Assembly: GCA_012034575.1 (NCBI GenBank)
Contig: JAAUPF010000001.1
Coordinates: forward strand, 1-64,000
Source: Richelia sp. CSU_2_1
GTDB taxonomy: Bacteria > Cyanobacteriota > Cyanobacteriia > Cyanobacteriales > Microcoleaceae
Length of the DNA stretch: 64,000 nucleotides
Reading direction: 5' to 3'
A model generated the notes under the pieces. That model searched no databases, was not told where the DNA came from, and saw nothing but the letters and a program-made list of their open reading frames with translations. The first letter of the stretch is position 1. The number at the start of each line of letters is the position of its first letter. Shown here one piece after another: positions 1 to 64,000 of the stretch. The position numbers and the translations under genes were made by a program.

Positions 1-60
1 AATTGGGAATTGGGAATTGGGAATTGGGAATTGGGAATTGGTAATTGGGAATTGGTAATT
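1..60. repeat. Heptanucleotide tandem repeat (AATTGGG type)
   Basis: About eight consecutive copies of AATTGGG, some with AATTGGT, start the window. The same unit recurs at 51799-51870 and 56285-56353. This is the short tandemly repeated repetitive (STRR) type known from filamentous cyanobacteria. It lies outside any gene I can support. Confidence 0.9.
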
Positions 61-337
61 TCAACTGGATGCCTTCGCTGAACATTTTAAATAGCTATTC
101 AATTTAGATTGACAGATAAAAATGAAATTAGGATGAAATATTTTTACTTTTAAGCCCAACCCATAAGTCATGTAAAATCTAAGATCTAAAATCATATAAC
201 TTGCGTTGCTCTTTTTGACAAAACAGCTTACAAACGTTGGGCGGAGTGAAATATTGAGTGAAATGAAACCTTGGGCGGAGTGAAATGTTGGGCGAAGCGA
301 AGCGGAGGGTTCATTCTTCAACCCAACCTACGTATAT

Positions 338-2284
338 TTATTTGAAACTATTGACTTCTGCCTCCTGAATTTCAACGCGGCGGTTGTCCTCATGCAGTAA
401 AATTTCATCTACTTTACTATCATTTAATACTGGTGCGGGGGCGGCAAAACCATTGTTTTTAGAAACCGCTACTGCTGGCAATTTTCTCCGATTTCCCCAC
501 CACACCCCGGCGGCAAAAGTCAAAGATGCGATCGCAACTCCTCCCCCGATTCCCGCCCACAAAGGCACCGGAAAACTATTAAAACTAGATTTTTTTTCAT
601 TACCATCTACTGCCTTAATTTCCTCCACTTTCGAGTGCTTGTTTCCCTCTCGCAAAGATTGAGTGTAAAGTTGGGGAGCTCGCTGAGTAACTATTAAATC
701 TCCCTCAAACAAACCTCTCTTAATTTCCACTAAATCCCCGGAAGTTTGACCTAGTTCGACTTCCACAGCTTGAAACGCATCGCCGTTTTTGACGTAAACT
801 AACTGCTTGCCGTTAGCTTCTACCACTGATGAAACCGGAATTGCTAAAAGATTTTGTGCTGTTTTTTCAGTGAAAATTTCCAACTCGGCAAATATCCCAG
901 GCTTCAAAATTCCTTCAGAATTATCCAACAAAGCTTTCACCGGTACGGCGCGACTTTCTCCTGCTACTGCGGAACCGATAAAGCTAATTTTGCCTCGGAA
1001 AGTGCGATCGGGCAAACTCGCAATTTTTACTGTCAATTCTTGACCTTGTTTTACCCGATTCAAGTCTTTTTCATAGATATTAGCTGTGGCAAAAACACTG
1101 CTGTCATTTAAGATACTCATCAGCGGTTTTTCCGCCGAATTTACTGATTCTCCGGGAGTGATTTCGCGATCGGCCACAGTCCCGGAAATCGGCGCAACTA
1201 CGGTAACAAGTCCCTTTTCGTTGGCAGCAATTCCTAACTGTTGCAAGCGCGCTTGATAGGCTGAATCGCTGAGATTGAGCCGGGATTCAGCTACTTCTAA
1301 AGCAGCTTTAGCCCGATGGAGTTGAGCCTCTGCTTCTAAAACTTCCCGGCGGCTTAAAGCTTTGGTAAGTTGTGCTTTGGCTTCGGCAACTTTTCCTTGA
1401 GAATCCCGCAATTCCCGCAGCGGTAAATCTACTTTGGCTTGCTCGATTTCGGTTTCGGCTTTGATGACTTCAGGACGGCTTTTTGCCTTAGCAACGGCGG
1501 CTTGGGCTGCGGCATAATGAGCTTGCGATTCCAGCATTGTCCGCCGCGAAATTGCCCCTGATGCTACTAATTCTTTGTCGCGATCGAACTGTTCTTTTGC
1601 CACAGTTAATTCGGTTTCTGCCCGCGCTATTTCGGCTTGCGCTATTTCGAGTTGTCGCTGGTAGTTTGCTCTGGCAGCTTGCACGACAGAACGGTTATTT
1701 ATTAGTTTTCTTTCTTGCTCGTACTGTTGCGTTGCTGCTGCTAATTGAGTTTGCGATCGATCGATTTCTGCTGCTGCTATTTGACGCTGGCGATCGTAAT
1801 TTTCTCGTGCTAATTTCAAATCGGCTTGTGCCTGCTGCAAATCGCCTTCTGCTTCGGCTCGTTTCGAGAGAGATTCCACCCGCAATTGCCCTAATTCCGA
1901 ACTCGATAAAACAGCAACAGGTTGACCTTTTGCTACTTTATCGCCCGGTTTAACTAACAATTCAACCGCCGTGCCGCTGATGGGAGCTCGAACTTCTACT
2001 TTTTCATTAGGTAAAGTTTCAATTTGTCCGGTAGTTTTAATCCCGACAGCCAAGCGTTGAGATTTCACAGGCTCAACTTTAATTCCCATTCGCTGCGATG
2101 TTTGGGCATCAACAGAAATAGCGGCAGGAATTCCTGTTGTTTCCGCATTTTGTTGAAATTCATTATGGCTGTGTCCCGCATGAGCTAAAACACTTGCAGG
2201 AGATGTGAGAAATGCAATGCTCAAAATTAACCCAGAAATCCGACAGAGATTTGCTTGGGAAGTGGCAGGGCGGCAAAATTCCAT
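338..2284 (-). CDS. HlyD/CusB-family efflux periplasmic adaptor subunit
   Basis: Periplasmic adaptor (membrane fusion protein) of an RND- or ABC-type efflux system, probably for metal ions. The 648-residue product has an N-terminal hydrophobic signal segment (about residues 15-35) followed by a His-rich stretch, AHAGHSH, seen in many metal-efflux adaptors. A lipoyl-like half (VRAPISGTAVELLVKPGDKV) follows, then an unusually long Ala/Glu/Gln-rich coiled-coil hairpin (about residues 130-345), the second lipoyl half (VVAPISGTVADREITPGESV), a beta-barrel region and a C-terminal membrane helix near residues 575-600. The extra C-terminal helix and the long hairpin are unusual for CusB. It diverges from the oxidase/FTR1 group across a repeat-filled gap. 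No RND pump gene is in the window, so substrate and partner are inferred. Confidence 0.85.
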   Translation of the reverse strand: MEFCRPATSQANLCRISGLILSIAFLTSPASVLAHAGHSHNEFQQNAETTGIPAAISVDAQTSQRMGIKVEPVKSQRLAVGIKTTGQIETLPNEKVEVRAPISGTAVELLVKPGDKVAKGQPVAVLSSSELGQLRVESLSKRAEAEGDLQQAQADLKLARENYDRQRQIAAAEIDRSQTQLAAATQQYEQERKLINNRSVVQAARANYQRQLEIAQAEIARAETELTVAKEQFDRDKELVASGAISRRTMLESQAHYAAAQAAVAKAKSRPEVIKAETEIEQAKVDLPLRELRDSQGKVAEAKAQLTKALSRREVLEAEAQLHRAKAALEVAESRLNLSDSAYQARLQQLGIAANEKGLVTVVAPISGTVADREITPGESVNSAEKPLMSILNDSSVFATANIYEKDLNRVKQGQELTVKIASLPDRTFRGKISFIGSAVAGESRAVPVKALLDNSEGILKPGIFAELEIFTEKTAQNLLAIPVSSVVEANGKQLVYVKNGDAFQAVEVELGQTSGDLVEIKRGLFEGDLIVTQRAPQLYTQSLREGNKHSKVEEIKAVDGNEKKSSFNSFPVPLWAGIGGGVAIASLTFAAGVWWGNRRKLPAVAVSKNNGFAAPAPVLNDSKVDEILLHEDNRRVEIQEAEVNSFK

Positions 2285-2982
2285 AACTGAAGTAGTGGCG
2301 AATTTTAACTCACCTTGTAGTTTTGCAGGGCGAGATGAAATCAGGATGAAAATTCAACAATTTAACTGTATTGGAGGCCGGCAATAATTAAGTGTTTCTG
2401 GAAGCGATCGTAGTGCTAAGATCTTGCTCCAGTGTCAATAACCTGTAGGGGCCGGTTCGCTTCGTCCGTTATGAATGCGTGAGTGCGTGAGTTTTGAGTT
2501 AATAACCGTCTTTAATTCACAACTCAAAACTTAGGGCAGGCACGGGGGCACTGCCCTACAAACTCGCCAAATAAACCCGCCCCAACCCCACGAAAAATCC
2601 CCAATTGACATTGGTGGAAGATGTCAATGGTACGGACTTGGGTTCGTTCCGATGTTATGGACCCAAGTCCATACTACGAGCCGTTTTCGATCGACCGTTT
2701 TTGATTGCGATCGACCTAACTGATACCAATTTTATAAAGTAGTGCTACATTTATTGGGCTTGTTTTTTATTGGTTAATGTCTAAACAAAAGCAATGATAG
2801 CAAAGCTTCGAGGACTATATATCCATTAATTTGAGCGGTTCTATATGTAGCGTGACTTTATGAAATTGGTATGACGCTATCCGATCCCGATCGCATTGCC
2901 ATAGTTGAGAATAATTGACAATAAGTAAAAAATGTCTTATACTTAAATGCAATAAATTCTTTGATATTAGTTGTCAATAATT
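2285..2982. other. Repeat-filled intergenic region between divergent genes
   Basis: About 700 bases without a supportable gene. It holds a hairpin near 2634-2676 (arms GGACTTGGGT and ACCCAAGTCC), HIP1-like GATCG sites, and a 150-bp element with terminal inverted repeats (listed separately). Promoters of both flanking genes must lie here, but I cannot assign -10/-35 boxes confidently. Confidence 0.6.
2723..2872. mobile_element. MITE-like element with 27-bp terminal inverted repeats
   Basis: The left end ATACCAATTTTATAAAG and the right end (reverse complement ATACCAATTTCATAAAG) match over about 27 bp, including a shared TGTAGC/GCTACA inner block. The interior is AT-rich and has no open frame. 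Length, imperfect long inverted repeats and absence of coding capacity fit a miniature inverted-repeat transposable element. No transposase that could move it is present in the window. Confidence 0.7.
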
Positions 2983-3987
2983 ATGGCAGAATTACCCGAT
3001 CGTCCGCCTGGGAAAAAAGTGGGGTACTGGAATCGCCGGCAACTCTTGCAGCTAGGAATAGCTGGCCTTGGGGTGGCGGGCGGGACGATCGCCCTGCAAA
3101 ACTTGATTCAAAAACGACCGACGGTTGCCCGCATACCGCCAATTCCCGCCGATGCACCCTCTATCAGCAATATCAATCCGTTGCAAATTGCGCGGGATTT
3201 TGACTACGGCAAGGTAACGCGGGAAAACGGACGCACGGTGCGGGAGTTTCGCCTGGAAGCCAGCAATTCGATCGTCCAGCTTAACAGTGCCGTCACTTTC
3301 AACACTTGGAATGTGAATAATCGCGTGCCGGGGCCGACATTGAGAGCAACTGAGGGCGATCGCATCCGCGTGCTTTTTTCTAATAAAGGCGGACATTCTC
3401 ATTCGCTGCACTTTCACGGCCTTCATCCAACAGAAATGGACGGCATTAAACCGATCCGCAACGGCACTGCATTTATCTATGAATTCGATGCTATTCCCTA
3501 CGGACTGCACCTCTACCACTGTCACGTTGCACCCGTAACGCGCCATATCGGTAAAGGATTGTATGGAATGTTTATTATCGATCCGCCAAAATCCAGACCG
3601 CCCGCTGACGAAATCTTGTTAATCATGGCAGGATACGACGTAAATGATGATGAAAAAAATGAACTTTACGCTTTTAACGGGATGCCGAATTATTATATGA
3701 ATAACCCGATTCCTATTTACAAAAATCAGCTAGTCAGGCTGTACGTTTTGAACATGATAGAATACGAATCAGCCGTAACTTTTCACCTGCACGCCAACTT
3801 TTTTGATGTGTATCGCACGGGCATGACTTTAACCCCCAGTGAGAGAACCGATGTAATTACAATGGGCGTAGCCGAACGGCATATTTTAGAATTTAGCTAC
3901 GGCTACGGGGGCAAATATATGTTTCATCCCCATCAAGATGCGATCGCCGAAGCAGGCTGCATGGGCTTGTTCCAAGTTATTGCCTGA
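2983..3987 (+). CDS. Two-domain multicopper oxidase (laccase/nitrite-reductase-like)
   Basis: Copper oxidase of two cupredoxin domains, 334 residues from ATG 2983; an in-frame TTG at 2971 is a weaker start. A signal-like hydrophobic segment follows basic residues (about 20-45), suggesting export. Domain 1 carries HSLHFHG (about residue 140) and HLYHCHV followed by a His four residues later (about 177-188), which gives type-1 copper ligands plus type-2/3 His ligands. Domain 2 carries FHLHANFFD (about 267) and FHPHQD (about 314), which lacks a type-1 Cys. Type-1 copper only in domain 1 resembles type-C two-domain oxidases and nitrite reductases. Its position upstream of an FTR1 permease suggests ferroxidase activity by analogy with Fet3-Ftr1; that role is inference. 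Confidence 0.88.
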   Translation: MAELPDRPPGKKVGYWNRRQLLQLGIAGLGVAGGTIALQNLIQKRPTVARIPPIPADAPSISNINPLQIARDFDYGKVTRENGRTVREFRLEASNSIVQLNSAVTFNTWNVNNRVPGPTLRATEGDRIRVLFSNKGGHSHSLHFHGLHPTEMDGIKPIRNGTAFIYEFDAIPYGLHLYHCHVAPVTRHIGKGLYGMFIIDPPKSRPPADEILLIMAGYDVNDDEKNELYAFNGMPNYYMNNPIPIYKNQLVRLYVLNMIEYESAVTFHLHANFFDVYRTGMTLTPSERTDVITMGVAERHILEFSYGYGGKYMFHPHQDAIAEAGCMGLFQVIA

Positions 3988-4152
3988 CCCAAATCGCGGG
4001 CAAGGGTGCGTGTCAATTCAAATTAAGAAAGTATTAAATTAGTTGAGAATCTCGATCGTTAGTAGCTAAAATATAATGCTCTCAATTAATTGAGAATCTT
4101 TCTTAATAACTTCACAACTCAACTTTACTCAAAGTCAAAATCAGAAACTGCC

Positions 4153-5175
4153 ATGTTCTCAACATTTCGCTTATTACCCACAGCCGCTGCTGCTATCCTC
4201 GTTGCTTTCACCGGTTGCACCTCCCCCACCGCCACCAACACAGACAGCAGCCCCTCACCCGCTGCCACAGGCAGTCCCGCAGCAACCAGCGGCCACAGCG
4301 GGCATGGCGGCAAAGGAGGCATTAACATCAACACTGCCATTCTTTCGGAGTTAGATAAACTCGAAGCCAAGTTAGGAGTGCCGGCACTTTCTAACAAAAT
4401 TCAAGCCAGCCGTCCTTACGCAAAAGTAGAAGAATTGGTTTCCAAAAATGTGATTACCCAAGCTCAATTCGACCAAATTAAAGACTTGGTAACGATCGAA
4501 GATATCGTGCTGACAGGGGAAGCCAAAGATGTAGATTACATGACTAAATTGGGCTTAATGAAGGGGCATTTGATAGTAGCAAAAGAACTTTTGGATGCAG
4601 GCAAAATAGATCAAGCAGAACCGCATATCGGACACCCGGTAGAAGAAATTTATGCCGATGTCGAAGACCAACTCAACGAGCGGAAAATTCCTGAATTCAA
4701 GAATACTTTAATTAAATTGCAGGATTTAGTGAAAGCGGGTGCAAAAGATCCGGCTCAAGTAAGTGCAGAATTTGACACATCCATGAAAGCAGTTGACGCA
4801 GCAATTGTCGCGCTTCCCGAAGCGCAGCGCAAAGATCCGAAATTTGTGATGCAGGTAATTAACGGCTTGCTGGAGGCAGCTAATTCCGAATACGGTGCTG
4901 CGGTTGCGGATGGTAAAATTTCCGCAATTATTGAATATCAAGATTCGCGGGGTTTCGTGATCTATGCCGAAATGCTGTACAAAGAGATTGCCGAACAAGT
5001 GGCTAAAACTAGCCCGGAAATTGACAAAGCAATTGTTGCCAACATGACTGCACTGAAGGAAAATTGGCCGAGCGCGATCGCCCCTGCCGCCCCGGTAAAA
5101 ACTACTGAAGAAGTAACCAAGTTGGTTAAAACCATCGAAAGCGACAGCCAAAAAGTTGTCAAACCCGCATCCTAA
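4153..5175 (+). CDS. Lipoprotein with helix-hairpin-helix-like N-terminus, FTR1-linked
   Basis: A 340-residue lipoprotein from ATG 4153. The signal is MFSTFRLLP followed by VAFTGC, a lipobox with the acylated Cys near residue 21; a TTG 63 bases upstream would spoil the signal. A Ser/Thr/Pro-rich linker and a His-rich GHSGHGGKGG stretch precede a short segment (ININTA to VEELV) like the helix-hairpin-helix repeat of ComEA-type proteins. The rest is all-helical with GHLIVAKELL and HIGHPVEEIY, His/Glu patterns reminiscent of helical periplasmic iron-binding domains such as EfeO, but I cannot assign the family firmly. It sits between the multicopper oxidase and FTR1, consistent with a periplasmic iron-handling partner. 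Confidence 0.75.
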   Translation: MFSTFRLLPTAAAAILVAFTGCTSPTATNTDSSPSPAATGSPAATSGHSGHGGKGGININTAILSELDKLEAKLGVPALSNKIQASRPYAKVEELVSKNVITQAQFDQIKDLVTIEDIVLTGEAKDVDYMTKLGLMKGHLIVAKELLDAGKIDQAEPHIGHPVEEIYADVEDQLNERKIPEFKNTLIKLQDLVKAGAKDPAQVSAEFDTSMKAVDAAIVALPEAQRKDPKFVMQVINGLLEAANSEYGAAVADGKISAIIEYQDSRGFVIYAEMLYKEIAEQVAKTSPEIDKAIVANMTALKENWPSAIAPAAPVKTTEEVTKLVKTIESDSQKVVKPAS

Positions 5176-5206
5176 ATTAGGTGTTAGGAATTACGCATAG
5201 GCTGTC

Positions 5207-5271
5207 AGAAATCGGTTTTTTTACCAACATCCTTCGCACTCGCCCATAGATTCGATAAAAACCCGGTTTCT
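5207..5271. repeat. 65-bp inverted-repeat element, copy 1
   Basis: The element begins AGAAATCGGTTTTTT and ends AAAAACCCGGTTTCT, so the two ends form an inverted repeat. A second copy of identical length lies at 8704-8768. It has no coding capacity. Confidence 0.75.
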
Positions 5272-5361
5272 TTGGTTTGATGCGTAAGTCCTGGTTAACT
5301 AAAATCGACGGTAATTGGTAAAAACTCTACTAATTACATATTATCGAAAGTAAGTAAATCT

Positions 5362-5470
5362 TCTTCCTTCCTTCTTCCTTCTTCTTTCTTCCCTCTTCCT
5401 TCTTCCCTCTTCCTTCTTCCTTCTTCCCTCTTCCTTCTTCCTTCTTCCTTCTTCCTTCTTCCTTCCTTCT
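5362..5470. repeat. Polypyrimidine tandem repeat (CTTCCTT/CTTCCCT type)
   Basis: More than 100 bases of CTTCCTTCTTCCCT-type heptamer repeats run directly into the FTR1 start codon. The same repeat family occurs at 50306-50396 and inside the cobB reading frame at 49881-49920. Confidence 0.9.
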
Positions 5471-6415
5471 ATGAATTTTAGCGAAGCATTACCCACATTT
5501 GTAATTACCCTCCGCGAAGGAGTTGAAGCCGCTTTAGTTGTTGGTATCGTCCTCGCTTGCCTCAAAAAATCGGGACAAAGCCATCTGAGTCCTTGGGTTT
5601 TTGGCGGTGTTATTGTTGGATTGATTGCCAGCGCTGCGATCGGCGTACTGTTTGGCTGGACTATTCAAATTTTATCCTCATCGAATCAACCTTTTGCGCC
5701 AATTATGGAATTGCTGCTAGAGGCAACGTTTGGAATTGTAGCAATAGTAATGCTCAGTTGGATGCTGATTTGGATGACCAAACAAGCGCGATTTATGAAA
5801 GCTGAAGTAGAAGGCGCTGTTAGTGCTGCTTTAACCCAGAATTCTCAGGCTGGTTGGGGAGTATTTAGTTTAGTTTTGATTGCGGTTTTGCGCGAAGGAT
5901 TTGAAACAGTTTTGTTTGTCGTGGCTAAGTTTCAACAAGGCATTATTCCGGCACTTGGTGCTTTGGGAGGGATACTTTCAGCCGCGGGAATTGGTGTTTT
6001 GCTGTTTCAATGGGGAGTAAAAATTAATATCCGCTTATTTTTTAAATATATGGGTATTTTATTGCTCTTTATTGTAGCAGGTTTAGTGGTAACTACTCTG
6101 GGATTATTTGACAGCGCAATGCACACTTTATCGCAAGCAAATCGCGAGTCAGCAGCATTATGTTTCTATTATGAAAGATTTGCCAAAGTGCGCTCTTGCA
6201 TTCTCGGACCGATCGTCTGGAATACCTCGAAAGTGCTTCCCGAAGACAAGTTTCCCGGTTTGTTGTTGAGCGCGCTGTTTGGCTACACGGATAAGCTTTA
6301 TGTAGTGCAGGCGTTTGCTTATTTCGGATTTTTAATTACCGTCGGCGGCCTTTACTTGCAAAGTTTGGCAGGGCGAGTGTTTTTTCCATTCAAAAAACCT
6401 CAAGTAACAAAATAG
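5471..6415 (+). CDS. FTR1-family iron permease
   Basis: Inner-membrane high-affinity iron permease. The 314-residue product has about seven hydrophobic segments and two REGxE iron-binding motifs, REGVE at residues 15-19 and REGFE near residue 140, the hallmark of Ftr1/EfeU proteins. The first REGVE lies in the first helix, so ATG 5471 is the natural start. It is preceded by a polypyrimidine repeat rather than a Shine-Dalgarno sequence. Together with the upstream multicopper oxidase and lipoprotein it suggests an oxidase-coupled Fe uptake module at the cytoplasmic membrane. The late segment containing LCFYYERFAKVRSCILG is a family-specific loop. Confidence 0.92.
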   Translation: MNFSEALPTFVITLREGVEAALVVGIVLACLKKSGQSHLSPWVFGGVIVGLIASAAIGVLFGWTIQILSSSNQPFAPIMELLLEATFGIVAIVMLSWMLIWMTKQARFMKAEVEGAVSAALTQNSQAGWGVFSLVLIAVLREGFETVLFVVAKFQQGIIPALGALGGILSAAGIGVLLFQWGVKINIRLFFKYMGILLLFIVAGLVVTTLGLFDSAMHTLSQANRESAALCFYYERFAKVRSCILGPIVWNTSKVLPEDKFPGLLLSALFGYTDKLYVVQAFAYFGFLITVGGLYLQSLAGRVFFPFKKPQVTK

Positions 6416-6502
6416 GAAATTAAGCGCGATCGAACTGCGGGTGCATTTACCGATTGGAATCAAGCACGGTAGATTATATGCAACTCAAATAGAGGACTTT
6501 TT

Positions 6503-7974
6503 ATGATTGGTTTAGCGATCGCTTCTATTTCAATCAACTCAGGAATAACTAATTGGTGGTGGCTGCAAGTTGCCATCACAGTTTCCTATTATGCAATTCC
6601 GACCATGCTGGTTTACGCTCTTTACAAAGGGCGAGATATTCCTTTTCAATGGATGTTTTTAGTATTCGGAGCTTTCTTTGTTGTTTGCGGCACAACTCAT
6701 GTAATTCAACTGTGGTATATTTGGTTTCCTGAATCTTTAGTGTCAGAATTTATGAAAGCGATTACGGCTTTCGTAGCTGGAAGTTCAGTTTTGCTGCTAT
6801 TAACATTAATGCCTTTTGCACTGGCACTTCCCAGTCCAGCTAAGCTAGAAGCAGCAAATTTAGCTTTAGAAAATGAGATCGCAGAACGCCGGAAAGCTGA
6901 GGCAGCACTCGCAGAATTAGCAGAAGTATTGGAAGAGCGAGTGATAGCAAGAACTGAAAAACTTTCGCGAGCAAATGCTTCTTTGAGTAAAGAATTCTCG
7001 AACGGAAAAAAGCTAAAAAAGCGCTGCAAGAATCAGAAGCTAAATTGAGAGAAAAAGCTGAACAATTGGAACGTGCTTTGCAGAAACTTCAGGAAACTCA
7101 GGCTCAATTAGTTCATACAGAAAAATTATCAGCTTTGGGAGAGCTTACGGCGGGAATTGCCCACGAAATTAACAATCCCATCAACTTTATTAATGCAAAT
7201 ATTTCTTATGCGACCAATTATGTTGGAGATTTGTTAGATTTAATAGAATTATATGGAAAATATTATGCAAATCCTGGAGAAGAAATTTCGGAGAAAATTG
7301 AGACGATCGAACTAGATTTTTTAAGCGAAGACTTACCGAAAATCATGTCTTCAATGAAGGTAGGAACTGACAGGATTTGCGCGATCGTTGCGTCGATGCG
7401 CAATTTTTCCCGGATCGATCGGGACGCGATGAGTTTGGCTTCGATTCACGAAGGAATTGACAGTACCTTATTAATTCTCCAGCACCGATTGAAAGGAGTC
7501 GGCAACAATCCCGCTATTCAATTAATTAAAGAGTACGGCGACTTACCGCAGGTAGAATGTTATGCAGGGCAACTCAATCAAGTATTTATGAATATTATTA
7601 GCAACGCTATTGATGTGTTGCGAGAGAGTTCCGATCCGTCTGTTTTGAAGTTGCAGCAAAGAGTCCCGACAATTGAAATTAGTACGGAATTAGGCGAGGG
7701 CGATCGAGCTGTTATCCGCATTTCCGACAACGGCCCGGGAATGACTGAAGCAGTAAAATCTCAAATATTCAATCACTTTTTTACCACAAAACCTGCGGGT
7801 AAGGGAACGGGTTTGGGTTTGTCAATCAGTTATCAAATTGTTGTGGAAAAACATGGTGGCAATTTGCAGTGCATTTCTGTATCTGGAGAAGGTACGCAGT
7901 TTGTAATTTCGCTACCCATCGCACAGCAGCCTGCGGCAACTAGCAGGTTATTAGAAATGCAGGAGGCTGTTTAA
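6503..7974 (+). CDS. ETR1-like sensor histidine kinase, frameshifted
   Basis: Membrane histidine kinase with an ethylene-receptor-like sensor. The first frame (6503-7048) encodes three transmembrane helices with CGTTHVIQLW, matching the Cys65/His69 copper ligands of plant ETR1, and a conserved Y..IP in helix 1. The residue aligned with ETR1 Asp25 is Gln. A coiled coil follows. The second frame (to 7974) carries the H box AGIAHEINNPINFI and the ATPase boxes DNGPGMT and GKGTGLGLS. The frames join if one A is restored near 6993 (giving KEILERKKAKKAL) or in the A6 run at 7005-7010. The reconstructed protein is about 490 residues. No response regulator is adjacent; the nearest gene encodes a carotenoid protein. 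Confidence 0.82.
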
Positions 7975-8197
7975 AAGTGACGCAAATAATCGCACTATTT
8001 TTGGGCGATCGCATCATCCTTTAGTTGTAAATTGTTTAGTATTTTAGTTGTGTCATACCTCACAATTTACCTTCGGGGATCATCTCTATCTTAAGCAAGA
8101 TTCTACCCTCAGTATTTATTCGCTAGCTTTCATTAGGTAACAAACAAAGTTTTCTGAATAAGGAAACTGAGCAATTTATATAATTTTGGAGGCTTGA

Positions 8198-8677
8198 ATG
8201 ACATTTACCACTACCAGTGCTTACGATCGAGGAAAAGCAGATATTCAGAGCCTGAGTGTAGACGATCGATTAGGTTTGTTGTGGTTTGTTTATACCGAAA
8301 TGGGCAAGTCAATAACGCCTGCAGCTCCCGGTGCTTCTGGTTCGGATATCGCTCAGGGTTTGTTCGATCGAGTCAAGGAATTGCCTTACGAAGAACAACT
8401 GCAAGTGATGCGCGATATTGCCTCAAAAACCAATACTGAGATCGGTCGGATTTACGGATCGATGAGCCCGGAAACTAAGTTAGCTTTCTGGTATTTCTTG
8501 GCAGTAGGAATGGACGAAGGAACAATTATTCCCATGCCTCCAGATTATCAACTTCCCGAAGCCGGAAAAACTTTATTAGGCAAAATTCAAAGCATGGATT
8601 TTCAGCAGCAAATTGATTTTCTGCGCGGTACAGTTTTGGAAATGGGTGCAGAAGCTGCGCCGGGACCGGGAATTTAA
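8198..8677 (+). CDS. Helical carotenoid protein (OCP N-terminal-domain homologue)
   Basis: A 159-residue protein corresponding only to the alpha-helical, carotenoid-binding N-terminal domain of orange carotenoid protein (Carot_N family). Recognisable stretches are DDRLGLLWFVYTEMGKSITP, ETKLAFWYFLAVGMDEG, IPMPPDYQL and QQQIDFLRGTVLEMG. The C-terminal NTF2-like sensor domain of OCP is absent and the gene ends cleanly, so this is a stand-alone HCP rather than a truncation. HCPs bind a ketocarotenoid and quench singlet oxygen or, in some clades, phycobilisome excitation; the clade cannot be settled by eye. GGAGG lies 7 bases before the ATG. It fits a phycobilisome-bearing cell; no OCP-CTD homologue or fluorescence-recovery gene is nearby. 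Confidence 0.9.
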   Translation: MTFTTTSAYDRGKADIQSLSVDDRLGLLWFVYTEMGKSITPAAPGASGSDIAQGLFDRVKELPYEEQLQVMRDIASKTNTEIGRIYGSMSPETKLAFWYFLAVGMDEGTIIPMPPDYQLPEAGKTLLGKIQSMDFQQQIDFLRGTVLEMGAEAAPGPGI

Positions 8678-8703
8678 TTGCGGTACGATCGGCAGGGAAA
8701 TTG

Positions 8704-8768
8704 AGAAACCGGGTTTTTTATGCAAATCCTTTGTTAGAGCATTGCAGATTACTAAAAACTCGGTTTCT
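8704..8768. repeat. 65-bp inverted-repeat element, copy 2
   Basis: Starts AGAAACCGGGTTTTTTA and ends AAAAACTCGGTTTCT, the same length and ends as the element at 5207-5271, with a diverged middle. It directly follows the carotenoid-protein gene and could fold as a 3' hairpin in RNA. Confidence 0.75.
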
Positions 8769-8788
8769 TCATTATACAAAAGATGTAG

Positions 8789-8809
8789 GGACACGGCACT
8801 GCCGTGTCC
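8789..8809. repeat. Palindrome GGACACGGCA-C-TGCCGTGTCC
   Basis: Two perfect 10-bp arms separated by one base. It lies between convergent genes (carotenoid protein on plus, ADC-like gene on minus) and may act as a shared 3' end, but has no obvious following T-run. Confidence 0.6.
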
Positions 8810-8902
8810 TTATTGCTGTCTTTCTGCGGGCATCTTGAATGTACCTTATTCCGATGTTACCGAATTTGATATTATTTAGATTCGGTAAAGGTATGCCTCA
8901 AA

Positions 8903-9577
8903 CTAATAGCTGAACTCGGCGAATTTCTTGCCCGCAATTTCCGGCGATCGTACAGTTAATCTCATATTGTTGCAGGCAGCCGTTAGCAGAGGCTGACCTA
9001 AATTCAAAGCAGCCAAAGGACTTTCTTGAGGGACTTGTAATTCGCCTCCAATTAAGCCAATTTGAGAGGTAAATTCTCCTTTAAATAATAGCAAATTTGC
9101 ACGATCGGCACTGAAAACGGCTCCGCTCAAAGCTAGCGGCACTGCTAAACTTTGTTTGCTGTAATTGAGGCTGCACAACTGACAGTTTCCTTGACGAACA
9201 GTGACGCGGTATCCCAGAGTTGATGCTTTTACCGAGTCGCTGCCTTTCCAACTAAATTGAGCTAATTCTTTAGGCAGATGCCAAATTTCGCGACCACCAG
9301 CTACCGAGTTAGGATTGTCTACATAAATGTGAGAAACCCACGCACCCCATTTGCCGGAAAAATGGACGATCGCGCTGACTGCAATTAACTCATTATACTC
9401 CATCACCGACCCCAAACCGTAGGAGGATATATAAACTCCGCCTAAGGTTTTTCCGGGAAACACAGAGATAATTTCTAACTCCGAGGGAATCATGGGACGC
9501 ACTCGCGCCACATCTACCAATTGTAAGGTTTGAAGGGCATAACCTTGCAGTTTCCAAGGCGCGGGAGAATATACCAT
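8903..9577 (-). CDS. Acetoacetate-decarboxylase-family protein
   Basis: A 224-residue protein resembling the acetoacetate decarboxylase superfamily (ADC-like fold). Family-like segments include the start YSPAPWKLQGYALQTLQLVD, the central GGREIWHLPKELAQFSW, which corresponds to the conserved Gly-Arg-Glu...Pro-Lys block, and the Gly-rich ISSYGLGSVMEYNEL. True ADC uses a lysine Schiff base; I can see candidate lysines (PKEL region) but cannot prove conservation of the catalytic one. Cyanobacterial members have no established substrate. It stands alone, ending convergent with the carotenoid gene; the ATG is preceded by AT-rich DNA with several GATCG sites. Confidence 0.75.
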   Translation of the reverse strand: MVYSPAPWKLQGYALQTLQLVDVARVRPMIPSELEIISVFPGKTLGGVYISSYGLGSVMEYNELIAVSAIVHFSGKWGAWVSHIYVDNPNSVAGGREIWHLPKELAQFSWKGSDSVKASTLGYRVTVRQGNCQLCSLNYSKQSLAVPLALSGAVFSADRANLLLFKGEFTSQIGLIGGELQVPQESPLAALNLGQPLLTAACNNMRLTVRSPEIAGKKFAEFSY

Positions 9578-9701
9578 TTTAAGTGATTTTGTAGAGGAAC
9601 TTTTACACTTATTTTAGCTCGATCGATCGAACAGTATTTAATGTCCGATCGATCGACCGCACTACGAACCATGTTTGTTATGGCAGCCAAGTTCGCGGAT
9701 C

Positions 9702-11335
9702 TTACCAATCATCATTTCCCTTGTTGCTGTGAATTTCCCAATCATCACCATTTCGCGGCTGATACAGCGGTTCCGGTTGTATTTCTGCTGTTGTTTCTAA
9801 CTCGGTTTCCACTTCCTCCGAGTAAATATTTAAAGGTTCGACAACGCGAGCGATCGCATCTTTAACAAAAGCTTTGACAAACTCATCTTTGCGATTTAAT
9901 TGAAACTGCCTTTGCACGACTTGCGCCATCCCGCCGTCGCCCCAATCTTGATCGTGACGGAAATATTCAATAAAACTTTTACCCGCAATTCTGGTTAAAT
10001 AAGCAGCGCTAACTCCTTGAATTGCCTTGCCAACTACAAACCCAATTCCGCTCAATTGCAACGCCCTAGATACGATTTGAATTACACCTTCAACTATGCC
10101 CAAACTTGCGAGAGTTTTTGCTAGCGAAAGCGCCAATTCTTTCGCCCGATCGATATTTAATTCGCAACCGTAAATCTTGCCAATTTCCACTACCATTTGA
10201 GCGTTAACTGCTGCTGTAGCTAACAAATCCACCACCGGCAGCGGCGTTATCGCAATTACTCCAGCCCCGATCCACTGAAACTTCTCCACTACTTTATCAG
10301 CTTGCCGCCGTCTTTGAGCGTCAATTAACTTGCGCGCTTGGTCTCCCAAACTCTGAGATTGCAGCAATATATTATCAGCAATTAAATCTTCACCTTCCGC
10401 CCGCAAAATTGCAGCCACGCGCCGAATTAACGGCATAATATCCGGGTCTGGCTGAAAAATTGTCCCGCTTTCTAACACGACTTTTTGAGGATTGGCGCTA
10501 ATTGCTACCACATCCATTGTCGATACAAAACCCTTAACTCTTTCCCGCAGCCGAGAGAGAATTGCATCCCTATCGCTGTCGGGATAAAGGTCAGATTTAT
10601 TAAAAACCACGATCGACCTTTTGCCAATTTGCGCCAAAGCTAGCAGCGGTTCGTACTCGGATTTTCGCAAATCGCCGTCCAACACAAACAAGATCAAATC
10701 GGCTTGGGCCGCCAACTGTCTCGCCAATTCTTCTCGGTAAGTTCCCGCAATTCCCGCCTCCAAAATACCCGGAGTATCAGTAATCGCTAATTCTCTGTCA
10801 ATTCCTTTCAATTTCAAAGTGTAAGTTTCGCCAACTTCCGTAGTTCCCATCGGCGCGCCACCTGTCCCGCCATCCGCCCCAGGATAGCATTTACAGCAGA
10901 AGTTTTGCCCGCAGAACCGGTACCGAAAACTACGATCCGAACGTTACCGCGAGCCATATTAGCTTCAATTTCGCGAGCTCTCAACAGCAAAGCTTGGCGC
11001 GCTACTTCATCTTGAATGCGATCGACCTGCTGCCGAATTGCCTTGAGATTTTCCGCCGCAGCTTCAGTTTTGACAACAGGAACCTTTGGCTCAATAGCAC
11101 GCTTTCCCCGAGCTTTTTGAGGGCGCTGCAGCAGTCTCAAGTAATAGAAAAGGGCAAAAATCAGCGTTCCTAAAAGTACGATTATTGCTGTTACCAATAA
11201 ATTAGCCAGCAGCGGAGAAGCCGACAGGGAGATTTGACCGTACAGCCCTGTTAAGGAACTTACGAGCCAAATAATCAGCCCTACGGCGAGGCAAAAACTA
11301 GCAATTACTGTTAACAGGCGCGGCAAAGAAGTCAT
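9702..11335 (-). CDS. DUF697-containing membrane GTPase, frameshifted
   Basis: Membrane-anchored Era/YcjF-like GTPase. The first part (11335 to about 10860) has two transmembrane helices (about residues 8-32 and 42-68), a coiled segment and the P-loop GTGSAGKTSAVN (138-149). It then goes out of frame. The second part (10850-9702) holds the switch region GTTEVGETYTLKL, DTPG, the base-recognition motif NKSD, and a DUF697 region with hydrophobic helices (GAGVIAITPLPVVDLLATAA). Restoring one G at 10858-10859 yields the expected GQVGAPMGTTEVGETY, joining the halves into about 530 residues. The DUF697 fold associates with membranes; function in cyanobacteria is unknown. Neighbours give no hint. Confidence 0.82.
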
Positions 11336-11362
11336 GCGATTTTAGATTTTAGATTTTAAATC

Positions 11363-11896
11363 TTATATTTTTTTAATTTGGGAGTTGCGATTTTTTCCAT
11401 TATATATCTTTCGGTTATTTACTTGCGATCGGGCTCTTTTACTCGCTGACTCGTTACCAGGCTGTGCCTGGGGAGGCTCTGCCTTCCGTTTGCTCGATCG
11501 AGGCAGAGCCTCTAGACAATGGGTTCCCAGGCACAGCCTGGGAACCCATTCAACTTTTTCAGTGCCATTAACTAGAGGCTGTTTTATTTCTGAATTAGTT
11601 GGATTAATTAACCCTAGTTGTAACCGCAATTGCGCGCTCGATATTGTCTGCGATCGCGCTCTTTTTTTGGCAGCAGATTTCGGTATCTTTGGGATATCCT
11701 CAAGTATCAATACTGGTAGTTTCAGAGCCGCTTTGAAATCATCAATACTTTGTGCCAACTCTTCCAATGTACGTCCAAATGGTTCAACTGGATTCTCAGT
11801 ACAAGCAACAATCTCGCCCTTGTCATCATAAATCACTTCTCTAATTACATAATCGCCTTCTTTTTCTTGGAAAACACGATAATTCCAGCTAATCAT
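11363..11896 (-). CDS. Putative antitoxin-like partner of RelE toxin, extended by palindromic repeat
   Basis: A 177-residue protein. The first 75 residues (MISWNYRVFQEKEGDYVIRE to LPVLILEDIP) are like a small cyanobacterial family often found beside RelE/ParE genes. Its start overlaps the toxin stop by 4 bases (11893-11896), indicating translational coupling. Toxin first, partner second is the HigBA-like order. The C-terminal 100 residues look foreign: the segment VPRLCLGTHCLEALPRSS to QAQPGNESASKRARSQ is read through a cluster of palindromes (11455-11547). I infer that repeat insertion elongated an originally shorter protein. Antitoxin function is inferred from context only. Confidence 0.6.
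   Translation of the reverse strand: MISWNYRVFQEKEGDYVIREVIYDDKGEIVACTENPVEPFGRTLEELAQSIDDFKAALKLPVLILEDIPKIPKSAAKKRARSQTISSAQLRLQLGLINPTNSEIKQPLVNGTEKVEWVPRLCLGTHCLEALPRSSKRKAEPPQAQPGNESASKRARSQVNNRKIYNGKNRNSQIKKI
11455..11547. repeat. Cluster of palindromes inserted in a coding sequence
   Basis: Three nested palindromes: CCAGGCTGTGCCTGG near 11457-11472, AGGCTCTGCCT paired with AGGCAGAGCCT, and GGGTTCCCAGGC-ACA-GCCTGGGAACCC at 11521-11547 with perfect 12-bp arms. The block stays open in the reading frame of the minus-strand gene at 11363-11896. Confidence 0.8.
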
Positions 11897-12186
11897 AATT
11901 CTTCCTCTCTGCCACGAAATAAAAAGGTATTCCCCCGCTTTTCACCGATCCGCTGTATTTCTACAATTCGCACTTCAGTATCTACGTCATATAAGATACG
12001 AAAATTACCAATACGAAGTTCCCAATCAGCTTTTTCATTGAGTCGCATCTGCTTTCTGTTTCGCGTTTCAACAGTTGGCTCGTATTGCAGTTGTAGCTCA
12101 ATTCCGTCAATAATCTCATTTTGCTCGTGCTTCTTAAAATATTTCAAATCTTCAATAGCTTCATCTGTATATGCAATCTCATACAT
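11893..12186 (-). CDS. Type II toxin, RelE/ParE family
   Basis: A 97-residue protein of the RelE/ParE fold. It begins MYEIAYTDEAIEDLKYFKKH and has the family C-terminal block NFRILYDVDTEVRIVEIQRI with KADWELRIG just before it. RelE-type members cleave mRNA on the ribosome and ParE types poison gyrase; which applies cannot be told here. The stop overlaps the next gene, the presumed antitoxin, by 4 bases. A second RelE-type gene at 35944-36243 shares the WELRIG(N/E)(F/L)R block but pairs with a different partner. Confidence 0.85.
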   Translation of the reverse strand: MYEIAYTDEAIEDLKYFKKHEQNEIIDGIELQLQYEPTVETRNRKQMRLNEKADWELRIGNFRILYDVDTEVRIVEIQRIGEKRGNTFLFRGREEEL

Positions 12187-12283
12187 GGGTTGACTATCTC
12201 CGATCGGTGTTTGTATTAATTTTCCGAGTCAGGTATAATACAAGCGATAACTTGCCTCTATTTTATCTCAAACTCCGACAACT

Positions 12284-12390
12284 ATCAACTATCAACTGTC
12301 AACTGTCAACTGTCAACTATCAACTATCAACTATCAACTATCAACTGTCAACTATCAACTGTCAACTGTCAACTGTCAACTGTCAACTGT
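12284..12390. repeat. Tandem repeat (CAACTGT/CAACTAT type)
   Basis: About fifteen heptamers of TCAACTG and TCAACTA in a row, ending almost at the 3' end of the giant minus-strand gene. The same unit occurs at 37954-37983, 48486-48514 and 56353-56395. It is a cyanobacterial STRR, not a CRISPR: there are no unique spacers. Confidence 0.9.
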
Positions 12391-15300
12391 TTACCAAGGA
12401 CTGCCAATCATTGTAAAACCAGACCAATAATAGGGATGAGACAAATTCAGATTTTCCGCATCACTCCCTGTCGGTGAAGCCACCGTATTTTCGACAAAGT
12501 TCTGCCCCCGCACTGGAGTAGATTGTGCATTCACCTTTCCTTGAATCATATCAATTTGCGTTTGCCGCAAAGCCTCAGCCTTGATGTTGGCATTCCGCAA
12601 TTGACTGTAAAAATCAGTCATTAATGCTAAAGAACCTTCATCTGAAACGTACCACAAACTTGCTAAAACTGACTTCACCCCCGCTTGCACTGCGAAGCCC
12701 GCAAATCCTAATTCTGCCTTTTCGTCTCCCACGGCTGTGCGGCACGCACTCAATACTAATAACTCGACGGGTGGATCGTTCAAGCCTAACTGTCTCAATT
12801 GGCTCAGCAGCAGTTTGCTATCCCACAATTGGATGTAAGAATCGCTGGGGCCGTCGCGAAATTCTCCGTGAGTGGCTAAGTGAATAATTTGCGGGGCGAT
12901 CGCAGACCGCTGCGATTTCAGGTTTGGGAGGGTAAAAGTTTCGTTGAGGAAGTATTTGCCCGGCCATTCTGCAGTAATATTTTGCAATTCTATTGATACG
13001 CCTGGTAAGGGATCTTTGTCTGAAAAAACTGAGGCTCCCATTGCCAAAACTCGGGCATTTGTCAGGGATTGGTAGCGGGTGTCGGTTAAGGTGATGCTGG
13101 GAATCGTGGAAATACTGTATTGTTCTACGAGAAAGTGCTTGCCGTCGTGCAAAGCCGCCAGCGGCAAAGCTTTGAGTCCGGCATCCAAACTGAACAAAAT
13201 AGTGTCAATTTTTTGATTTTTCAGTTCGGTTTCTAAAGGTGCAATCAGCCACTGATAGAGTTTTTGAGCTGGAGCTAAATAGCTGGTTGTTTTGCGTTTT
13301 CTGGGGTTGGTAATTTCCGATCGCAAGCTGGTGGCTGCTGCCAAAAGTGCTTTGCGGTTTGCTTCGGGAACGGTGCGGTGAATGGTTGCGCCCGTGGCAG
13401 TGACTAAAACTAAATCTAGCTGGTCGGGACGGACGATCGCGTAAATTATAGCCGATCGATTCCCGGTTTTACTTTCTATTGTTCTTAAAGTTTCTCGGAT
13501 ATTTTGCACCGATTGTGGGGATTGCTCTGAATCGAAACCTAAATAATTAGAGTACACATTTTCGGAAAGGATCTCTATTTTGTCCACGGCATTATCGATA
13601 TTGCCTGAGTCGAGACTTTGAGTCGCAGCGGCACGCGATAAAATTATTGGCTCTAAATTATGAGAGGTGGAAATGCCGATATTGCCGCTGGTGCTATCAG
13701 TATAGCTGTTGAAAGCAAGCGCCCTGTTGCTGCTTTCTAGTCTCAATATTTGCCGGGAATTAGGATTAGTCGCATTAGGATTAGTCGCATTAGGATTGGT
13801 CGAATTAGGATTGGTCGAATTAGTATTGGTCGAATTAGTATTGGTCGAAACAGATGGGTTGCGGTTTTCGCGGTTTTCTACGACTAATATTTGTTGGCTG
13901 CCAACTCCACCGCTATTGGGATTGGGGGTTTCAACACCAGCATTTGACGTAATGCTGCTGTTGGCACCAGCGCCATCGGTTTCCGGAGTATTCCCAGATG
14001 GCGCGGAATCGCGATCGACTGTTGGAGGCAGCACATTTGCTGATTCTGCAGCCTCGCTTTGCGGGGTTTGCGCCGGCGGTAGGGGGGGATTTGCGCCTTC
14101 CGGCTGCAGGGTTTCCACCTGTGTTGGTGGGGGATTGACGGCGATCGTCCCCGGCACAGTTTCCACCTGTGGTGGGGGATTGACGACGATCGCCCCCGGC
14201 TGAGGCACCGGCTGCGGTATCGGAGATGGGATCGGCTGCTGCGGATTTGGCACCGGCTGCGGTGTCGGAGATGGAATCGGCTGCTGCGGCGCTGCGGTAA
14301 TTATATTGATATTCCCCACAGTGTAGATGCCGGGGGGTACGGGCACGGCAAAAGTCGGGACGATCGCATTATTGGCGGCACTGGAAATAGCGCCCGCCGT
14401 ACCGTTAATCCCTGCATCGCCGATAACAAAAGGAGTTACGGTACTGCCACCGTGGCGGATGGTAATTGCGCCGCCTTGGGTGGAAATGCTGGCATTGAGC
14501 TTGTTTTGGTTGGTAAAAACCCCTGTCGATCGAAAAAAGTTGCCGGCAGTTACATCGACGCTACCCCCGCTGCCTTCTGTACCTCCCGAGGTGTCGAGCG
14601 ATACCACTCTGATGCTGTTAGGAGTGACGAGAGTGACGCCCCCGCCATTGTTTGCCGTGCCTCGGGAGTCGATCCGCCCGATCGCGATCGCGTTGTTAGC
14701 GCCGGCACTAACATTACCTCCGAAGTTGCCTCTGGTGTTGATATCGCCCGTTGCAATGCTTTCTCCGTTAAGCCTGACTCTACCGCCGTTTCCTGCTGTC
14801 GCACTCGCATCGAGATTGCCCGCCGTCACGCTGCCGCGGGCGGTGAAATCGATGCTAGTTGCTGCTACATTGCCCGAGGCGATCGCGCCTTGGCTGGTGG
14901 CTGTCAAATCGCCCAATCTCGAAATATTGCCGATCGGGCTGTTAAATGCGACCCCGCCCCCACCTGCAATTACTGTTAGGTTGCCGTTGCCGTTTAAAGT
15001 ATTGTTGAAAGTAATTCCGTCACCTGTCAAAACCGTGTTTCTCGCTACGGTAACTGCATCTCCATAAATCTGATTTCCGGCAGTATTGACATTGGCATTA
15101 TTTAATTGCGTTACTCCCCCACCATCGGTTGTCAAATTGGCGGCGCTGACGCCATTATTAAACGCTGTCGTACCGCTGGTATTAGCTGTTAAATCTCGCA
15201 GCGGATTGCCGCTACCGATGGCACCGTTAAAAGTAATGTTTCCCGTTCCCGCATTCACCGTTAAATTGCTGTTACCGCTGACTGTATTGTTGAAGGAAAT

Positions 15301-18300
15301 TTCGCCACCGGTCAAAATCGGATTGTTGGCAATTACCACCGCATCCGAGTAATTTTGACTGCCCGCAGTATTGACATTGCCGTTTAGTTGTGTCGTGCCA
15401 CCAACATTAGTTGTTAAACTCGCCGCGCTGACATTGCTGTTAAATGCTGTTGTCCCGCTGCTGTTAGCTGTTAAATCTCCCAGGGGATTGCTGCCGCCAA
15501 CTGTCCCGCTAAAAGTAATGTTTCCCGTGCCGGAATCTAGAGTTAAATTGCTGCTGCCACCGACAGTATTTCGGAAAGAAATCTCGCTGCCTGTCAAAAT
15601 CGGATTGTTGGCAATTACTACTGCATCTGAGTAATTTTGACTGCCCGCAGTATTGATATTGCCCTTAAGTTGAGTAGTGCCGCCGGCATTAGTTGTCAAA
15701 CTCGCCGCGCTGACATTGCTGTTAAATGCTGTTGTTCCACTGCTGTTAGCTGTCAAATCTCGCAGCGGATTGCTGCCGCCAACTGCACCGCCAAAAGTAA
15801 TATTTCCCGCGCCGGAATTTACAATTAAATTGCTGCTACCATCGAGACTAGAATTGAACGTAATGTTACTGCCTGTCAAAATCGGATTGTTGGCAATTAC
15901 CACCGCATCTGAGTAATTTTGACTGCCCGCAGTATTGATATTACCTCTAAGTTGAGTCGTGCCGCCGGTATTAGTTGTTAAACTCGCGGCGCTGACGCTG
16001 TTAAATGTTGTGGTTCCGCTGGTATTAGCTGTTAAATCTCGCAGCGGATTGTTGCTGCCGACGGCACCGTTAAAAGTAATGTTTCCCGTTCCCGCATTCA
16101 CCGTTAAATTGCTGTTACCGCTGACTGTATCGTTGAAGGAAATTTCGCCCCCCGTCAAAATCAAATTGTTGGCAATTACCACCGCATCTGAGTAACTTTG
16201 ACTGCCCGCAGTATTGACATTGCCCTTAAGTTGAGTAGTGCCGCCAACATTAGTTGTTAAACTCGCGGCGCTGACGCTGTTAAATGTTGTGGTTCCACTG
16301 GTGTTAGCTGTTAAATCTCTCAGCGGATTTCTGTCGCCAACTGCACCGTTAAAAGTAATGTTTCCCGTTCCCGCATTCACCGTTAAATTGCTGTTACCGC
16401 TGACTGTATTGTTGAAGGAAATTTCACCACCTGTTAAAATTGGATTGTTGGCGATCGCTACTGGATCTGAGTAACTTTGACTGCCCGAAGTATTGACATT
16501 GCCTCTAAGTTGAGTAGTGCCGCCGCTATTAGTTGTTAAACTCGCGGCGCTGACGCTATTAAATGCGGTTGTTCCGCTGGTATTAGCTGTTAAATTTCCT
16601 AAGGAAGTGCTGCCGCCGGCGGTGCCACTAAAAGTAATGTCTCCCGTCCCTGCATTCAGTGTCAAATTTTGATTTTCTGCCGTAACGCCGTCGAGGGAAT
16701 TGTTGAAACTGATGCTGCCGCTGCTGTTGCTGCCAAAGGTATCGATCGCGATCGATCGAGCTAAACGAGTATTGCCGTTAAAATTGAGATTGCTGCCGCT
16801 ACCAGTTGCCGCCGAAGTGTTGATATTGCCACTGAGTGTAATATTTCTACTGCCAGCATCGATCGATAGTGTTCCGGCATTAGCAGTGCTATTGTTGGCG
16901 GCGGTACTGGTATCGATCGCCCCTAAATTAATCTCTGTTCGAGCAGTTAAATTAATCGGTCCGCCGTTATTATTCGTGCTAGAAGTTTTGAGCGTGCTGC
17001 CGCTGGTATCGATGCTGCCGCCCGTACTTTCGATCGCGATCGATCGGCCCGGATTGGTGATATTTCCCGTAAAAATATTGCCCCCAGCGGACAAATTAAT
17101 TGTAGCATTGTCGGCACCGGTAATAGTAAAACTTCGAGTGTCGATCGAGCCGGAAGTTGCGGGCGATAGAACTGTTACCGGATCTTTAAAAGTGACATTT
17201 CCTGCCAAAGAAATTGTACTGCTGCTGTCGCTTCTGCCGAGGACGATCGAGCTAAATCCATTTTGCAAAGCAGCCAAATCTGTCGCACTTAAATCGAGAT
17301 TTGTCGTGCCGCTATTCGCCGCACCTCCCAGGGTAATATTGCGATCGGCTGCAAAGGGCTGCAAGACAATTATTCCCGTACCGATAACTCGATTTGTTCC
17401 CCCAGTCAGATCGATTTCATTTCCCGTTAAAGTTATATTTCCGTATCGGACGCTTGCCGATGCAGTCGGTAGCAAATCGGTTTGTAAGGTATTGATGCTG
17501 TTGGCAGACAAAACATTAGCGGCAGTCAATGCAATATCTCCCGGAGCGCCTTGACTGACAGTACCAAATGAGGTAGCATCTACCCTACCGCTGACCGTAA
17601 CATTGCCTCCCGCGATCGCAGAAATAGTGCCTGCATTTCCCGCAGTACCGGTGCCGAAAACATAAGCACCAGAATGCAGGTTTGCTAATTCGATATTGCC
17701 GTTAGTAGCTGTTGCTAGAAAGTTCCCTGCATTGCCAGCATTTCCACTGGCTGCGCGGGTTGAAGAAAACACGTTGTTTGCCAGAATATTGCCGTTAGTA
17801 GTAGCAAGATTAATGGCACCTGCGCTGCCTGCATTGCCAGTAGCAGTATCGGTGAAAGCTGAGATATCGGCGGCCGTAATTCCTGCTGCAGAGTTGAGAT
17901 TTACAGTGCCTGCATTGCCGTTAATCCGATTAGATTGAGCCTCGATCGAACCTGCAGCGATCGTACCTGTATTGCTGGAAATTGTCACGCCGCCCGCGTT
18001 ACCCGACGCGCCGCTACCGATAGCAGCCGCGCTGACTGTTTGCGCCCTGACGCTGCCGCTAGCTTTGATGCTGATATCGTTACCGCTAGCAGCATTCCGG
18101 GAAGAAGCATCGACATTACCCGTTGCTGTAATTTTACCTGCCGTACTTTCGATCGCAATGCTGCCGGAAGTGCCTGTGTTTTCCGCCCGACTTTGCACGG
18201 TATTGACTGCAATATCGCCGGCTGAAGTTATCGCAATATTGCCGCCGCCGCTAGCGGAAATCGTATCAATTGTTCCTGCCGAGGTGTCGATCGAACCGTT

Positions 18301-21300
18301 GTTACTGTTAATTGCAATCGATCGGCCGGGATTGGTAATGTTGCCAGTAACGATCGAGCGATCGGCATTCATACTAATTGTAGCATTTCCCGTCCCAGCG
18401 ATCGTGAAACCAGCCGAATTAATTGCGCCTCCTGCTGCCGGTGCTTGAATTGTCACCGGGTTGTTGAAAGTAGCATTTTCTCTAAAAGTAATCGTACCGT
18501 TTGTATCCAAATTTCCTACATTAATTTGAGAAAAAGTATTGCCTAAAGTTGTCGTGCCGATATTAAGATCTAAATTGGAAGTCAGCGGTAAAAACTCCAG
18601 CAAACCCGTGCCGTTAACTCGACTTGCAGGATCGAAAGATATTTTGTCAGCTTGCAGCCTGACTGTGCCGCTGCCGCCCGTTGCCCCAGGATTAATTGCA
18701 CCGCCCCTCAAAGCAATTCCTTGCCCGAAAGTTCCCGTACCGACAACAGTAATATTCCCCGTTCCTTGGGTTTGCAAGCGACTGTTGTTAATCGCATTTC
18801 CGCGCAGCGAAACGCCGTCAATCCTGCCAGTACCGGTAATTGCAATATTGCCAGTTCCTGCAGTTTCTACGGCCGTTGTTATCCCGATCGGGCTTTTGAT
18901 ATCGACACCAATGTGAGAGCTGCTAGTACCTGTTACAGTGATATTGCCACCGGCCGCACTCAGGCGTTGGTCGATCGTAATTCCCGAACCGTTAATCGCA
19001 TCCCCGGTACTGTTACCGAGCACTTGAATATTGCCTGTTCCTGTTGTTTGTAATTTGACGCCGGAAATTGCTACTCCCTTGCTGTCATTTTGGGGGGAAG
19101 TAGTATTGCCTTCAATATTAATATTGCCGTTGACGGCCCTAATAATAGTATTCGCCGGGCCGTCAAATAAAGACACTCCCGTATTGGAACTGCCTGAATT
19201 ACCGCTAGCCCTGCCGTTAATCGCAATATTTCCCGTGCCGCTAACTTGCAAGTTGCTCGATTCTACGTTTGCGCCTCGGTCGTTAATTCCGACTCCCCGA
19301 ATCGAAATATTGCCGCTACCGGCGTTGAGGTTGCTATTAACAATATTAACACCTTTCGGATTAGCTGCATTGCCTTGCGCTGGCTCGGTTAAAGCATTGC
19401 TGCCGCCGCCTAAAATAATGTTGCCGCCGTTAGTATTAATTGTAGCTTGAGCGAGGGAAATCGGCCCGCCACCGCTGCTGTCAGCATCAGAATTGACAGT
19501 GAAGTTGAGCGCAGGTGAGAGTGGCGAGATCGTAGAGTTTGTGACGCTAATCTTATCGGCCGCTTGCAAAGTCAGACTGTTAGTTCCTCCGATGTTAAAT
19601 CCGGCAGTATCGATCGTACCCGTACCGACGGGCGATCGAACGGTTGTCGGAGCATTAAAATTCACGCTGCCCGCAAAAGAAATGGGGCCGCTGCTGTTAG
19701 TACCGCCCGCAAAAATTTGAGCGAATCCCGGCGCAATATTGCCGATCTCGCTGCCATTTAAATTCAAGCTGCTGCTGCTGGCAATTCCCCCAATAGTCAT
19801 CCCCAAACTCGGAGTCAGCGGCTGCAATTGCAGCGTACCGCTACCTCGAATTGCCGCCGCTAAATTCATCTCATCTGCTGTCAGGCTGACGCTGCCGCCC
19901 GCGCCGAAAATCTCCCGATTGATGGCAGCGTTGCTAGCGATATTAATGCCGTCAAAAGTTCCCGTTCCCGTACCGATTAGAGAAATATTTCCCGCAGCAG
20001 CCGTTCCCAAATCAGCATTGTTATAAATGGTAATTCCGTATCCTTCGGGCGAGCTAGCATTGCCTGTAATGTTGATATTACCGTTAGATGTAATATTAGT
20101 ATTGGTACCGTCGATCGAGACGCCATCGCTTCTCAAAGTAGTAGCGCCACCTGTTCCTGTCAGAGCGATCGTCCCGCTATTAGAGCTAATTTGACTGCCA
20201 GCGTTAACCACAATACCGTTATTTGACTGCGTTCCAGTCCCGGCATTTCCAGTTAGGAAAATTTCTCCCGTACCTGTCGATCGCACGCTGCTAGAATCGA
20301 GCAAAATCCCGTGAGTTTGGGTGGTATTTGCACTACCAGTTCCATTTAGTGAAATGTTGCCATTTACGGAACTGATGCTGCTGTTGGCAGAGAGAGAAAT
20401 TCCGTGACTTAAAGTTGTATTGCTACCGCTGCTGCCATTGAGTTCGATCGTGCCGCTGCCTGTTGTTTGCACTTGGCTGCCAGTCAGAGAAATGCCGTGA
20501 AAATTGCTTCCCGGACTTGACAGCCCAGCGCCTCGCAATAAAATATTTCCCCCGGCAGCATTGAGAGTAGAATTGTTGAGGAGAATGCCGACAGGATTTG
20601 CTGCTATACCCGCAGCAGGAGAAGTTAACGGGTTACTTTGACCGCCTAAAATAATGCTGCCGCCACCAGAATTTATCGTTGCGTTGTTGATGCTGATTGC
20701 GCCACCATTTGCATTATCTCGATCGGCATTGAGGGCGATACTGCCACCTGCAGTAGTGATGTTTTGAGTGACAGCAATTGTATTGTTTGCTTGCAGGTTT
20801 ACTGCCCCGGTTCCTGAATTAGCGATCGGCGCATTTACTGCAATATTATTGTCAGCTTGCAGAGTTAAAGAATTGCCGTTACTCCACGCAATCGGTGCGC
20901 TAACTGTAATGTTGCCGGCACCAGTAAAAGCTGATGCTGTGGAAATAGTAACGTTGCCTAAAGCTAAGTTATTTTGCAGCGTCGCATTCAAGATTGTAGA
21001 AGTGGCTGCTGAGGGGGTAAATATGCCGCCTGAAAACGTACCGCCTGCATCTGTAGAGGCATCGATCGTGATATCTGTAGGATCTAAAAGTAGCGTTCCC
21101 AAATTGCCAAAGGGCGATCGCAAATCGACTGTGCCTTGAAAATCTAAATTTTGCTTGCCCGAAACTTCAACAAAGCCGCCGTTACCGGAATTGCTGCCGC
21201 CGCGCGCGCTGATATTGCCTAAAAACCGAGTAGTTTCATCGGACCAAATTATAACCCGCCCGCCATTTCCATTCAGCAAAGCATCGGCTTTAATTGTCGC

Positions 21301-22413
21301 ATCGCTGCTGGTAAAAGTCCGCAGCGCGTTGGGGATTGTTCCTTGTCCTTTGTAATCGCCGCCGATTCTAATTGTACCGCCGCCATTTGCCCCTGACGCA
21401 TCGATATTTGCGCCGACAATTGCAATTTGAGAACCGAGAATATTGACTTCTCCTCCAACTTGGGAATTGGCAGTTGCTGAAACATCGATCGCCCCTGAAG
21501 CGATCGCATTGCCATTACCTGTAGGAATTATCGGCCCGCCCGCTGTTAGCTGCACTGTACCGTCGGGATTAACTTGCACTCCGCCGGCATGATTTTCTCC
21601 GCTACCGGTTAACAGTTGGGGAATTGTAGGAATCGGAACTTCGGGATTAGTAACTGGGATTTGGCTGCCCGTTATAGGTTGAATTTCTAAACTTAATAAG
21701 TGTCCCGGCTGGCTGATTCTAACTAAACTTTCTCCCGGTACGGCGGCGATCGTAATTTGTCCTGCAGGCGCTGTCAACTGTCCTGAATTCAATACTGCAC
21801 CGCCCAACAAATTTAAAGTTTGTCCGGCCCCCACGGTTAAATTGCCAAGATTAACAATTCCTCCGGGCTGGCTGGCGGTAAATGCAAAAATATTGGGAGT
21901 TCCTGTTAGTTCTGCGTAGTTGTTGGAGCCGATCGACTGCAACCAATTGTTGCCCTCAAAACCGATGCCATTGGCTGTAGTAGCTGTAAATGCGGCCGGG
22001 ACGTTTAAACTTGCGTTTTGTCCGAAAACTATACCCGCAGGATTGATTAAAAATAGGTTAGAATTTCCCCCGGTAACTTGCAACAAACCGTTAATTAAAG
22101 AAGGGCTACCGCCTACTGTACGCCCGAAAATATTTCTAATATTTGGATTGGAAATAAAATTAGCAATTTGACCTTCATTGAGTCCGAACTGTTGGAAACT
22201 GTGGAATAAATTAGCACCGTCGCGTGAGGTTTTGCCCCCGGTAATGTCAAACCGATCGCGATCGGGCACAACTACAGTCCCCGTACCGTCGGCTGCAGGT
22301 ACTACTGGCGGGGTTTGAGCGGCTGCTGGCGTCGATCGAAAGTAGGCCGCAACCATTACAGCAATTGCAGCTTGCAGGGGAAAAAAGCCTAGCATCCAAC
22401 TTATTCTTTCCAT
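12391..22413 (-). CDS. Giant filamentous-haemagglutinin (TPS) protein with C-terminal CHAT protease
   Basis: A 3340-residue secreted protein. A signal peptide (ending near AAAQ, residue 33) is followed by the two-partner-secretion haemagglutinin domain (about 35-290) with SNPNIRNIFGRTVGG and NLFLINPAGIVFGQNASL. Over 2000 residues of Ser/Thr/Asn/Gly-rich beta-helix follow. They include six tandem units of about 93 residues (DNA about 14960-16690, period 279-282 bp) around LTVNAGTGNITFNGAVG. Next come Pro- and Asn-rich linkers (PIPSPTPQPVP; NSTNPNATNP). The last 350 residues are a CHAT caspase-like domain with HLATHGEF (about 3181) and VLSACRTA (about 3223), the His-Cys dyad. It is probably exported or surface-exposed; no TpsB transporter is in the window. 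Protease activity and targets are inferred. Confidence 0.92.
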   Translation of the reverse strand: MERISWMLGFFPLQAAIAVMVAAYFRSTPAAAQTPPVVPAADGTGTVVVPDRDRFDITGGKTSRDGANLFHSFQQFGLNEGQIANFISNPNIRNIFGRTVGGSPSLINGLLQVTGGNSNLFLINPAGIVFGQNASLNVPAAFTATTANGIGFEGNNWLQSIGSNNYAELTGTPNIFAFTASQPGGIVNLGNLTVGAGQTLNLLGGAVLNSGQLTAPAGQITIAAVPGESLVRISQPGHLLSLEIQPITGSQIPVTNPEVPIPTIPQLLTGSGENHAGGVQVNPDGTVQLTAGGPIIPTGNGNAIASGAIDVSATANSQVGGEVNILGSQIAIVGANIDASGANGGGTIRIGGDYKGQGTIPNALRTFTSSDATIKADALLNGNGGRVIIWSDETTRFLGNISARGGSNSGNGGFVEVSGKQNLDFQGTVDLRSPFGNLGTLLLDPTDITIDASTDAGGTFSGGIFTPSAATSTILNATLQNNLALGNVTISTASAFTGAGNITVSAPIAWSNGNSLTLQADNNIAVNAPIANSGTGAVNLQANNTIAVTQNITTAGGSIALNADRDNANGGAISINNATINSGGGSIILGGQSNPLTSPAAGIAANPVGILLNNSTLNAAGGNILLRGAGLSSPGSNFHGISLTGSQVQTTGSGTIELNGSSGSNTTLSHGISLSANSSISSVNGNISLNGTGSANTTQTHGILLDSSSVRSTGTGEIFLTGNAGTGTQSNNGIVVNAGSQISSNSGTIALTGTGGATTLRSDGVSIDGTNTNITSNGNINITGNASSPEGYGITIYNNADLGTAAAGNISLIGTGTGTFDGINIASNAAINREIFGAGGSVSLTADEMNLAAAIRGSGTLQLQPLTPSLGMTIGGIASSSSLNLNGSEIGNIAPGFAQIFAGGTNSSGPISFAGSVNFNAPTTVRSPVGTGTIDTAGFNIGGTNSLTLQAADKISVTNSTISPLSPALNFTVNSDADSSGGGPISLAQATINTNGGNIILGGGSNALTEPAQGNAANPKGVNIVNSNLNAGSGNISIRGVGINDRGANVESSNLQVSGTGNIAINGRASGNSGSSNTGVSLFDGPANTIIRAVNGNINIEGNTTSPQNDSKGVAISGVKLQTTGTGNIQVLGNSTGDAINGSGITIDQRLSAAGGNITVTGTSSSHIGVDIKSPIGITTAVETAGTGNIAITGTGRIDGVSLRGNAINNSRLQTQGTGNITVVGTGTFGQGIALRGGAINPGATGGSGTVRLQADKISFDPASRVNGTGLLEFLPLTSNLDLNIGTTTLGNTFSQINVGNLDTNGTITFRENATFNNPVTIQAPAAGGAINSAGFTIAGTGNATISMNADRSIVTGNITNPGRSIAINSNNGSIDTSAGTIDTISASGGGNIAITSAGDIAVNTVQSRAENTGTSGSIAIESTAGKITATGNVDASSRNAASGNDISIKASGSVRAQTVSAAAIGSGASGNAGGVTISSNTGTIAAGSIEAQSNRINGNAGTVNLNSAAGITAADISAFTDTATGNAGSAGAINLATTNGNILANNVFSSTRAASGNAGNAGNFLATATNGNIELANLHSGAYVFGTGTAGNAGTISAIAGGNVTVSGRVDATSFGTVSQGAPGDIALTAANVLSANSINTLQTDLLPTASASVRYGNITLTGNEIDLTGGTNRVIGTGIIVLQPFAADRNITLGGAANSGTTNLDLSATDLAALQNGFSSIVLGRSDSSSTISLAGNVTFKDPVTVLSPATSGSIDTRSFTITGADNATINLSAGGNIFTGNITNPGRSIAIESTGGSIDTSGSTLKTSSTNNNGGPINLTARTEINLGAIDTSTAANNSTANAGTLSIDAGSRNITLSGNINTSAATGSGSNLNFNGNTRLARSIAIDTFGSNSSGSISFNNSLDGVTAENQNLTLNAGTGDITFSGTAGGSTSLGNLTANTSGTTAFNSVSAASLTTNSGGTTQLRGNVNTSGSQSYSDPVAIANNPILTGGEISFNNTVSGNSNLTVNAGTGNITFNGAVGDRNPLRDLTANTSGTTTFNSVSAASLTTNVGGTTQLKGNVNTAGSQSYSDAVVIANNLILTGGEISFNDTVSGNSNLTVNAGTGNITFNGAVGSNNPLRDLTANTSGTTTFNSVSAASLTTNTGGTTQLRGNINTAGSQNYSDAVVIANNPILTGSNITFNSSLDGSSNLIVNSGAGNITFGGAVGGSNPLRDLTANSSGTTAFNSNVSAASLTTNAGGTTQLKGNINTAGSQNYSDAVVIANNPILTGSEISFRNTVGGSSNLTLDSGTGNITFSGTVGGSNPLGDLTANSSGTTAFNSNVSAASLTTNVGGTTQLNGNVNTAGSQNYSDAVVIANNPILTGGEISFNNTVSGNSNLTVNAGTGNITFNGAIGSGNPLRDLTANTSGTTAFNNGVSAANLTTDGGGVTQLNNANVNTAGNQIYGDAVTVARNTVLTGDGITFNNTLNGNGNLTVIAGGGGVAFNSPIGNISRLGDLTATSQGAIASGNVAATSIDFTARGSVTAGNLDASATAGNGGRVRLNGESIATGDINTRGNFGGNVSAGANNAIAIGRIDSRGTANNGGGVTLVTPNSIRVVSLDTSGGTEGSGGSVDVTAGNFFRSTGVFTNQNKLNASISTQGGAITIRHGGSTVTPFVIGDAGINGTAGAISSAANNAIVPTFAVPVPPGIYTVGNINIITAAPQQPIPSPTPQPVPNPQQPIPSPIPQPVPQPGAIVVNPPPQVETVPGTIAVNPPPTQVETLQPEGANPPLPPAQTPQSEAAESANVLPPTVDRDSAPSGNTPETDGAGANSSITSNAGVETPNPNSGGVGSQQILVVENRENRNPSVSTNTNSTNTNSTNPNSTNPNATNPNATNPNSRQILRLESSNRALAFNSYTDSTSGNIGISTSHNLEPIILSRAAATQSLDSGNIDNAVDKIEILSENVYSNYLGFDSEQSPQSVQNIRETLRTIESKTGNRSAIIYAIVRPDQLDLVLVTATGATIHRTVPEANRKALLAAATSLRSEITNPRKRKTTSYLAPAQKLYQWLIAPLETELKNQKIDTILFSLDAGLKALPLAALHDGKHFLVEQYSISTIPSITLTDTRYQSLTNARVLAMGASVFSDKDPLPGVSIELQNITAEWPGKYFLNETFTLPNLKSQRSAIAPQIIHLATHGEFRDGPSDSYIQLWDSKLLLSQLRQLGLNDPPVELLVLSACRTAVGDEKAELGFAGFAVQAGVKSVLASLWYVSDEGSLALMTDFYSQLRNANIKAEALRQTQIDMIQGKVNAQSTPVRGQNFVENTVASPTGSDAENLNLSHPYYWSGFTMIGSPW
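14960..16690. repeat. Six tandem 279-282 bp coding repeats
   Basis: Inside the giant gene, six units of about 93 codons repeat in tandem with high DNA identity, followed by a seventh degenerate one. Each encodes LTVNAGTGNITFNGAVG, DLTANTSGTT, SAASLTTN, GTTQLRGN and ILTGGEISFNNT. Such arrays are prone to copy-number change. Confidence 0.85.
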
Positions 22414-22539
22414 AAGTTTTTTAACAAGTTTGTTAAGAAATGAAACTCCGCGCTCTCAAAATTGAGGGGTCGATCGGATGTGTCCTAAAAAATTTTGTAA
22501 TTCAAAAATACATACCACACCTCAATCATATATCCGGGA

Positions 22540-24465
22540 ATGCCAAATATTCTAAAAGTTGAGTTAAACTTGACTCTGGGAGCGTGTATTAATCACACTT
22601 GTGCATCTATGGCAATCCAAAATCAGAACCAGACGCTAACAGAGATCGCTACCTGTGTCGATCGGAATGTCGATCGACATGACTATCGACATGACGATCG
22701 TATCGTCAAAGAGAGCCAGCCACCTCATCCCAATTACTTAAATCGAGCAACACCAAAATTTAGAAATTTTAGCATTAGCGGCAAAATTTGTTGCGGCTAT
22801 GCACTGGCTCTTTGTGTTGCAATTGGGGGAACAGCAATCGGTATGCTGGTGGGCGATCGTTACTATCAAAAAAATGCTAAGCTCGATCGCCTTACCGCAG
22901 AAAGTCGCTTTGTGAGCGAGTTGCAGATTACTTTGCTGGAGGCGCAAATCTGCCAGCAGAGGCTGGCAATTTGGCTGTCCGATCCTTCAATATTTGACAG
23001 CAAATACCGACAGTTACAAAAAGACACAAAGACTTTGAAAAGCCTGTTGGTGGAAGTTAAAAGCAACAAAGGCACGGAACAGACAGAAGGTTTGCAGGAC
23101 TTCATCAAAAATTACGAACCGATCCTGGCGGATTACATTAAAAAGCTAGAAAAAACAATTGACCAAATCCAACTTTGGCAAAAAAAGCCGACCCAAAAAA
23201 GTGTCAAACAAAAACAGCTCTCGAATTTTGCCAAAGATCCGATCGGATTTCGAGTAGATAGCGCCACAAATAACTTAGCAGAAATTATTGCAGTGGCTCA
23301 GGAGGAAGAAGATGCAGCTCAGGAGAATTTGGCTGCCGCCCAAGCTTGGCGATCGCAAATAATTATAGCTAGCATGGCTCTGTCGGCGGTAATTGCGGCA
23401 ATACTTGCCTACTTCACAAATCGAGCGATCGTCCGCCCCATTGCTGCTGTAACTAATGTCGCTGTACGAGTTACTGAAGAGTCAAATTTTGAGTTGCAAG
23501 TCCCCTTCACCGGCACCGATGAAATAGGGGTATTGGCAACTTCGCTGAATCAATTGATTGCCAAGGTAAACAACTTGTTATCGGAGTTGAAAAACGAACA
23601 AGAAATGCAGGCAATGCAAAACGAAAAAATGATCGCCTTGGGGCGGATGTTAGCTGGTGTCGCTCACGAAGTTAACAACCCAATTAATTTCATTTATGCT
23701 AACATCGATCCGGCGAGAAATTACGTTGAAGATATTTTGCAATTGCTCGATACTTACGCAACAGAAATTCCCAACCCGCCGCCGCCCGTTTTAGCGCAAG
23801 CTGAAGAAATTGACATCGATTTTGTGAAAGAAGATTTGATGAAAATATTTCAGTCGATGCAAGTTGGCGCTGAAAGAGCGAAATCAATTGCGCTCAGTTT
23901 AAAGGATTTTTCGCGCTTGGATGCTGCCACACCTTCGCCCGTAGATTTGCACACTTGTCTGGACAGCAGCCTGCTCATTCTCAACAACCGCATCAAACAC
24001 GAAATAGAGGTAGTTCGCAATTACGGGGAGATTCCGCTTGTTGAAGGATACATGGGTTTGCTTTATCAAGTGTTTGTGAACATTCTGAGCAATGCGATCG
24101 ACGCTGTGGAAGAAAGAGCAAAAATTGAAAAAGAGCGCTCCCAACAGGCAGCAAACCGACCGCAGAACGGCGATAAAATAGAGGAAAAATCGAGTTTTTC
24201 GCCGCGAATTTGCATCACGACAGAATTATTGGACGGCGACTCTGCGATCGTCCGCATTTCCGACAACGGTATCGGCATACCTCCAGCAAGTCAACAAAAG
24301 ATGTTTGAAACATTTTTTACTACAAAACCGCGCGGTATGGGTACGGGTTTGGGACTGGCGATCGGTCGCGATATTGTAGTTAAGAAGCACGGCGGGACAA
24401 TTAACTGCTGGTCGGAGGTAGGAATGGGGACGGAATTTTCGATCGCCCTGCCGATTAAGCATTAA
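22540..24465 (+). CDS. HAMP-containing sensor histidine kinase
   Basis: A 641-residue membrane kinase. The start ATG at 22540 gives a long polar N-terminus; ATG 22609 (MAIQNQ) is an alternative. TM1 lies near residues 79-100 and TM2 near 262-285, flanking a roughly 160-residue helical sensor domain with no recognised ligand motif. A HAMP linker follows (RAIVRPIAAVTNVAVRV). The phosphoacceptor His is in AGVAHEVNNPINFI (about residue 376). The ATPase domain has DNGIGIPPAS and GTGLGLAIGRDI. The H box (HEVNNPINF) and Gly boxes resemble those of the ETR1-like kinase at 6503-7974. It diverges from the giant surface-protein gene over 126 bases, but no cognate regulator is adjacent, so partnership is unknown. 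Confidence 0.9.
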   Translation: MPNILKVELNLTLGACINHTCASMAIQNQNQTLTEIATCVDRNVDRHDYRHDDRIVKESQPPHPNYLNRATPKFRNFSISGKICCGYALALCVAIGGTAIGMLVGDRYYQKNAKLDRLTAESRFVSELQITLLEAQICQQRLAIWLSDPSIFDSKYRQLQKDTKTLKSLLVEVKSNKGTEQTEGLQDFIKNYEPILADYIKKLEKTIDQIQLWQKKPTQKSVKQKQLSNFAKDPIGFRVDSATNNLAEIIAVAQEEEDAAQENLAAAQAWRSQIIIASMALSAVIAAILAYFTNRAIVRPIAAVTNVAVRVTEESNFELQVPFTGTDEIGVLATSLNQLIAKVNNLLSELKNEQEMQAMQNEKMIALGRMLAGVAHEVNNPINFIYANIDPARNYVEDILQLLDTYATEIPNPPPPVLAQAEEIDIDFVKEDLMKIFQSMQVGAERAKSIALSLKDFSRLDAATPSPVDLHTCLDSSLLILNNRIKHEIEVVRNYGEIPLVEGYMGLLYQVFVNILSNAIDAVEERAKIEKERSQQAANRPQNGDKIEEKSSFSPRICITTELLDGDSAIVRISDNGIGIPPASQQKMFETFFTTKPRGMGTGLGLAIGRDIVVKKHGGTINCWSEVGMGTEFSIALPIKH

Positions 24466-24479
24466 TTGCAGTTGAGAGT

Positions 24480-24595
24480 TGATAGTTGATAGTTGATAGT
24501 GGGGAATTGGGAATTTTCCCACTCTCCCACTCTCCCCCTCTCCCACTCTCCCACTCTTCCACTCTCCCACTCTTCCACTCTCCCTCTCTTCCCAT
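24480..24595. repeat. Tandem repeats (GATAGTT and CTCTCCCA types)
   Basis: Short direct repeats GTTGATAGTTGATAG followed by CCCACTCTCCCACTCT-type decamers fill the gap between the kinase and xisI. There are no unique spacers and no coding capacity. Confidence 0.8.
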
Positions 24596-24598
24596 TAT

Positions 24599-24934
24599 TT
24601 AACCAACTGCGAAACCATCATACTGGCGGATAAAAGGATAATGGTAGGCTAGGACAATATCTGTTTTAGGAATGCCAGCTTCAAGCAGTTCATTAGCTAC
24701 ACCGACTTCCGTACCGTCGTACTGAATCCAAAGTTTCTCTCCTCTAACGTCAATGTGAATCAGAACGCCGTAGACACGTTTTTTTTGGAGCCATCCAGCG
24801 CGTAAAACTTGATAGCGATCGCGAGCGGTATCGAACAAAACGTCCATTTCGATTTCCCCATAGGCAGGTTTGATTTGGCTGTGGGCAATTAGAATTTCTT
24901 GAACTATCTGTCTGTATTGAGTCATCTTATCCAT
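24599..24934 (-). CDS. xisI: XisI family protein
   Basis: A 111-residue member of the XisI family, first described as an excision-controlling factor of the Anabaena fdxN element. Recognisable are MTQYRQIVQEILIAHSQIKP, the acidic EMDVLFDTARDRYQ, the core WLQKKRVYGVLIHIDVRGEK and LWIQYDGTE, and the GI-PK--IVLAYHYP ending. It overlaps the upstream xisH by 13 bases, the normal order in cyanobacteria where many xisHI pairs occur far from any fdxN element. No fdxN, XisF recombinase or recombination site is seen here, so a role in excision is unlikely at this locus; some workers consider such pairs toxin-antitoxin-like. Confidence 0.88.
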   Translation of the reverse strand: MDKMTQYRQIVQEILIAHSQIKPAYGEIEMDVLFDTARDRYQVLRAGWLQKKRVYGVLIHIDVRGEKLWIQYDGTEVGVANELLEAGIPKTDIVLAYHYPFIRQYDGFAVG

Positions 24935-25341
24935 TGCGCGATCCTCCGCTCTTCTACATCATAGATAATTAAATAAAGTTGATATTCTATCACTCCTTCT
25001 TCAATGAATCTGAGGCGAAAGAATTCTTCATAGGTTTGTTTGGGTATTGCCAGGTAAAGTATTCTGACTGGTTCTTGCGATCGCAGGGCGCGACGGTAGT
25101 TGAGGTATTGTCCGACAGCGGTATGAAATTCATAAATTGCTGAAGGATTAATAAAACTTTTGATTTCTACAGCTATTTTTTCTGTATCTCGTTCGGCAGC
25201 AAGCAAGCGTTCAGCGCCCAAATCGATCTGCATTTGCACATCTCCATAGTCTATGGGAAAAGGATCGTGGGTGATCTGCCATCCTTCAGCAAGGAGAGCC
25301 TCTTTGACAACATCATGAAATAGATCTTTTGCCATCACCAC
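24922..25341 (-). CDS. xisH: XisH family protein (PD-(D/E)xK-like)
   Basis: A 139-residue XisH homologue. Key features are MAKDLFHDVVKEALLAEGWQ at the N-terminus, DLGAERLLAAERD, and EKIAVEIKSFINPSAIYEFH; the VEIKSF block provides the E-x-K of a restriction-endonuclease-like fold. The second in-frame ATG (25335) gives the usual MAKDLF start. Translationally coupled to xisI. Upstream DNA carries GATCG sites and an STRR tract. Nuclease activity has not been shown for the family as far as I know. Confidence 0.88.
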   Translation of the reverse strand: MVMAKDLFHDVVKEALLAEGWQITHDPFPIDYGDVQMQIDLGAERLLAAERDTEKIAVEIKSFINPSAIYEFHTAVGQYLNYRRALRSQEPVRILYLAIPKQTYEEFFRLRFIEEGVIEYQLYLIIYDVEERRIAQWIR

Positions 25342-25436
25342 TTTCTTTGCGATCGATGCTTGGATATACGTATATGATAACTCAAATCTAAAATTGTTTA
25401 CCCCAACGATCGACTATCAAAGATCGACTGTCAAAT

Positions 25437-25560
25437 GAAGGAAGAAGGAAGAGGGAAGAAAATTGGTAATTGCTAATTCTCCTCATCTCCCAATCTCCCA
25501 ATCTCCCAATCTCCCAATCTCCCAATCTCCCAATCTAAAATCTAAAATCTCCCCCTCTCC
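25437..25560. repeat. Tandem repeats upstream of DUF937 gene
   Basis: GAAGGAAGA, TCTCCCAA (about seven copies) and TAAAATC repeats follow one another. They occupy most of the 289-base gap between xisH and the DUF937 gene, leaving about 70 bases before the start codon for a promoter. Confidence 0.8.
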
Positions 25561-25630
25561 CACTCTCCTTCTCTCCCCTTCTTCGATCGGTTAGTCTAGA
25601 GTGGAGCAATTGTAACAAGGAGCGAAAATT

Positions 25631-26155
25631 ATGGGACTATTTGACCAAATTTTAAGCGCGATCGACGATCCGAACCAACAAGCAAGTCCGAATCAGTTGG
25701 GCGGCATTCTAGGCGCAGTCGAACAGTTAAGTGGCAGTCAAGGTGTCGATACAGGCACGACTCAGCTAGCAATGTCTGTTTTGGGCCCCTACGTGCGATC
25801 GGCCTTGCAAAACGTGCGATCGAACTCGGGCGAATCACAAGCGCAACAAATTGTCAACCAATTGGGCGGAACAAATCCCAGCGCCCAAGCAGTTCAAACT
25901 TTATTCGGCGGCCAAATCGGGCAAGTAGTTGAAGCAATTTCCCAAAGAACAGGTTTGAACAGCGAAACCGTGCAAGCGATGATCCCGGTTTTAGTACCCT
26001 TGGTTTTGAATTTGCTAAAAACAGGCAGCAACACTCAAAATCCCAACCAAGGCGGCAATCCAGTTTTAAATGCGTTTTTAGATGGAGATGGAGACGGTGA
26101 TGTTGATATTACCGACGCCATGTCGATGGCAAGTCGCTTTTTAAGTCAGCGCTAA
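25631..26155 (+). CDS. DUF937 domain protein with Ca-binding-like loop
   Basis: A 174-residue protein of the DUF937 family: MGLFDQILSAIDDPNQQASP start, a helical centre rich in Gln/Gly (VNQLGGTNPSAQAVQTLFGG) and the conserved hydrophobic VQAMIPVLVPLVLNLLKTG. The C-terminus ends with DGDGDGDVDITDAM, a dockerin/EF-hand-like Asp ladder that could bind calcium. GGAG precedes the ATG by about nine bases. Bacterial relatives of YidB type have no firm role. A short perfect palindrome (26174-26190) follows the stop and may form its 3' end. Confidence 0.82.
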   Translation: MGLFDQILSAIDDPNQQASPNQLGGILGAVEQLSGSQGVDTGTTQLAMSVLGPYVRSALQNVRSNSGESQAQQIVNQLGGTNPSAQAVQTLFGGQIGQVVEAISQRTGLNSETVQAMIPVLVPLVLNLLKTGSNTQNPNQGGNPVLNAFLDGDGDGDVDITDAMSMASRFLSQR

Positions 26156-26173
26156 TTCTTTCGATAGTAGTAA

Positions 26174-26190
26174 GGTGCGCGCCGCGCACC
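26174..26190. repeat. Palindrome GGTGCGCG/CGCGCACC, copy 1
   Basis: GC-rich near-perfect palindrome between convergent genes. A close relative, GGTGCGCA/TGCGCACC with the same flanking TAA and TAC, occurs at 33043-33059. It belongs to a dispersed hairpin family; terminator function is possible but no T-run follows. Confidence 0.7.
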
Positions 26191-26207
26191 TACAAAACTA
26201 CATAATA

Positions 26208-26522
26208 TCAAGCATCACCATCAGTATTGCGCTGCTGCAAAATATCCAAAATGCGCCGATTTTCCGTCTGAAGTCCTCGGATCTCCGATTCCATAACCTC
26301 CATCCGTTCGAGACTTTGAGTCATAAGTTGAAGCATTGCCTCTATATTGCGCTGTTGGGTTTCTATGTTGCGCTGCTGAATTTCAATATTGCGGTTTATG
26401 GTTTCAAAGTTGCGCTGGTGTACTTCAGTGGTGGAAATTAAAGCACTCACAGCTACTTTAATATCGATAACATCATTTTCGAGTCGATCGACCCGATTCG
26501 GAATATCGTTAGATTCACTCAT
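26208..26522 (-). CDS. Small coiled-coil protein, tandem paralogue A
   Basis: A 104-residue, wholly helical protein: MSESNDIPNRVDRLENDVID, ISTTEVHQRNFE, then an expanded RNIEIQQRNIETQQRNIEA repeat (seven-residue period), ending LQTENRRILDILQQRNTDGD. Heptad-like spacing predicts a coiled coil. It has a 90-residue paralogue 120 bases upstream that lacks two of the seven-residue repeats. No catalytic motif is visible; related small proteins are common in filamentous cyanobacteria and have no known function. Confidence 0.72.
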   Translation of the reverse strand: MSESNDIPNRVDRLENDVIDIKVAVSALISTTEVHQRNFETINRNIEIQQRNIETQQRNIEAMLQLMTQSLERMEVMESEIRGLQTENRRILDILQQRNTDGDA

Positions 26523-26641
26523 AGGAATTTGACCTCACCAGCGGACACGGATTATTGTAGCAATTTATAGAATGCGTTACGCAGGGGTCGATCGCACCCC
26601 CAATCGAAACATTTTTACGCGAGCAATTGTCTTGTAAAACC

Positions 26642-26914
26642 TCAAGCATCACCATCAGTATTTCGCTGCTGTAAAAAATCTAGAATGCGCCGATTTTCTG
26701 TTTGAAGTCCTCGGATCTCCGATTCCATAACTTCCATCCGTTCGAGACTTTGAGCCATAAGTTGAAGCATCGCCTCAATATTGCGATTCATGGTTTCAAA
26801 GTTGCGCTGGTGTACTTCAGTGGTGGAAATTAAAGCACTCACAGCTACTTTTAGATCGATAACATCATTTTCGAGTCGATCGACCCGATTCGGAATATCG
26901 TTAGATTCACTCAT
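26642..26914 (-). CDS. Small coiled-coil protein, tandem paralogue B
   Basis: A 90-residue near-identical copy of the downstream paralogue. It differs in a handful of residues (DLKVAVSAL for DIKVAVSAL, DFLQQ for DILQQ) and lacks a 14-residue QRNIEIQ-type expansion. DNA identity extends over the start codon region (TAGGAATTTGA upstream of both), pointing to a recent segmental duplication. Confidence 0.72.
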   Translation of the reverse strand: MSESNDIPNRVDRLENDVIDLKVAVSALISTTEVHQRNFETMNRNIEAMLQLMAQSLERMEVMESEIRGLQTENRRILDFLQQRNTDGDA

Positions 26915-26997
26915 AGGAATTTGACATTGAGAGCCTGTATCGATTATTTTAGCAAAATTACCCTACCCAAACGAAGCGTTATAGCTAGGAACTGCGC

Positions 26998-27192
26998 TCA
27001 ACATTTCGGTTCAAACACCGGTGCAGCTTCGATGTCTTGAGGGAGGGGAAATTCATTAACGAGACGGGCGATCGCAGCTATCCTCTCGAAGTTTTCTACA
27101 ACGCCGGGGCGGTGTTCTGGATCTAGCGGTAAGTTTATCAATTCGGCGGTGCGATCGACATATTCTTCTATATTTTCTTCTATATTTATCAT
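26998..27192 (-). CDS. AtzG-like protein (DUF4089)
   Basis: A 64-residue protein with the DUF4089/AtzG pattern: EEYVDRTAELINLPLDPEHR, PGVVENFERIAAIARLVNEF, PLPQDIEAAPVFEP. AtzG is the small subunit that stabilises the amidase AtzE in 1-carboxybiuret breakdown, and cyanobacterial homologues usually sit beside an AtzE/GatA-like amidase. No amidase gene is next to it here, so it is an orphan subunit in this window. The cytosine deaminase and ureidoglycolate-lyase-like genes 1.5-3.5 kb away could belong to the same nitrogen-salvage theme (inference). Confidence 0.8.
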   Translation of the reverse strand: MINIEENIEEYVDRTAELINLPLDPEHRPGVVENFERIAAIARLVNEFPLPQDIEAAPVFEPKC

Positions 27193-27292
27193 TGATTTTT
27201 CCTTGTGAGTGTTGGAGGGCGATCGATTATCCTATTGTAATTTGGTATGAGTCAAAGTGGTAAAGAAAAAAGAGCGATCGGACTTGTTCTAC

Positions 27293-27745
27293 TCAAACAC
27301 TGACTGTTTCCCGCAACTTCTCAACTGCCACATCCAGCCTAGGCAAATCAAATTCCTCAGCGTCCATTAATTCCTTAACTTTCTCAAAAATTTCAACTTC
27401 CGCCTCTTCTTGGTCTGTTAGCTTATCATAAAAATAAGGATCGGTAAACCACTGCTCAAATACCATCCTCACGACTCCATTTGGATCGAGCATAAATCGC
27501 CAATACTTAGAAACTCGGTGATCGACTACTTCAAACAGAGGTGCAGGGGTCTGTATTGGATAATAGCTGTAATTATCATCACAAATATAATACCACACTA
27601 CTCCTTGCCACGATCGAATAGCATAAACCACATATTCCTTGCCAACAGTCAGCGGCAATTCAACCTTTTTAGTGTAGCCTCTTGCCGGGTCGATATAATT
27701 TTCCGGTAGGTATTCTCCCGTATTAGCTATGCAGCGAACTATCAT
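27293..27745 (-). CDS. Putative immunity-type protein
   Basis: A 150-residue cytoplasmic protein: MIVRCIANTGEYLPENYIDP start, LTVGKEYVVYAI, WYYICDDNYSYYPI, and an acidic C-terminal helix. The V-GKEY-VY ... WYYICDD pattern is one I associate with small proteins encoded next to polymorphic-toxin C-terminal modules, but I cannot name a Pfam family. It begins 11 bases after the preceding toxin-tip-like gene, suggesting co-transcription. The function is inferred from this context. Confidence 0.6.
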   Translation of the reverse strand: MIVRCIANTGEYLPENYIDPARGYTKKVELPLTVGKEYVVYAIRSWQGVVWYYICDDNYSYYPIQTPAPLFEVVDHRVSKYWRFMLDPNGVVRMVFEQWFTDPYFYDKLTDQEEAEVEIFEKVKELMDAEEFDLPRLDVAVEKLRETVSV

Positions 27746-27756
27746 AACTTGTCTGC

Positions 27757-28065
27757 CTATAAGTTTTTGGGTGATGTTTTAGGATATTGTCGTTTGAATT
27801 TTACTTCTACTTGTTGCAGAATTTGCTTGTTTTCAAACCAGTGTACTTGTACGGAAGCTCCATTAATTGTAACAGCCTGAATGCTACTCATTTTATACCA
27901 GTCTTCTGGATTGCCTCCATAAAGAGCAACCAGTCTGGAAATATCCCCTAATATATCGTCAGGCCCGCCCTGAATAGATCTACAATTACCAGCCTTGGCA
28001 TCTTGCAGCAGCAGTTGCTCTGGCAAATTTCTCGGACTTTCATCGGGAATAGCACCTCGATCCAT
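27757..28065 (-). CDS. Possible orphan toxin-tip-like small protein
   Basis: A 102-residue protein containing LPEQLLLQDAKAG, GGPDDILGDISRLVALYGGN, PEDWYKMSS and VHWFENK-ILQQVEVKFK. The LPEQL-LQDAK opening and the WYKM ... VHWFEN ... VEVKFK ending resemble C-terminal modules at the tips of large polymorphic toxins. Here it stands alone, without a secretion domain, next to an immunity-like gene. It might be a displaced toxin tip or simply an unknown small protein. There is no signal peptide. Confidence 0.5.
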   Translation of the reverse strand: MDRGAIPDESPRNLPEQLLLQDAKAGNCRSIQGGPDDILGDISRLVALYGGNPEDWYKMSSIQAVTINGASVQVHWFENKQILQQVEVKFKRQYPKTSPKNL

Positions 28066-28084
28066 AGTTTAGCAGTTTCTGATG

Positions 28085-28531
28085 TCAGTTGTTATTAGCG
28101 AGTTTTTTGTACTCCTCAGATTGGCGGATGTCATCTAGAATAGATTCCGGTTCTGCTGGTTCATCAGGACAAAATTCACAATCTATTTTGACGCTCGCGC
28201 GATAAGCCTCATAATCTAAAGATGCTTTTATTCTGAGCTTACCTTTTTGCCAACCTGGGGAACCAATTTTTAGAATCTGACAGTTCATTCCTTCAGGAGG
28301 GAAAATCCAGTAACCTCGTTGTACTTTTAGATTTAGTTCAGCAACAGAACAATTATAAAGCAACTTATAAACCATTAATGGTCCTGAGTTTGTTGTGTTT
28401 GGTATTCTTTGTTGCAGATTTTCAGCAAGTTTCTGACTCATTAATTCTTTAAATCTTTCGACTGTAAAAGTATCTTTTTCAATCATCAAAATATCTGTAT
28501 CGCACTCTAGGTCCTGAAACTTAGCGTTCAT
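28085..28531 (-). CDS. KGK-domain protein
   Basis: A 148-residue protein with the KGK signature GSPGWQKGKLRIKASLDY near residue 95, preceded by VQRGYWIFPPEGMNC. The N-terminal half is helical (TFTVERFKELMSQKLAENLQ). KGK domains are a cyanobacteria-centred family of unknown function. It is followed 19 bases downstream by the toxin-tip-like gene, so the three genes 28531-27293 could be one transcript. A 149-base gap, AT-rich, separates it from cytosine deaminase. Confidence 0.75.
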   Translation of the reverse strand: MNAKFQDLECDTDILMIEKDTFTVERFKELMSQKLAENLQQRIPNTTNSGPLMVYKLLYNCSVAELNLKVQRGYWIFPPEGMNCQILKIGSPGWQKGKLRIKASLDYEAYRASVKIDCEFCPDEPAEPESILDDIRQSEEYKKLANNN

Positions 28532-28680
28532 ATTTATTGTTTGGCAAACATTTTGCTGAATTTATCATACTTTATCATATTAGTCAATTGTGAATTTCAA
28601 GCGCAATCTATTTTGATTGCATATCGCGAAGATGGTTGTTGTTCGTACAGTACCCTATTAAAAAAAACACAACCTGACAA

Positions 28681-29940
28681 TTAAAGAAAAGTTGTTTTTG
28701 CTGGCACTGTTTCTGCTAGCAACTTCCCCCGCGAAATGACATACCGAACCGCAGCGCGCCTCCTAATCGCATCGTAACAACTGTCGGCATCCAATACAAT
28801 TAAATTAGCTGTTTTTCCCGCAGCTATCCCGTAACTTTCATCTCCCAAAAACAGAGTTTTCGCACCATTTTCAGTCACCATCTGAAAACAAGCTGCAATC
28901 TCCTCCATCCCCGTCATCTGACAGACGTGAACCGCCATGTGAGCGACATCTAACATATTTCCCGTGCCCAAATTGTACCAAGGATCTCGCACGCAATCGT
29001 GACCTAAACTAACATTCAATCCCTGCTGCCATAACTCCTTAACTCGCGTTATTCCGCGCCGTTTGGGATAAGTGTCCGATCGCCCTTGCAAGGTAATATT
29101 AATTAATGGATTGGCAATAAAATTGATGCGCGCTTTTTGCAAGATTCCCATCAGCTTAAAAGCATAGGCATTGTTGTAGGAACCGAAAGCAGTCGTGTGG
29201 CTGGCTGTCACCCGCGCACCAGCACCACTTCTAATCGCACAAGCCGCTACAACTTCCAAAAATCTCGACTGTTCGTCATCTATTTCATCGCAGTGGATAT
29301 CGATTAATGTATCGTATTTTTCGGCAAGTTCAAAAATCCGCCGTACAGAATTTACTCCATCTTCTCGCGTCAACTCGTAATGCGGAATTCCACCCACAGC
29401 ATCCGCACCCATTTCCAAGGCTGTTTCTAAAAGTTGTTCGTTTTCATCACTTCCGTAAATCCCGTCTTGGGGAAAAGCTACAACTTGCAGGGTGATCCAA
29501 TCTTTGACTGCTTCCCGCACTTCCAAAAGTCCTTGCAAAGCTGTCAGTTTTGGTTCGCTAACATCGGCATGACTCCTGACAAATAAAATCCCTTGAGATG
29601 CTTGCAGCTTTAAAGTTTCGATCGCCCTTTTTTTGACATCTTCCAAGGTTAAACTTTGTTTGCGTTCCCCCCAGATTTGAATTCCCTCAAATAAAGTTCC
29701 GCTGCGGTTCCATCGCGGTTCGCCCGCAGTTAAGGCAGAATCGAGATGGATGTGCGATTCGACAAAGGGAGGGCTGACTAATTTGCCTTGAATGTCGATT
29801 TCGCATTCACCGATTTCGGGTATTTTGGGGGAGATGGCGGCTATTTTATCATTGTCGATCGCGATATCTACTGTTTGCATATCGCCCTTGTCTAACAACC
29901 GACATTGGCGCAGGATTGTGCTATATTTTGTTTGGGACAT
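28681..29940 (-). CDS. codA: Cytosine deaminase-like amidohydrolase
   Basis: A 419-residue metal-dependent amidohydrolase, most like cytosine deaminase (cytosine to uracil plus ammonia). Metal motifs: HIHLD (residues about 63-67) on the first strand, HCDE near 215, SHTTAFGS near 245 and GHDCVRDPW near 310 with the catalytic-type Asp. The length matches the E. coli-type enzyme. Related family members deaminate other cyclic amines, so the substrate is probable, not proven. It belongs to a region with an AtzG-like subunit and a ureidoglycolate-lyase-like gene, together suggesting use of pyrimidine or ureide nitrogen. Confidence 0.85.
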   Translation of the reverse strand: MSQTKYSTILRQCRLLDKGDMQTVDIAIDNDKIAAISPKIPEIGECEIDIQGKLVSPPFVESHIHLDSALTAGEPRWNRSGTLFEGIQIWGERKQSLTLEDVKKRAIETLKLQASQGILFVRSHADVSEPKLTALQGLLEVREAVKDWITLQVVAFPQDGIYGSDENEQLLETALEMGADAVGGIPHYELTREDGVNSVRRIFELAEKYDTLIDIHCDEIDDEQSRFLEVVAACAIRSGAGARVTASHTTAFGSYNNAYAFKLMGILQKARINFIANPLINITLQGRSDTYPKRRGITRVKELWQQGLNVSLGHDCVRDPWYNLGTGNMLDVAHMAVHVCQMTGMEEIAACFQMVTENGAKTLFLGDESYGIAAGKTANLIVLDADSCYDAIRRRAAVRYVISRGKLLAETVPAKTTFL

Positions 29941-30107
29941 GGCTTTGGGTGGAAATTAGATAGTCGCCGATCGATGGGATTTTTTTTTTAACCGCAGAGA
30001 ACGCAGAGGGCGCAGAGAGAGAGAAGAAAGAGAGAGAAGAAAGAGGTAGACCTAAGTGCCAAAAAGTTTGCTAAACTTATTTATAGTTAACTACCTCCAA
30101 GAGGTTC

Positions 30108-30170
30108 CATGTTTGCCATCAAGCGAGCGCTCAAATTAAATAACAAAGAAGCGACCTTAAGCAAGTCTCG
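30108..30170 (+). pseudogene. TnpB 5'-end remnant
   Basis: An ATG followed by codons for MFAIKRALKLNNKEATL repeats the first 17 residues of the intact TnpB at 53922-55013 (MFAVKRALKLNNKEATL). The bases just upstream (GAGGTTCC before the ATG) also match. Similarity stops after ACCTTA. This is a relic of an IS200/IS605-type element from which nearly all of tnpB has been lost. Confidence 0.85.
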
Positions 30171-30184
30171 CAATGCAATTTTTA

Positions 30185-30676
30185 TCAAACAATCTCAAAC
30201 CTTAAATTGCAGTTTTTTGCCAAGTCAAAGGTAAAATGGTCAACTACATTTGTATCGCTCAGTTCGAGATTGTAAAAATCTACAAAATCCGCATCAAAAT
30301 ACGGCCCCGCGTGCCAAGTACCCACATCTAATTTGATGAAACAATTGCCCGGAATCCGAAATGCTGCTAGATTTTCTAAACTAGGTCGATCGCCCTCGGA
30401 CGGAGGCGCAACTGCCATCAGCCAATCTTTCCCAGCCAAAGAACCCAAACACTGAGTGCATCGAACGTGTCGGGTAATTTTGCTAAACTTGCGACCTTTT
30501 TTTTCCAGTCGCATTATGTAAAATCTCGGAATGCCATCTGTCAAATTTAGTTGAGCATCTTCGGCATCAAAAGACTTGCCATCAACAGACGCAAAAATAA
30601 CTTGACCGTAACTCCGAAAATTCTCCGCCGTCACCCATTCGGCTAACAACTGCTGAGTCAAAATCGATTCGCTCAT
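30185..30676 (-). CDS. Ureidoglycolate lyase-like protein (AllA family)
   Basis: A 163-residue cupin-type protein like AllA, which splits ureidoglycolate into glyoxylate and urea. Conserved blocks: AEWVTAENFRSYGQVIF near the start, ITRHVRCTQCLGSLAGKDW, MAVAPPSEGDRP, and KLDVGTWHAGPYF with the cupin His. ATG 30676 is preferred over an upstream TTG. In cyanobacteria it often appears without the other allantoin genes, and the real substrate may differ. Just upstream lie the 3' hairpins of the phycoerythrin operon. Confidence 0.8.
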   Translation of the reverse strand: MSESILTQQLLAEWVTAENFRSYGQVIFASVDGKSFDAEDAQLNLTDGIPRFYIMRLEKKGRKFSKITRHVRCTQCLGSLAGKDWLMAVAPPSEGDRPSLENLAAFRIPGNCFIKLDVGTWHAGPYFDADFVDFYNLELSDTNVVDHFTFDLAKNCNLRFEIV

Positions 30677-30772
30677 AAATCCCAAAATCCTTAGTTTTCT
30701 CGATCGCCCGTATTCTAATTCTTAGAATACAGCAGGCTTGAGGTCGATCGGATCGGGCAGAGCGACAAACAC

Positions 30773-30841
30773 AACTGAGGGACCCGATAGTCCTTAGCTT
30801 ACCCAACATTAGGCAAGTAAAGAACTGAGAGTCCCTCAGTT
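30773..30841. terminator. Nested inverted repeats downstream of cpeBA
   Basis: Arms AACTGAGGGAC (30773-30783) and GTCCCTCAGTT (30831-30841) can pair, and an alternative small hairpin forms from AACTGAG (30823-30829) with CTCAGTT (30835-30841). The T-run is on the plus strand (30840-30844), so for minus-strand cpeBA it is at best an RNA-stabilising or attenuating structure; direction is uncertain. Confidence 0.5.
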
Positions 30842-30890
30842 TTTAATTAATTGTGCCGTTAGAGTCAATTCTTGTCTCTAGAACAAAGAA

Positions 30891-31421
<531 letters not shown>

Positions 31422-31510
31422 TTAAGATTTTGGGTTGTTTTACCCATCGGAAAAACGCGAAAAGTCAAGGACTCAATAGCTAAAAAGAGTGCAAATCACT
31501 CGATAATTTC

Positions 31511-32400
<890 letters not shown>

Positions 32401-33012
32401 ATGACACAAGAATCTTTATTTGAGCAACTGAAACACCCCAACCCTCACCTGCGCGATCGGGCGATGTGGGAACTGGCCGAAACCTGCGATGCGACGACGA
32501 TTCCTCGCTTGATATCAGTTTTGGATGAGGAAGATACCACCTATCGGCGGGCGGCAGTCAAAACCCTTGGGGCGATCGGGGTAGACACCGTACCTTCTTT
32601 GGTCGATCCTTTGCTCAATAGCGATAATGTGACTGTTCGCGGGAGTTGTGCTAAGGCTTTAGCCCAGGTAGCAGTGAACTATCCTGACGTTCCGTTTCCT
32701 CTAGCAGGGATTGAGGCTTTAAAAACAGCACTTCACGATCTGAATCCTGTGGTTCATATTGCTTCGGCAATGGCTTTAGGTACGATCGGAGTGCCGGCTT
32801 TAGAGAGTTTGCTGGAGGTGTTGGCGGTGACGGATAATTTGGGTTTGGCAGTGTCAATTATTAATGCCGTTAGTTCCATTAATGACCCTCGATCGCGGGA
32901 AGTTTTAACCAAATTATCTAATGATGAATCTGCCGATACTTACATTCGGGAAACGGCTACCAGCGCTTTATCTCGCTTGGATTTGTTGAAGTTTAAATCT
33001 AGTCCGACTTGA
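32401..33012 (+). CDS. cpeZ: HEAT-repeat phycoerythrin lyase chaperone CpeZ
   Basis: A 203-residue HEAT-like repeat protein from ATG 32401 (MTQESLFEQLKHPNPHLRDR); an upstream in-frame start would add 31 unlikely residues. The all-helical repeats (AAVKTLGAIGVDTVPSLV; AMALGTIGVPALESLL) place it in the E/F bilin lyase clan. CpeZ assists CpeY in attaching phycoerythrobilin to alpha-Cys82 and acts as a chaperone in Fremyella. Divergent from cpeB and separated from cpeY by the cpeF pair. Confidence 0.82.
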   Translation: MTQESLFEQLKHPNPHLRDRAMWELAETCDATTIPRLISVLDEEDTTYRRAAVKTLGAIGVDTVPSLVDPLLNSDNVTVRGSCAKALAQVAVNYPDVPFPLAGIEALKTALHDLNPVVHIASAMALGTIGVPALESLLEVLAVTDNLGLAVSIINAVSSINDPRSREVLTKLSNDESADTYIRETATSALSRLDLLKFKSSPT

Positions 33013-33042
33013 AAAAATTGTAATTTGACATATTAGCGGTAA

Positions 33043-33059
33043 GGTGCGCAGTGCGCACC
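33043..33059. repeat. Palindrome GGTGCGCA/TGCGCACC, copy 2
   Basis: Between the convergent cpeZ and cpeF genes. Same family as 26174-26190; arms of eight bases with a single loop base. It may serve as a bidirectional 3' hairpin. Confidence 0.7.
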
Positions 33060-33077
33060 CTACATTCGATCGCAATC

Positions 33078-33971
33078 TCAATCCCAATCATCAGTTTCAG
33101 ATTGCTTTTCTAGTTGATTAATTGCCAAACTAATCACCTGCTTAATCCCTGCTTCCGCTTCTTTTTCTAATGCCGATCGCAAAGGTTCCAAAGCACTCGC
33201 ATCTTTGATTTTCATCAAAGACAAAGCAGCCGCTTTGCGGGTTTCTGCTTCGCGATGGTTCAGCAATTCCAGCAGGTGAGGTACTGCTGGTTTGTAGGTC
33301 AAATTGCCCAAAACTGCCGCAGCTTCACAGCGCACTGTTTCTGATGAATCCTGCAGGCCGTTAACCAATACCTCAAATGCTGCTGCTTCCCCACTATCCT
33401 GGGCAATTTTGGCGATCGCCCCCACCACAGCAGCGCGCACCGACTCCGAATCAGAAGCAATCTCCCGGTACAGGTAATCCTTAGCCGCAGTCCCAATAAA
33501 AGCCAAAGCCCAAGCTGCATGGCCCTTCGTACTTTCGGGATGGAGGGGCGAAGCTAAAATCTCCAACAAGACGGGTACAGAAGCTTCTCCAATCCTCGCC
33601 ATCGCGCCCACCGCCGAGCCTTTAACCACAGTATCTTCATCCTGTAGCAGGGCTTGGACTAAGGGAGGAACCGTTTCCGGATCGGCAATTAGGGTGAGGG
33701 TTTTGGCGCTGGCGCGACGCACGACGGGATTAACATGATTGAGGAGAGCCTCGATCAAAAAAGGGGTTGCGGGTTTGCCAATTTTTCCTAACGTATCGGC
33801 AAAACCCAAGCGCACCATCCCCCGCCCATCACCCATACACTCAACCATGCGTTGCAGGCGTTGGTTATCGCTGGAGTCAAATGTTTGTTCCGCCACTTCT
33901 TGTCTGGCTGCTGCTAAAAAGTCATCCACTTCTGCTGGAGACATCGGGAGAGCGTCGAGCTGATTACTCAT
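33078..33971 (-). CDS. cpeF: HEAT-repeat bilin lyase CpeF
   Basis: A 297-residue HEAT-repeat protein matching the CpeF/MpeV group: MSPAEVDDFLAAARQEVAEQ, DGRGMVRLGFADTLGKIG, NPVVRRASAKTLTLIADPET, LASPLHPESTKGHAAWALAF. In Fremyella, CpeF attaches the doubly linked phycoerythrobilin of CpeB (Cys50/Cys61 here). Convergent with cpeZ and followed upstream by a small gene 22 bases away. The assignment rests on the MVRLGFA and STKGHAAWALAFIG blocks and on the neighbourhood. Confidence 0.8.
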   Translation of the reverse strand: MSNQLDALPMSPAEVDDFLAAARQEVAEQTFDSSDNQRLQRMVECMGDGRGMVRLGFADTLGKIGKPATPFLIEALLNHVNPVVRRASAKTLTLIADPETVPPLVQALLQDEDTVVKGSAVGAMARIGEASVPVLLEILASPLHPESTKGHAAWALAFIGTAAKDYLYREIASDSESVRAAVVGAIAKIAQDSGEAAAFEVLVNGLQDSSETVRCEAAAVLGNLTYKPAVPHLLELLNHREAETRKAAALSLMKIKDASALEPLRSALEKEAEAGIKQVISLAINQLEKQSETDDWD

Positions 33972-33993
33972 ATTCTGAATTTTGAAATCACTG

Positions 33994-34251
33994 TTAATTG
34001 CCAGTCAGAGCGGCGTGCTGGGCGCGGAGGTTGTCGAGGGTAGCATCAATTTGGGCTAATTCTGGCTCTAAATTTGCCGTCAGTTTCGCTTTGGACAGCT
34101 TGGCCTTTTTAGCTGCTGCTGTCATGTCATCGATCAGGCGTTGCCGGTATTGCTCCAGCTCTTTAATGACTTCGGCAAGTTCTTCCTGGGAAACAGGATC
34201 TGTCTCATCGATCGCGCCTGCGGTTGCTGTGAGGTTTGAATTTTCAGCCAT
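33994..34251 (-). CDS. Small coiled-coil protein in phycoerythrin island
   Basis: An 85-residue helical protein: acidic N-terminus (TDPVSQEELAEVIKELEQYR) followed by Lys/Ala-rich AAAKKAKLSKAKLTANLEPE. I do not recognise a named family. Ending 22 bases before cpeF and on the same strand, it is probably co-transcribed with it. Its heptad-like pattern suggests a dimeric coiled coil. Conservation of its position in other phycoerythrin clusters would be needed to give it a role. Confidence 0.65.
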   Translation of the reverse strand: MAENSNLTATAGAIDETDPVSQEELAEVIKELEQYRQRLIDDMTAAAKKAKLSKAKLTANLEPELAQIDATLDNLRAQHAALTGN

Positions 34252-34434
34252 GTCTATTATTTTTGGGTTTGGATTGCGTTTAAGTTTAATATGTGTATGT
34301 TTGATTGTCTCAGATTCTGTCCCCGAGATCGTATAAAGTTTTAACTGCGTGATGGTATGGATCTAAAGTTCGCACTTCCTCACTGCCGTCAATAATGAAC
34401 CCTTTTGTAACGAAGAATTAAGCGATCGCCCTCA

Positions 34435-35703
34435 ATGGATAAACGTTTTTTCAATATGTTTGGGTTGACCGAAGACCAAGCGATCGCCCTCCTCCAAACT
34501 CCAACCGAACAGCTTGCTGCTCCGACAGAGCATTACGTTGCTGTCGCTCACTTGATTAATTTTCCCACAGAACGCTCTATTAATGCCTTAATTGAAGTCG
34601 TGCAAAATTCTACTACCGACGATATGTACGATCGGATTACACGGCGCAAAGCGTTAGAAAGTTTGGGACGCTTGCAAGCTAAGGTTGCTTTGCCCGTCAT
34701 TCGCGGTTGTTTGGGGGATGAGGATTGTTATACTGTCGAGAATGCGGTGTGGGCGATCGGGGAAATTGGCACGGAAGATAGGGAAATTCTGGAAGAAATC
34801 GCCCAATTATTAGAGCAGCCCGATCGAAGTTACCGAACTATTATTCAAACCCTGGCTAAATTAAATTATCAACCCGCCACCGATCGAATTAAAAAGTTTG
34901 TGACAGCGGATGACGAGCCGATTTGCAGTGCGGCTATCTCCGCTATTTGTCGCTTGACGGGAGACAGCAGTCAGATCTCGCAAGTAGTCGCCTTCCTCCA
35001 ACACCAAAGTGTTAACGCCCGACGAGCTTGCATCCAAGATTTAATCGATGCCAACTATTATGATGCCATTCCCCAAATCGCTCGCTGTCCGGTTTCCCTT
35101 GTCTTTCGCCTGCGAGGAATTCGACTGTTAGCGAATGCTGGAATGGCGGCGGGAAAAATTAGTTTTGCTGCTGTGGAACCCCATTTAGATAGTGTCATTC
35201 GCGATCGTCCCCAGGATCTGGATCTCGTCCACGAATACGATCTAAAACCGACTTTAGATTTTGTCATTAATGAACTCTATCATACAGATTTTGGACGCTG
35301 TTATTTAGCCAGTAAAACTTTGTTGGAAGTGTATCCAGAGGAAGCTCCGGACGCGATTTTAAAGACTTGGGAAAAAGAAGCTCACAATGATTATGGAGCG
35401 CACTATCACGCGATCAAACTGTTGGGCTGGCTGAGGTACGATCGGGCCTATGATTTATTTGTTGAAGCTTTGCACAATACATCGCCCCAGTTTCAAAAAT
35501 CGAGGGCGGCGGCGGCAATTGCTTTGGGAAATTTAGGGGGCGATCGGGCAATTTCACTGTTGAAAGAAGCTTTAACCAGCCACATTTTCGATCTCAAATA
35601 TGCTTCCTTACTCGCTTTAGAACAGTTAGGAGATCGATCGGGCAAAGAGATCGCAGCGAATGATGCCGATGAGCTAATTCGTGCCAAAGCCACGGCTTTG
35701 TGA
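34435..35703 (+). CDS. cpeY: Phycoerythrobilin lyase CpeY
   Basis: A 422-residue E/F-clan bilin lyase: MDKRFFNMFGLTEDQAIALL start, HEAT-like repeats (RRKALESLGRLQAKVALPVI; ENAVWAIGEIG), VFRLRGIRLLANAG and the C-terminal SRAAAAIALGNLGGDRAI. CpeY with CpeZ attaches phycoerythrobilin to alpha-Cys82 of CpeA. The length fits the usual 420-440. Divergent from the cpeF pair; a RelE-type module follows on the other strand, so the gene is probably monocistronic. Confidence 0.88.
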   Translation: MDKRFFNMFGLTEDQAIALLQTPTEQLAAPTEHYVAVAHLINFPTERSINALIEVVQNSTTDDMYDRITRRKALESLGRLQAKVALPVIRGCLGDEDCYTVENAVWAIGEIGTEDREILEEIAQLLEQPDRSYRTIIQTLAKLNYQPATDRIKKFVTADDEPICSAAISAICRLTGDSSQISQVVAFLQHQSVNARRACIQDLIDANYYDAIPQIARCPVSLVFRLRGIRLLANAGMAAGKISFAAVEPHLDSVIRDRPQDLDLVHEYDLKPTLDFVINELYHTDFGRCYLASKTLLEVYPEEAPDAILKTWEKEAHNDYGAHYHAIKLLGWLRYDRAYDLFVEALHNTSPQFQKSRAAAAIALGNLGGDRAISLLKEALTSHIFDLKYASLLALEQLGDRSGKEIAANDADELIRAKATAL

Positions 35704-35740
35704 ACGGTACTCCGTTCAGTGGTGGATAGTTTACAGGCGC

Positions 35741-35947
35741 TCAATCTTCAGACAACTCATTTTCTACCCAACTTCGCATTTCCTCACTCGATATACCCTT
35801 GCCTTTTTGAGCGCGGGCTTGCTCGATAATAGATAGAAACTTAGGATTTCGACTGATTTTCTCTGTTTCTTCATCAATACACCAAGATTGAAACAGGCTG
35901 GAGAAAAGTTGCTTAGTTCGTCTGAGAATATTATGAATTACAGTCAT
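35741..35947 (-). CDS. Putative antitoxin of RelE-type pair
   Basis: A 68-residue protein with Arg-rich N-terminal helix and an acidic C-terminus (ISSEEMRSWVENELSED), typical of small antitoxins. Its ATG overlaps the stop of the upstream RelE-type toxin gene by four bases. No DNA-binding fold is obvious. The antitoxin role is inferred from size and coupling. Confidence 0.65.
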   Translation of the reverse strand: MTVIHNILRRTKQLFSSLFQSWCIDEETEKISRNPKFLSIIEQARAQKGKGISSEEMRSWVENELSED

Positions 35948-36243
35948 GGGCTAATTACCTCCGTACCAATCCGAACTAAGTTGCCTTCTTTTACTCCTAC
36001 TGACAAAATATAGACAACCTGTTCGGGGTCTTCTTCTACATCATAGTATACTCTGAGTTCTCCTATCCGAAGTTCCCATGTAGCGATCGAATCGGGACGC
36101 ATGAGAAAACGATTTCTGGTAATGACAGTCGGTTCGTAGCTAAGTTGTTCATCTACCGAATCTAAAACGATCGATCTTTGCCGTGCTGTTAGCGTGCGAA
36201 AGTGTAATTTGACGATCGGGCGGTATTCTATTCTGTATGCCAA
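35944..36243 (-). CDS. Type II toxin, RelE/ParE family
   Basis: A 99-residue RelE/ParE-fold protein: AYRIEYRPIVKLHFRTLTAR, LSYEPTVITRNRFLMRPD, ATWELRIGELRVYYDVEED. The QLxYEPTV-TRNR and WELRIG blocks are shared with the toxin at 11893-12186, showing that the two belong to one subfamily. Toxin first, antitoxin second. It interrupts the phycoerythrin island between cpeY and the pentapeptide gene and may be a recent arrival. Confidence 0.85.
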   Translation of the reverse strand: MAYRIEYRPIVKLHFRTLTARQRSIVLDSVDEQLSYEPTVITRNRFLMRPDSIATWELRIGELRVYYDVEEDPEQVVYILSVGVKEGNLVRIGTEVISP

Positions 36244-36305
36244 GGGAATCTTGAGATTAGTTTAAACTGGGAACAGATTTAATTTATCATATTACCAATT
36301 ACCCA

Positions 36306-37127
36306 TTACAAGCATCCCAAACTTTGTGCTGTATTCGATCGCGTATAGGGATTCCAAGTTCCCAATTCTTTTCTAGGGCGGCCGCACAGATAAGCCCGTT
36401 CCCCATCACTCAAACCTTGAACTTCGCTAAAATCTGCGCCCTCCAAATTCTGAATCTGTTCCAAACTCGCCCCCGTCAAATCGGCCCCGCGCAAATCAGC
36501 AAACTGTAACTCTACGCCAATCAGTCGCGCATTTCGTAAATAAGCCCCTACAAGCGACACTCTTTGAAGGTTAGCCCCACTTAAAGCCGCTCCCTCCAAA
36601 TTGGCCCCCGTTAAATCTGCACCGCTCAAATAAGCTCCCCGCAGGTTAGCCCCTTGCAAATCCGCGCCCCTGAGATCCGCTGTATTGAGATAAGCACCCG
36701 CTAAATTCGCCCGCGGGCCCACCGCACCAGAATTCCGATAGTCAAAACCTTCGGGCCATATAGTTTGAGAATCGTAGAGGGCTAATTGCAGTTTTGCGCC
36801 CTCCAATTTGGCATCACTTAAATTGCAGCCAGTCAGAACAGCCCGATATAAATAACTATCCTGCAAATCTGCTCCTTTGAGATTGCTCGATCGCAAGTCA
36901 GCCCTGCGTAAATCAGCCCCTTGGAGATTGGCGCTACTAAGATTTGTCGTGCTTAAATTCGCTCCAATTAAAATTGCACCACTCAAAACGGCGGACTCTA
37001 AATCCGTACCGCTCAAATCTATCCCTTCCAAATTGGCATTGTTCAGGCTGTTGCCGTTGCGGAGGGCTGTTTGGATGTCATCAGCAGAAAAGGAAGTAAA
37101 GCTAAGACGAGCGACTAGGGGATTCAT
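36306..37127 (-). CDS. Pentapeptide-repeat protein
   Basis: A 273-residue protein made of tandem A(D/N)LxX pentapeptides from about residue 20 to 240 (for example ANLSTTNLSSANLQGADLRR and GANLRGAYLSGADLTGANLE), interrupted by a spacer around LYDSQTIWPEGFDYRNSG. These fold as a right-handed quadrilateral beta-helix. A signal peptide is absent. Cyanobacterial members with the TIWPEGFD insert are common and of unknown function. Placed within the phycoerythrin island on the minus strand, divergent from the cpeU-like lyase. Confidence 0.88.
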   Translation of the reverse strand: MNPLVARLSFTSFSADDIQTALRNGNSLNNANLEGIDLSGTDLESAVLSGAILIGANLSTTNLSSANLQGADLRRADLRSSNLKGADLQDSYLYRAVLTGCNLSDAKLEGAKLQLALYDSQTIWPEGFDYRNSGAVGPRANLAGAYLNTADLRGADLQGANLRGAYLSGADLTGANLEGAALSGANLQRVSLVGAYLRNARLIGVELQFADLRGADLTGASLEQIQNLEGADFSEVQGLSDGERAYLCGRPRKELGTWNPYTRSNTAQSLGCL

Positions 37128-37254
37128 AGGAAATATTTTGATTCAGACAAACCAGATCGATCGTAAAATTTAATGGGTCAATAATTTGCTTTTTAATGTT
37201 TCTTCATCAATTTTGTCAACTTTAATTAACTCAACAGCCGAGGTTCAACCGTAA

Positions 37255-37848
37255 ATGTTAGTGACACCGCCCATGACAATGATGGATTTCTTTCGCAAGA
37301 GCGAGGGAGTCTGGTTTTCTCAACGTACAGTCCATCGTTTTGACTCGGCTGGAGATGAGTCGGGAGAGTCGAATTTAATTATCAAGGTTTTGGATGCGGA
37401 CGATCGCAGAGTGCTGGAAATCTGCAAAGAACAAGGTGCAGATCCGCTTTTAGTCAGCGGTGGAGCTAGTTTTCAATGGCAGGGAAATTTAAGTGAGAAA
37501 GCACCAGATCCCAACTATGAAGCAATTTTAGTTGACATTCCCAATCCTCAAAATCCCCGCGCCGGCAAATTTTTGCGCAATAAAGGTTATGTAGAAGGAA
37601 TTCCCGTGATAGGAGTCTATCATTTTGCGGATGATGGCGTTTTGACCATTGAAACCGAATACGAACGCAATCAAGGACAGGAAAGGTGTTGGTTTGTAAC
37701 CGATAATTTCCGGGTGCGGGTGAGTACCGTTAAGATTGTCAACGGGGTGAATTTGATGACCTACTGTTCGGAACGCCGTTGCGTTTCTCCTGTTATGTTA
37801 GAAGAGTTAATCGAGCAGAATCACCAGAGATCGAGTTCTATTCAATAA
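37255..37848 (+). CDS. CpcS/CpeS-family bilin lyase, CpeU-like
   Basis: A 197-residue S/U-type bilin lyase (lipocalin fold): MDFFRKSEGVWFSQRTVHRF, GGASFQWQGN, GKFLRNKGYVEGIPVIGVYH, ETEYERNQGQERCWFVTDNF and RVRVSTVKIVNGVNLMTYCS. The last block with CSERR separates it from the CpeS copy at 38598-39155. By relationship it resembles CpeU or CpcU and could serve a second phycoerythrobilin site, perhaps alpha-Cys139. ATG 37255 or 37273 may be the start. It is convergent with the cpeT-cpeS genes. Confidence 0.75.
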   Translation: MLVTPPMTMMDFFRKSEGVWFSQRTVHRFDSAGDESGESNLIIKVLDADDRRVLEICKEQGADPLLVSGGASFQWQGNLSEKAPDPNYEAILVDIPNPQNPRAGKFLRNKGYVEGIPVIGVYHFADDGVLTIETEYERNQGQERCWFVTDNFRVRVSTVKIVNGVNLMTYCSERRCVSPVMLEELIEQNHQRSSSIQ

Positions 37849-37952
37849 TATAGCAATCTTAGATCGAGATTTATGAAGTTCTTACTCCCTCCCCTTAGCA
37901 AGGGGAGGGTTGGGGTGGGGTAAGAATTTATGATTAACTTAGGATTTCTATA
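37849..37952. mobile_element. MITE-like 104-bp repeat element, copy 3
   Basis: Ends TATAGCAATC and, inverted, TATAGAAATCC; the interior has a CTCCCCTTAGCAAGGGGAG hairpin followed by GGTTGGGGTGGGG. Two further copies lie head-to-tail at 47440-47641. It sits between the convergent cpeU-like and cpeT genes. Confidence 0.75.
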
Positions 37953-37970
37953 ACTGTCAACTGTCAACTG

Positions 37971-38582
37971 TCAACTGTCAACTGCTATACAAGGAACTTC
38001 CGCAGCGTAACTCGTGCGTTTTTCAAATTTCAACGGGCCTGCTGTCGAACCCCAGACTTGTTCGTGAGTATTGACATCCATTCCACGATCGATCGTGACA
38101 AAAGTTGTTTCTGTCAGTTCCACATTACTAACTAAATAGGTTTGTTTTCCCTGTTTTTCAATCAAACAACAATTTCCTTCAACTCCCCCGCGCAATAGAT
38201 TTCCCTCCCATTGAAAAACCATCGAACAATTATAGCGGCGTTCGATTCGATCGGGAGTAATAGTCTTTAAAATATTGAGATCTCGTCCGGCTCCCGCATA
38301 CACGATCCGGTCTTTTAGTGCGTAATTTTCAATATAAATTCGATCTCCTCGATCGACAAATCGATGGACGCCTTGGCGGTAGGGAGTCCAGAGATCGTGA
38401 TCGTAAACTTGCTCGGAATAAAAGCCAATCCCTGAGAAAAAATCCCAAGGTAAAGGGCGGAAAAACAAACGGATGTGAGCGTAGTTTGCAGGATCGGCAA
38501 AGGATTGCTTTTGATTGCTAAAATCTCCCGCTATCCACTGGGATAATGTCAGCATTAAATTGTCTTTCATAGATCTCATCAA
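37971..38582 (-). CDS. cpeT: CpeT/CpcT-family bilin lyase
   Basis: A 203-residue T-type lyase: LTLSQWIAGDFSNQKQSFAD, HIRLFFRPLPWDFF, GIGFYSEQVYDHDLWTPYRQ, CSMVFQWEGN, LRGGVEGNCCLIEKQGKQTY and HEQVWGSTAGPL, all characteristic of CpcT/CpeT. CpcT acts on beta-Cys153/155 of phycocyanin; CpeT is required for beta-Cys165/167 of phycoerythrin, which corresponds to Cys167 of the CpeB here. Follows cpeS by 15 bases in the same orientation. The end of the gene runs into an STRR tract. Confidence 0.88.
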   Translation of the reverse strand: MMRSMKDNLMLTLSQWIAGDFSNQKQSFADPANYAHIRLFFRPLPWDFFSGIGFYSEQVYDHDLWTPYRQGVHRFVDRGDRIYIENYALKDRIVYAGAGRDLNILKTITPDRIERRYNCSMVFQWEGNLLRGGVEGNCCLIEKQGKQTYLVSNVELTETTFVTIDRGMDVNTHEQVWGSTAGPLKFEKRTSYAAEVPCIAVDS

Positions 38583-38597
38583 TAATTATTAGAACTG

Positions 38598-39155
38598 CTA
38601 AACTTGGCTTTCTTTCTCAGAATCTGAAGCTAAAGAACGAATTTCTGAAGAAAAAGAAGCCGTCACAACCCCAGAACCCCCGCTGGTTTTGATCAGAGAA
38701 ACTCGCAGGCGAAAATTGGGATTGACGAACCAAATTTTTTCTTCCGCCGTGGCTCTTTCGTATTCGGTTTCTAGGATAAAAATGCCATCTTCGCTAATGC
38801 GATACTTGCCAACGGAAGGGATGGTTTCTGCATAGCCTCGATCGCGCAGTAACCTTCCCGATTTAAGATTATCAGGATCGGGAATCGGAACTAAAATAGT
38901 CGTTCCCTCAAAGGTTTCTGCTTCTTCATCCCAATCAGACTCTCCTTTCCAACTCATGCGAAACGGATGGGCTGCTTGATGCGAGTCAATATTATAAGAT
39001 GTACACAGGTTAGTCACTTCTAAATCTGCTCGATCGAGGGAGACAATATCAATCGTTGAGGTGACTTGTTCAAAGTGGCCGAAAGCGAGATGGTGGGCAC
39101 TGCGTTGCGATCGCCACCGTCCTAGAGAAAGCCCGACAAATTTGCTAATATCCAT
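38598..39155 (-). CDS. cpeS: Bilin lyase CpeS
   Basis: A 185-residue S-type lyase: MDISKFVGLSLGRWRSQRSA, HHLAFGHFEQVTSTIDIVSL, FRMSWKGESDWDEE, LVPIPDPDN, RDRGYAETIPSVGKYRISED and EEKIWFVNPNFRLRVSLIKT. These are hallmarks of CpeS, which attaches phycoerythrobilin to beta-Cys82. The SWKGESDWDE block separates it from CpcU-type relatives. It is co-transcribed with cpeT. Confidence 0.88.
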   Translation of the reverse strand: MDISKFVGLSLGRWRSQRSAHHLAFGHFEQVTSTIDIVSLDRADLEVTNLCTSYNIDSHQAAHPFRMSWKGESDWDEEAETFEGTTILVPIPDPDNLKSGRLLRDRGYAETIPSVGKYRISEDGIFILETEYERATAEEKIWFVNPNFRLRVSLIKTSGGSGVVTASFSSEIRSLASDSEKESQV

Positions 39156-39468
39156 GATCGAAACAGTTAATAGTGCGATCGTCCGCGCTCGCGATCGTTA
39201 ATAGAGCTTGCGATCGATTATAGCCCGCGATCGTTAATAGTGCGATCGTCGGGAGCTCGCAATCGATAATTGAAGCTCGATCGGTCATGTTTTGAGGATG
39301 CCATTTAAACCGCAATCTAAAAACAGTCCGGCGCTGTTGGTCGCGCAATTCAACTCCCGATCGAGCTTCAAAGCAATTATACAGCTTTAGCTTCTCGCTG
39401 CAAAAGTTTTTTAACAAATATAATTTTTACTTGCGAATTGCTAGCAACCTCATTCCTCATTAAAAAGG
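39156..39468. other. cpeR-cpeS intergenic region, HIP1-dense
   Basis: No convincing gene. The stretch 39160-39250 carries repeated GCGATCGTTAATAG-like motifs (four partly inverted copies of GATCGTTAATAG and relatives). A 90-codon frame here has no family features and reads through these repeats. A separate cpeS promoter could lie here. Confidence 0.5.
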
Positions 39469-39774
39469 CTAAGGCGTTTCATCAAATCGAGTATTAAAAC
39501 TGCCGTACTTGAACCAATATTGTTTTAATTCGTGGTGGGGAGTGTGCAAGCTAGCTTTAGCTTGATAGAGCAGAATTTTTCGGTGAGTTCCGATCCAAAC
39601 TCGCTTGATAGGTTCGACAGAAATCAACGTTCCTCCTAGAGTTGTCACGCAGTTTTCAAATCGCTCAACTGCTGAATAATCCAGCGTTTCAAAAACGAAA
39701 AAGTTTCCCGAACAAATCAAATGGCGACTGCGAATCCAAGCTTGCATTTTTTGACGAGCAACAGGAGGGAGCAT
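39469..39774 (-). CDS. cpeR: Phycoerythrin operon activator CpeR
   Basis: A 101-residue protein: MLPPVARQKMQAWIRSRHLI, CSGNFFVFETLDYSAVERFE, TLGGTLISVEPIKRVWIG, and ASLHTPHHELKQYWFKYGSF. This matches CpeR, required for cpeBA transcription in Fremyella and Nostoc. Downstream of the cpeC-D-E linker genes as in cpeCDESTR/cpeC-cpcG2-cpeR1 operons, so CcaR-driven transcription of cpeC would also raise CpeR and then cpeBA (a feed-forward arrangement known from group II chromatic acclimaters). The DNA-binding mode is not evident. Confidence 0.88.
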   Translation of the reverse strand: MLPPVARQKMQAWIRSRHLICSGNFFVFETLDYSAVERFENCVTTLGGTLISVEPIKRVWIGTHRKILLYQAKASLHTPHHELKQYWFKYGSFNTRFDETP

Positions 39775-39938
39775 TGTGCTTGGTGTAATTCAAAATTGAA
39801 AATTTTTGAGCGCGCTATCTCAAAAAGTTACCTAGAAAACTAGAGCGAATTATCCATAATTCGCTCTAGAATAGTAGGAGATCGTCAAGTTAGGAGAGAT
39901 TGATTAATTATCTCATAATTTGAGTCTAAAAGTTCAAA

Positions 39939-40700
39939 CTAACTCTCGGTAATACTGAGAATTTTGCCTCCCGTTTTTTGAATATTTTGAATCGTCTGGG
40001 ATAGTTGAGCGTAGCCTACCTGGTAAGTTGTGTTACTTTGTTTGGCCATAGGAGTCACTGCTCCTTTAACTACTGCAATGCGAAACCGCTTATTGGTAGG
40101 ACTCGAAGCATTACATGGCGCAAAAGCAACCTTAATTTTCTGGGGAAGATTTGCAGCTATGGCAGAAATTAATTGAGCTTGGTTGCTGCTATCGCTAGTG
40201 GCGAATCCACCCAGTAAAGAAACAGTCTGGTTGAAAACATTATTTTTTACCCCAGTTTGGCTGCGGATACAGCGAGCGTAGGGGACGGTATCTTCGCCAA
40301 AATTCAGGGTGTAATCATCACTATCGATGTAGGAATTGATTTCCGCTGCGTAGCCTTTTTGGCTGTAAATTTGAACGTGCCGAGCAATTTCCGCTTGGTC
40401 TAGCGGCGCGCGACCGAGCAAGTGCTTGCAGTTTAATTCGATGAACCGGTAAGGAGGGTTTCCTTCAAAAAAGAGGGATTGATAAAGGTCGGATTGAGCT
40501 ACCATTCTGACAAAGCCCCGAACCGTAATATCGCCATTGCGCAATTGGGATTCTGCACTCTCTAAACGCTGTCCCGATAGCACGTGAGCGTTGCCTAACA
40601 CCTGTTTGTAAGCGGCGCGAATGACCACCTGTAATTCCTCTTCCGTTGCCCCAGATCGCAGTTCTACTGGGTCACTGATGAATCCTGCTGCTAAAGTCAT
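39939..40700 (-). CDS. cpeE: Phycoerythrin-associated rod linker CpeE
   Basis: A 253-residue rod linker. An N-terminal PBS linker domain (about 10-150: ELRSGATEEELQVVIRAAYK, YRFIELNCKHLLGRAPLDQA) is followed by a C-terminal CpcD-like domain (about 200-253: RFRIAVVKGAVTP to GGKILSITES). It caps or joins phycoerythrin hexamers. Third linker of the cpeC-D-E set; it is separated from cpeD by 254 bases, unlike the tight cpeC-cpeD spacing. Naming CpeE versus CpeD is by order. Confidence 0.85.
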   Translation of the reverse strand: MTLAAGFISDPVELRSGATEEELQVVIRAAYKQVLGNAHVLSGQRLESAESQLRNGDITVRGFVRMVAQSDLYQSLFFEGNPPYRFIELNCKHLLGRAPLDQAEIARHVQIYSQKGYAAEINSYIDSDDYTLNFGEDTVPYARCIRSQTGVKNNVFNQTVSLLGGFATSDSSNQAQLISAIAANLPQKIKVAFAPCNASSPTNKRFRIAVVKGAVTPMAKQSNTTYQVGYAQLSQTIQNIQKTGGKILSITES

Positions 40701-40954
40701 TGATTTTGTCCTTGAGTTAATAAAATTTTGACGTTTCTTAAAGCTCGATCGATTCCAAAACAGCTAACTAAATTGTCACGCAGTTTTTTGGCGCTAATTT
40801 CACATTCTTGGTGTTGAAATTCTTTGTGTCTAACGTCGTCAAACAAGTAGAGAGACTCCGTTATTTGGGCGATGGGAATCCGATCCAATAACAACCCAAA
40901 ATCCCCAAAAACCAGACTAAAAAGCCACCTCTACCCGTTCGACGATCGAGTTTT

Positions 40955-41722
40955 TTAAGCTACTTCAGTGATGCTGACAATCGTGCCGCCAGCCCGGTGA
41001 ATCCGCTGAATTTGCGGCGTCATGCGATCGCCCGGAACGATATACTCAGTGGTGCTGATCCGGCGCGGGCTGTCAAATTTCGAGCCTTTGACCAGAATTT
41101 TGAAGGTTTTTTCCGTCGCATCCTTGTAAGCTCCCAGCCGTCCGCCAGTAACGGGAACAGACACTTTCGTCGCACTATTAGTAGCGACATCGGCAACTAA
41201 GCGAGCCGCCGTAAAAGCACTGTCCACCCCGGCATAGCCCTGATAAAGGGAGAGAGTGCGGTTGTAGCCGACATTCTTCTGTCCCACCTGCGTTTTCGCC
41301 CCTTGATAGTAAGGCACGGTATTTTCGCCGAATTTTGCCTGATACTCCTCGCTATCCAAGTAAGAATCAATCTCTGCCTCATAGCCCCGCCCGACACACA
41401 GGCAAATGTGCTGGGAAAGTTCGGCTTGGTCGCTAGGAGCTCGTCCCAACAAGTGTTTGAAGTTGAGTTCGATAAAACGATAGGGCGCGCAGGATTCAAA
41501 ATAGCGGCCGCGATAGAACTCGGATTTAGCCACAGCGCGGACAAATTCCCGTACAGTTAGATCGCCGTTAGCTAACTGAGATTCTGCCGTAGTTAAGCGT
41601 TCGCTTTCCATAACGTGAGGGTTCCCCAAGACTTGCTTGTAAACCGCCCGAATGACTGCCGCCACTTCGTCAGGACTTCTCGATGCGCGAAGTTCCACAG
41701 GAGCATCTAAAACTACACTCAT
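40955..41722 (-). CDS. cpeD: Phycoerythrin-associated rod linker CpeD
   Basis: A 255-residue rod linker with PBS linker domain (VELRASRSPDEVAAVIRAVY; YRFIELNFKHLLGRAPSDQA) and C-terminal CpcD-like domain (EKTFKILVKGSKF to GGTIVSITEVA). Close paralogue of CpeE and CpeC. It starts 28 bases after cpeC. Names are assigned by order in the known cpeCDE layout. Confidence 0.87.
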   Translation of the reverse strand: MSVVLDAPVELRASRSPDEVAAVIRAVYKQVLGNPHVMESERLTTAESQLANGDLTVREFVRAVAKSEFYRGRYFESCAPYRFIELNFKHLLGRAPSDQAELSQHICLCVGRGYEAEIDSYLDSEEYQAKFGENTVPYYQGAKTQVGQKNVGYNRTLSLYQGYAGVDSAFTAARLVADVATNSATKVSVPVTGGRLGAYKDATEKTFKILVKGSKFDSPRRISTTEYIVPGDRMTPQIQRIHRAGGTIVSITEVA

Positions 41723-41750
41723 TTACGTTCTCCTACAAAAAATTTTGCAA

Positions 41751-42626
41751 CTAAACAGGGGTAATGCTGGCAATCACGCCACCATCTCGATGAATCCGTT
41801 GGTATTCCTGCGACAGCTTGCTAAAGGGCACAAAATAAACTTGGTTGCTGCGGCGGAACTTGGAAACCCGGCTTACCTTACCCGGAGAACCATAGCCAGT
41901 GACTTCAATGCGATAGACTTTGCCCTCTTCGTCAGCACCAGCACCCAGGCGCGTCCGCGCGCCAGCCGATGTATCTTGGAAAGACCAGCCATCTCCCACA
42001 CTTCCGCCAGAAGGAGGAATCACCGGCAGGGGAATCTCCTGGATGACGTACTTGTTGAGTACGGGCGTTTTTCCTGAAAGGCTGCCTTTGAGGTCGCTGC
42101 TGGAAGAACCCCGCGCCAGGGCGAACAGGTGAGTGAAGCCCACCATATTTTTGCCCGGTTGCGTCTTGTAACCCCGGTAGTAGGGAACGATATTCTCTCC
42201 GTAGGCGTTCTGATATTCGTCGCTGTCGAGGTAGGAGTCAATTTCTGCCTCGAACCCTTGGGTGTCCAAGATAGTGCTGTGGGAGCGCATCTCTTCTAAC
42301 CCGTCGGGGGCGCGACCGAGAAAGTGTTTGTAGTTGAGTTCGATGAAACGGTAGCGAGGGCAGGTTTCAAAGAAACGAGAGCGGTAGAGTTCGGATTTAG
42401 CCACAGCACGCACGAACTCACGGACGCTCAATTCTCCCCGTTTGAACTGGGATTCGGGAACAACAGCGCGCTCGCTCTCCATGACGTAGGCGTTGCCCAA
42501 AATTTGTCGGTAGACAGCACGGATGAAGGTTTCTACCTCTTCTTCTGTGCGTCCTGGTGTCAGTTCCAACGGCGGGGTTTCTTCAAATAAAGCGACTCCG
42601 AGTTGGGAGGCAGGTCCAAAGGTCAT
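41751..42626 (-). CDS. cpeC: Phycoerythrin-associated rod linker CpeC
   Basis: A 291-residue rod linker, the longest of the three. PBS linker domain: PLELTPGRTEEEVETFIRAV, YRFIELNYKHFLGRAPDGLE. A Ser/Gly/Pro-rich spacer with SSSSDLKGSLSGKTPVLNKY precedes the C-terminal CpcD-like domain (VYRIEVTGYGSPGKV to VIASITPV). It is first in the minus-strand cpeC-D-E-R-S-T series. The eight-unit 11-bp repeat array begins 71 bases upstream of its ATG. Confidence 0.9.
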   Translation of the reverse strand: MTFGPASQLGVALFEETPPLELTPGRTEEEVETFIRAVYRQILGNAYVMESERAVVPESQFKRGELSVREFVRAVAKSELYRSRFFETCPRYRFIELNYKHFLGRAPDGLEEMRSHSTILDTQGFEAEIDSYLDSDEYQNAYGENIVPYYRGYKTQPGKNMVGFTHLFALARGSSSSDLKGSLSGKTPVLNKYVIQEIPLPVIPPSGGSVGDGWSFQDTSAGARTRLGAGADEEGKVYRIEVTGYGSPGKVSRVSKFRRSNQVYFVPFSKLSQEYQRIHRDGGVIASITPV

Positions 42627-42696
42627 AGGAAAAGAATCTCCAACTTAGTTTAAAAAACTAAACAGCATTAACAAATTACTTACCAGTAAATAAACT
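42627..42696 (-). promoter_or_regulatory. cpeC leader and promoter-proximal region
   Basis: Seventy bases between the repeat array and cpeC. On the minus strand it reads from a CCAGT-TTATTT-ACTGG palindrome through an AT-rich stretch to TTGGAG, the likely ribosome-binding site, 11 bases before the ATG. The cpeC promoter elements should lie at or just downstream of the array; exact -10/-35 positions are not clear. Confidence 0.5.
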
Positions 42697-42784
42697 GGAA
42701 AGAAATCGGAAAGAAATCGGAAAGAAATCGGTAAAAAACCGGAAAGAAATCGGTAAAAAACCGAAAAAAAACCGGAAAAATACT
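42697..42784 (-). promoter_or_regulatory. Eight-unit 11-bp repeat array, CcaR G-box-like
   Basis: Eight contiguous 11-bp units, plus strand: GGAAAGAAATC three times, GGTAAAAAACC, GGAAAGAAATC, GGTAAAAAACC, GAAAAAAAACC, GGAAAAATACT. Read toward cpeC the core is GATTTCTTTCC, so CTTTCCGATTTCTTTCC occurs in direct repeat. As I recall, the G-box bound by CcaR upstream of cpcG2/cpeC is a direct repeat of CTTTNCNATTT. The 11-bp period keeps sites on one face of the helix, as usual for OmpR-type regulators. The array lies between cpeC and ccaR. Confidence 0.82.
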
Positions 42785-43052
42785 AATTCCAGACAGGCAA
42801 GAATTAAGAATAAATATCCAATCTAACGAGACACAAAATTAAATTTAGAAATATAACTTTACAAAGCGATCCCTAAGGTTTGGAAACTCCGGGCATATTA
42901 GATAAAATGCCGATCGAGGTCAGTGAATGAGGCTGTCGTCAATGCAGGTTACGCCATGCCCGAGATCTCAACGCGGCAAAGAATATTTTGGTGGCAGGGC
43001 TTGCCGTATGATTCAGTAGTGTCCCTAAGATCTTCCTTGTCGCCGAAGAAAG

Positions 43053-43730
43053 ATGAAGATTCTTTTAGTTGAAGATGATAGCCGCTTGGCTGAAACCTTA
43101 GCGGAAGCCCTAACCGACCAATTATATGTCGTTGATACGGCTTTGGAGGCAGAATCGGCTTTAGAATATATCAAGGCGAGCGATTATGACCTGCTGCTGC
43201 TAGATGTCATGTTGCCAGAACTTGATGGCATCAGTTTTTGCTCTTTGTTACGATCGCGGGGCTATCAAATGCCGATTCTGATGGTAACGGCCCGCGATAC
43301 TGTCAGCGATAAAATTTCTGGACTGGATGCTGGTGCAGACGATTACATTGTCAAACCGGTCGATTTAGGGGAGTTATTTGCTCGGATTCGCGCCTTGTTC
43401 CGCCGCAGCAGCAAGTCCTCGCCACCTGTCCTAGAGTGGGGTACCTTGCGCCTCGACCCCAGTACCTGCGAAGTCAGCTACGCCGAAACATCTATCTACC
43501 TCACTTCCAAGGAATACTGCATCCTAGAGTTAATCCTGCGCTACGGCCGCCGCCTAATCAGTCGCCGCGATATCATCCAACACATCTGGCCGACTGAAGA
43601 GGCGGTAGAAGAAGATACGGTCAAAGTCCACGTAAGAAGCTTGCGCCAGAAGCTGAAAGCAGCAGGTGCGCCGGAAAATTTGATTGAAACGGTTCATGGT
43701 AGGGGCTACCGCCTCAGGGAAGCGAATTAA
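43053..43730 (+). CDS. ccaR: OmpR-family response regulator, CcaR-like
   Basis: A 225-residue response regulator with receiver (KILLVEDDSRLAETLAEALT; phosphoacceptor Asp in LLLLDVMLPELDG about residue 53; KPVDLGELFARIRAL) and winged-helix DNA-binding domain (YLTSKEYCILELILRYGRRL; VKVHVRSLRQKLKAAGAP; ETVHGRGYRL). Position between cpeC and a green/red-type cyanobacteriochrome kinase identifies it as the likely CcaR, which activates cpeC-type operons in green light. The G-box-like array upstream of cpeC is its expected target. It diverges from cpeC. Confidence 0.85.
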   Translation: MKILLVEDDSRLAETLAEALTDQLYVVDTALEAESALEYIKASDYDLLLLDVMLPELDGISFCSLLRSRGYQMPILMVTARDTVSDKISGLDAGADDYIVKPVDLGELFARIRALFRRSSKSSPPVLEWGTLRLDPSTCEVSYAETSIYLTSKEYCILELILRYGRRLISRRDIIQHIWPTEEAVEEDTVKVHVRSLRQKLKAAGAPENLIETVHGRGYRLREAN

Positions 43731-43906
43731 CACCTGCAGTTTTTCCGCCGGCGATCGACCGTATTTATGATATTATTGATAGCTATTTGATGTAGCAATT
43801 CTCTCTTAAGTGAGGTACAAGTTCGATCGATTACCGATTACCAATTACCAATTACCAACCCCCGCGATCGACCTCATATTACTGAAAAAGGCTATATCTC
43901 CCCTCG

Positions 43907-46655
43907 TCAGATCTTCGGTAGCAGGATAGTGACGGTCGTTCCTCTTCCTACTTCACTGGCAATCTCGATCGTACCCCCGTGCAAGTCAACGCACTTTTTG
44001 ACCACCACTAAACCCAGTCCCGTTCCCGGCAAGTGACGCACATTTTTGCCGCGAGAGAAAGGCTCAAAGAGTTGTTTTTGGTCTTCTGTAGGAATCCCCA
44101 AACCCCGATCGCAAATCATTAGTTGAACGCTTTCTTTCTCAAAGGTGACAGAACATTGAATCTGACCGCCTCCAGATGAATATTTGATCGCATTAGAAAG
44201 AAGATTAGCTAAAATAGAACGCAATAACTTTTCATCAACACAAGCACCAGTATTTTGACCGTTATTTTGAGCGTGACAGGCAAAATTTAGAGTATGCCTC
44301 GCGCCCGCACTTAGTTGCATCTCTTCAACAAAATGACTGCAAAATTTTTCGAGATCGAGCCATTGCGGATTGAACTCCAACTTGCCAGTTTCAGCGCGAT
44401 TAATTGTCAAAATATCGTCTAAAAGTTGCACCATATTTTTTACTGAATCTTGAATGCGGCGCAGGTTTCGATCGCGCTTTTCGGGATTTGCCCAAGCTCC
44501 AGGAGAGGAATCTAGCAATTGAGCCGCCGCCAGCACGGTACTCAGAGGCGTCCGAAATTCATGGGAAACCATCGAAAAGAATCGGGTTTTTAAAGTCCTC
44601 AATTCTTGTTCGCGCTCTAAGGCCAGCCGCACTTCATCTAGCCTCTTCCGTTCGGTGATATCCCGCGAGTTAATAAAATTTTGGAGATAAGTCGCCGTCA
44701 ACTAAGGGGGGGCCAGTCTCAGCAAACTTTAGTGCTTTTGGTAGCGCTTCAAAAGTGCGCCACTGTCCGTCTCGATCGCGGCGGCGGAATTCAATGGGGC
44801 TAATGTCTTCCGATCGAGATCTGGCTTGGCTGAGGATCGGACTGATATTGGCTAGGTCATCCGGGTGGATGTAGGTAAAAAAATTCTGACCGATTAACTC
44901 TTGGGGTGAGTAACCCAAGACTTTCTCAACGGAGGGATTTTCGTAGTGAATTGTGCCGTCGGGAGCCAGGATAGTAATGATATCCAAAGCATTTTCGATC
45001 AGGGAACGGAAGCGTTCTTCACTCTGACGCAAGGCTTCTTCCGTGCGCTTGCGCTCGGTAATGTCTCGCTGCACGGAAATCCAGTGAGTGTAGCGGCCTT
45101 GCTTGTCCGCTACTGGGACGACGCTGAGCTCTACCCAAAACTCGGAGCCGTCTTTGTGGTAGTTGATAACTTCTACGGTGGCGGATTCCCAGCGACAGAG
45201 GGCTTCTCGCACGCGATCGAGTGCCGCGCGATCGGTTTTCGGCCCCTGGAGGAGGCGGGGCGTCTTTCCCAACACTTCTTCCAGGCTGTAGCCTGTCATG
45301 GTGGTAAATGCCTGGTTGACGTAGAGGATGCGCGGATCGGGAGGCTCGACGGGTTGGGCTTCGGTGATAATGACAGCATCGTTGGTGTTGACAACCACAG
45401 ATTGCAGCAGGCGTACCTGTTCGGCTTGGCGCTTCTGTTCGGTGATGTCAGCCACGACAGCTACCAGCCCGCCAATCCGATCCTCACTATCCATCAGAGG
45501 GGCCGCCGAGAAAACGATGTCAATGGGAGAACCGTCTTTTTTGTGCCGGCGCACTTCTAAACTCGGAGGTGCGATTCCTTCTAAAATGCTCCGCCAGATG
45601 GCTTGATAGTCTGCCTGTTCCTCGGTAATGACGGGATTGGGGCGATCTGTGACTTCTGCTTCCGTCCAACCAAACATCTGTTCGGCGGCGGGGTTCCAGA
45701 TTTTGACCCGCCCTTGCAAGTCAAGGGTAAAAATGGCGCGAGGAGAGGCGGCAATCAAGGAAAGTAGGGTTTGATTGGTGTGGCGTAAGGCTTCGTTGGT
45801 TTTTGCCAATTCTTCGGTGCGCTGCTTTACCCGAACTTCTAATTCGGCATTGAGTTGTCGCAGTTGCTCGTGGAGCTCTGACTGTTGGATGGCAATCGCT
45901 ACCTGAGTTGCCAGTTGCTTCATCAATTCGATCTCCAAGGGTTGCCACTGTCGGGGGGCGCGGCAGTGGTGGGCAATCAGTAACCCCCACAGGTGGGGCT
46001 TGGAGGTGTGGGAAGTGTCGGCGGTTCTCTCCTCTTGACGCGATGTTTTCCCCTCTGCCACTTCTGTATCGGCCGCTTCTGTGTTAGGACGATCGAGTTG
46101 CCTTAATTCTTGGATGATGGGGACGACTAATTTCGCCCTGACGCCAAATTCAGAGACGAATTCTACCAGACAAGGCTCTACATCTTCCTGGGTGATGTCG
46201 GCGATCGCCCCGATTTTCCCCTCAGCGTAAGCTTGGTGGTATTCTGGGGGAAAGACTTCTGGCGGAAAAGTTTTCCCTAAAATTGCTGGATGTTCGGGCA
46301 AAACGGCTTCTGTAATCGCACTTCCCGTCCCATCTCCCCAAATGCGATAGATCAACACTCTATCTGTTAGGAGAAATTGCCTGACATCGGAGACTGTAGT
46401 AGCGAGAACTTCCTCCAAGTTCAAAGATTGGCGGATGTGTTGGGCAATTTGGTTGACCAATCGTTCCCGTTCTGTTTGCTGTCCCAAATTCAATTCAGCT
46501 TGGCGGAGTCGGGAGTTGTCCTGTTGTCGCCAGTAATAAATTGCTAGGAAAGCTATACTAAGTAAGCCAAGACTGAGACTCAGAAAACCGAAAATCGGTA
46601 ATGTATTCACGTTGAAATTTTCAGCGATCGCGATCGTAAATTTAGAGTAGTTCAC
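43907..46655 (-). CDS. ccaS: CcaS-type cyanobacteriochrome histidine kinase, frameshifted
   Basis: Membrane histidine kinase: TM near residues 17-43; GAF about 68-262; three PAS domains (about 290-650); then H box [12 protein letters not shown] and ATPase [11 protein letters not shown]. In the [24 protein letters not shown] has Cys162, Leu163 directly after it and Lys175 thirteen residues on. In RcaE/CcaS, green/red protochromic receptors, the residues Leu249 and Lys261 flank the bilin Cys in this way. A 36-residue insert (near 185-220) precedes [10 protein letters not shown]. The frame breaks at the AAAATTTT of 44675-44682; removing one base restores [15 protein letters not shown]. It overlaps pebB by four bases. 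Three PAS rather than the usual two is unusual. Confidence 0.82.
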
Positions 46656-47392
46656 CTTTTGGCTAATTCACGTTCTAAATCGAACAGGAATCCGTGAATG
46701 TACTCCTCCGTCCACTCTGGGCCGTACAGCCGTGCAAACATTCCCCGCGCCGGATCTTTAGCCGCCCTATAGCCAATGTACCGCAGTTGTGACTGTTCGA
46801 TCGCTTCTAAGTGTTGGCTATCCGTAACGGGTTCAGCTCGATCGACAAAATCTAAATAAGCGCTTAAATACTCCTTAAATGCCTCAAATACTTGTGTCTG
46901 AACCACTTCGGTTTTTTGAGGGCGAGTCCACAGGAAAGCAGGAGAAAAGAAGGGTTTCGCTTCTTCAGGAAAATCGCCTCCCCAAGGCAAATCTTGCTGG
47001 TAAGATTGATAAATAGGTAAGATGGGGTCGCTGTATTTTTCTTGGTAAGCAGCATCGTGAAATAGCGGCTGCATATCCAAAGCAATCAGGTGTCCCCCCG
47101 GTAAGGTAACTAAATCCGCTCCAAAAAAAGGCAAATCGTAGTTTAACTCGGGAAAAATTACAAAGTTGAGAACTTGTAGGGAATTTCCTCCTTGAACGTG
47201 AGCGGCGCGAATTTGCCTCAGTTTGGGAGATTTAAAACCGTGGCTGGTGGTGATAACGGTTTCTTCCCGCTTTCCTTTCCCTGTCGTGGCTTCTTTGCGC
47301 TCAAAACCTTCGGGAATCGGATATAGACTCAGGGCGAGCCGCTCTTTGAGTAAGGCGAGGGCATGGTCTAAAAATGGTTGGTAGAGCGACAT
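46652..47392 (-). CDS. pebB: Phycoerythrobilin:ferredoxin oxidoreductase
   Basis: A 246-residue ferredoxin-dependent bilin reductase (HY2 family): [56 protein letters not shown], and ending [18 protein letters not shown]. PebB reduces 15,16-dihydrobiliverdin to phycoerythrobilin. Order behind pebA and the [13 protein letters not shown] block support PebB over PcyA or HY2. It overlaps the following kinase gene by four bases, so light sensing and pigment synthesis appear co-transcribed. It is separated from pebA by 264 bases holding two copies of a 102-bp repeat. Confidence 0.87.
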
Positions 47393-47439
47393 GATCTGGT
47401 AGTCTTTTCTGAAAAAAGTTTGCTAACTAAAACTTAAAC

Positions 47440-47641
47440 TATAGCGATCGTAAATTATTTGTGAAGTTCTTGCTCCCGGACCTTACTAAGGGGAGGGCTG
47501 GGGTGGGGTTGAAAATTTACGATTCATTTAGGATCGCTATATAGCAATCCTAAATCATTTGTGAAGTTCTTGCTTTCGGACCTTACTAAGGGGAGGGTTG
47601 GGGTGGGGTAAAAAATTTACGACTCATTTAAAATCGCTATA
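47440..47641. mobile_element. Two tandem MITE-like repeats sharing a TA between pebA and pebB
   Basis: Two 102-bp copies (47440-47541 and 47540-47641) in the same direction share the middle TA. Each begins TATAGCGATC or TATAGCAATCC and ends with the inverse ATCGCTATA. Interiors contain CTTACTAAGGGGAGGG and GGGTGGGGT and would fold. They match the element at 37849-37952. The shared TA suggests TA-targeted insertion into a pre-existing copy. Confidence 0.8.
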
Positions 47642-47656
47642 TTTGCCCGATAATTC

Positions 47657-48382
47657 CTAAGTACGGACAGCTACGGGAACGGCATCTTCAAACAAAAATT
47701 CATGCAGGAATTTTTCCGACCATTCATGACCGAAATAGCTGCTAAATAGCCCCGATGCTGGATCTCGTTCGGCACTATATCGATCGTAATCTTTCTGAGC
47801 CTTGACAATGCGCTCTATTGCTTCTGGCTCGGTTGCAGGCTCGGCTTTTTCTAACATTTGCCAGTACAACTGAATATATTCTTGATACGCAGGAAAGAGT
47901 CTGCTGACAACCGTTTCAGCATCAGTTTTTGCAAACAGCAGGTAGGGTGAAAAATACTGATTTGCATCGTAAAACTTCATCGGTAAATCTTGCGCCAACT
48001 CGTTATATTTATCTCTAATTTCTCGCATTGGCTCGATGTATTTTTCTAAATACTCTGGCTCCCGAAACAACGGTTGGAAATCTAAAACTACTAAAATTTT
48101 CTTTTTGCCAAAGGCCAAAAAATCAATTCCCAGTAAGGGCAAGTCGTAGTTATGACTCGGGTAAATGACACTATTGAAAATCTGGGCAGTTTCTCCAGCA
48201 TTGATGTAAGTGTAACGAATTTTTCGCAACTGGGGACATTCATAGCACCAGCTTTCGATCATGGCAGGATTTTTCCCCCGCTGGCTGACTTGGAATTCCA
48301 ATTCTGGAAGAATCGGGCGACTCCGCAACTCGAAGCGACGGAACAGTTCTTGTTCTAGGTGTTGGAGAAAAGGCTGAAACAT
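47657..48382 (-). CDS. pebA: 15,16-dihydrobiliverdin:ferredoxin oxidoreductase
   Basis: A 241-residue HY2-family bilin reductase: MFQPFLQHLEQELFRRFELR, FNSVIYPSHNYDLPLLGIDF, LVVLDFQPLFREPEYLEK, ending FGHEWSEKFLHEFLFED. PebA reduces biliverdin IXalpha to 15,16-dihydrobiliverdin, handed to PebB. It lies first in the pebA-pebB-ccaS series. The source of biliverdin (heme oxygenase) is not in this window. Confidence 0.87.
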   Translation of the reverse strand: MFQPFLQHLEQELFRRFELRSRPILPELEFQVSQRGKNPAMIESWCYECPQLRKIRYTYINAGETAQIFNSVIYPSHNYDLPLLGIDFLAFGKKKILVVLDFQPLFREPEYLEKYIEPMREIRDKYNELAQDLPMKFYDANQYFSPYLLFAKTDAETVVSRLFPAYQEYIQLYWQMLEKAEPATEPEAIERIVKAQKDYDRYSAERDPASGLFSSYFGHEWSEKFLHEFLFEDAVPVAVRT

Positions 48383-48485
48383 AGATTCGGAGAAGGGATG
48401 CGCTTTTTGTTTCCGCGAGCATAAGGTAAAGTCTCAGTCTCTGTCTCGTTTCTCATCGAGAACGCAATAATTTGTAACGCTTGAC

Positions 48486-48514
48486 GGTTGACAGTTGACA
48501 GTTGACAGTTGACC
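48486..48514. repeat. STRR (TTGACAG type) upstream of pebA
   Basis: Four TTGACAG heptamers in tandem between pebA and cobB. Same family as the CAACTGT repeats on the opposite strand elsewhere. Confidence 0.8.
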
Positions 48515-48601
48515 AGTCAAAATCTACGATCGGGATTTAATCTCTGCTAGCTTTTCGCCTAGTTTTTCTCTGAAAAGTATACAGCCTTCCCGATCGCCCT
48601 C

Positions 48602-50205
48602 CTAACCTTTAAAATCGAACTCCGCACACTGCTGCAAAAACCGCAGCGGAATATCCGGCCTCGCCCCCCAGTGCAAATGCAAATAAGCAGCATGGACTCG
48701 ATAAACTCCCCAACCTTCACCAACTGCCTCAACTTCTCCCCGTTTCCCGTACCTCCAACTGCGATAAACTGGATCGATCGGCTCTACACTTAAGTGCGAT
48801 CGGTGAAATTCATGTCCCCACACTTCATCCCCTGCTGCTAACACCGAACTTTCCCTCTCAACAACTGCTTCTCGGTATCCCAGCGTCAAACGCTTTCCCA
48901 TCACCGCAGCCGCCGGCAAAACACCAACCCCCGACCAAGAATTGCCCTCGAAATCTACTATAGAATCGCACAAATACATCAAACCGCCGCACTCCGCATA
49001 CACCGGCATTCCCGCAACAATAGCTTTTCTTACCGCCTCTCGAATTACAACATTACCACTCAATTCCTTGGCAAAAACTTCGGGAAAACCGCCACCAAAA
49101 TACATCCCCTGCACGCTGTTAGGAAAAACCGCATCATCCAGCGGACTCCAAAATACTAACTCGCCACCTAAATCGCACAGCAAATCCAGATTATCCTGAT
49201 AGTAAAAATTAAAAGCTCGATCGCGCGCTACCGCAATTCGCACCCCAATTTTTTCCCCCAAATTGTTGACAAATTTATTTTTTTTAGTTATCATTTCATT
49301 AGGGAGACTGTGCCTACCCAAAAGTTGCTCACACCCCTCACCCTCCCCCTGTTGCTCACGCCCCTCATTTACCCGATCTGCATTTACCCGATCGAAATTT
49401 ACCGGATCGACATCTACCTGATTTGTACTAGCAGCAAGCAAAGGCAAAAGTCGTTCCCAGTCAAAACAAGCAGCAGCCAGATCGGCCAACTTATCGATCG
49501 CAGCCTCCAGATGCGGCAACTCTTCAGCAGGAATCAAGCCCAAATGCCGATCGGGAATACTAACAGCATCATCCCTGCGCAACACCCCTAAAATGGGCAA
49601 ATTCAGCGGTTCCAAAGCATCTTGAAGCAACTCCAAATGCCGATCGCTAGCCACCCGATTCAGCACCAAACCAGCACAATTAAGACTGCGATTAAAAGAG
49701 CGAAAACCGTGAGCGATCGCGGCCACAGAACCAGAAAGCCTGCTGCAATCTAGCACTAACAACACTGGTAAATTCAACAAAACAGCAACATGGGCCGTAG
49801 AAGTAAAAGCAATAGAATAATCTTCTTTTTTCCTACATTCTTCCCACCAATTACATCAGTTTCAAAACCAGCGATCGAACTTCCTTCTTCCCTCTTCCTT
49901 CTCCCTTCTTCCTTCTCCCAAGAAACCCCATCAAATAAACCCATTACCCCTTCAACTAAAGCAAAATTAACATCTTGAACGTGACGGTAAAAACACTTTT
50001 GCACGTAAGATTCAGAAGTTAACAAAGGGTCTAAATTCCGGCAAGGGCGGCCGGTCACAAAAGCATGAAACATCGGATCGATGTAATCAGGACCGACCTT
50101 AAAAGATTGAACTTTCAGACCTCGGCGCATCAAAAAAGCCAAAAGAGCGATCGTAACAGTAGTCTTTCCCGACCCGCTGCGATCGCCCGCAATTACTAAA
50201 GCCAT
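48602..50205 (-). CDS. cobB: Cobyrinate a,c-diamide synthase, frameshifted, with repeat-derived inserts
   Basis: CobB/CbiA amidates cobyrinate in corrinoid synthesis. The first frame (50205-49774) has P-loop DRSGSGKTTVT, FKVGPDYIDPMFH and EGVMGLFDGV; the second has NLPVLLVLDCSRLSGSVAAI and a class I glutamine amidotransferase with Cys in VYAECGGLMYLC and GWGVYRVHAAYLHLHW. Restoring one T in the T6 run at 49826-49831 joins them (KKEDYSIAFTSTAHVAVLLN). Two inserts are read from repeats: WEKEEGRRKREEGSS from the polypyrimidine STRR (49881-49920) and PVNFDRVNADRVNEGREQ from ATTTACCCGATC repeats (49370-49420). Position downstream of opcA is on the same strand but not obviously linked. Confidence 0.85.
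49881..49920. repeat. STRR inside cobB coding frame
   Basis: CTTCCTTCTTCCCTCTTCCT-type repeats identical to those in intergenic gaps occur in the cobB frame, encoding a Lys/Glu/Arg-rich loop. This is a dispersed repeat that has expanded or inserted in coding DNA without breaking the frame by itself. Confidence 0.8.
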
Positions 50206-50305
50206 AGTTCACCAATTTTAGATTGTAGGTTTGAGATTTTAGGTTTGAGATGTTAGGTATTAGGTGTGAGATTTTTTCAACACCTAGCACCTAGCACCTA
50301 ACACC

Positions 50306-50396
50306 TTCTTCCCTCTTCTCTCTCCCCTCTTCCCTCTTCCTTCTTCCTTCTTCCCTCTTCCTTCTTCCTTCTTCCTTCTTCCCTCTTCCCTCTTCT
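50306..50396. repeat. STRR (CTTCCTTCTTCCCT) downstream of opcA
   Basis: About 90 bases of polypyrimidine heptamers between cobB and opcA, ending at the opcA stop codon. Same family as 5362-5470. Confidence 0.85.
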
Positions 50397-51760
50397 TAAC
50401 GCTTAGCCAACTTCAGCATTTGAGCCGTCACAGCCAAACTTTCCTCATAAAGCACATCCCGACCCCAACTCTGCAAATGCTGGCCCAGCAACTGTTCCGT
50501 CACCTGATCCGACAAAGAAGTCACCTGATTGAAGCGATCGGTTTGAGCACCGCCCTTGGTTTCCATCCGCATACAGCCCCCCGTTTCCGAACACAAAACC
50601 GTACCGCAAGCAGCCTTCTCATTAGTAGAATTCAAACGCAGAGCAATCAAATCCCCCGGAACATCCCCCGCATCAGCAGTCGGAATCGCAGCCAACTCGG
50701 CCTCAACAACCCGTTCGTCCGCACCCGCGAACTTAATCCGCTTGATTTGGTAATCGCCCTCCTCCTGCACGTATGCAACCGGACGCCACTGAAGGCGGCT
50801 CGCCAGCCAGCCCAAATACATCAGCGCCTGAGTAGAATTGCCCTGTTCGTAATCGATCGTCACCCGATCGATTTCCCGAATAGCAGCGCGGCGTTCCGGC
50901 GGATCGAAAGCCTCAGCAGCCAACTCCTGCCAAGCAGCCAGCCGACGCCAATTGAGATCCGCGATCGGAATTCCATCTTCGATCAGACTTTGCAGCAACG
51001 ACAATTCCGCCTCAGGTTTAGCAAAACAACTAGAATCGACAATCACCGAACTGCTAGTTGCAGCCAGCCGTTGAAACAAACCCCGATCGGCATCCGGAGT
51101 CGCTTTCCACCACAACAGCGTTGGCAAATCCGAGATCGTCAGCGCCGTCACGATCGGGCTCACCCGTTCCAGGGCCGCCTCGGTACCCCGCAGGGTAATG
51201 TACTCGCAGCAAATCAGATTGCCACTGCCGCGCTTGTGAACCGGACAGTAAGCAGCAACTTGAGCCTGCACGCCCGTATCTTCCCCCGCCGTCGGACACA
51301 AAGCAATAATCCGGCAGGGATTGGCAGCCACGATCGCGTCAGCCACCCCCGAACCGCCAACACCCAAACCGCTCGATCCCAATTGCTCGCCCTGAGAATT
51401 TTTGCGAGCCACCTCTTCCCGCAAAATATCCAGCAATTCAGCATTGGCTTTACCAGTTCTCGGCAACCCGTAAGCTTTTTGAGCTGCCCGAATGCTCGAT
51501 GCCGTCATCGGGCCGGTAATACCGTCGATCGGTCCGTCATAAAATCCCGCATCCGCCAATAAACGCTGAGTTTCTTCCGGTTCGTACACCACAAAAGTAA
51601 AAGTTGCCGCCCTAGTCGCGATCGGAACATCGCCTTTGGAACCGGCCTCTCTGTAACTTTCCCAAATTTGACTCAGTTCAGATTCTATCTGGTCGAACGA
51701 TACATCTTTGGGATTTTGCAGCGAAACCAGAGGCGGAGCCTTCATCGGTGTCATAGTCAT
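50396..51760 (-). CDS. opcA: Glucose-6-phosphate dehydrogenase assembly protein OpcA
   Basis: A 454-residue OpcA. A short N-terminal domain is followed by a peptidoglycan-binding-like three-helix domain (about 60-110: RLLADAGFYDGPIDGITGPM) used as a fold in cyanobacterial OpcA. The main domain has ALCPTAGEDTGVQAQVAAYC, PTLLWWKATPDADRGLFQRL and CGTVLCSETGGCMRMET. OpcA is a redox-responsive activator (with thioredoxin) of glucose-6-phosphate dehydrogenase in the oxidative pentose phosphate pathway. It follows zwf on the same strand as in the standard tal-zwf-opcA order. Confidence 0.92.
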   Translation of the reverse strand: MTMTPMKAPPLVSLQNPKDVSFDQIESELSQIWESYREAGSKGDVPIATRAATFTFVVYEPEETQRLLADAGFYDGPIDGITGPMTASSIRAAQKAYGLPRTGKANAELLDILREEVARKNSQGEQLGSSGLGVGGSGVADAIVAANPCRIIALCPTAGEDTGVQAQVAAYCPVHKRGSGNLICCEYITLRGTEAALERVSPIVTALTISDLPTLLWWKATPDADRGLFQRLAATSSSVIVDSSCFAKPEAELSLLQSLIEDGIPIADLNWRRLAAWQELAAEAFDPPERRAAIREIDRVTIDYEQGNSTQALMYLGWLASRLQWRPVAYVQEEGDYQIKRIKFAGADERVVEAELAAIPTADAGDVPGDLIALRLNSTNEKAACGTVLCSETGGCMRMETKGGAQTDRFNQVTSLSDQVTEQLLGQHLQSWGRDVLYEESLAVTAQMLKLAKR

Positions 51761-51798
51761 TGGTTTTTTCTCCTTTTGTAATTGAGAGTTGATAGTCG

Positions 51799-51870
51799 AT
51801 CGATGGGAATTGGGAATTGGGAATTGGGAATTGGGAATTGGGAATTGGGAATTGGGAATTGGTAATTGTC
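51799..51870. repeat. STRR (AATTGGG type) between zwf and opcA
   Basis: About eight AATTGGG heptamers, identical to those opening the window. They lie just upstream of the opcA ATG, within the presumed zwf-opcA transcript. Confidence 0.85.
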
Positions 51871-51892
51871 AAATACTTAAACAGTAACTAAT

Positions 51893-51978
51893 CACCTTCC
51901 TTCTGCCTTCTGCCTTCTGCCTTCTGCCTTCTGCCTTCTGCCTTCTGCCTTCTGCCTTCTGCCTTCTTCCTTCTTCCT
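51893..51978. repeat. STRR (CTTCTGC type) at the 3' end of zwf
   Basis: About ten CTTCTGC heptamers followed by CTTCTTC, ending four bases before the zwf stop codon complement. It is one of four different heptamer families present in this window. Confidence 0.85.
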
Positions 51979-51981
51979 TCC

Positions 51982-53510
51982 CTACAGTCTCCGCCACTTG
52001 CGCCCGTCTCTGTTAATCAGCAGTTCGGCTTCTGCAGGTTCCCAGGTACCGGCTTCATATTTCGGAACTAATTCCTGTTCCATGGGAGCTTCCCAAGCCA
52101 GCAGCGCCGGCGTCACCACCCGCCAAGCTTCCTCTACTTCATCAGAACGGGTGAACAAAGTTTGGTCGCCCAACATACAGTCAATTAACAGGCGATCGTA
52201 AGCATCCGAAGATGTCACCCCAAACGAAGAACCGTAACTGAAATCCATATCCACCGTCCGCGTCCGCAAATCCGGTCCCGGCATTTTCGCCTCAAACCTT
52301 AGGGAAATTCCTTCATTCGGATGCACGCGCATCGTCAAAACGTTCGGGGCAGTTTGTTGGGCGGCGGACTGAAAAATCAGCAGCGGCACTTCGCGGAATT
52401 GAATCGCAATTTCGCTCACTTTTTTCGGCAACCGCTTCCCAGTGCGCAGGTAAAAAGGCACGCCCTGCCAGCGCCAGTTGTCGATCGCGAACTTCATCGC
52501 CACGTAAGTTGGCGTCGTCGAGTTGGGAGCAACCCCCGGTTCTTGGTGATAACCGGGCACGGGTTTGCCTTTCATCCACCCTGCGGAATACTGACCCCGG
52601 ATCGCGGAATTTTCCAAGTTTTGCAAGTCAGCCAAGCGAGTTGCTTGCAGCACCTTCATTTTTTCCGTGCGGATGCTATCGGCATCCAGGGAGTTGGGCG
52701 GTTCCATCGCCGTCAGACAGAAAATCTGCATCAAGTGGTTTTGCAGCATATCCCGCAGCGCCCCTGACGATTCGTAATAACCGGCCCTGTCTTCCACGCC
52801 CACAGTTTCTGCCACCGTAATTTGTACGTGATCGACAAATTGGCGGTTCCACAACGGCTCAAAAATCGCGTTGGCAAACCGGAACACCATCAAGTTTTGA
52901 ACGGTTTCTTTACCTAAATAGTGGTCGATCCGGTAAACTTGCTGTTCTTGACAAACCTGCTGCACGACGCGGTTGAGAGCTTTGGCCGAACTCAAGTCGC
53001 GACCGAAAGGTTTCTCAATTACCAAGCGGTGTTTTACCGGATCGGCGAGCAGTTGGGCCGCCCCGAGTTGCCGAATTGCTTCTGGAAAAAGTTCGGAGAA
53101 ACCGAGAGATAAAATATGTGGTTGCCGCGGGTTCTCCTTTCTTGGTCAAGTTCGGCTAAGAAAGCTTTGAGTTTTTGATAGCTTTCTGGGTTGTCAATAT
53201 CGCCCGGACAATAGAACAAACCCCGAGCGAAATCTTCCCACAATTCTTCATTTTGAATACCGCCACCGAATTTCTCGACGCCTTCTCGCATTTGTTCTCG
53301 GAAGTAATCGTGACTCCAAGGGCGGCGCGCTACTCCGACTACAGTAACTTCCGGCGGCAAGCGCCGATCGAGCCTCATTTGATAAATTGCAGGTACGAGT
53401 TTCCGCTGCGTCAAGTCGCCGGAAGCTCCAAAAATTACCAGAATTTGCGGTTCCGGCATTCTTTCTTTACGCAAACCTACCCGTAAGGGATTTTCCAGTA
53501 GTGCTACCAT
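51982..53510 (-). CDS. zwf: Glucose-6-phosphate dehydrogenase, frameshifted
   Basis: Zwf oxidises glucose 6-phosphate to 6-phosphogluconolactone. First frame (53510-53034): [20 protein letters not shown] (NADP-binding), [26 protein letters not shown]. Second frame: [34 protein letters not shown] (catalytic His), [20 protein letters not shown]. Restoring one A in the A5 run at 53086-53090 yields [16 protein letters not shown] and joins both to about 508 residues. It starts with TAATG overlap with a 106-codon gene. Cyanobacterial zwf is needed for dark metabolism, so true loss is unlikely. Confidence 0.87.
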
Positions 53511-53830
53511 TATTTACTTCCTTGTTCTAGAGCTGTGAGCCGTGCTAACACGGCATGATAATTTGCAGTCATTTCGGCAAGTTGTTGGGTCAGTGAGTTA
53601 ATCTGCTGTTCGTACTCAGCTTTGACTTCTGCCCTGATTTCCTCTTTAAGTTCCGCTCTCACTTCCTCGCGAATTTTGATCCTCTCAGCAGCCAGTCGAA
53701 CTTCCCAATCTCGATCGCGCTGCAACAGTTCAGCTTTCAACTGCCTGTTTTCGGCTCGAAGTTGCTCCAATTCCAACGCCACAGCAGCAGCAGCACGCCG
53801 ATCCCTCTCTGCTTCGTAAAACTTATCCAA
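53510..53830 (-). CDS. Coiled-coil protein of unknown function overlapping zwf start
   Basis: A 106-residue protein from a TTG at 53830, almost entirely heptad-like: [60 protein letters not shown]. Its stop TAA shares the A of zwf ATG (TAATG). The open frame ends at a TAG (53843-53845) close to the TnpB element, so it might be the 3' part of a gene truncated by that insertion. I do not recognise a family. Confidence 0.5.
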
Positions 53831-53849
53831 ACTTTGCCAAAGCTATGTT

Positions 53850-55110
53850 TAACCAAAATTCAGAGTTCACTTCCTGCGCTGTTGAGTGGTCGGCCATCCC
53901 AAGGTAAGCAGGCTATCCCCCTCAAGCCGAGGGTTCCCAATTTAAAATATTTAAACTGGCATTCAAATCTCGATCTCTTGACATCCCACAAGCAGGACAG
54001 TCGTAAATCCGAATGCTTAGTGGCATATCTTGTTTGTGCCCGCAATTGCTGCAAATCTTAGAACTGGGAAACCAACGAGCTACCAGCACCAAAGAAGCCC
54101 CATACATTTGGCATTTGTACTCGAGCTGCCGACTGAATTCGTAAAAACCCAGATCGGCTATTGTACCAGCTAATTTGTGATTCGCCAGCATTCCTTTGAC
54201 ATTCAAGTCTTCTATTTTGATTGACTTGAAAGTTGTCGCTAAATAAGTTGTTAGCTTGTGAAGGAAGTCTAAACGAATCCGAGCTATTCGTGCGTGGAGT
54301 TTGCCAATTTTGTTGTAAGTTTTGCGTTGGTTTTTAGAACCTTTGATTTGCTTTGATGCCTTGCGCTGCAACCTAGCTAGCTTGGTTTTCGCTTGCTTTA
54401 GGGGTTTTGGCGCATCAAAGACTTGCCCGTTTGACATGGTGACAAAAGACTTAATACCTACGTCTATTCCCACAGAGTTCTGCGGCTGTTGAACTGGCAA
54501 GCGCTGAGCATCAACACAGAAGGACACAAACCAGCGATTTCCTTCTTTTGAAATGGTAAAAGTTTGAGACGCAAACCCGCACCGCAGCGGTTCTTGAAGC
54601 CGAAAAGTTCCCAGGGTGGGAATCTTGATGGTGTTTCCAGCCTTGACCAAAACTTTGCCATTAGAAGAATCAACCCTGAACGATTGCCCGTCCCGGCGGC
54701 TGGCAAATTTCGGATAGCCTGCTTTCCCAGAGCGATACCGACCGAACGCTTCGTTCAGATCGATTAAAGCATTTTGGTAAACTCGAGAAGATAACTGGTT
54801 CATCCAAGCAAATTCAGGTTGTTTCTTGACATGGTTAGTCAGGACTTTTTTGATGAAGCTGATGACTTTGGCATCGGAAAAATTGCTTTCACCGTACATT
54901 TGGACTCGCAGACTCAATCCCATATTAAATACGACACGCCTGAATCCTGCGTGTTTTGCCATCAAGGTCGCTTCTTTGTTATTTAATTTGAGCGCTCGCT
55001 TGACGGCAAACATGGAACCTCCTTTCGGTAGTAAGAGGATTTAAGGTTCAACAATTGGGAGGCAAAATGATTATCTATTCCGACTCCCAAACGCTTCTGC
55101 CTTTGAGGAT
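53850..55110 (-). mobile_element. IS200/IS605-type element with tnpB only
   Basis: The element contains an intact tnpB and no TnpA transposase, so it depends on a TnpA elsewhere or is immobile. Boundaries are approximate: the left side lies within the 109-base gap after the tal stop, and the right side within 53840-53921. Right-end DNA has a CCCTCGGCTTGAGGG hairpin that could be part of the guide (omega) RNA. It separates tal from zwf. Confidence 0.7.
53922..55013 (-). CDS. tnpB: TnpB RNA-guided endonuclease
   Basis: A 363-residue TnpB. RuvC-like catalytic residues: Asp in GIDVGIKSFVTM (about 190), Glu in IKIEDLNVKGML (about 273) and Asp in SRDRDLNASLNI (about 348). A zinc ribbon, CSNCGHKQDM and CPACGMSRDR, lies between. 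N-terminal helix-turn and WED-type regions (AFGRYRSGKAGYPKFASRRD). All active-site residues are intact, and nothing breaks the frame, unlike seven other genes in the window. TnpB nucleases cut DNA guided by omega RNA made from the element's 3' end. A TnpB relic lies at 30108. Confidence 0.93.
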   Translation of the reverse strand: MFAVKRALKLNNKEATLMAKHAGFRRVVFNMGLSLRVQMYGESNFSDAKVISFIKKVLTNHVKKQPEFAWMNQLSSRVYQNALIDLNEAFGRYRSGKAGYPKFASRRDGQSFRVDSSNGKVLVKAGNTIKIPTLGTFRLQEPLRCGFASQTFTISKEGNRWFVSFCVDAQRLPVQQPQNSVGIDVGIKSFVTMSNGQVFDAPKPLKQAKTKLARLQRKASKQIKGSKNQRKTYNKIGKLHARIARIRLDFLHKLTTYLATTFKSIKIEDLNVKGMLANHKLAGTIADLGFYEFSRQLEYKCQMYGASLVLVARWFPSSKICSNCGHKQDMPLSIRIYDCPACGMSRDRDLNASLNILNWEPSA

Positions 55111-55122
55111 ACAGAATTTTCT

Positions 55123-56277
55123 CTAGGCGACAGGTGCAAGCCGCTTCACCTTCTCTTCCAAGGAATCCATCAGGGATTGGAACGGGCTGACGAATTTCTC
55201 GATGCCGTCGAGGAGCAAGTCTTCCATCACTTTGTCCAAGTTGATGTCGATGTCGGGATCTTTGAGACTTTCGATGAGATTGTAAGCTTCTTCGACATTG
55301 CTCTCGATCCGGGGCGCGACATCGCAGTGATCGAAACAAGCTTCAACTGTATTCGGGGGCAAAGTATTCACGGTATCAGGACCGATCAATTCATCGACGT
55401 ACATGACATCGCTGTAGTTGGGGTTTTTGGTGCTGGTGGAAGCCCACAGCAGCCGCTGTACTTTCGCTCCTTTGGCCACCAAGGCTTGCCAGCGATCGCC
55501 CGCAACGATCTCTTTATATTTCTGGTAAGCTATCTTGGCATTCGCGATCGCCACTTTGCCCTTCACAGTTTCGAGTTTTGCCTTGGTGGAAATATCGGTG
55601 ACATTTTTGAGTTTGGCGTCAAGTTGGCCGTCAATATTGCTATCGATCCGGCTCAAGAAGAAACTGGCGACGGAAGCAATGTTGCTGACATCCAAACCTT
55701 TAGCCGCCCGCGCTTCCAAGCCGCGAATGTAAGCCCAGAAGGTTTCGACGTAGCTGTCAACGGAGAACAACAAAGTCACGTTAACGTTAATCCCTTCGCT
55801 GATGACTCGCTCGACAGCCGGCAAACCTTGAGCGGTTCCGGGAATCTTAATCATCACATTTGGTTTGCCGATCGCCTGATAATAACGTATGGCTTCACTA
55901 ATCGTGCTTTCAGTATCGTTGGCGATCGTCGGTGGTACTTCGATACTGATGTAACCGTCCAAACCCTTAGACTCTTCGTAGACTGGAGCGAAGATATCGC
56001 AAGCGTTGCGGATATCCTCAAATACCAGAGATTCGTAAATTTCGAGGACAGATTTGCCGGCGCGAATGCCAGCTTCGATATCAGCATCGTAAATGACATT
56101 GCCCGCGATCGCTTTCTCGAAAATTGCCGGATTAGATGTAATCCCGCGCAATCCCCGAGTTTCAATCATCTGTTTGAGTTCGCCAGACTCGATCAGATTG
56201 CGAGTCAAATTGTCCATCCAGATACTCTGGCCGATTTCTTCGATTTCTAACAAATGATTCTTGGTCGCTTCCGTCAT
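55123..56277 (-). CDS. tal: Transaldolase
   Basis: A 384-residue transaldolase from ATG 56277 (MTEATKNHLLEIEEIGQSIW); upstream in-frame codons only read through AATTGGT repeats. Features: MDNLTRNLIESGELKQMIET, RGITSNPAIFEKAI, MIKIPGTAQGLPAVERVIS with the Schiff-base Lys in the strand V-IKIPGT, INVNVTLLFSVDSYVETFWA, LLWASTSTKNPNYSDVMYVD. It transfers dihydroxyacetone units in the pentose phosphate pathway. In many cyanobacteria tal sits directly upstream of zwf-opcA; here the TnpB element lies between them. No fbp gene precedes it. Confidence 0.93.
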   Translation of the reverse strand: MTEATKNHLLEIEEIGQSIWMDNLTRNLIESGELKQMIETRGLRGITSNPAIFEKAIAGNVIYDADIEAGIRAGKSVLEIYESLVFEDIRNACDIFAPVYEESKGLDGYISIEVPPTIANDTESTISEAIRYYQAIGKPNVMIKIPGTAQGLPAVERVISEGINVNVTLLFSVDSYVETFWAYIRGLEARAAKGLDVSNIASVASFFLSRIDSNIDGQLDAKLKNVTDISTKAKLETVKGKVAIANAKIAYQKYKEIVAGDRWQALVAKGAKVQRLLWASTSTKNPNYSDVMYVDELIGPDTVNTLPPNTVEACFDHCDVAPRIESNVEEAYNLIESLKDPDIDINLDKVMEDLLLDGIEKFVSPFQSLMDSLEEKVKRLAPVA

Positions 56278-56284
56278 TGATTTA

Positions 56285-56395
56285 GCTCCTGCAATTGGTA
56301 ATTGGTAATTGGTAATTGGTAATTGGGAATTGGGAATTGGGAATTGGTAATTGTCAACTGTCAACTGTCAACTGTCAACTATCAACTATCAACTA
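56285..56395. repeat. STRR (AATTGGT/AATTGGG then CAACTGT) between tal and phoH
   Basis: About 10 AATTGG(T/G) heptamers run into about 6 CAACTGT/CAACTAT heptamers. The first block abuts the tal start codon and the second the phoH stop, leaving no unique DNA between the genes. Confidence 0.85.
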
Positions 56396-57345
56396 TTTCT
56401 CATACTGTTCGTAAGCAGCAACAATCCGCTGTACTAGCGGGTGGCGGACGACATCCGACTGAGAAAATTCACAGAAAGCAATACCCTCAACGTGGCGCAG
56501 AATTTTTTGGGCAACTGCCAATCCCGACTGTTGGTTGGGCGGCAAATCTGTTTGAGTGATATCGCCCGTCACTACCATTTCGATCGAAAGCCCAGACGAG
56601 TCAACACCATTTTCATTTGAGCGGGCGTCGTATTTTGAGCTTCGTCCAAAATGACAAAAGCATTGCTGAGAGTGCGCCCCCGCATATAAGCTAAAGGAGC
56701 TACTTCTATGATGCCCCTTTCCATTAAATCGGTCATTTTTTCTTGGTCGATCATTTCTTGCAGGGCGTCGTAAAGCGGGCGCAAATAAGGATTGACTTTT
56801 TGCTGCAAATCTCCCGGCAAAAATCCCAATTTTTCCCCAGCTTCTACAGCAGGACGAGTTAAAATCAGCCGTTCGTATTGCTTGCTCAACAGCGCTTGTA
56901 CGGCGATAATAGCTGCTAGAAAAGTCTTGCCCGTACCGGCGGGGCCGATGCAAAAAGTCAAGTCGCGAGTGCGTACAGCTTGGACGTACTGCCGCTGTTT
57001 GAAGGTTTTAGCCCTGATTTCTTCGCCGCGGCGGGTTTTGGCGAGTACGTCGCGCTGCAAGTCTTGCAAATCGTCTTGACGGTTGGTATCCAATGCGTAG
57101 CGCGCTGTCTGGATTTCAACTCCGGTAATAGCTTTGCCAGACTTCCAAAAATCCGAGAGCGATCGCACTAATTTCTGACACAATTCTACTTGATTTTTCG
57201 TGCCGGAAATCAGCAGTTCTTGACCGCGCAATACCAGATTAGCACCGGTTTGTCGGGAGATGATTTTCAGGTTTTCTTCTTGATGGCCGGCTAGCGACAT
57301 TGCGCTTTCCGCATTCGGCAACTCGATCGTCAGTGTTTCAGTCAT
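56393..57345 (-). CDS. phoH: PhoH family ATPase, frameshifted
   Basis: PhoH-like P-loop ATPase. N-terminal KH-like region (HQEENLKIISRQTGANLVLR) then Walker A CIGPAGTGKTFLAA and Walker B FVILDEAQNTTPAQMKMVLT. The first frame stops after TRLGFRSKW; the second continues MVVTGDITQTDLPPNQQSGL to the stop at 56393. Restoring one A in the A3 run (56578-56580) gives GFRSKMVVTGDITQ and a protein of about 316 residues. The order rpsP, KH protein, phoH is usual for cyanobacteria and suggests an RNA-related role. Confidence 0.85.
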
Positions 57346-57398
57346 GCCAACATAGGATTTTAGATTTTAGATTTTAGAAACAGCAGGATTTTGAAAAC

Positions 57399-57441
57399 AA
57401 AAAAACGCCCGGTACAAGATTTTAGCTCGTATCTAAGGCGT
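57399..57441 (-). terminator. Candidate intrinsic terminator on minus strand
   Basis: Read on the minus strand: GACGCC, a 26-base loop with some pairing, GGGCGT, then a run of seven T. It lies between the KH-protein gene and phoH, about 250 bases past the former. Confidence 0.6.
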
Positions 57442-57687
57442 CTTTCAACTTTAACTCATTCATGAGTTTGGTGCTGGAAGCACAAATCAAATCTCCGTTC
57501 AATCTAGTTAGGAAACTTTAGATTTTAGATTTTAGATTTTAGATTTTAGATTGACTTCATCCAGTTAAGATTTTGAGATTTGAGATTTTTGGTAAATTCA
57601 AAAATCAACAATCGCCCATCAAACGGATTTATAGTAAAAAGTTTACAGCAGCCAATCTAAAATCTAAAATTATTTTCACCAAAGCAG

Positions 57688-58194
57688 TTAATAGCCGGGA
57701 CTATTTCTGCTAGTTCTAAACGTAGGTGTGTTAGTACGGCGGGGTTGTTCTCTCGGGGGTCTGCCGCCCAATTGACTCGGCGATCGAGGTCTGAAGTCGC
57801 CCCGATCGCCCCGATCGCCCCGGTCTCGCCGATCGCCCCGATCGCCCCGATCGCCCCTGGACGATCCGGAGCGCGAATCGCCGGATTCGCCATCGTATAT
57901 ATCCAAGTAGACCGACTGACCGGCCACCTGAGCCACCGCTTCGAGGGTAGTTCTAATGGCCTGAATGTTGCGTCCGCCTCTACCGTACACCCGTCCCTTA
58001 TCGGGATCGTCAAAAGCGAGGCGCACCCAGACCCGCGACTGGCGCGGGTGAACTTCGCAATCAACCCGCAAGGATTCTGGGTGCTCTAAAAAAGGTCCAA
58101 TTAAAAACTGTACCAGTCCAGCATAGTCGGGACTAGCTGGCTGCTGAGTTGCTGGATTCAATGTTGGCTCCGGCTCCGAGTTGTTCAAATACAT
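57688..58194 (-). CDS. KH-domain RNA-binding protein (KhpA-like)
   Basis: A 168-residue RNA-binding protein. The KH core, [40 protein letters not shown] with the GxxG motif GRGG, matches KhpA/YlqC. The C-terminal 60 residues are [20 protein letters not shown], from CGATCGGGG repeats in DNA, then Pro/Arg-rich. The ATG 58194 overlaps rpsP by 62 bases; a TTG at 58161 is an alternative. KhpA proteins partner with KhpB in RNA chaperoning; the RGD tail is an addition resembling RGG-type RNA-binding tails. Confidence 0.85.
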
Positions 58195-58417
58195 TCGCTT
58201 TTCTCAGGATGTCACGCACGGTGTCAGTAGGCTGAGCGCCTTGTTGCAGGCGCTTGACAATCGCTGGAACATCCAGCCTGGTTTCGTTGCTTCTGGGGTT
58301 GTAAAAGCCGAGTTCTTCTAAGGGGCGGCCGTCGCGGCGGCTGGAACTTTTCATCGCTACAATCCGGTAGCTAGTCTCGCGTTTCTTTCCGTATCGCTTT
58401 AATCGCAGTTTGATCAT
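58133..58417 (-). CDS. rpsP: 30S ribosomal protein S16
   Basis: A 94-residue S16 from ATG 58417: [60 protein letters not shown]. Its end overlaps the KH-protein start in another frame (58133-58194). Component of the small ribosomal subunit body. The gene order with khpA and phoH downstream is conserved in cyanobacteria. Confidence 0.96.
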
Positions 58418-58623
58418 TTTCTTGCAGAATAGTCTTGTTCCTAATTTTACGCTATTTTGTTCTCGCTTCTTTCCCAAACCTCAACTCTACCAGAATTTTT
58501 TCATTTTGCATCAGCCTCCCAAGGAGATTTCGCTGCGGTTGGCAGCCCCCAAAGCGGGTCGATCGCCGTCAATGTGAGGCGCGATCGCCACGGGCAATCT
58601 GGGCGCAGTTCCCCACTGCTGTA

Positions 58624-59844
58624 CTAGCTTTTGCAAAACAAATCTTGCTGCAATCTCAAAGCATCCCAATCGGTGCCACGGTTGATAATTGCAAACCACA
58701 CCAAACCCCGATCGCGCGTCGGTAGGGCTCCGGCCAAGGCAATTACAGTGTTGAGAGTACCGGTTTTCACCACAGCAGAGTGCGGGATGCGCCGGTTGGC
58801 GACAGTACCTTTATCGCGCCCCGATACCGGGAACAAGTCAGCAACCGTCAGCCCAGTAGTTTGGAGGTAGCGCCCGATCGCCTGCATCATCGCGCAAGCA
58901 GCCCTGGGAGACACTCGATTTTCCACTCCCAAGCCCGATCCGTTAATTAATTGAATTTCCCCTTCCGGCACTCCCGCCGCCCAAGTCGCCTGCTGCTGGA
59001 CTATTTTTGCTCCTCCCAGATCGTCGGCCAGAATTTGAGCAATATCATTATCGCTGTGGACGTTCATGTGCTTGAGAATTTCCGCCACAGAAAGCGATCG
59101 GCGCAGCAACAGCAAGCGCGAAACAGGAGTGGATTTCGCCGCCATTACACTACCCTCGACCGTCACCTGAGGTTTTCTGGTTCCCCGAGGCATTTTAGAA
59201 TGAACTGCCCGCACTTGGCGCGGCCAATTGCGGCCGTCGAGGGCTACCCGCAGCAGTTCTCCCGCCACTAGGGGGTCTGACTCGTAATTCATGCGGAAAT
59301 TGCCAGTCACGATTAAATTGCCCGTCACCCGCACGATACCCAACTGAGACAGAGCATTCCCAACGGCGATCGCTTCCTCCCAAACAAACAGCGGATCTCC
59401 CGCCCCGGAAACCACCAAATCCCCCTCCAACACTCCATTTCTAATCGGTCCGGTCGCGCGAAACCTGGTTTTAAACTGAAAATCCGGGCCCCATGTTTCC
59501 AATGCGGCCAAAGAAGTCGCAATTTTAGTCAGCGAAGCCCCCGGCATCAGGGCAGTTCCCTGCTGGCTCACCAGCGGCACCATTCCCGATTGCACCCAAA
59601 TTCCCTGATTCCCCTCAACCAAACCCCGAGCTCGCAAATCTTTTAAAAATCCTTCCACAGCCTCTGCTGCGGGCAAATCGGGATTTGCCAGCCGCCCGCC
59701 TCCAAAAGCCAAATCCTCCGCCGCCACCAACCCAGGCATCCCACCGTGCCAAGCCAGCACCGACCCAGCATTCAGTCCCGCACCTTGCACCCCAGCCATT
59801 TCCAGCCACAGAGACATGATTCCCGAGCTAAATAATTCCAACAT
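58624..59844 (-). CDS. dacB: D-alanyl-D-alanine carboxypeptidase (PBP4 type)
   Basis: A 406-residue S13-family penicillin-binding protein, from ATG 59844. Active-site motifs: SxxK in PGASLTKIATSL (about residue 105), SxN in VHSDNDIAQILA, and KTG in SAVVKTGTLNTVIA. It trims or cross-checks peptidoglycan in the periplasm, although no clear signal peptide is seen from this start. It is divergent from plsX with 110 bases between. Confidence 0.88.
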   Translation of the reverse strand: MLELFSSGIMSLWLEMAGVQGAGLNAGSVLAWHGGMPGLVAAEDLAFGGGRLANPDLPAAEAVEGFLKDLRARGLVEGNQGIWVQSGMVPLVSQQGTALMPGASLTKIATSLAALETWGPDFQFKTRFRATGPIRNGVLEGDLVVSGAGDPLFVWEEAIAVGNALSQLGIVRVTGNLIVTGNFRMNYESDPLVAGELLRVALDGRNWPRQVRAVHSKMPRGTRKPQVTVEGSVMAAKSTPVSRLLLLRRSLSVAEILKHMNVHSDNDIAQILADDLGGAKIVQQQATWAAGVPEGEIQLINGSGLGVENRVSPRAACAMMQAIGRYLQTTGLTVADLFPVSGRDKGTVANRRIPHSAVVKTGTLNTVIALAGALPTRDRGLVWFAIINRGTDWDALRLQQDLFCKS

Positions 59845-59953
59845 TCTTTGCTCCTCAAATTCAGAACAAGTATTACAGATTGAGAATCCAGACTTCTGAA
59901 TGTACGCTCCTGACTTCCTGGTAGAATTTTTAAGGTTTCTCAAACATTGGTCA

Positions 59954-61003
59954 ATGGGATCGACTCGCGCAAGAATTGCAATAGATGCTATGGGTGGCGA
60001 TCGCGCCCCCGCTGAGGTTGTGGCTGGAGCGCTGAAGGCACAAGCAGAATTGGGAGTAGAGGTTTTGCTGGTGGGCGACCCGCAGCAAATAGAAGACTCG
60101 CTCCGGGAGCAGGACGCGATCGGCCGCGTCTCTCCAGGTCAGCTAGAAATCGTTGCCTCTGAGGGAACGGTGGAAATGCACGAAGAACCTTTGAGTGCCC
60201 TCAAACGCAAGCCCAACGCTTCGATTAACGTAGCGATGAATTTAGTGAAGCAGCAGCAAGCTGATGCTGTGGTATCCGCCGGTCACTCCGGCGCGGCGAT
60301 GGCTTCGGCCCTGCTGAGGTTGGGGCGTCTCCCCGGTATCGATCGCCCCGCGATCGGTGCGGTTTTGCCGACTATGGTACCGGGCCGATCGGTACTGATT
60401 CTCGATGTCGGCGCTAATGTGGACTGCCGCCCCAAATTTTTGGAACAGTTCGCTTTGATGGGAACGGTTTACAGCCAGTACGTGCTCGGTGTTGCCGAAC
60501 CCAAAATCGGGCTGCTGAATATCGGCGAAGAGCCTTCTAAAGGCAACGACGCCGCCGTTCGCACCCACCAGTTGTTAACGGACAACCCGCATATTCCCTT
60601 TGTAGGCAATGCCGAAGGCCGCGACGTGCTGTCGGGGAACTTTGACGCGATCGTCTGCGATGGCTTTGTCGGCAATGTTTTGCTGAAGTTTGCCGAAGCT
60701 GTCGGCGAAGTCGTGCTGCAAGTGCTTAAGGAAGAACTGGCATCGGGACTCACAAATCAAATCGACCCTTCTCTGCTGCAAGCAAGCCTCAAAGGATTCA
60801 AGCAGCGGGTAGACCACGTAGAACACGGTGGCGGTTTGTTGTTAGGAGTTGCTGGCGTTTGCATTATCAGTCACGGTTCCTCTCAAGCTGCGTCGATTTG
60901 CAATGCCGTGCGTTTGGCTAAGGGCGCTATTGACAACCGGGTACTCGATCGCATTCAATCGGAAAATCGCCCGAGCGCTTTAGAACAAGAAGCTAGAAGT
61001 TAG
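59954..61003 (+). CDS. plsX: Phosphate acyltransferase PlsX
   Basis: A 349-residue PlsX from ATG 59954 (MGSTRARIAIDAMGGDRAPA). Conserved blocks: AVVSAGHSGAAMASALLRLG, GAVLPTMVPGRSVLILDVGA, GLLNIGEEPSKGND, FDAIVCDGFVGNVLLKFAEA. It converts acyl-ACP to acyl-phosphate, the first step toward phosphatidic acid. The plsX-fabH-fabD order is usual in cyanobacteria, putting lipid and fatty-acid initiation in one unit. Confidence 0.96.
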   Translation: MGSTRARIAIDAMGGDRAPAEVVAGALKAQAELGVEVLLVGDPQQIEDSLREQDAIGRVSPGQLEIVASEGTVEMHEEPLSALKRKPNASINVAMNLVKQQQADAVVSAGHSGAAMASALLRLGRLPGIDRPAIGAVLPTMVPGRSVLILDVGANVDCRPKFLEQFALMGTVYSQYVLGVAEPKIGLLNIGEEPSKGNDAAVRTHQLLTDNPHIPFVGNAEGRDVLSGNFDAIVCDGFVGNVLLKFAEAVGEVVLQVLKEELASGLTNQIDPSLLQASLKGFKQRVDHVEHGGGLLLGVAGVCIISHGSSQAASICNAVRLAKGAIDNRVLDRIQSENRPSALEQEARS

Positions 61004-61164
61004 AGACTGTACGCGGAAATTAAAAATTAAAAATGCCCGATCGAAAAGGTAAAATTTACAAAGCTGTTTTACTCGTGTTGAGTAATTTCAGCCCGCTCTA
61101 AAAACTTTTAATTCGTAGTTTTTAATTTTTAATTTCTCGGCCGATCGCTCATAAATGGAGAAGA

Positions 61165-62175
61165 ATGTTGTTGCAGCAATCAGGGTTCGGCATTGCCGTC
61201 ACGGGGAGCGGGTCTTGCACGCCGCAGGTAACTCTTGACAATAACGGTTTGAGTCAGATGGTAGAGACCTCTGACGAGTGGATTGTAGCGCGAACGGGAA
61301 TTCGCTACCGCAGACTGGCGGACGATCGAACTTCTCTTTGCGATTTAGCTGTCACTGCCGCGCGAAGGGCGATCGAAATGGCTCGCCTCGCGCCGGCAGA
61401 TATCGATTTAATCGTTTTGGCTACGTCAAGCCCTGATGATTTGTTTGGCAGTGCCGGTCAAATTCAGTATCAATTGGGCGCGACAAAAGCTGTAGCTTTT
61501 GACTTGACGGCGGCTTGTTCGGGCTTTGTTTTTGGCTTGGTTACAGCCTCGCAGTTCATCCGCACCGGGGTTTATCAAAATGTTTTGCTGATCGGTGCAG
61601 ATATTTTATCCCGCTGGGTGAATTGGAGCGATCGGGGCACTTGCATTTTGTTTGGCGATGGTGCAGGTGCGGTGGTATTGCAAGCTGCAGAAACTGACAG
61701 TTTGCTGGGATTTGAAATTCGCAGCGACGGCACTCAAAATGCTTCTCTGAATTTGGCTTACAAAGCTGAATCAAAAGCATTAATTGAGGGGGTGACGATC
61801 GGACAAGGCGGCTTTCATCCCATTACTATGAACGGTCAAGAAATTTACCGTTTTGCTGTCAAGAAAGTACCGGAAGTTATAGAAAAAGCGGTGTTTCGTG
61901 CAAATATTAGCGTGGCAGAAATTGACTGGCTGCTGCTGCACCAAGCTAACCAGCGGATTCTCGATGCCGTGGCCCAAAGGCTAAATATTCCGGCCCAAAA
62001 AGTCATCAGCAATTTGGCAAATTACGGCAATACTTCGGCAGCTTCGATTCCCATTGCTTTGGATGAAGCCGTGCGCGAGGGCAAGATTAAAAGAGGCGAT
62101 ACTATTGCTGCGGCAGGCTTTGGGGCTGGTTTGAGCTGGGGCTGTGCTATTTTTCAATGGGGAGCATCAAAGTAA
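61165..62175 (+). CDS. fabH: Beta-ketoacyl-ACP synthase III
   Basis: A 336-residue KAS III starting fatty acid synthesis by condensing acetyl-CoA with malonyl-ACP. Catalytic Cys in DLTAACSGFVFG, His in LLHQANQRIL and Asn in NLANYGNTSAASIP. WIVARTGIRYRR and GAGLSWGCAIFQW are also typical. GGAGAAG precedes the ATG at 61165. It follows plsX by 161 bases. Confidence 0.96.
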   Translation: MLLQQSGFGIAVTGSGSCTPQVTLDNNGLSQMVETSDEWIVARTGIRYRRLADDRTSLCDLAVTAARRAIEMARLAPADIDLIVLATSSPDDLFGSAGQIQYQLGATKAVAFDLTAACSGFVFGLVTASQFIRTGVYQNVLLIGADILSRWVNWSDRGTCILFGDGAGAVVLQAAETDSLLGFEIRSDGTQNASLNLAYKAESKALIEGVTIGQGGFHPITMNGQEIYRFAVKKVPEVIEKAVFRANISVAEIDWLLLHQANQRILDAVAQRLNIPAQKVISNLANYGNTSAASIPIALDEAVREGKIKRGDTIAAAGFGAGLSWGCAIFQWGASK

Positions 62176-62519
62176 AAATTGAGTCAGATTCGAGTAAGAT
62201 TCGATCGGACTGTGCCTTTTAATTGTCACTGTTGAGTTAAAAACTGAAAATTCTGCAGGATTCGATCGAGTGGGGCTGAGCTGGAAGGTAGTAATTATGC
62301 TGCCGGTATTAATTCCCATATTAATTCGATCGCAGGCAGCCAAACAAGTTATATAAATTCATCAAAAAATTGCATTAGCGTGTTACAATTATGAGTCGCA
62401 AGTAGAGAGTTCGTTAACCGAATAAAAATAACGGATAAAAATCAGCGAATTCACAAGCGGGAAACAAAGAATTTTGCGATCGCAAATTAGCAACTACCAC
62501 TTAGCAAGATACCGGAAAA
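62176..62519. other. fabH-fabD intergenic region
   Basis: A 344-base gap, with several GATCGA sites but no open frame or strong hairpin. It is long for two genes usually close together, so fabD may have its own promoter. Confidence 0.5.
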
Positions 62520-63396
62520 ATGACTAAAACAGCATGGGTATTTCCCGGACAAGGTTCCCAGGCGATCGGGATGGGTGCAGACTTACTAAACTTGCCAAAA
62601 GCCAAGGCAAAATTTGAGCTAGCAGAACAGATTTTAGGCTGGTCCGTGCCAGACATTTGCCAAAGCGAAGAAAAGTTGTCTCGCACTCTCTACACTCAGC
62701 CTTGCTTGTACGTTGTAGAAAGCATTTTGACAGATTTAGTCCGCGAAAAGAGCGATCGGCCTGCAGTTGTTGCCGGTCACAGTTTGGGAGAATACGTTGC
62801 TCTCTACGCAGCAGGCGTGTTTGACTTTGAAACGGGATTGCGCTTGGTAAAACGCCGGGCAGAACTAATGGACAGTGCCGCCGGCGGCAATGGTAGCTTT
62901 GATCGGCTTCGACAGACAGCAACTCGAACTGCAAATTCAATACAGTTCAGATGTAGTGCTAGCAAACGACAACAGCGACGCCCAAGTCGTGATTTCGGGA
63001 ACGCCAAAAGCAGTAGAAGAATTGTTGGGAAAAATTAAAGTAAAACGCGCCGTTAAATTGAATGTTTCCGGCGCATTTCACTCTCCGCTGATGGCGTCGG
63101 TAGCGGGAGAATTTCAACAAACTTTAAAATCTGCTAGATTTGCCGATGCTAAAACCTTGGTACTTTCTAATGCCGAACCGACAGCTACTACCAGCGGATC
63201 TACTTTAAAGCAGCGTTTAACTTACCAAATGACTCAAGGCGTGCGCTGGCGAGAAATTGCGCTGCAGTTGCCGCAACAAGGAATCGATCGGGTTTTGGAA
63301 ATTGGACCGGGCAAAGTCCTCACGGGTTTGATCAAACGGACTTGTCCCGATTTAGAACTGGTAAATATTAGCAGTGTTGCAGATTTACCAAGTTAA
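62520..63396 (+). CDS. fabD: Malonyl-CoA:ACP transacylase, frameshifted
   Basis: FabD loads malonyl groups on acyl carrier protein. First frame (62520-63038): TKTAWVFPGQGSQAIGMGAD and the active-site Ser in VAGHSLGEYVALYAAG; it turns out of frame after RRAELMDSAAGG. Second frame (to 63396): MVALIGFDRQQLELQI, DNSDAQVVISGTPKAVEEL, FHSPLMASVAGEF with the catalytic His, and VLEIGPGKVLTGLIKR. Removing one base near 62889 joins them to about 292 residues. Essential in most bacteria, so sequence error is more likely than loss. Confidence 0.88.
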
Positions 63397-63475
63397 TCAG
63401 TCTTTAACCTGCGGTTAAAGTGCAGGTGCTAAATTCAAAATCGCAGGAGTTCGATCGCTGCTAAAAAACAGTGCC

Positions 63476-63508
63476 ACAACAGGCAAATCCGATCTATTTG
63501 CCTGTTGT
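63476..63508. terminator. Strong hairpin after fabD
   Basis: Perfect 13-bp arms ACAACAGGCAAAT (63476-63488) and ATTTGCCTGTTGT (63496-63508) with a seven-base loop. No T-run follows, so it may work as an RNA-processing or stabilising hairpin rather than a classical intrinsic terminator. Confidence 0.6.
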
Positions 63509-63632
63509 GCTAGTTGGCCGATCGCCCGCTGGCAAAACTTAATAAAAAATGTAGAATGGAGGTGCTGCCAGAGCGATCGCCGAACTTTAAGCTAAACTGA
63601 GCGTAAAAACCAAGCTTATCCGAACAATAGCT

Positions 63633-64000
63633 ATGAAAAAAGCCGTTTATTGGTTGATGGGCGACAAGGCCGGTAGAACTTTAGTAGGCGTGTGGAACTG
63701 GTTGTGGGGAATGCCCGTAGAAGCGGGCGGCCAAGTAGCAGTGGAAGTAGCAGAAGAGTCCCTGCGATCGATGCAAGAATCCGTACAAAAATTGGCAGCC
63801 GCAGTCTCGACTCAAGTTGCAGCCTACCAGCGGGCTAAAACTAAGTATGAAGAAAAAGTTAGAGAAATGCAAACCTTTGAACGCCAAGCAATGACGGCCC
63901 AACGCAACGGCAACGAAGAAGCAGCCCGCTTGGCAATGTCCAAAGCAATTCAAATCGAAAAAATTCTGCCGCAGCTAGAAACTCAAGTACAACAGGCAGA
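63633..64000 (+). CDS. PspA/IM30-like protein, 5' part
   Basis: Starts at ATG 63633 and is cut by the window end; 122 codons are visible. MKKAVYWLMGDKAGRTLVGV is followed by a long Ala/Glu/Gln/Lys coiled coil (EVAEESLRSMQESVQKLAAA; QTFERQAMTAQRNGNEEAAR). The heptad-like helical hairpin with EEAARLAMSKAIQIE matches PspA/IM30 (Vipp1-like) membrane-remodelling proteins, though the first 25 residues differ from the usual MGLFDR start. Membrane protection or a related role is inferred. Confidence 0.7.
   Translation, partial: MKKAVYWLMGDKAGRTLVGVWNWLWGMPVEAGGQVAVEVAEESLRSMQESVQKLAAAVSTQVAAYQRAKTKYEEKVREMQTFERQAMTAQRNGNEEAARLAMSKAIQIEKILPQLETQVQQA

Follow-up and report, generated by a model that had tools for sequence, protein, structure and literature searches.

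The window, by which is meant the whole stretch of 64,000 nucleotides analysed, comes from a draft genome of Richelia sp. CSU_2_1 that is 86% complete with 6.6% contamination. It contains phycobilisome linker genes and, next to them, genes for a CcaS/CcaR-type two-component system. The main features of this locus are:

39939-40700 and 40955-41722: further linker genes beyond the cpeC-like gene
41751-42626, minus strand: cpeC-like phycobilisome rod linker gene (PF00427 and PF01383), presumed target of the array described below
42880-42908, plus strand: candidate ccaR promoter, TTGGAA-17-TAAAAT, a consensus match only
43053-43730, plus strand: ccaR, an OmpR/PhoB-family response regulator (PF00072 and PF00486)
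43907-46655, minus strand: ccaS, with the architecture GAF-PAS-PAS-PAS-HisKA-HATPase, in two frames, broken at about 44670-44701

The linker at 41751-42626 matched no CpeC-specific model among the protein family models, and the name cpeC is one that we assume from its gene company. Linkers 83-88% identical to it lie beside the box in genomes G193, G137, G173, G215 and G247. Beyond ccaS are the ferredoxin-dependent bilin reductases PebB and PebA. Three promoter-like sites were found in 42600-43070, against a mean of 0.7 in shuffles, a count that is no evidence of function.

Within the segment that joins the PAS domains to the kinase, ccaS has 2 bases fewer at an A4/T4 run than its counterparts in G173, G137 and G193, which breaks the frame. 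GAF, PAS and kinase domains are all detectable despite the break. Two housekeeping genes nearby are also interrupted. cobB (48602-50205) is divided between two ORFs that overlap but differ in frame, with a heptamer array inside (49880-49916); in three genus-mates its parts lie in one frame, as judged by coordinates. zwf is split into ORFs 51982-53025 and 53034-53510; the former matches the zwf model from its position 143 onward, and the gene start was located by eye in the latter. Because these three broken genes lie within 10 kb, the ccaS frameshift is likelier to be a draft error than loss of the switch, and the pattern suggests that all three breaks are indel errors in the draft. The ccaS of G193 carries an insertion of about 51 bp close to the site of the Richelia frameshift.

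Between the cpeC-like gene and ccaR, direct reading of the letters gives eight contiguous 11-bp units at 42697-42784. On the plus strand from 42697 these are GGAAAGAAATC three times, GGTAAAAAACC, GGAAAGAAATC, GGTAAAAAACC, GAAAAAAAACC and, as the divergent last unit up to 42784, GGAAAAATACT. The unit tally of the first-pass annotation (four, three and one divergent) is thus borne out; its description of two alternating unit types holds for the middle of the array and not for the rest. Read on the minus strand, in the sense of cpeC, the array consists of eight CTTTCCGATTT-like units at 42692-42779, and this is the more informative of the two readings. In 5' to 3' order on the cpeC strand the units are TTTTCCGGTTT TTTTTCGGTTT TTTACCGATTT CTTTCCGGTTT TTTACCGATTT CTTTCCGATTT CTTTCCGATTT CTTTCCAGTTT. 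The parts of the array are:

42681-42691, minus strand: degenerate ninth unit ATTTACTGGTA, where the usual box has its conserved fourth unit (TTTACT in the 34-locus consensus)
42692-42779, minus strand: eight in-phase CcaR-box units, each of at least 3 bits on a profile built from other genomes
42703-42724, minus strand: canonical two-unit G-box CTTTCCGATTTCTTTCCGATTT, sharing 21 of 22 bases with the Synechocystis G-box in the text available from PMC8256508
42725-42779, minus strand: five extra units, the extension proper, on the ccaR-proximal side (profile trained without the five close loci)

The sequence and its register are established. Tandem Repeats Finder reports period 11 at 42697-42778 (score 101) and period 22 at 42688-42780 (score 123); the longer period outscores the shorter because two unit types are mixed. 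The array matches itself at 0.77 at offset 11 and 0.78 at offset 22, falling to about 0.5 one base off these offsets and about 0.3 at offsets not adjoining them. When both strands of the 64 kb were scanned with a profile trained without the Richelia genome and without G193, one chain of eight units was found, together with 250 chains of one and none of two to seven. When the 426-bp intergenic region was shuffled 2000 times by dinucleotides, the maximum was two units and 19.5 bits, against 94.6 bits observed. With up to three mismatches allowed, the plus-strand two-unit string occurs in its own genome (7.27 Mb, 86% complete) solely at the array, at five overlapping places. The ninth unit scores -2.6 on the profile trained without the five close loci, and is therefore not a unit by that measure. 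One terminator-like hairpin was found in the array, against a mean of 0.5 in shuffles, and was disregarded. A short inverted repeat, CCAGTTTATTTACTGG, lies at 42683-42698, on the side of the array core that faces the start of cpeC; its counterparts are CCAGTTTCTGTGCTGG in G173, CCAGTTTCTGTACTGG in G215 and CCAGTTTCTTAACTGG in G193.

Runs of five to eight T recur in the ccaR-proximal half of the array. Phased A-tracts bend DNA, and oligo-T spaced at 11 bp might in principle aid RNA polymerase or the divergent ccaR promoter independently of CcaR. The distribution of letters makes such a role very unlikely: in the cpeC-proximal units the T runs are just three letters long, C6 is among the invariant letters, and in other CcaR loci the box is conserved without long T runs.

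The resemblance that matters is to the binding site of CcaR. In PMC8256508, an engineering paper, the Synechocystis G-box is CTTTCCGATTTCTTTACGATTT, two abutting 11-bp units. At 42703-42724 the Richelia array has CTTTCCGATTT twice, abutting and perfect, and the identical 22-mer is present in G193, G215, G173 and G137. Both units are of the CTTTNCNATTT type, the CcaR G-box consensus given in the first-pass annotation. The identification proposed there is supported: the array fits by sequence, position and gene company, and its regulator falls in a box-carrying clade. Judged from sequence, the array is quite probably an extended, putative CcaR operator.

The clade was defined from a tree of 69 regulators from the fetched loci, in which the Richelia protein belongs to a group of 39 with support 99/98. 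A two-unit G-box pair lies within 1500 bp upstream of 36 of the 39 clade proteins, against one of 30 outside the clade. Both the clade and its clade-wide box are established. The members lacking a box are L034, for which the upstream sequence is just 279 bp long, and L033 and L025, where no two-unit box passes the cut used; the one box scored outside, at L039, is probably there by chance. The regulator is predicted to be a CcaR orthologue; it owes its name to the box and the gene company, the tree containing no named CcaR reference. Second copies of known loci (L118, L136, L143, L166-L169 and L123-L126) and the distant L179 were omitted from the tree, from which G247 and G343 are also absent. 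Nine of the 80 loci of a named-genome scan (L036-L043 and L115) served as distant rows in the profile scan and the tree. The remaining 71 were dropped: the query peptides were generic receiver-domain motifs, and these loci are mostly unrelated regulators.

The array could instead be the site of another regulator of the same family, such as an RppA-like paralogue encoded elsewhere in the genome. Of the NCBIfam models, RppA does fit the window protein best, although its 213 bits fall short of the 250-bit cut-off, and other members of the CcaR clade score similarly. The neighbourhood of a 60% identical paralogue at C175 includes pairs such as CTTTCCGAGTTCTTTACTTTTT as well as genes for an RppB-like kinase and an Fe(II) dioxygenase. 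This attribution is nevertheless very improbable. The box tracks the CcaR clade and not the paralogues; its neighbours are ccaR on one side and a linker gene on the other, with a GAF-PAS kinase next to them; and genome-wide pair matches outside the array number nine, against eight for a reversed-pattern control. The RppA-like locus on C175 (L206, L211) also has pairs such as CTTTCCGAGTT CTTTACTTTTT between genes, which genome-wide occur at the control level.

The usual form of the box was derived from 34 CcaR loci, without the Richelia locus and G193, aligned on the two strong units. The consensus (capitals at least 70%, small letters at least 50%) reads CTTTCCGATTT CTTTAC.aTTT ccT.ACCc.TT TctTTACtT.t, then TGttA. 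Second locus copies (L118, L136, L143, L166-L169) were left out of this alignment. A separate genome nearly identical to L015, G076 (L017), was omitted from alignment, tree and upstream-unit scoring; on the first profile it has three units, none of them upstream of unit 1. The usual CcaR box thus comprises about four in-phase units of falling strength, two strong and two weaker, ahead of an extended -10-like motif. This modifies the earlier picture of a two-copy box multiplied about fourfold. The box is enlarged, but the usual box already has four units, and the enlargement consists of five further units added toward ccaR. In Richelia the TGttA-like hexamer lies at a distance of 54 from the start of the core; for the usual box a manual count puts this distance at 51. 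Promoter geometry is thus kept only approximately, and a fixed -10 spacing fails as proof of function.

At the Richelia locus the five extra units score 4.4, 16.7, 4.4, 3.2 and 9.6 bits on the profile trained without the five close loci. Extra units of at least 0 bits directly upstream of unit 1 are present at all five close loci and at none of 31 other CcaR loci; off site, 0.5% of 7540 11-mers reach that threshold. The number of contiguous extra units is five in Richelia, three in G193 (with a fourth beyond one weak unit), two in G137, one in G173 and one in G215, the last of only 0.4 bits. G247 makes a sixth close locus, with a single extra unit that scores 2.0 bits on the first profile. In the next relative, G343, whose CcaR is 74% identical, there is no extra unit. 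Overall, the extension occurs at 6/6 loci of the close subclade and 0/32 others, and is established as specific to that subclade. The subclade is defined as six genomes among those searched: at E <= 1e-104 a search of 388 genomes of the order finds these and, as a seventh, G343, and the same search of 386 phylum-wide genomes returned the Richelia genome itself as its sole match. The first-pass annotation had asked whether the repeat is kept in relatives or is peculiar to this assembly, and how its copy number compares across genomes. The repeat is kept, with extra in-phase units at every close-subclade locus; copy number is less constant, varying within the subclade and falling to no extra unit at the 32 more distant loci. 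The loci compared form a series of three, four, five and eight in-phase units on one promoter type, the Richelia array being the longest contiguous one.

Among the closest parallels is G193 (L007), whose CcaR is 87% and linker 88% identical to those of Richelia and which shares the order linker-ccaR-ccaS-pebB-pebA. Its cpeC-ccaR intergenic region has a distal block of seven units (at least 2.5 bits on the first profile) ending in the same two perfect units and, separated from it by about 100 bp, a degenerate block of four units nearer cpeC, whereas the Richelia units are all contiguous. Because ccaR dS between the two is about 0.86, long arrays have either persisted or arisen twice.

Candidates for similar arrays were also sought with a loose four-unit pattern, which matched 32 of 388 genomes; its reversed control matches as well, and the pattern served for candidate-finding only. 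Many matches are low-complexity T runs or unrelated arrays, such as the TTGGCATTTTA array of G193, and the G183 array, between a LysR-type gene and a glycosyltransferase-family gene, is likewise unrelated. Four in-phase CTTCCCGATTT-like units lie just downstream of CcaR-like paralogues at 2922-2975 of L174 (G081) and 1587-1640 of L149 (G039). These in-phase four-unit arrays occur in G081/G011 and G039/G062, with paralogues 63-66% identical; ORFs were examined for G081 and G039.

Extra units could have accumulated by neutral slippage of an ordinary G-box, without measurable effect. Short tandem repeats abound in the genome, relatives differ in unit number as they also would under drift, and two units suffice for a PHO box. 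Rows of at least five copies found by Tandem Repeats Finder in a 296-kb sample include 62 of heptamers, ten heptamer rows lying in the 64-kb window (for example 12279-12390 and 51899-51980). Rows with an 11-bp period are rare, however: the same sample contains one, a low-complexity GAAGGAAGGAA run. The substitutions are uneven as well. The 15 extra units of the six loci show 38 departures from CTTTCCGATTT, distributed by position as 13, 1, 1, 5, 1, 5, 2, 8, 0, 1 and 1. They mostly avoid positions 2, 3, 5 and 9-11 and largely spare the TTT end, in units that are related by descent and were chosen for box likeness. None of 20000 random placements was as uneven, and the same holds after removal of duplicate units. 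This test treats kin units as independent, uses units selected in a way that favours conserved positions, and omits the four proximal units of G193; it may serve as a guide, not as a probability. From the uneven departures and the rarity of 11-bp arrays amid many heptamer arrays, neutral slippage is the less likely explanation, and the contrast between 6/6 extended close loci and 0/32 others also tells against it. We consider it improbable, though well short of negligible. Two larger repeats in the window are a 279-bp unit present 5.5 times at 15128-16658 (Tandem Repeats Finder) and a 100-bp tandem duplication with 89% matches at 47440-47642, between pebB and pebA.

The setting of the array suggests how Richelia came by it. 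The contig is unlikely to be contamination, since OpcA (TIGR00534), encoded beside the module, is 87-92% identical in eight of nine genus-mates sampled (the ninth missed the cut). The module's ccaR itself is found in one of 61 family genomes at E <= 1e-108. The five genus-mates fetched with a CcaR-clade protein are 66-67% identical to Richelia in that protein. Three of these (G179, G001 and G092) have an ordinary two-unit box, G209 has none within 1500 bp, and the sequence of G166 ends early. Gene order differs from Richelia in the three genus-mates examined. The order linker-ccaR-ccaS-pebB recurs in G193, G173 and G137, which belong to three other families; pebA is next after pebB in G193 and G173, and lies beyond the fetched stretch in G137. 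On the simplest account, the linker-ccaR-ccaS-pebBA module (39469-48382) looks to have been acquired horizontally next to cobB-opcA-zwf.

Operators built from many short repeats are familiar in the OmpR/PhoB family. PMC4415409 describes regulators of this family as recognizing 11-nt repeats in head-to-tail arrangement; PhoB oligomerizes hierarchically and cooperatively on the PHO boxes, which consist of direct repeats of 11 nt, and 'complex' PHO operators vary in repeat number. Cyanobacterial SphR is described with at least three such 11-nt repeats in the excerpted text of PMC1906773. With eight in-phase 11-nt direct repeats and a regulator containing a Trans_reg_C domain (PF00486), the Richelia array fits this 'complex' type. 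It resembles the multi-repeat PHO operators in kind, and by analogy may be occupied by several dimers.

From this analogy we infer CcaR binding, occupancy of the extra units and an effect on the response. CcaR is the DNA-binding half of the green/red light system CcaS/CcaR. (i) Phosphorylated CcaR would be expected on the 11-bp units head to tail, with two units per dimer. (ii) The segment 42681-42724, two perfect units and the half-conserved ones below them, would represent the ancestral box activating the cpeC operon. (iii) Duplication toward ccaR would have produced five further units of mixed strength, 42725-42779, which were then kept, probably for cooperative loading of more CcaR dimers from the strong core outward. 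(iv) The first dimer would occupy 42703-42724, and later dimers the weaker units toward ccaR. (v) As an outcome, cpeC might be switched on at a lower level of CcaR-phosphate, or more steeply, or CcaR might be held near the divergent ccaR promoter. Counting against this picture, three of the extra units are weak, with 4.4, 4.4 and 3.2 bits, and in two of these, both TTTACCGATTT, TTTAC is shifted by one base from the canonical register. The suggestion in the first-pass annotation that dimers line up on one helix face holds approximately: an 11-bp unit drifts by about 17 degrees per unit relative to about 10.5 bp per turn.

A broader reading is that the repeat number of a CcaR operator is an evolvable dial. 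The box of this subclade would grow by tandem duplication toward ccaR in transferred phycoerythrin modules, a chain of CcaR dimers would spread from the strong core, and copy number and the mixture of strong and weak units would set the threshold and steepness of green-light induction, perhaps also coupling the cpeC and ccaR promoters. We put this forward tentatively, as a possibility that would have to overcome rather adverse odds. CcaS/CcaR is a widely used optogenetic switch (PMC9614035, in the part available), and the available sections of PMC8256508, PMC6629627 and PMC12461855 describe one G-box per promoter. Among the open-licence papers listed by searches on CcaR or its consensus string, none mentions a multi-unit natural G-box in its title or abstract. 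The natural series of three, four, five and eight units offers ready parts for probing operator length against gain and threshold, whereby tuning of chromatic acclimation by operator length becomes testable.

Among the closest known systems is the CcaR G-box of the cpcG2 promoter in Synechocystis sp. PCC 6803. It likewise consists of abutting 11-bp direct repeats upstream of a phycobilisome linker gene, with a core alike at 21 of 22 bases. It differs in having two units and cpcG2 as target, whereas Richelia has eight units and a cpeC-type linker as target, and the Richelia ccaS is frameshifted in the present assembly. The 34 CcaR loci of other families share with Richelia the same register, strong units 1-2, weaker units 3-4 and TGttA downstream, but outside the close subclade have no in-phase unit directly upstream of unit 1 (0/31), where Richelia has five. 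The PHO boxes of PhoB, PhoP and SphR, so far as the excerpted sources describe them, differ in recognition sequence and signal (phosphate), but like the array are 11-nt head-to-tail direct repeats, read by regulators of the same family and built of two, three or more units.
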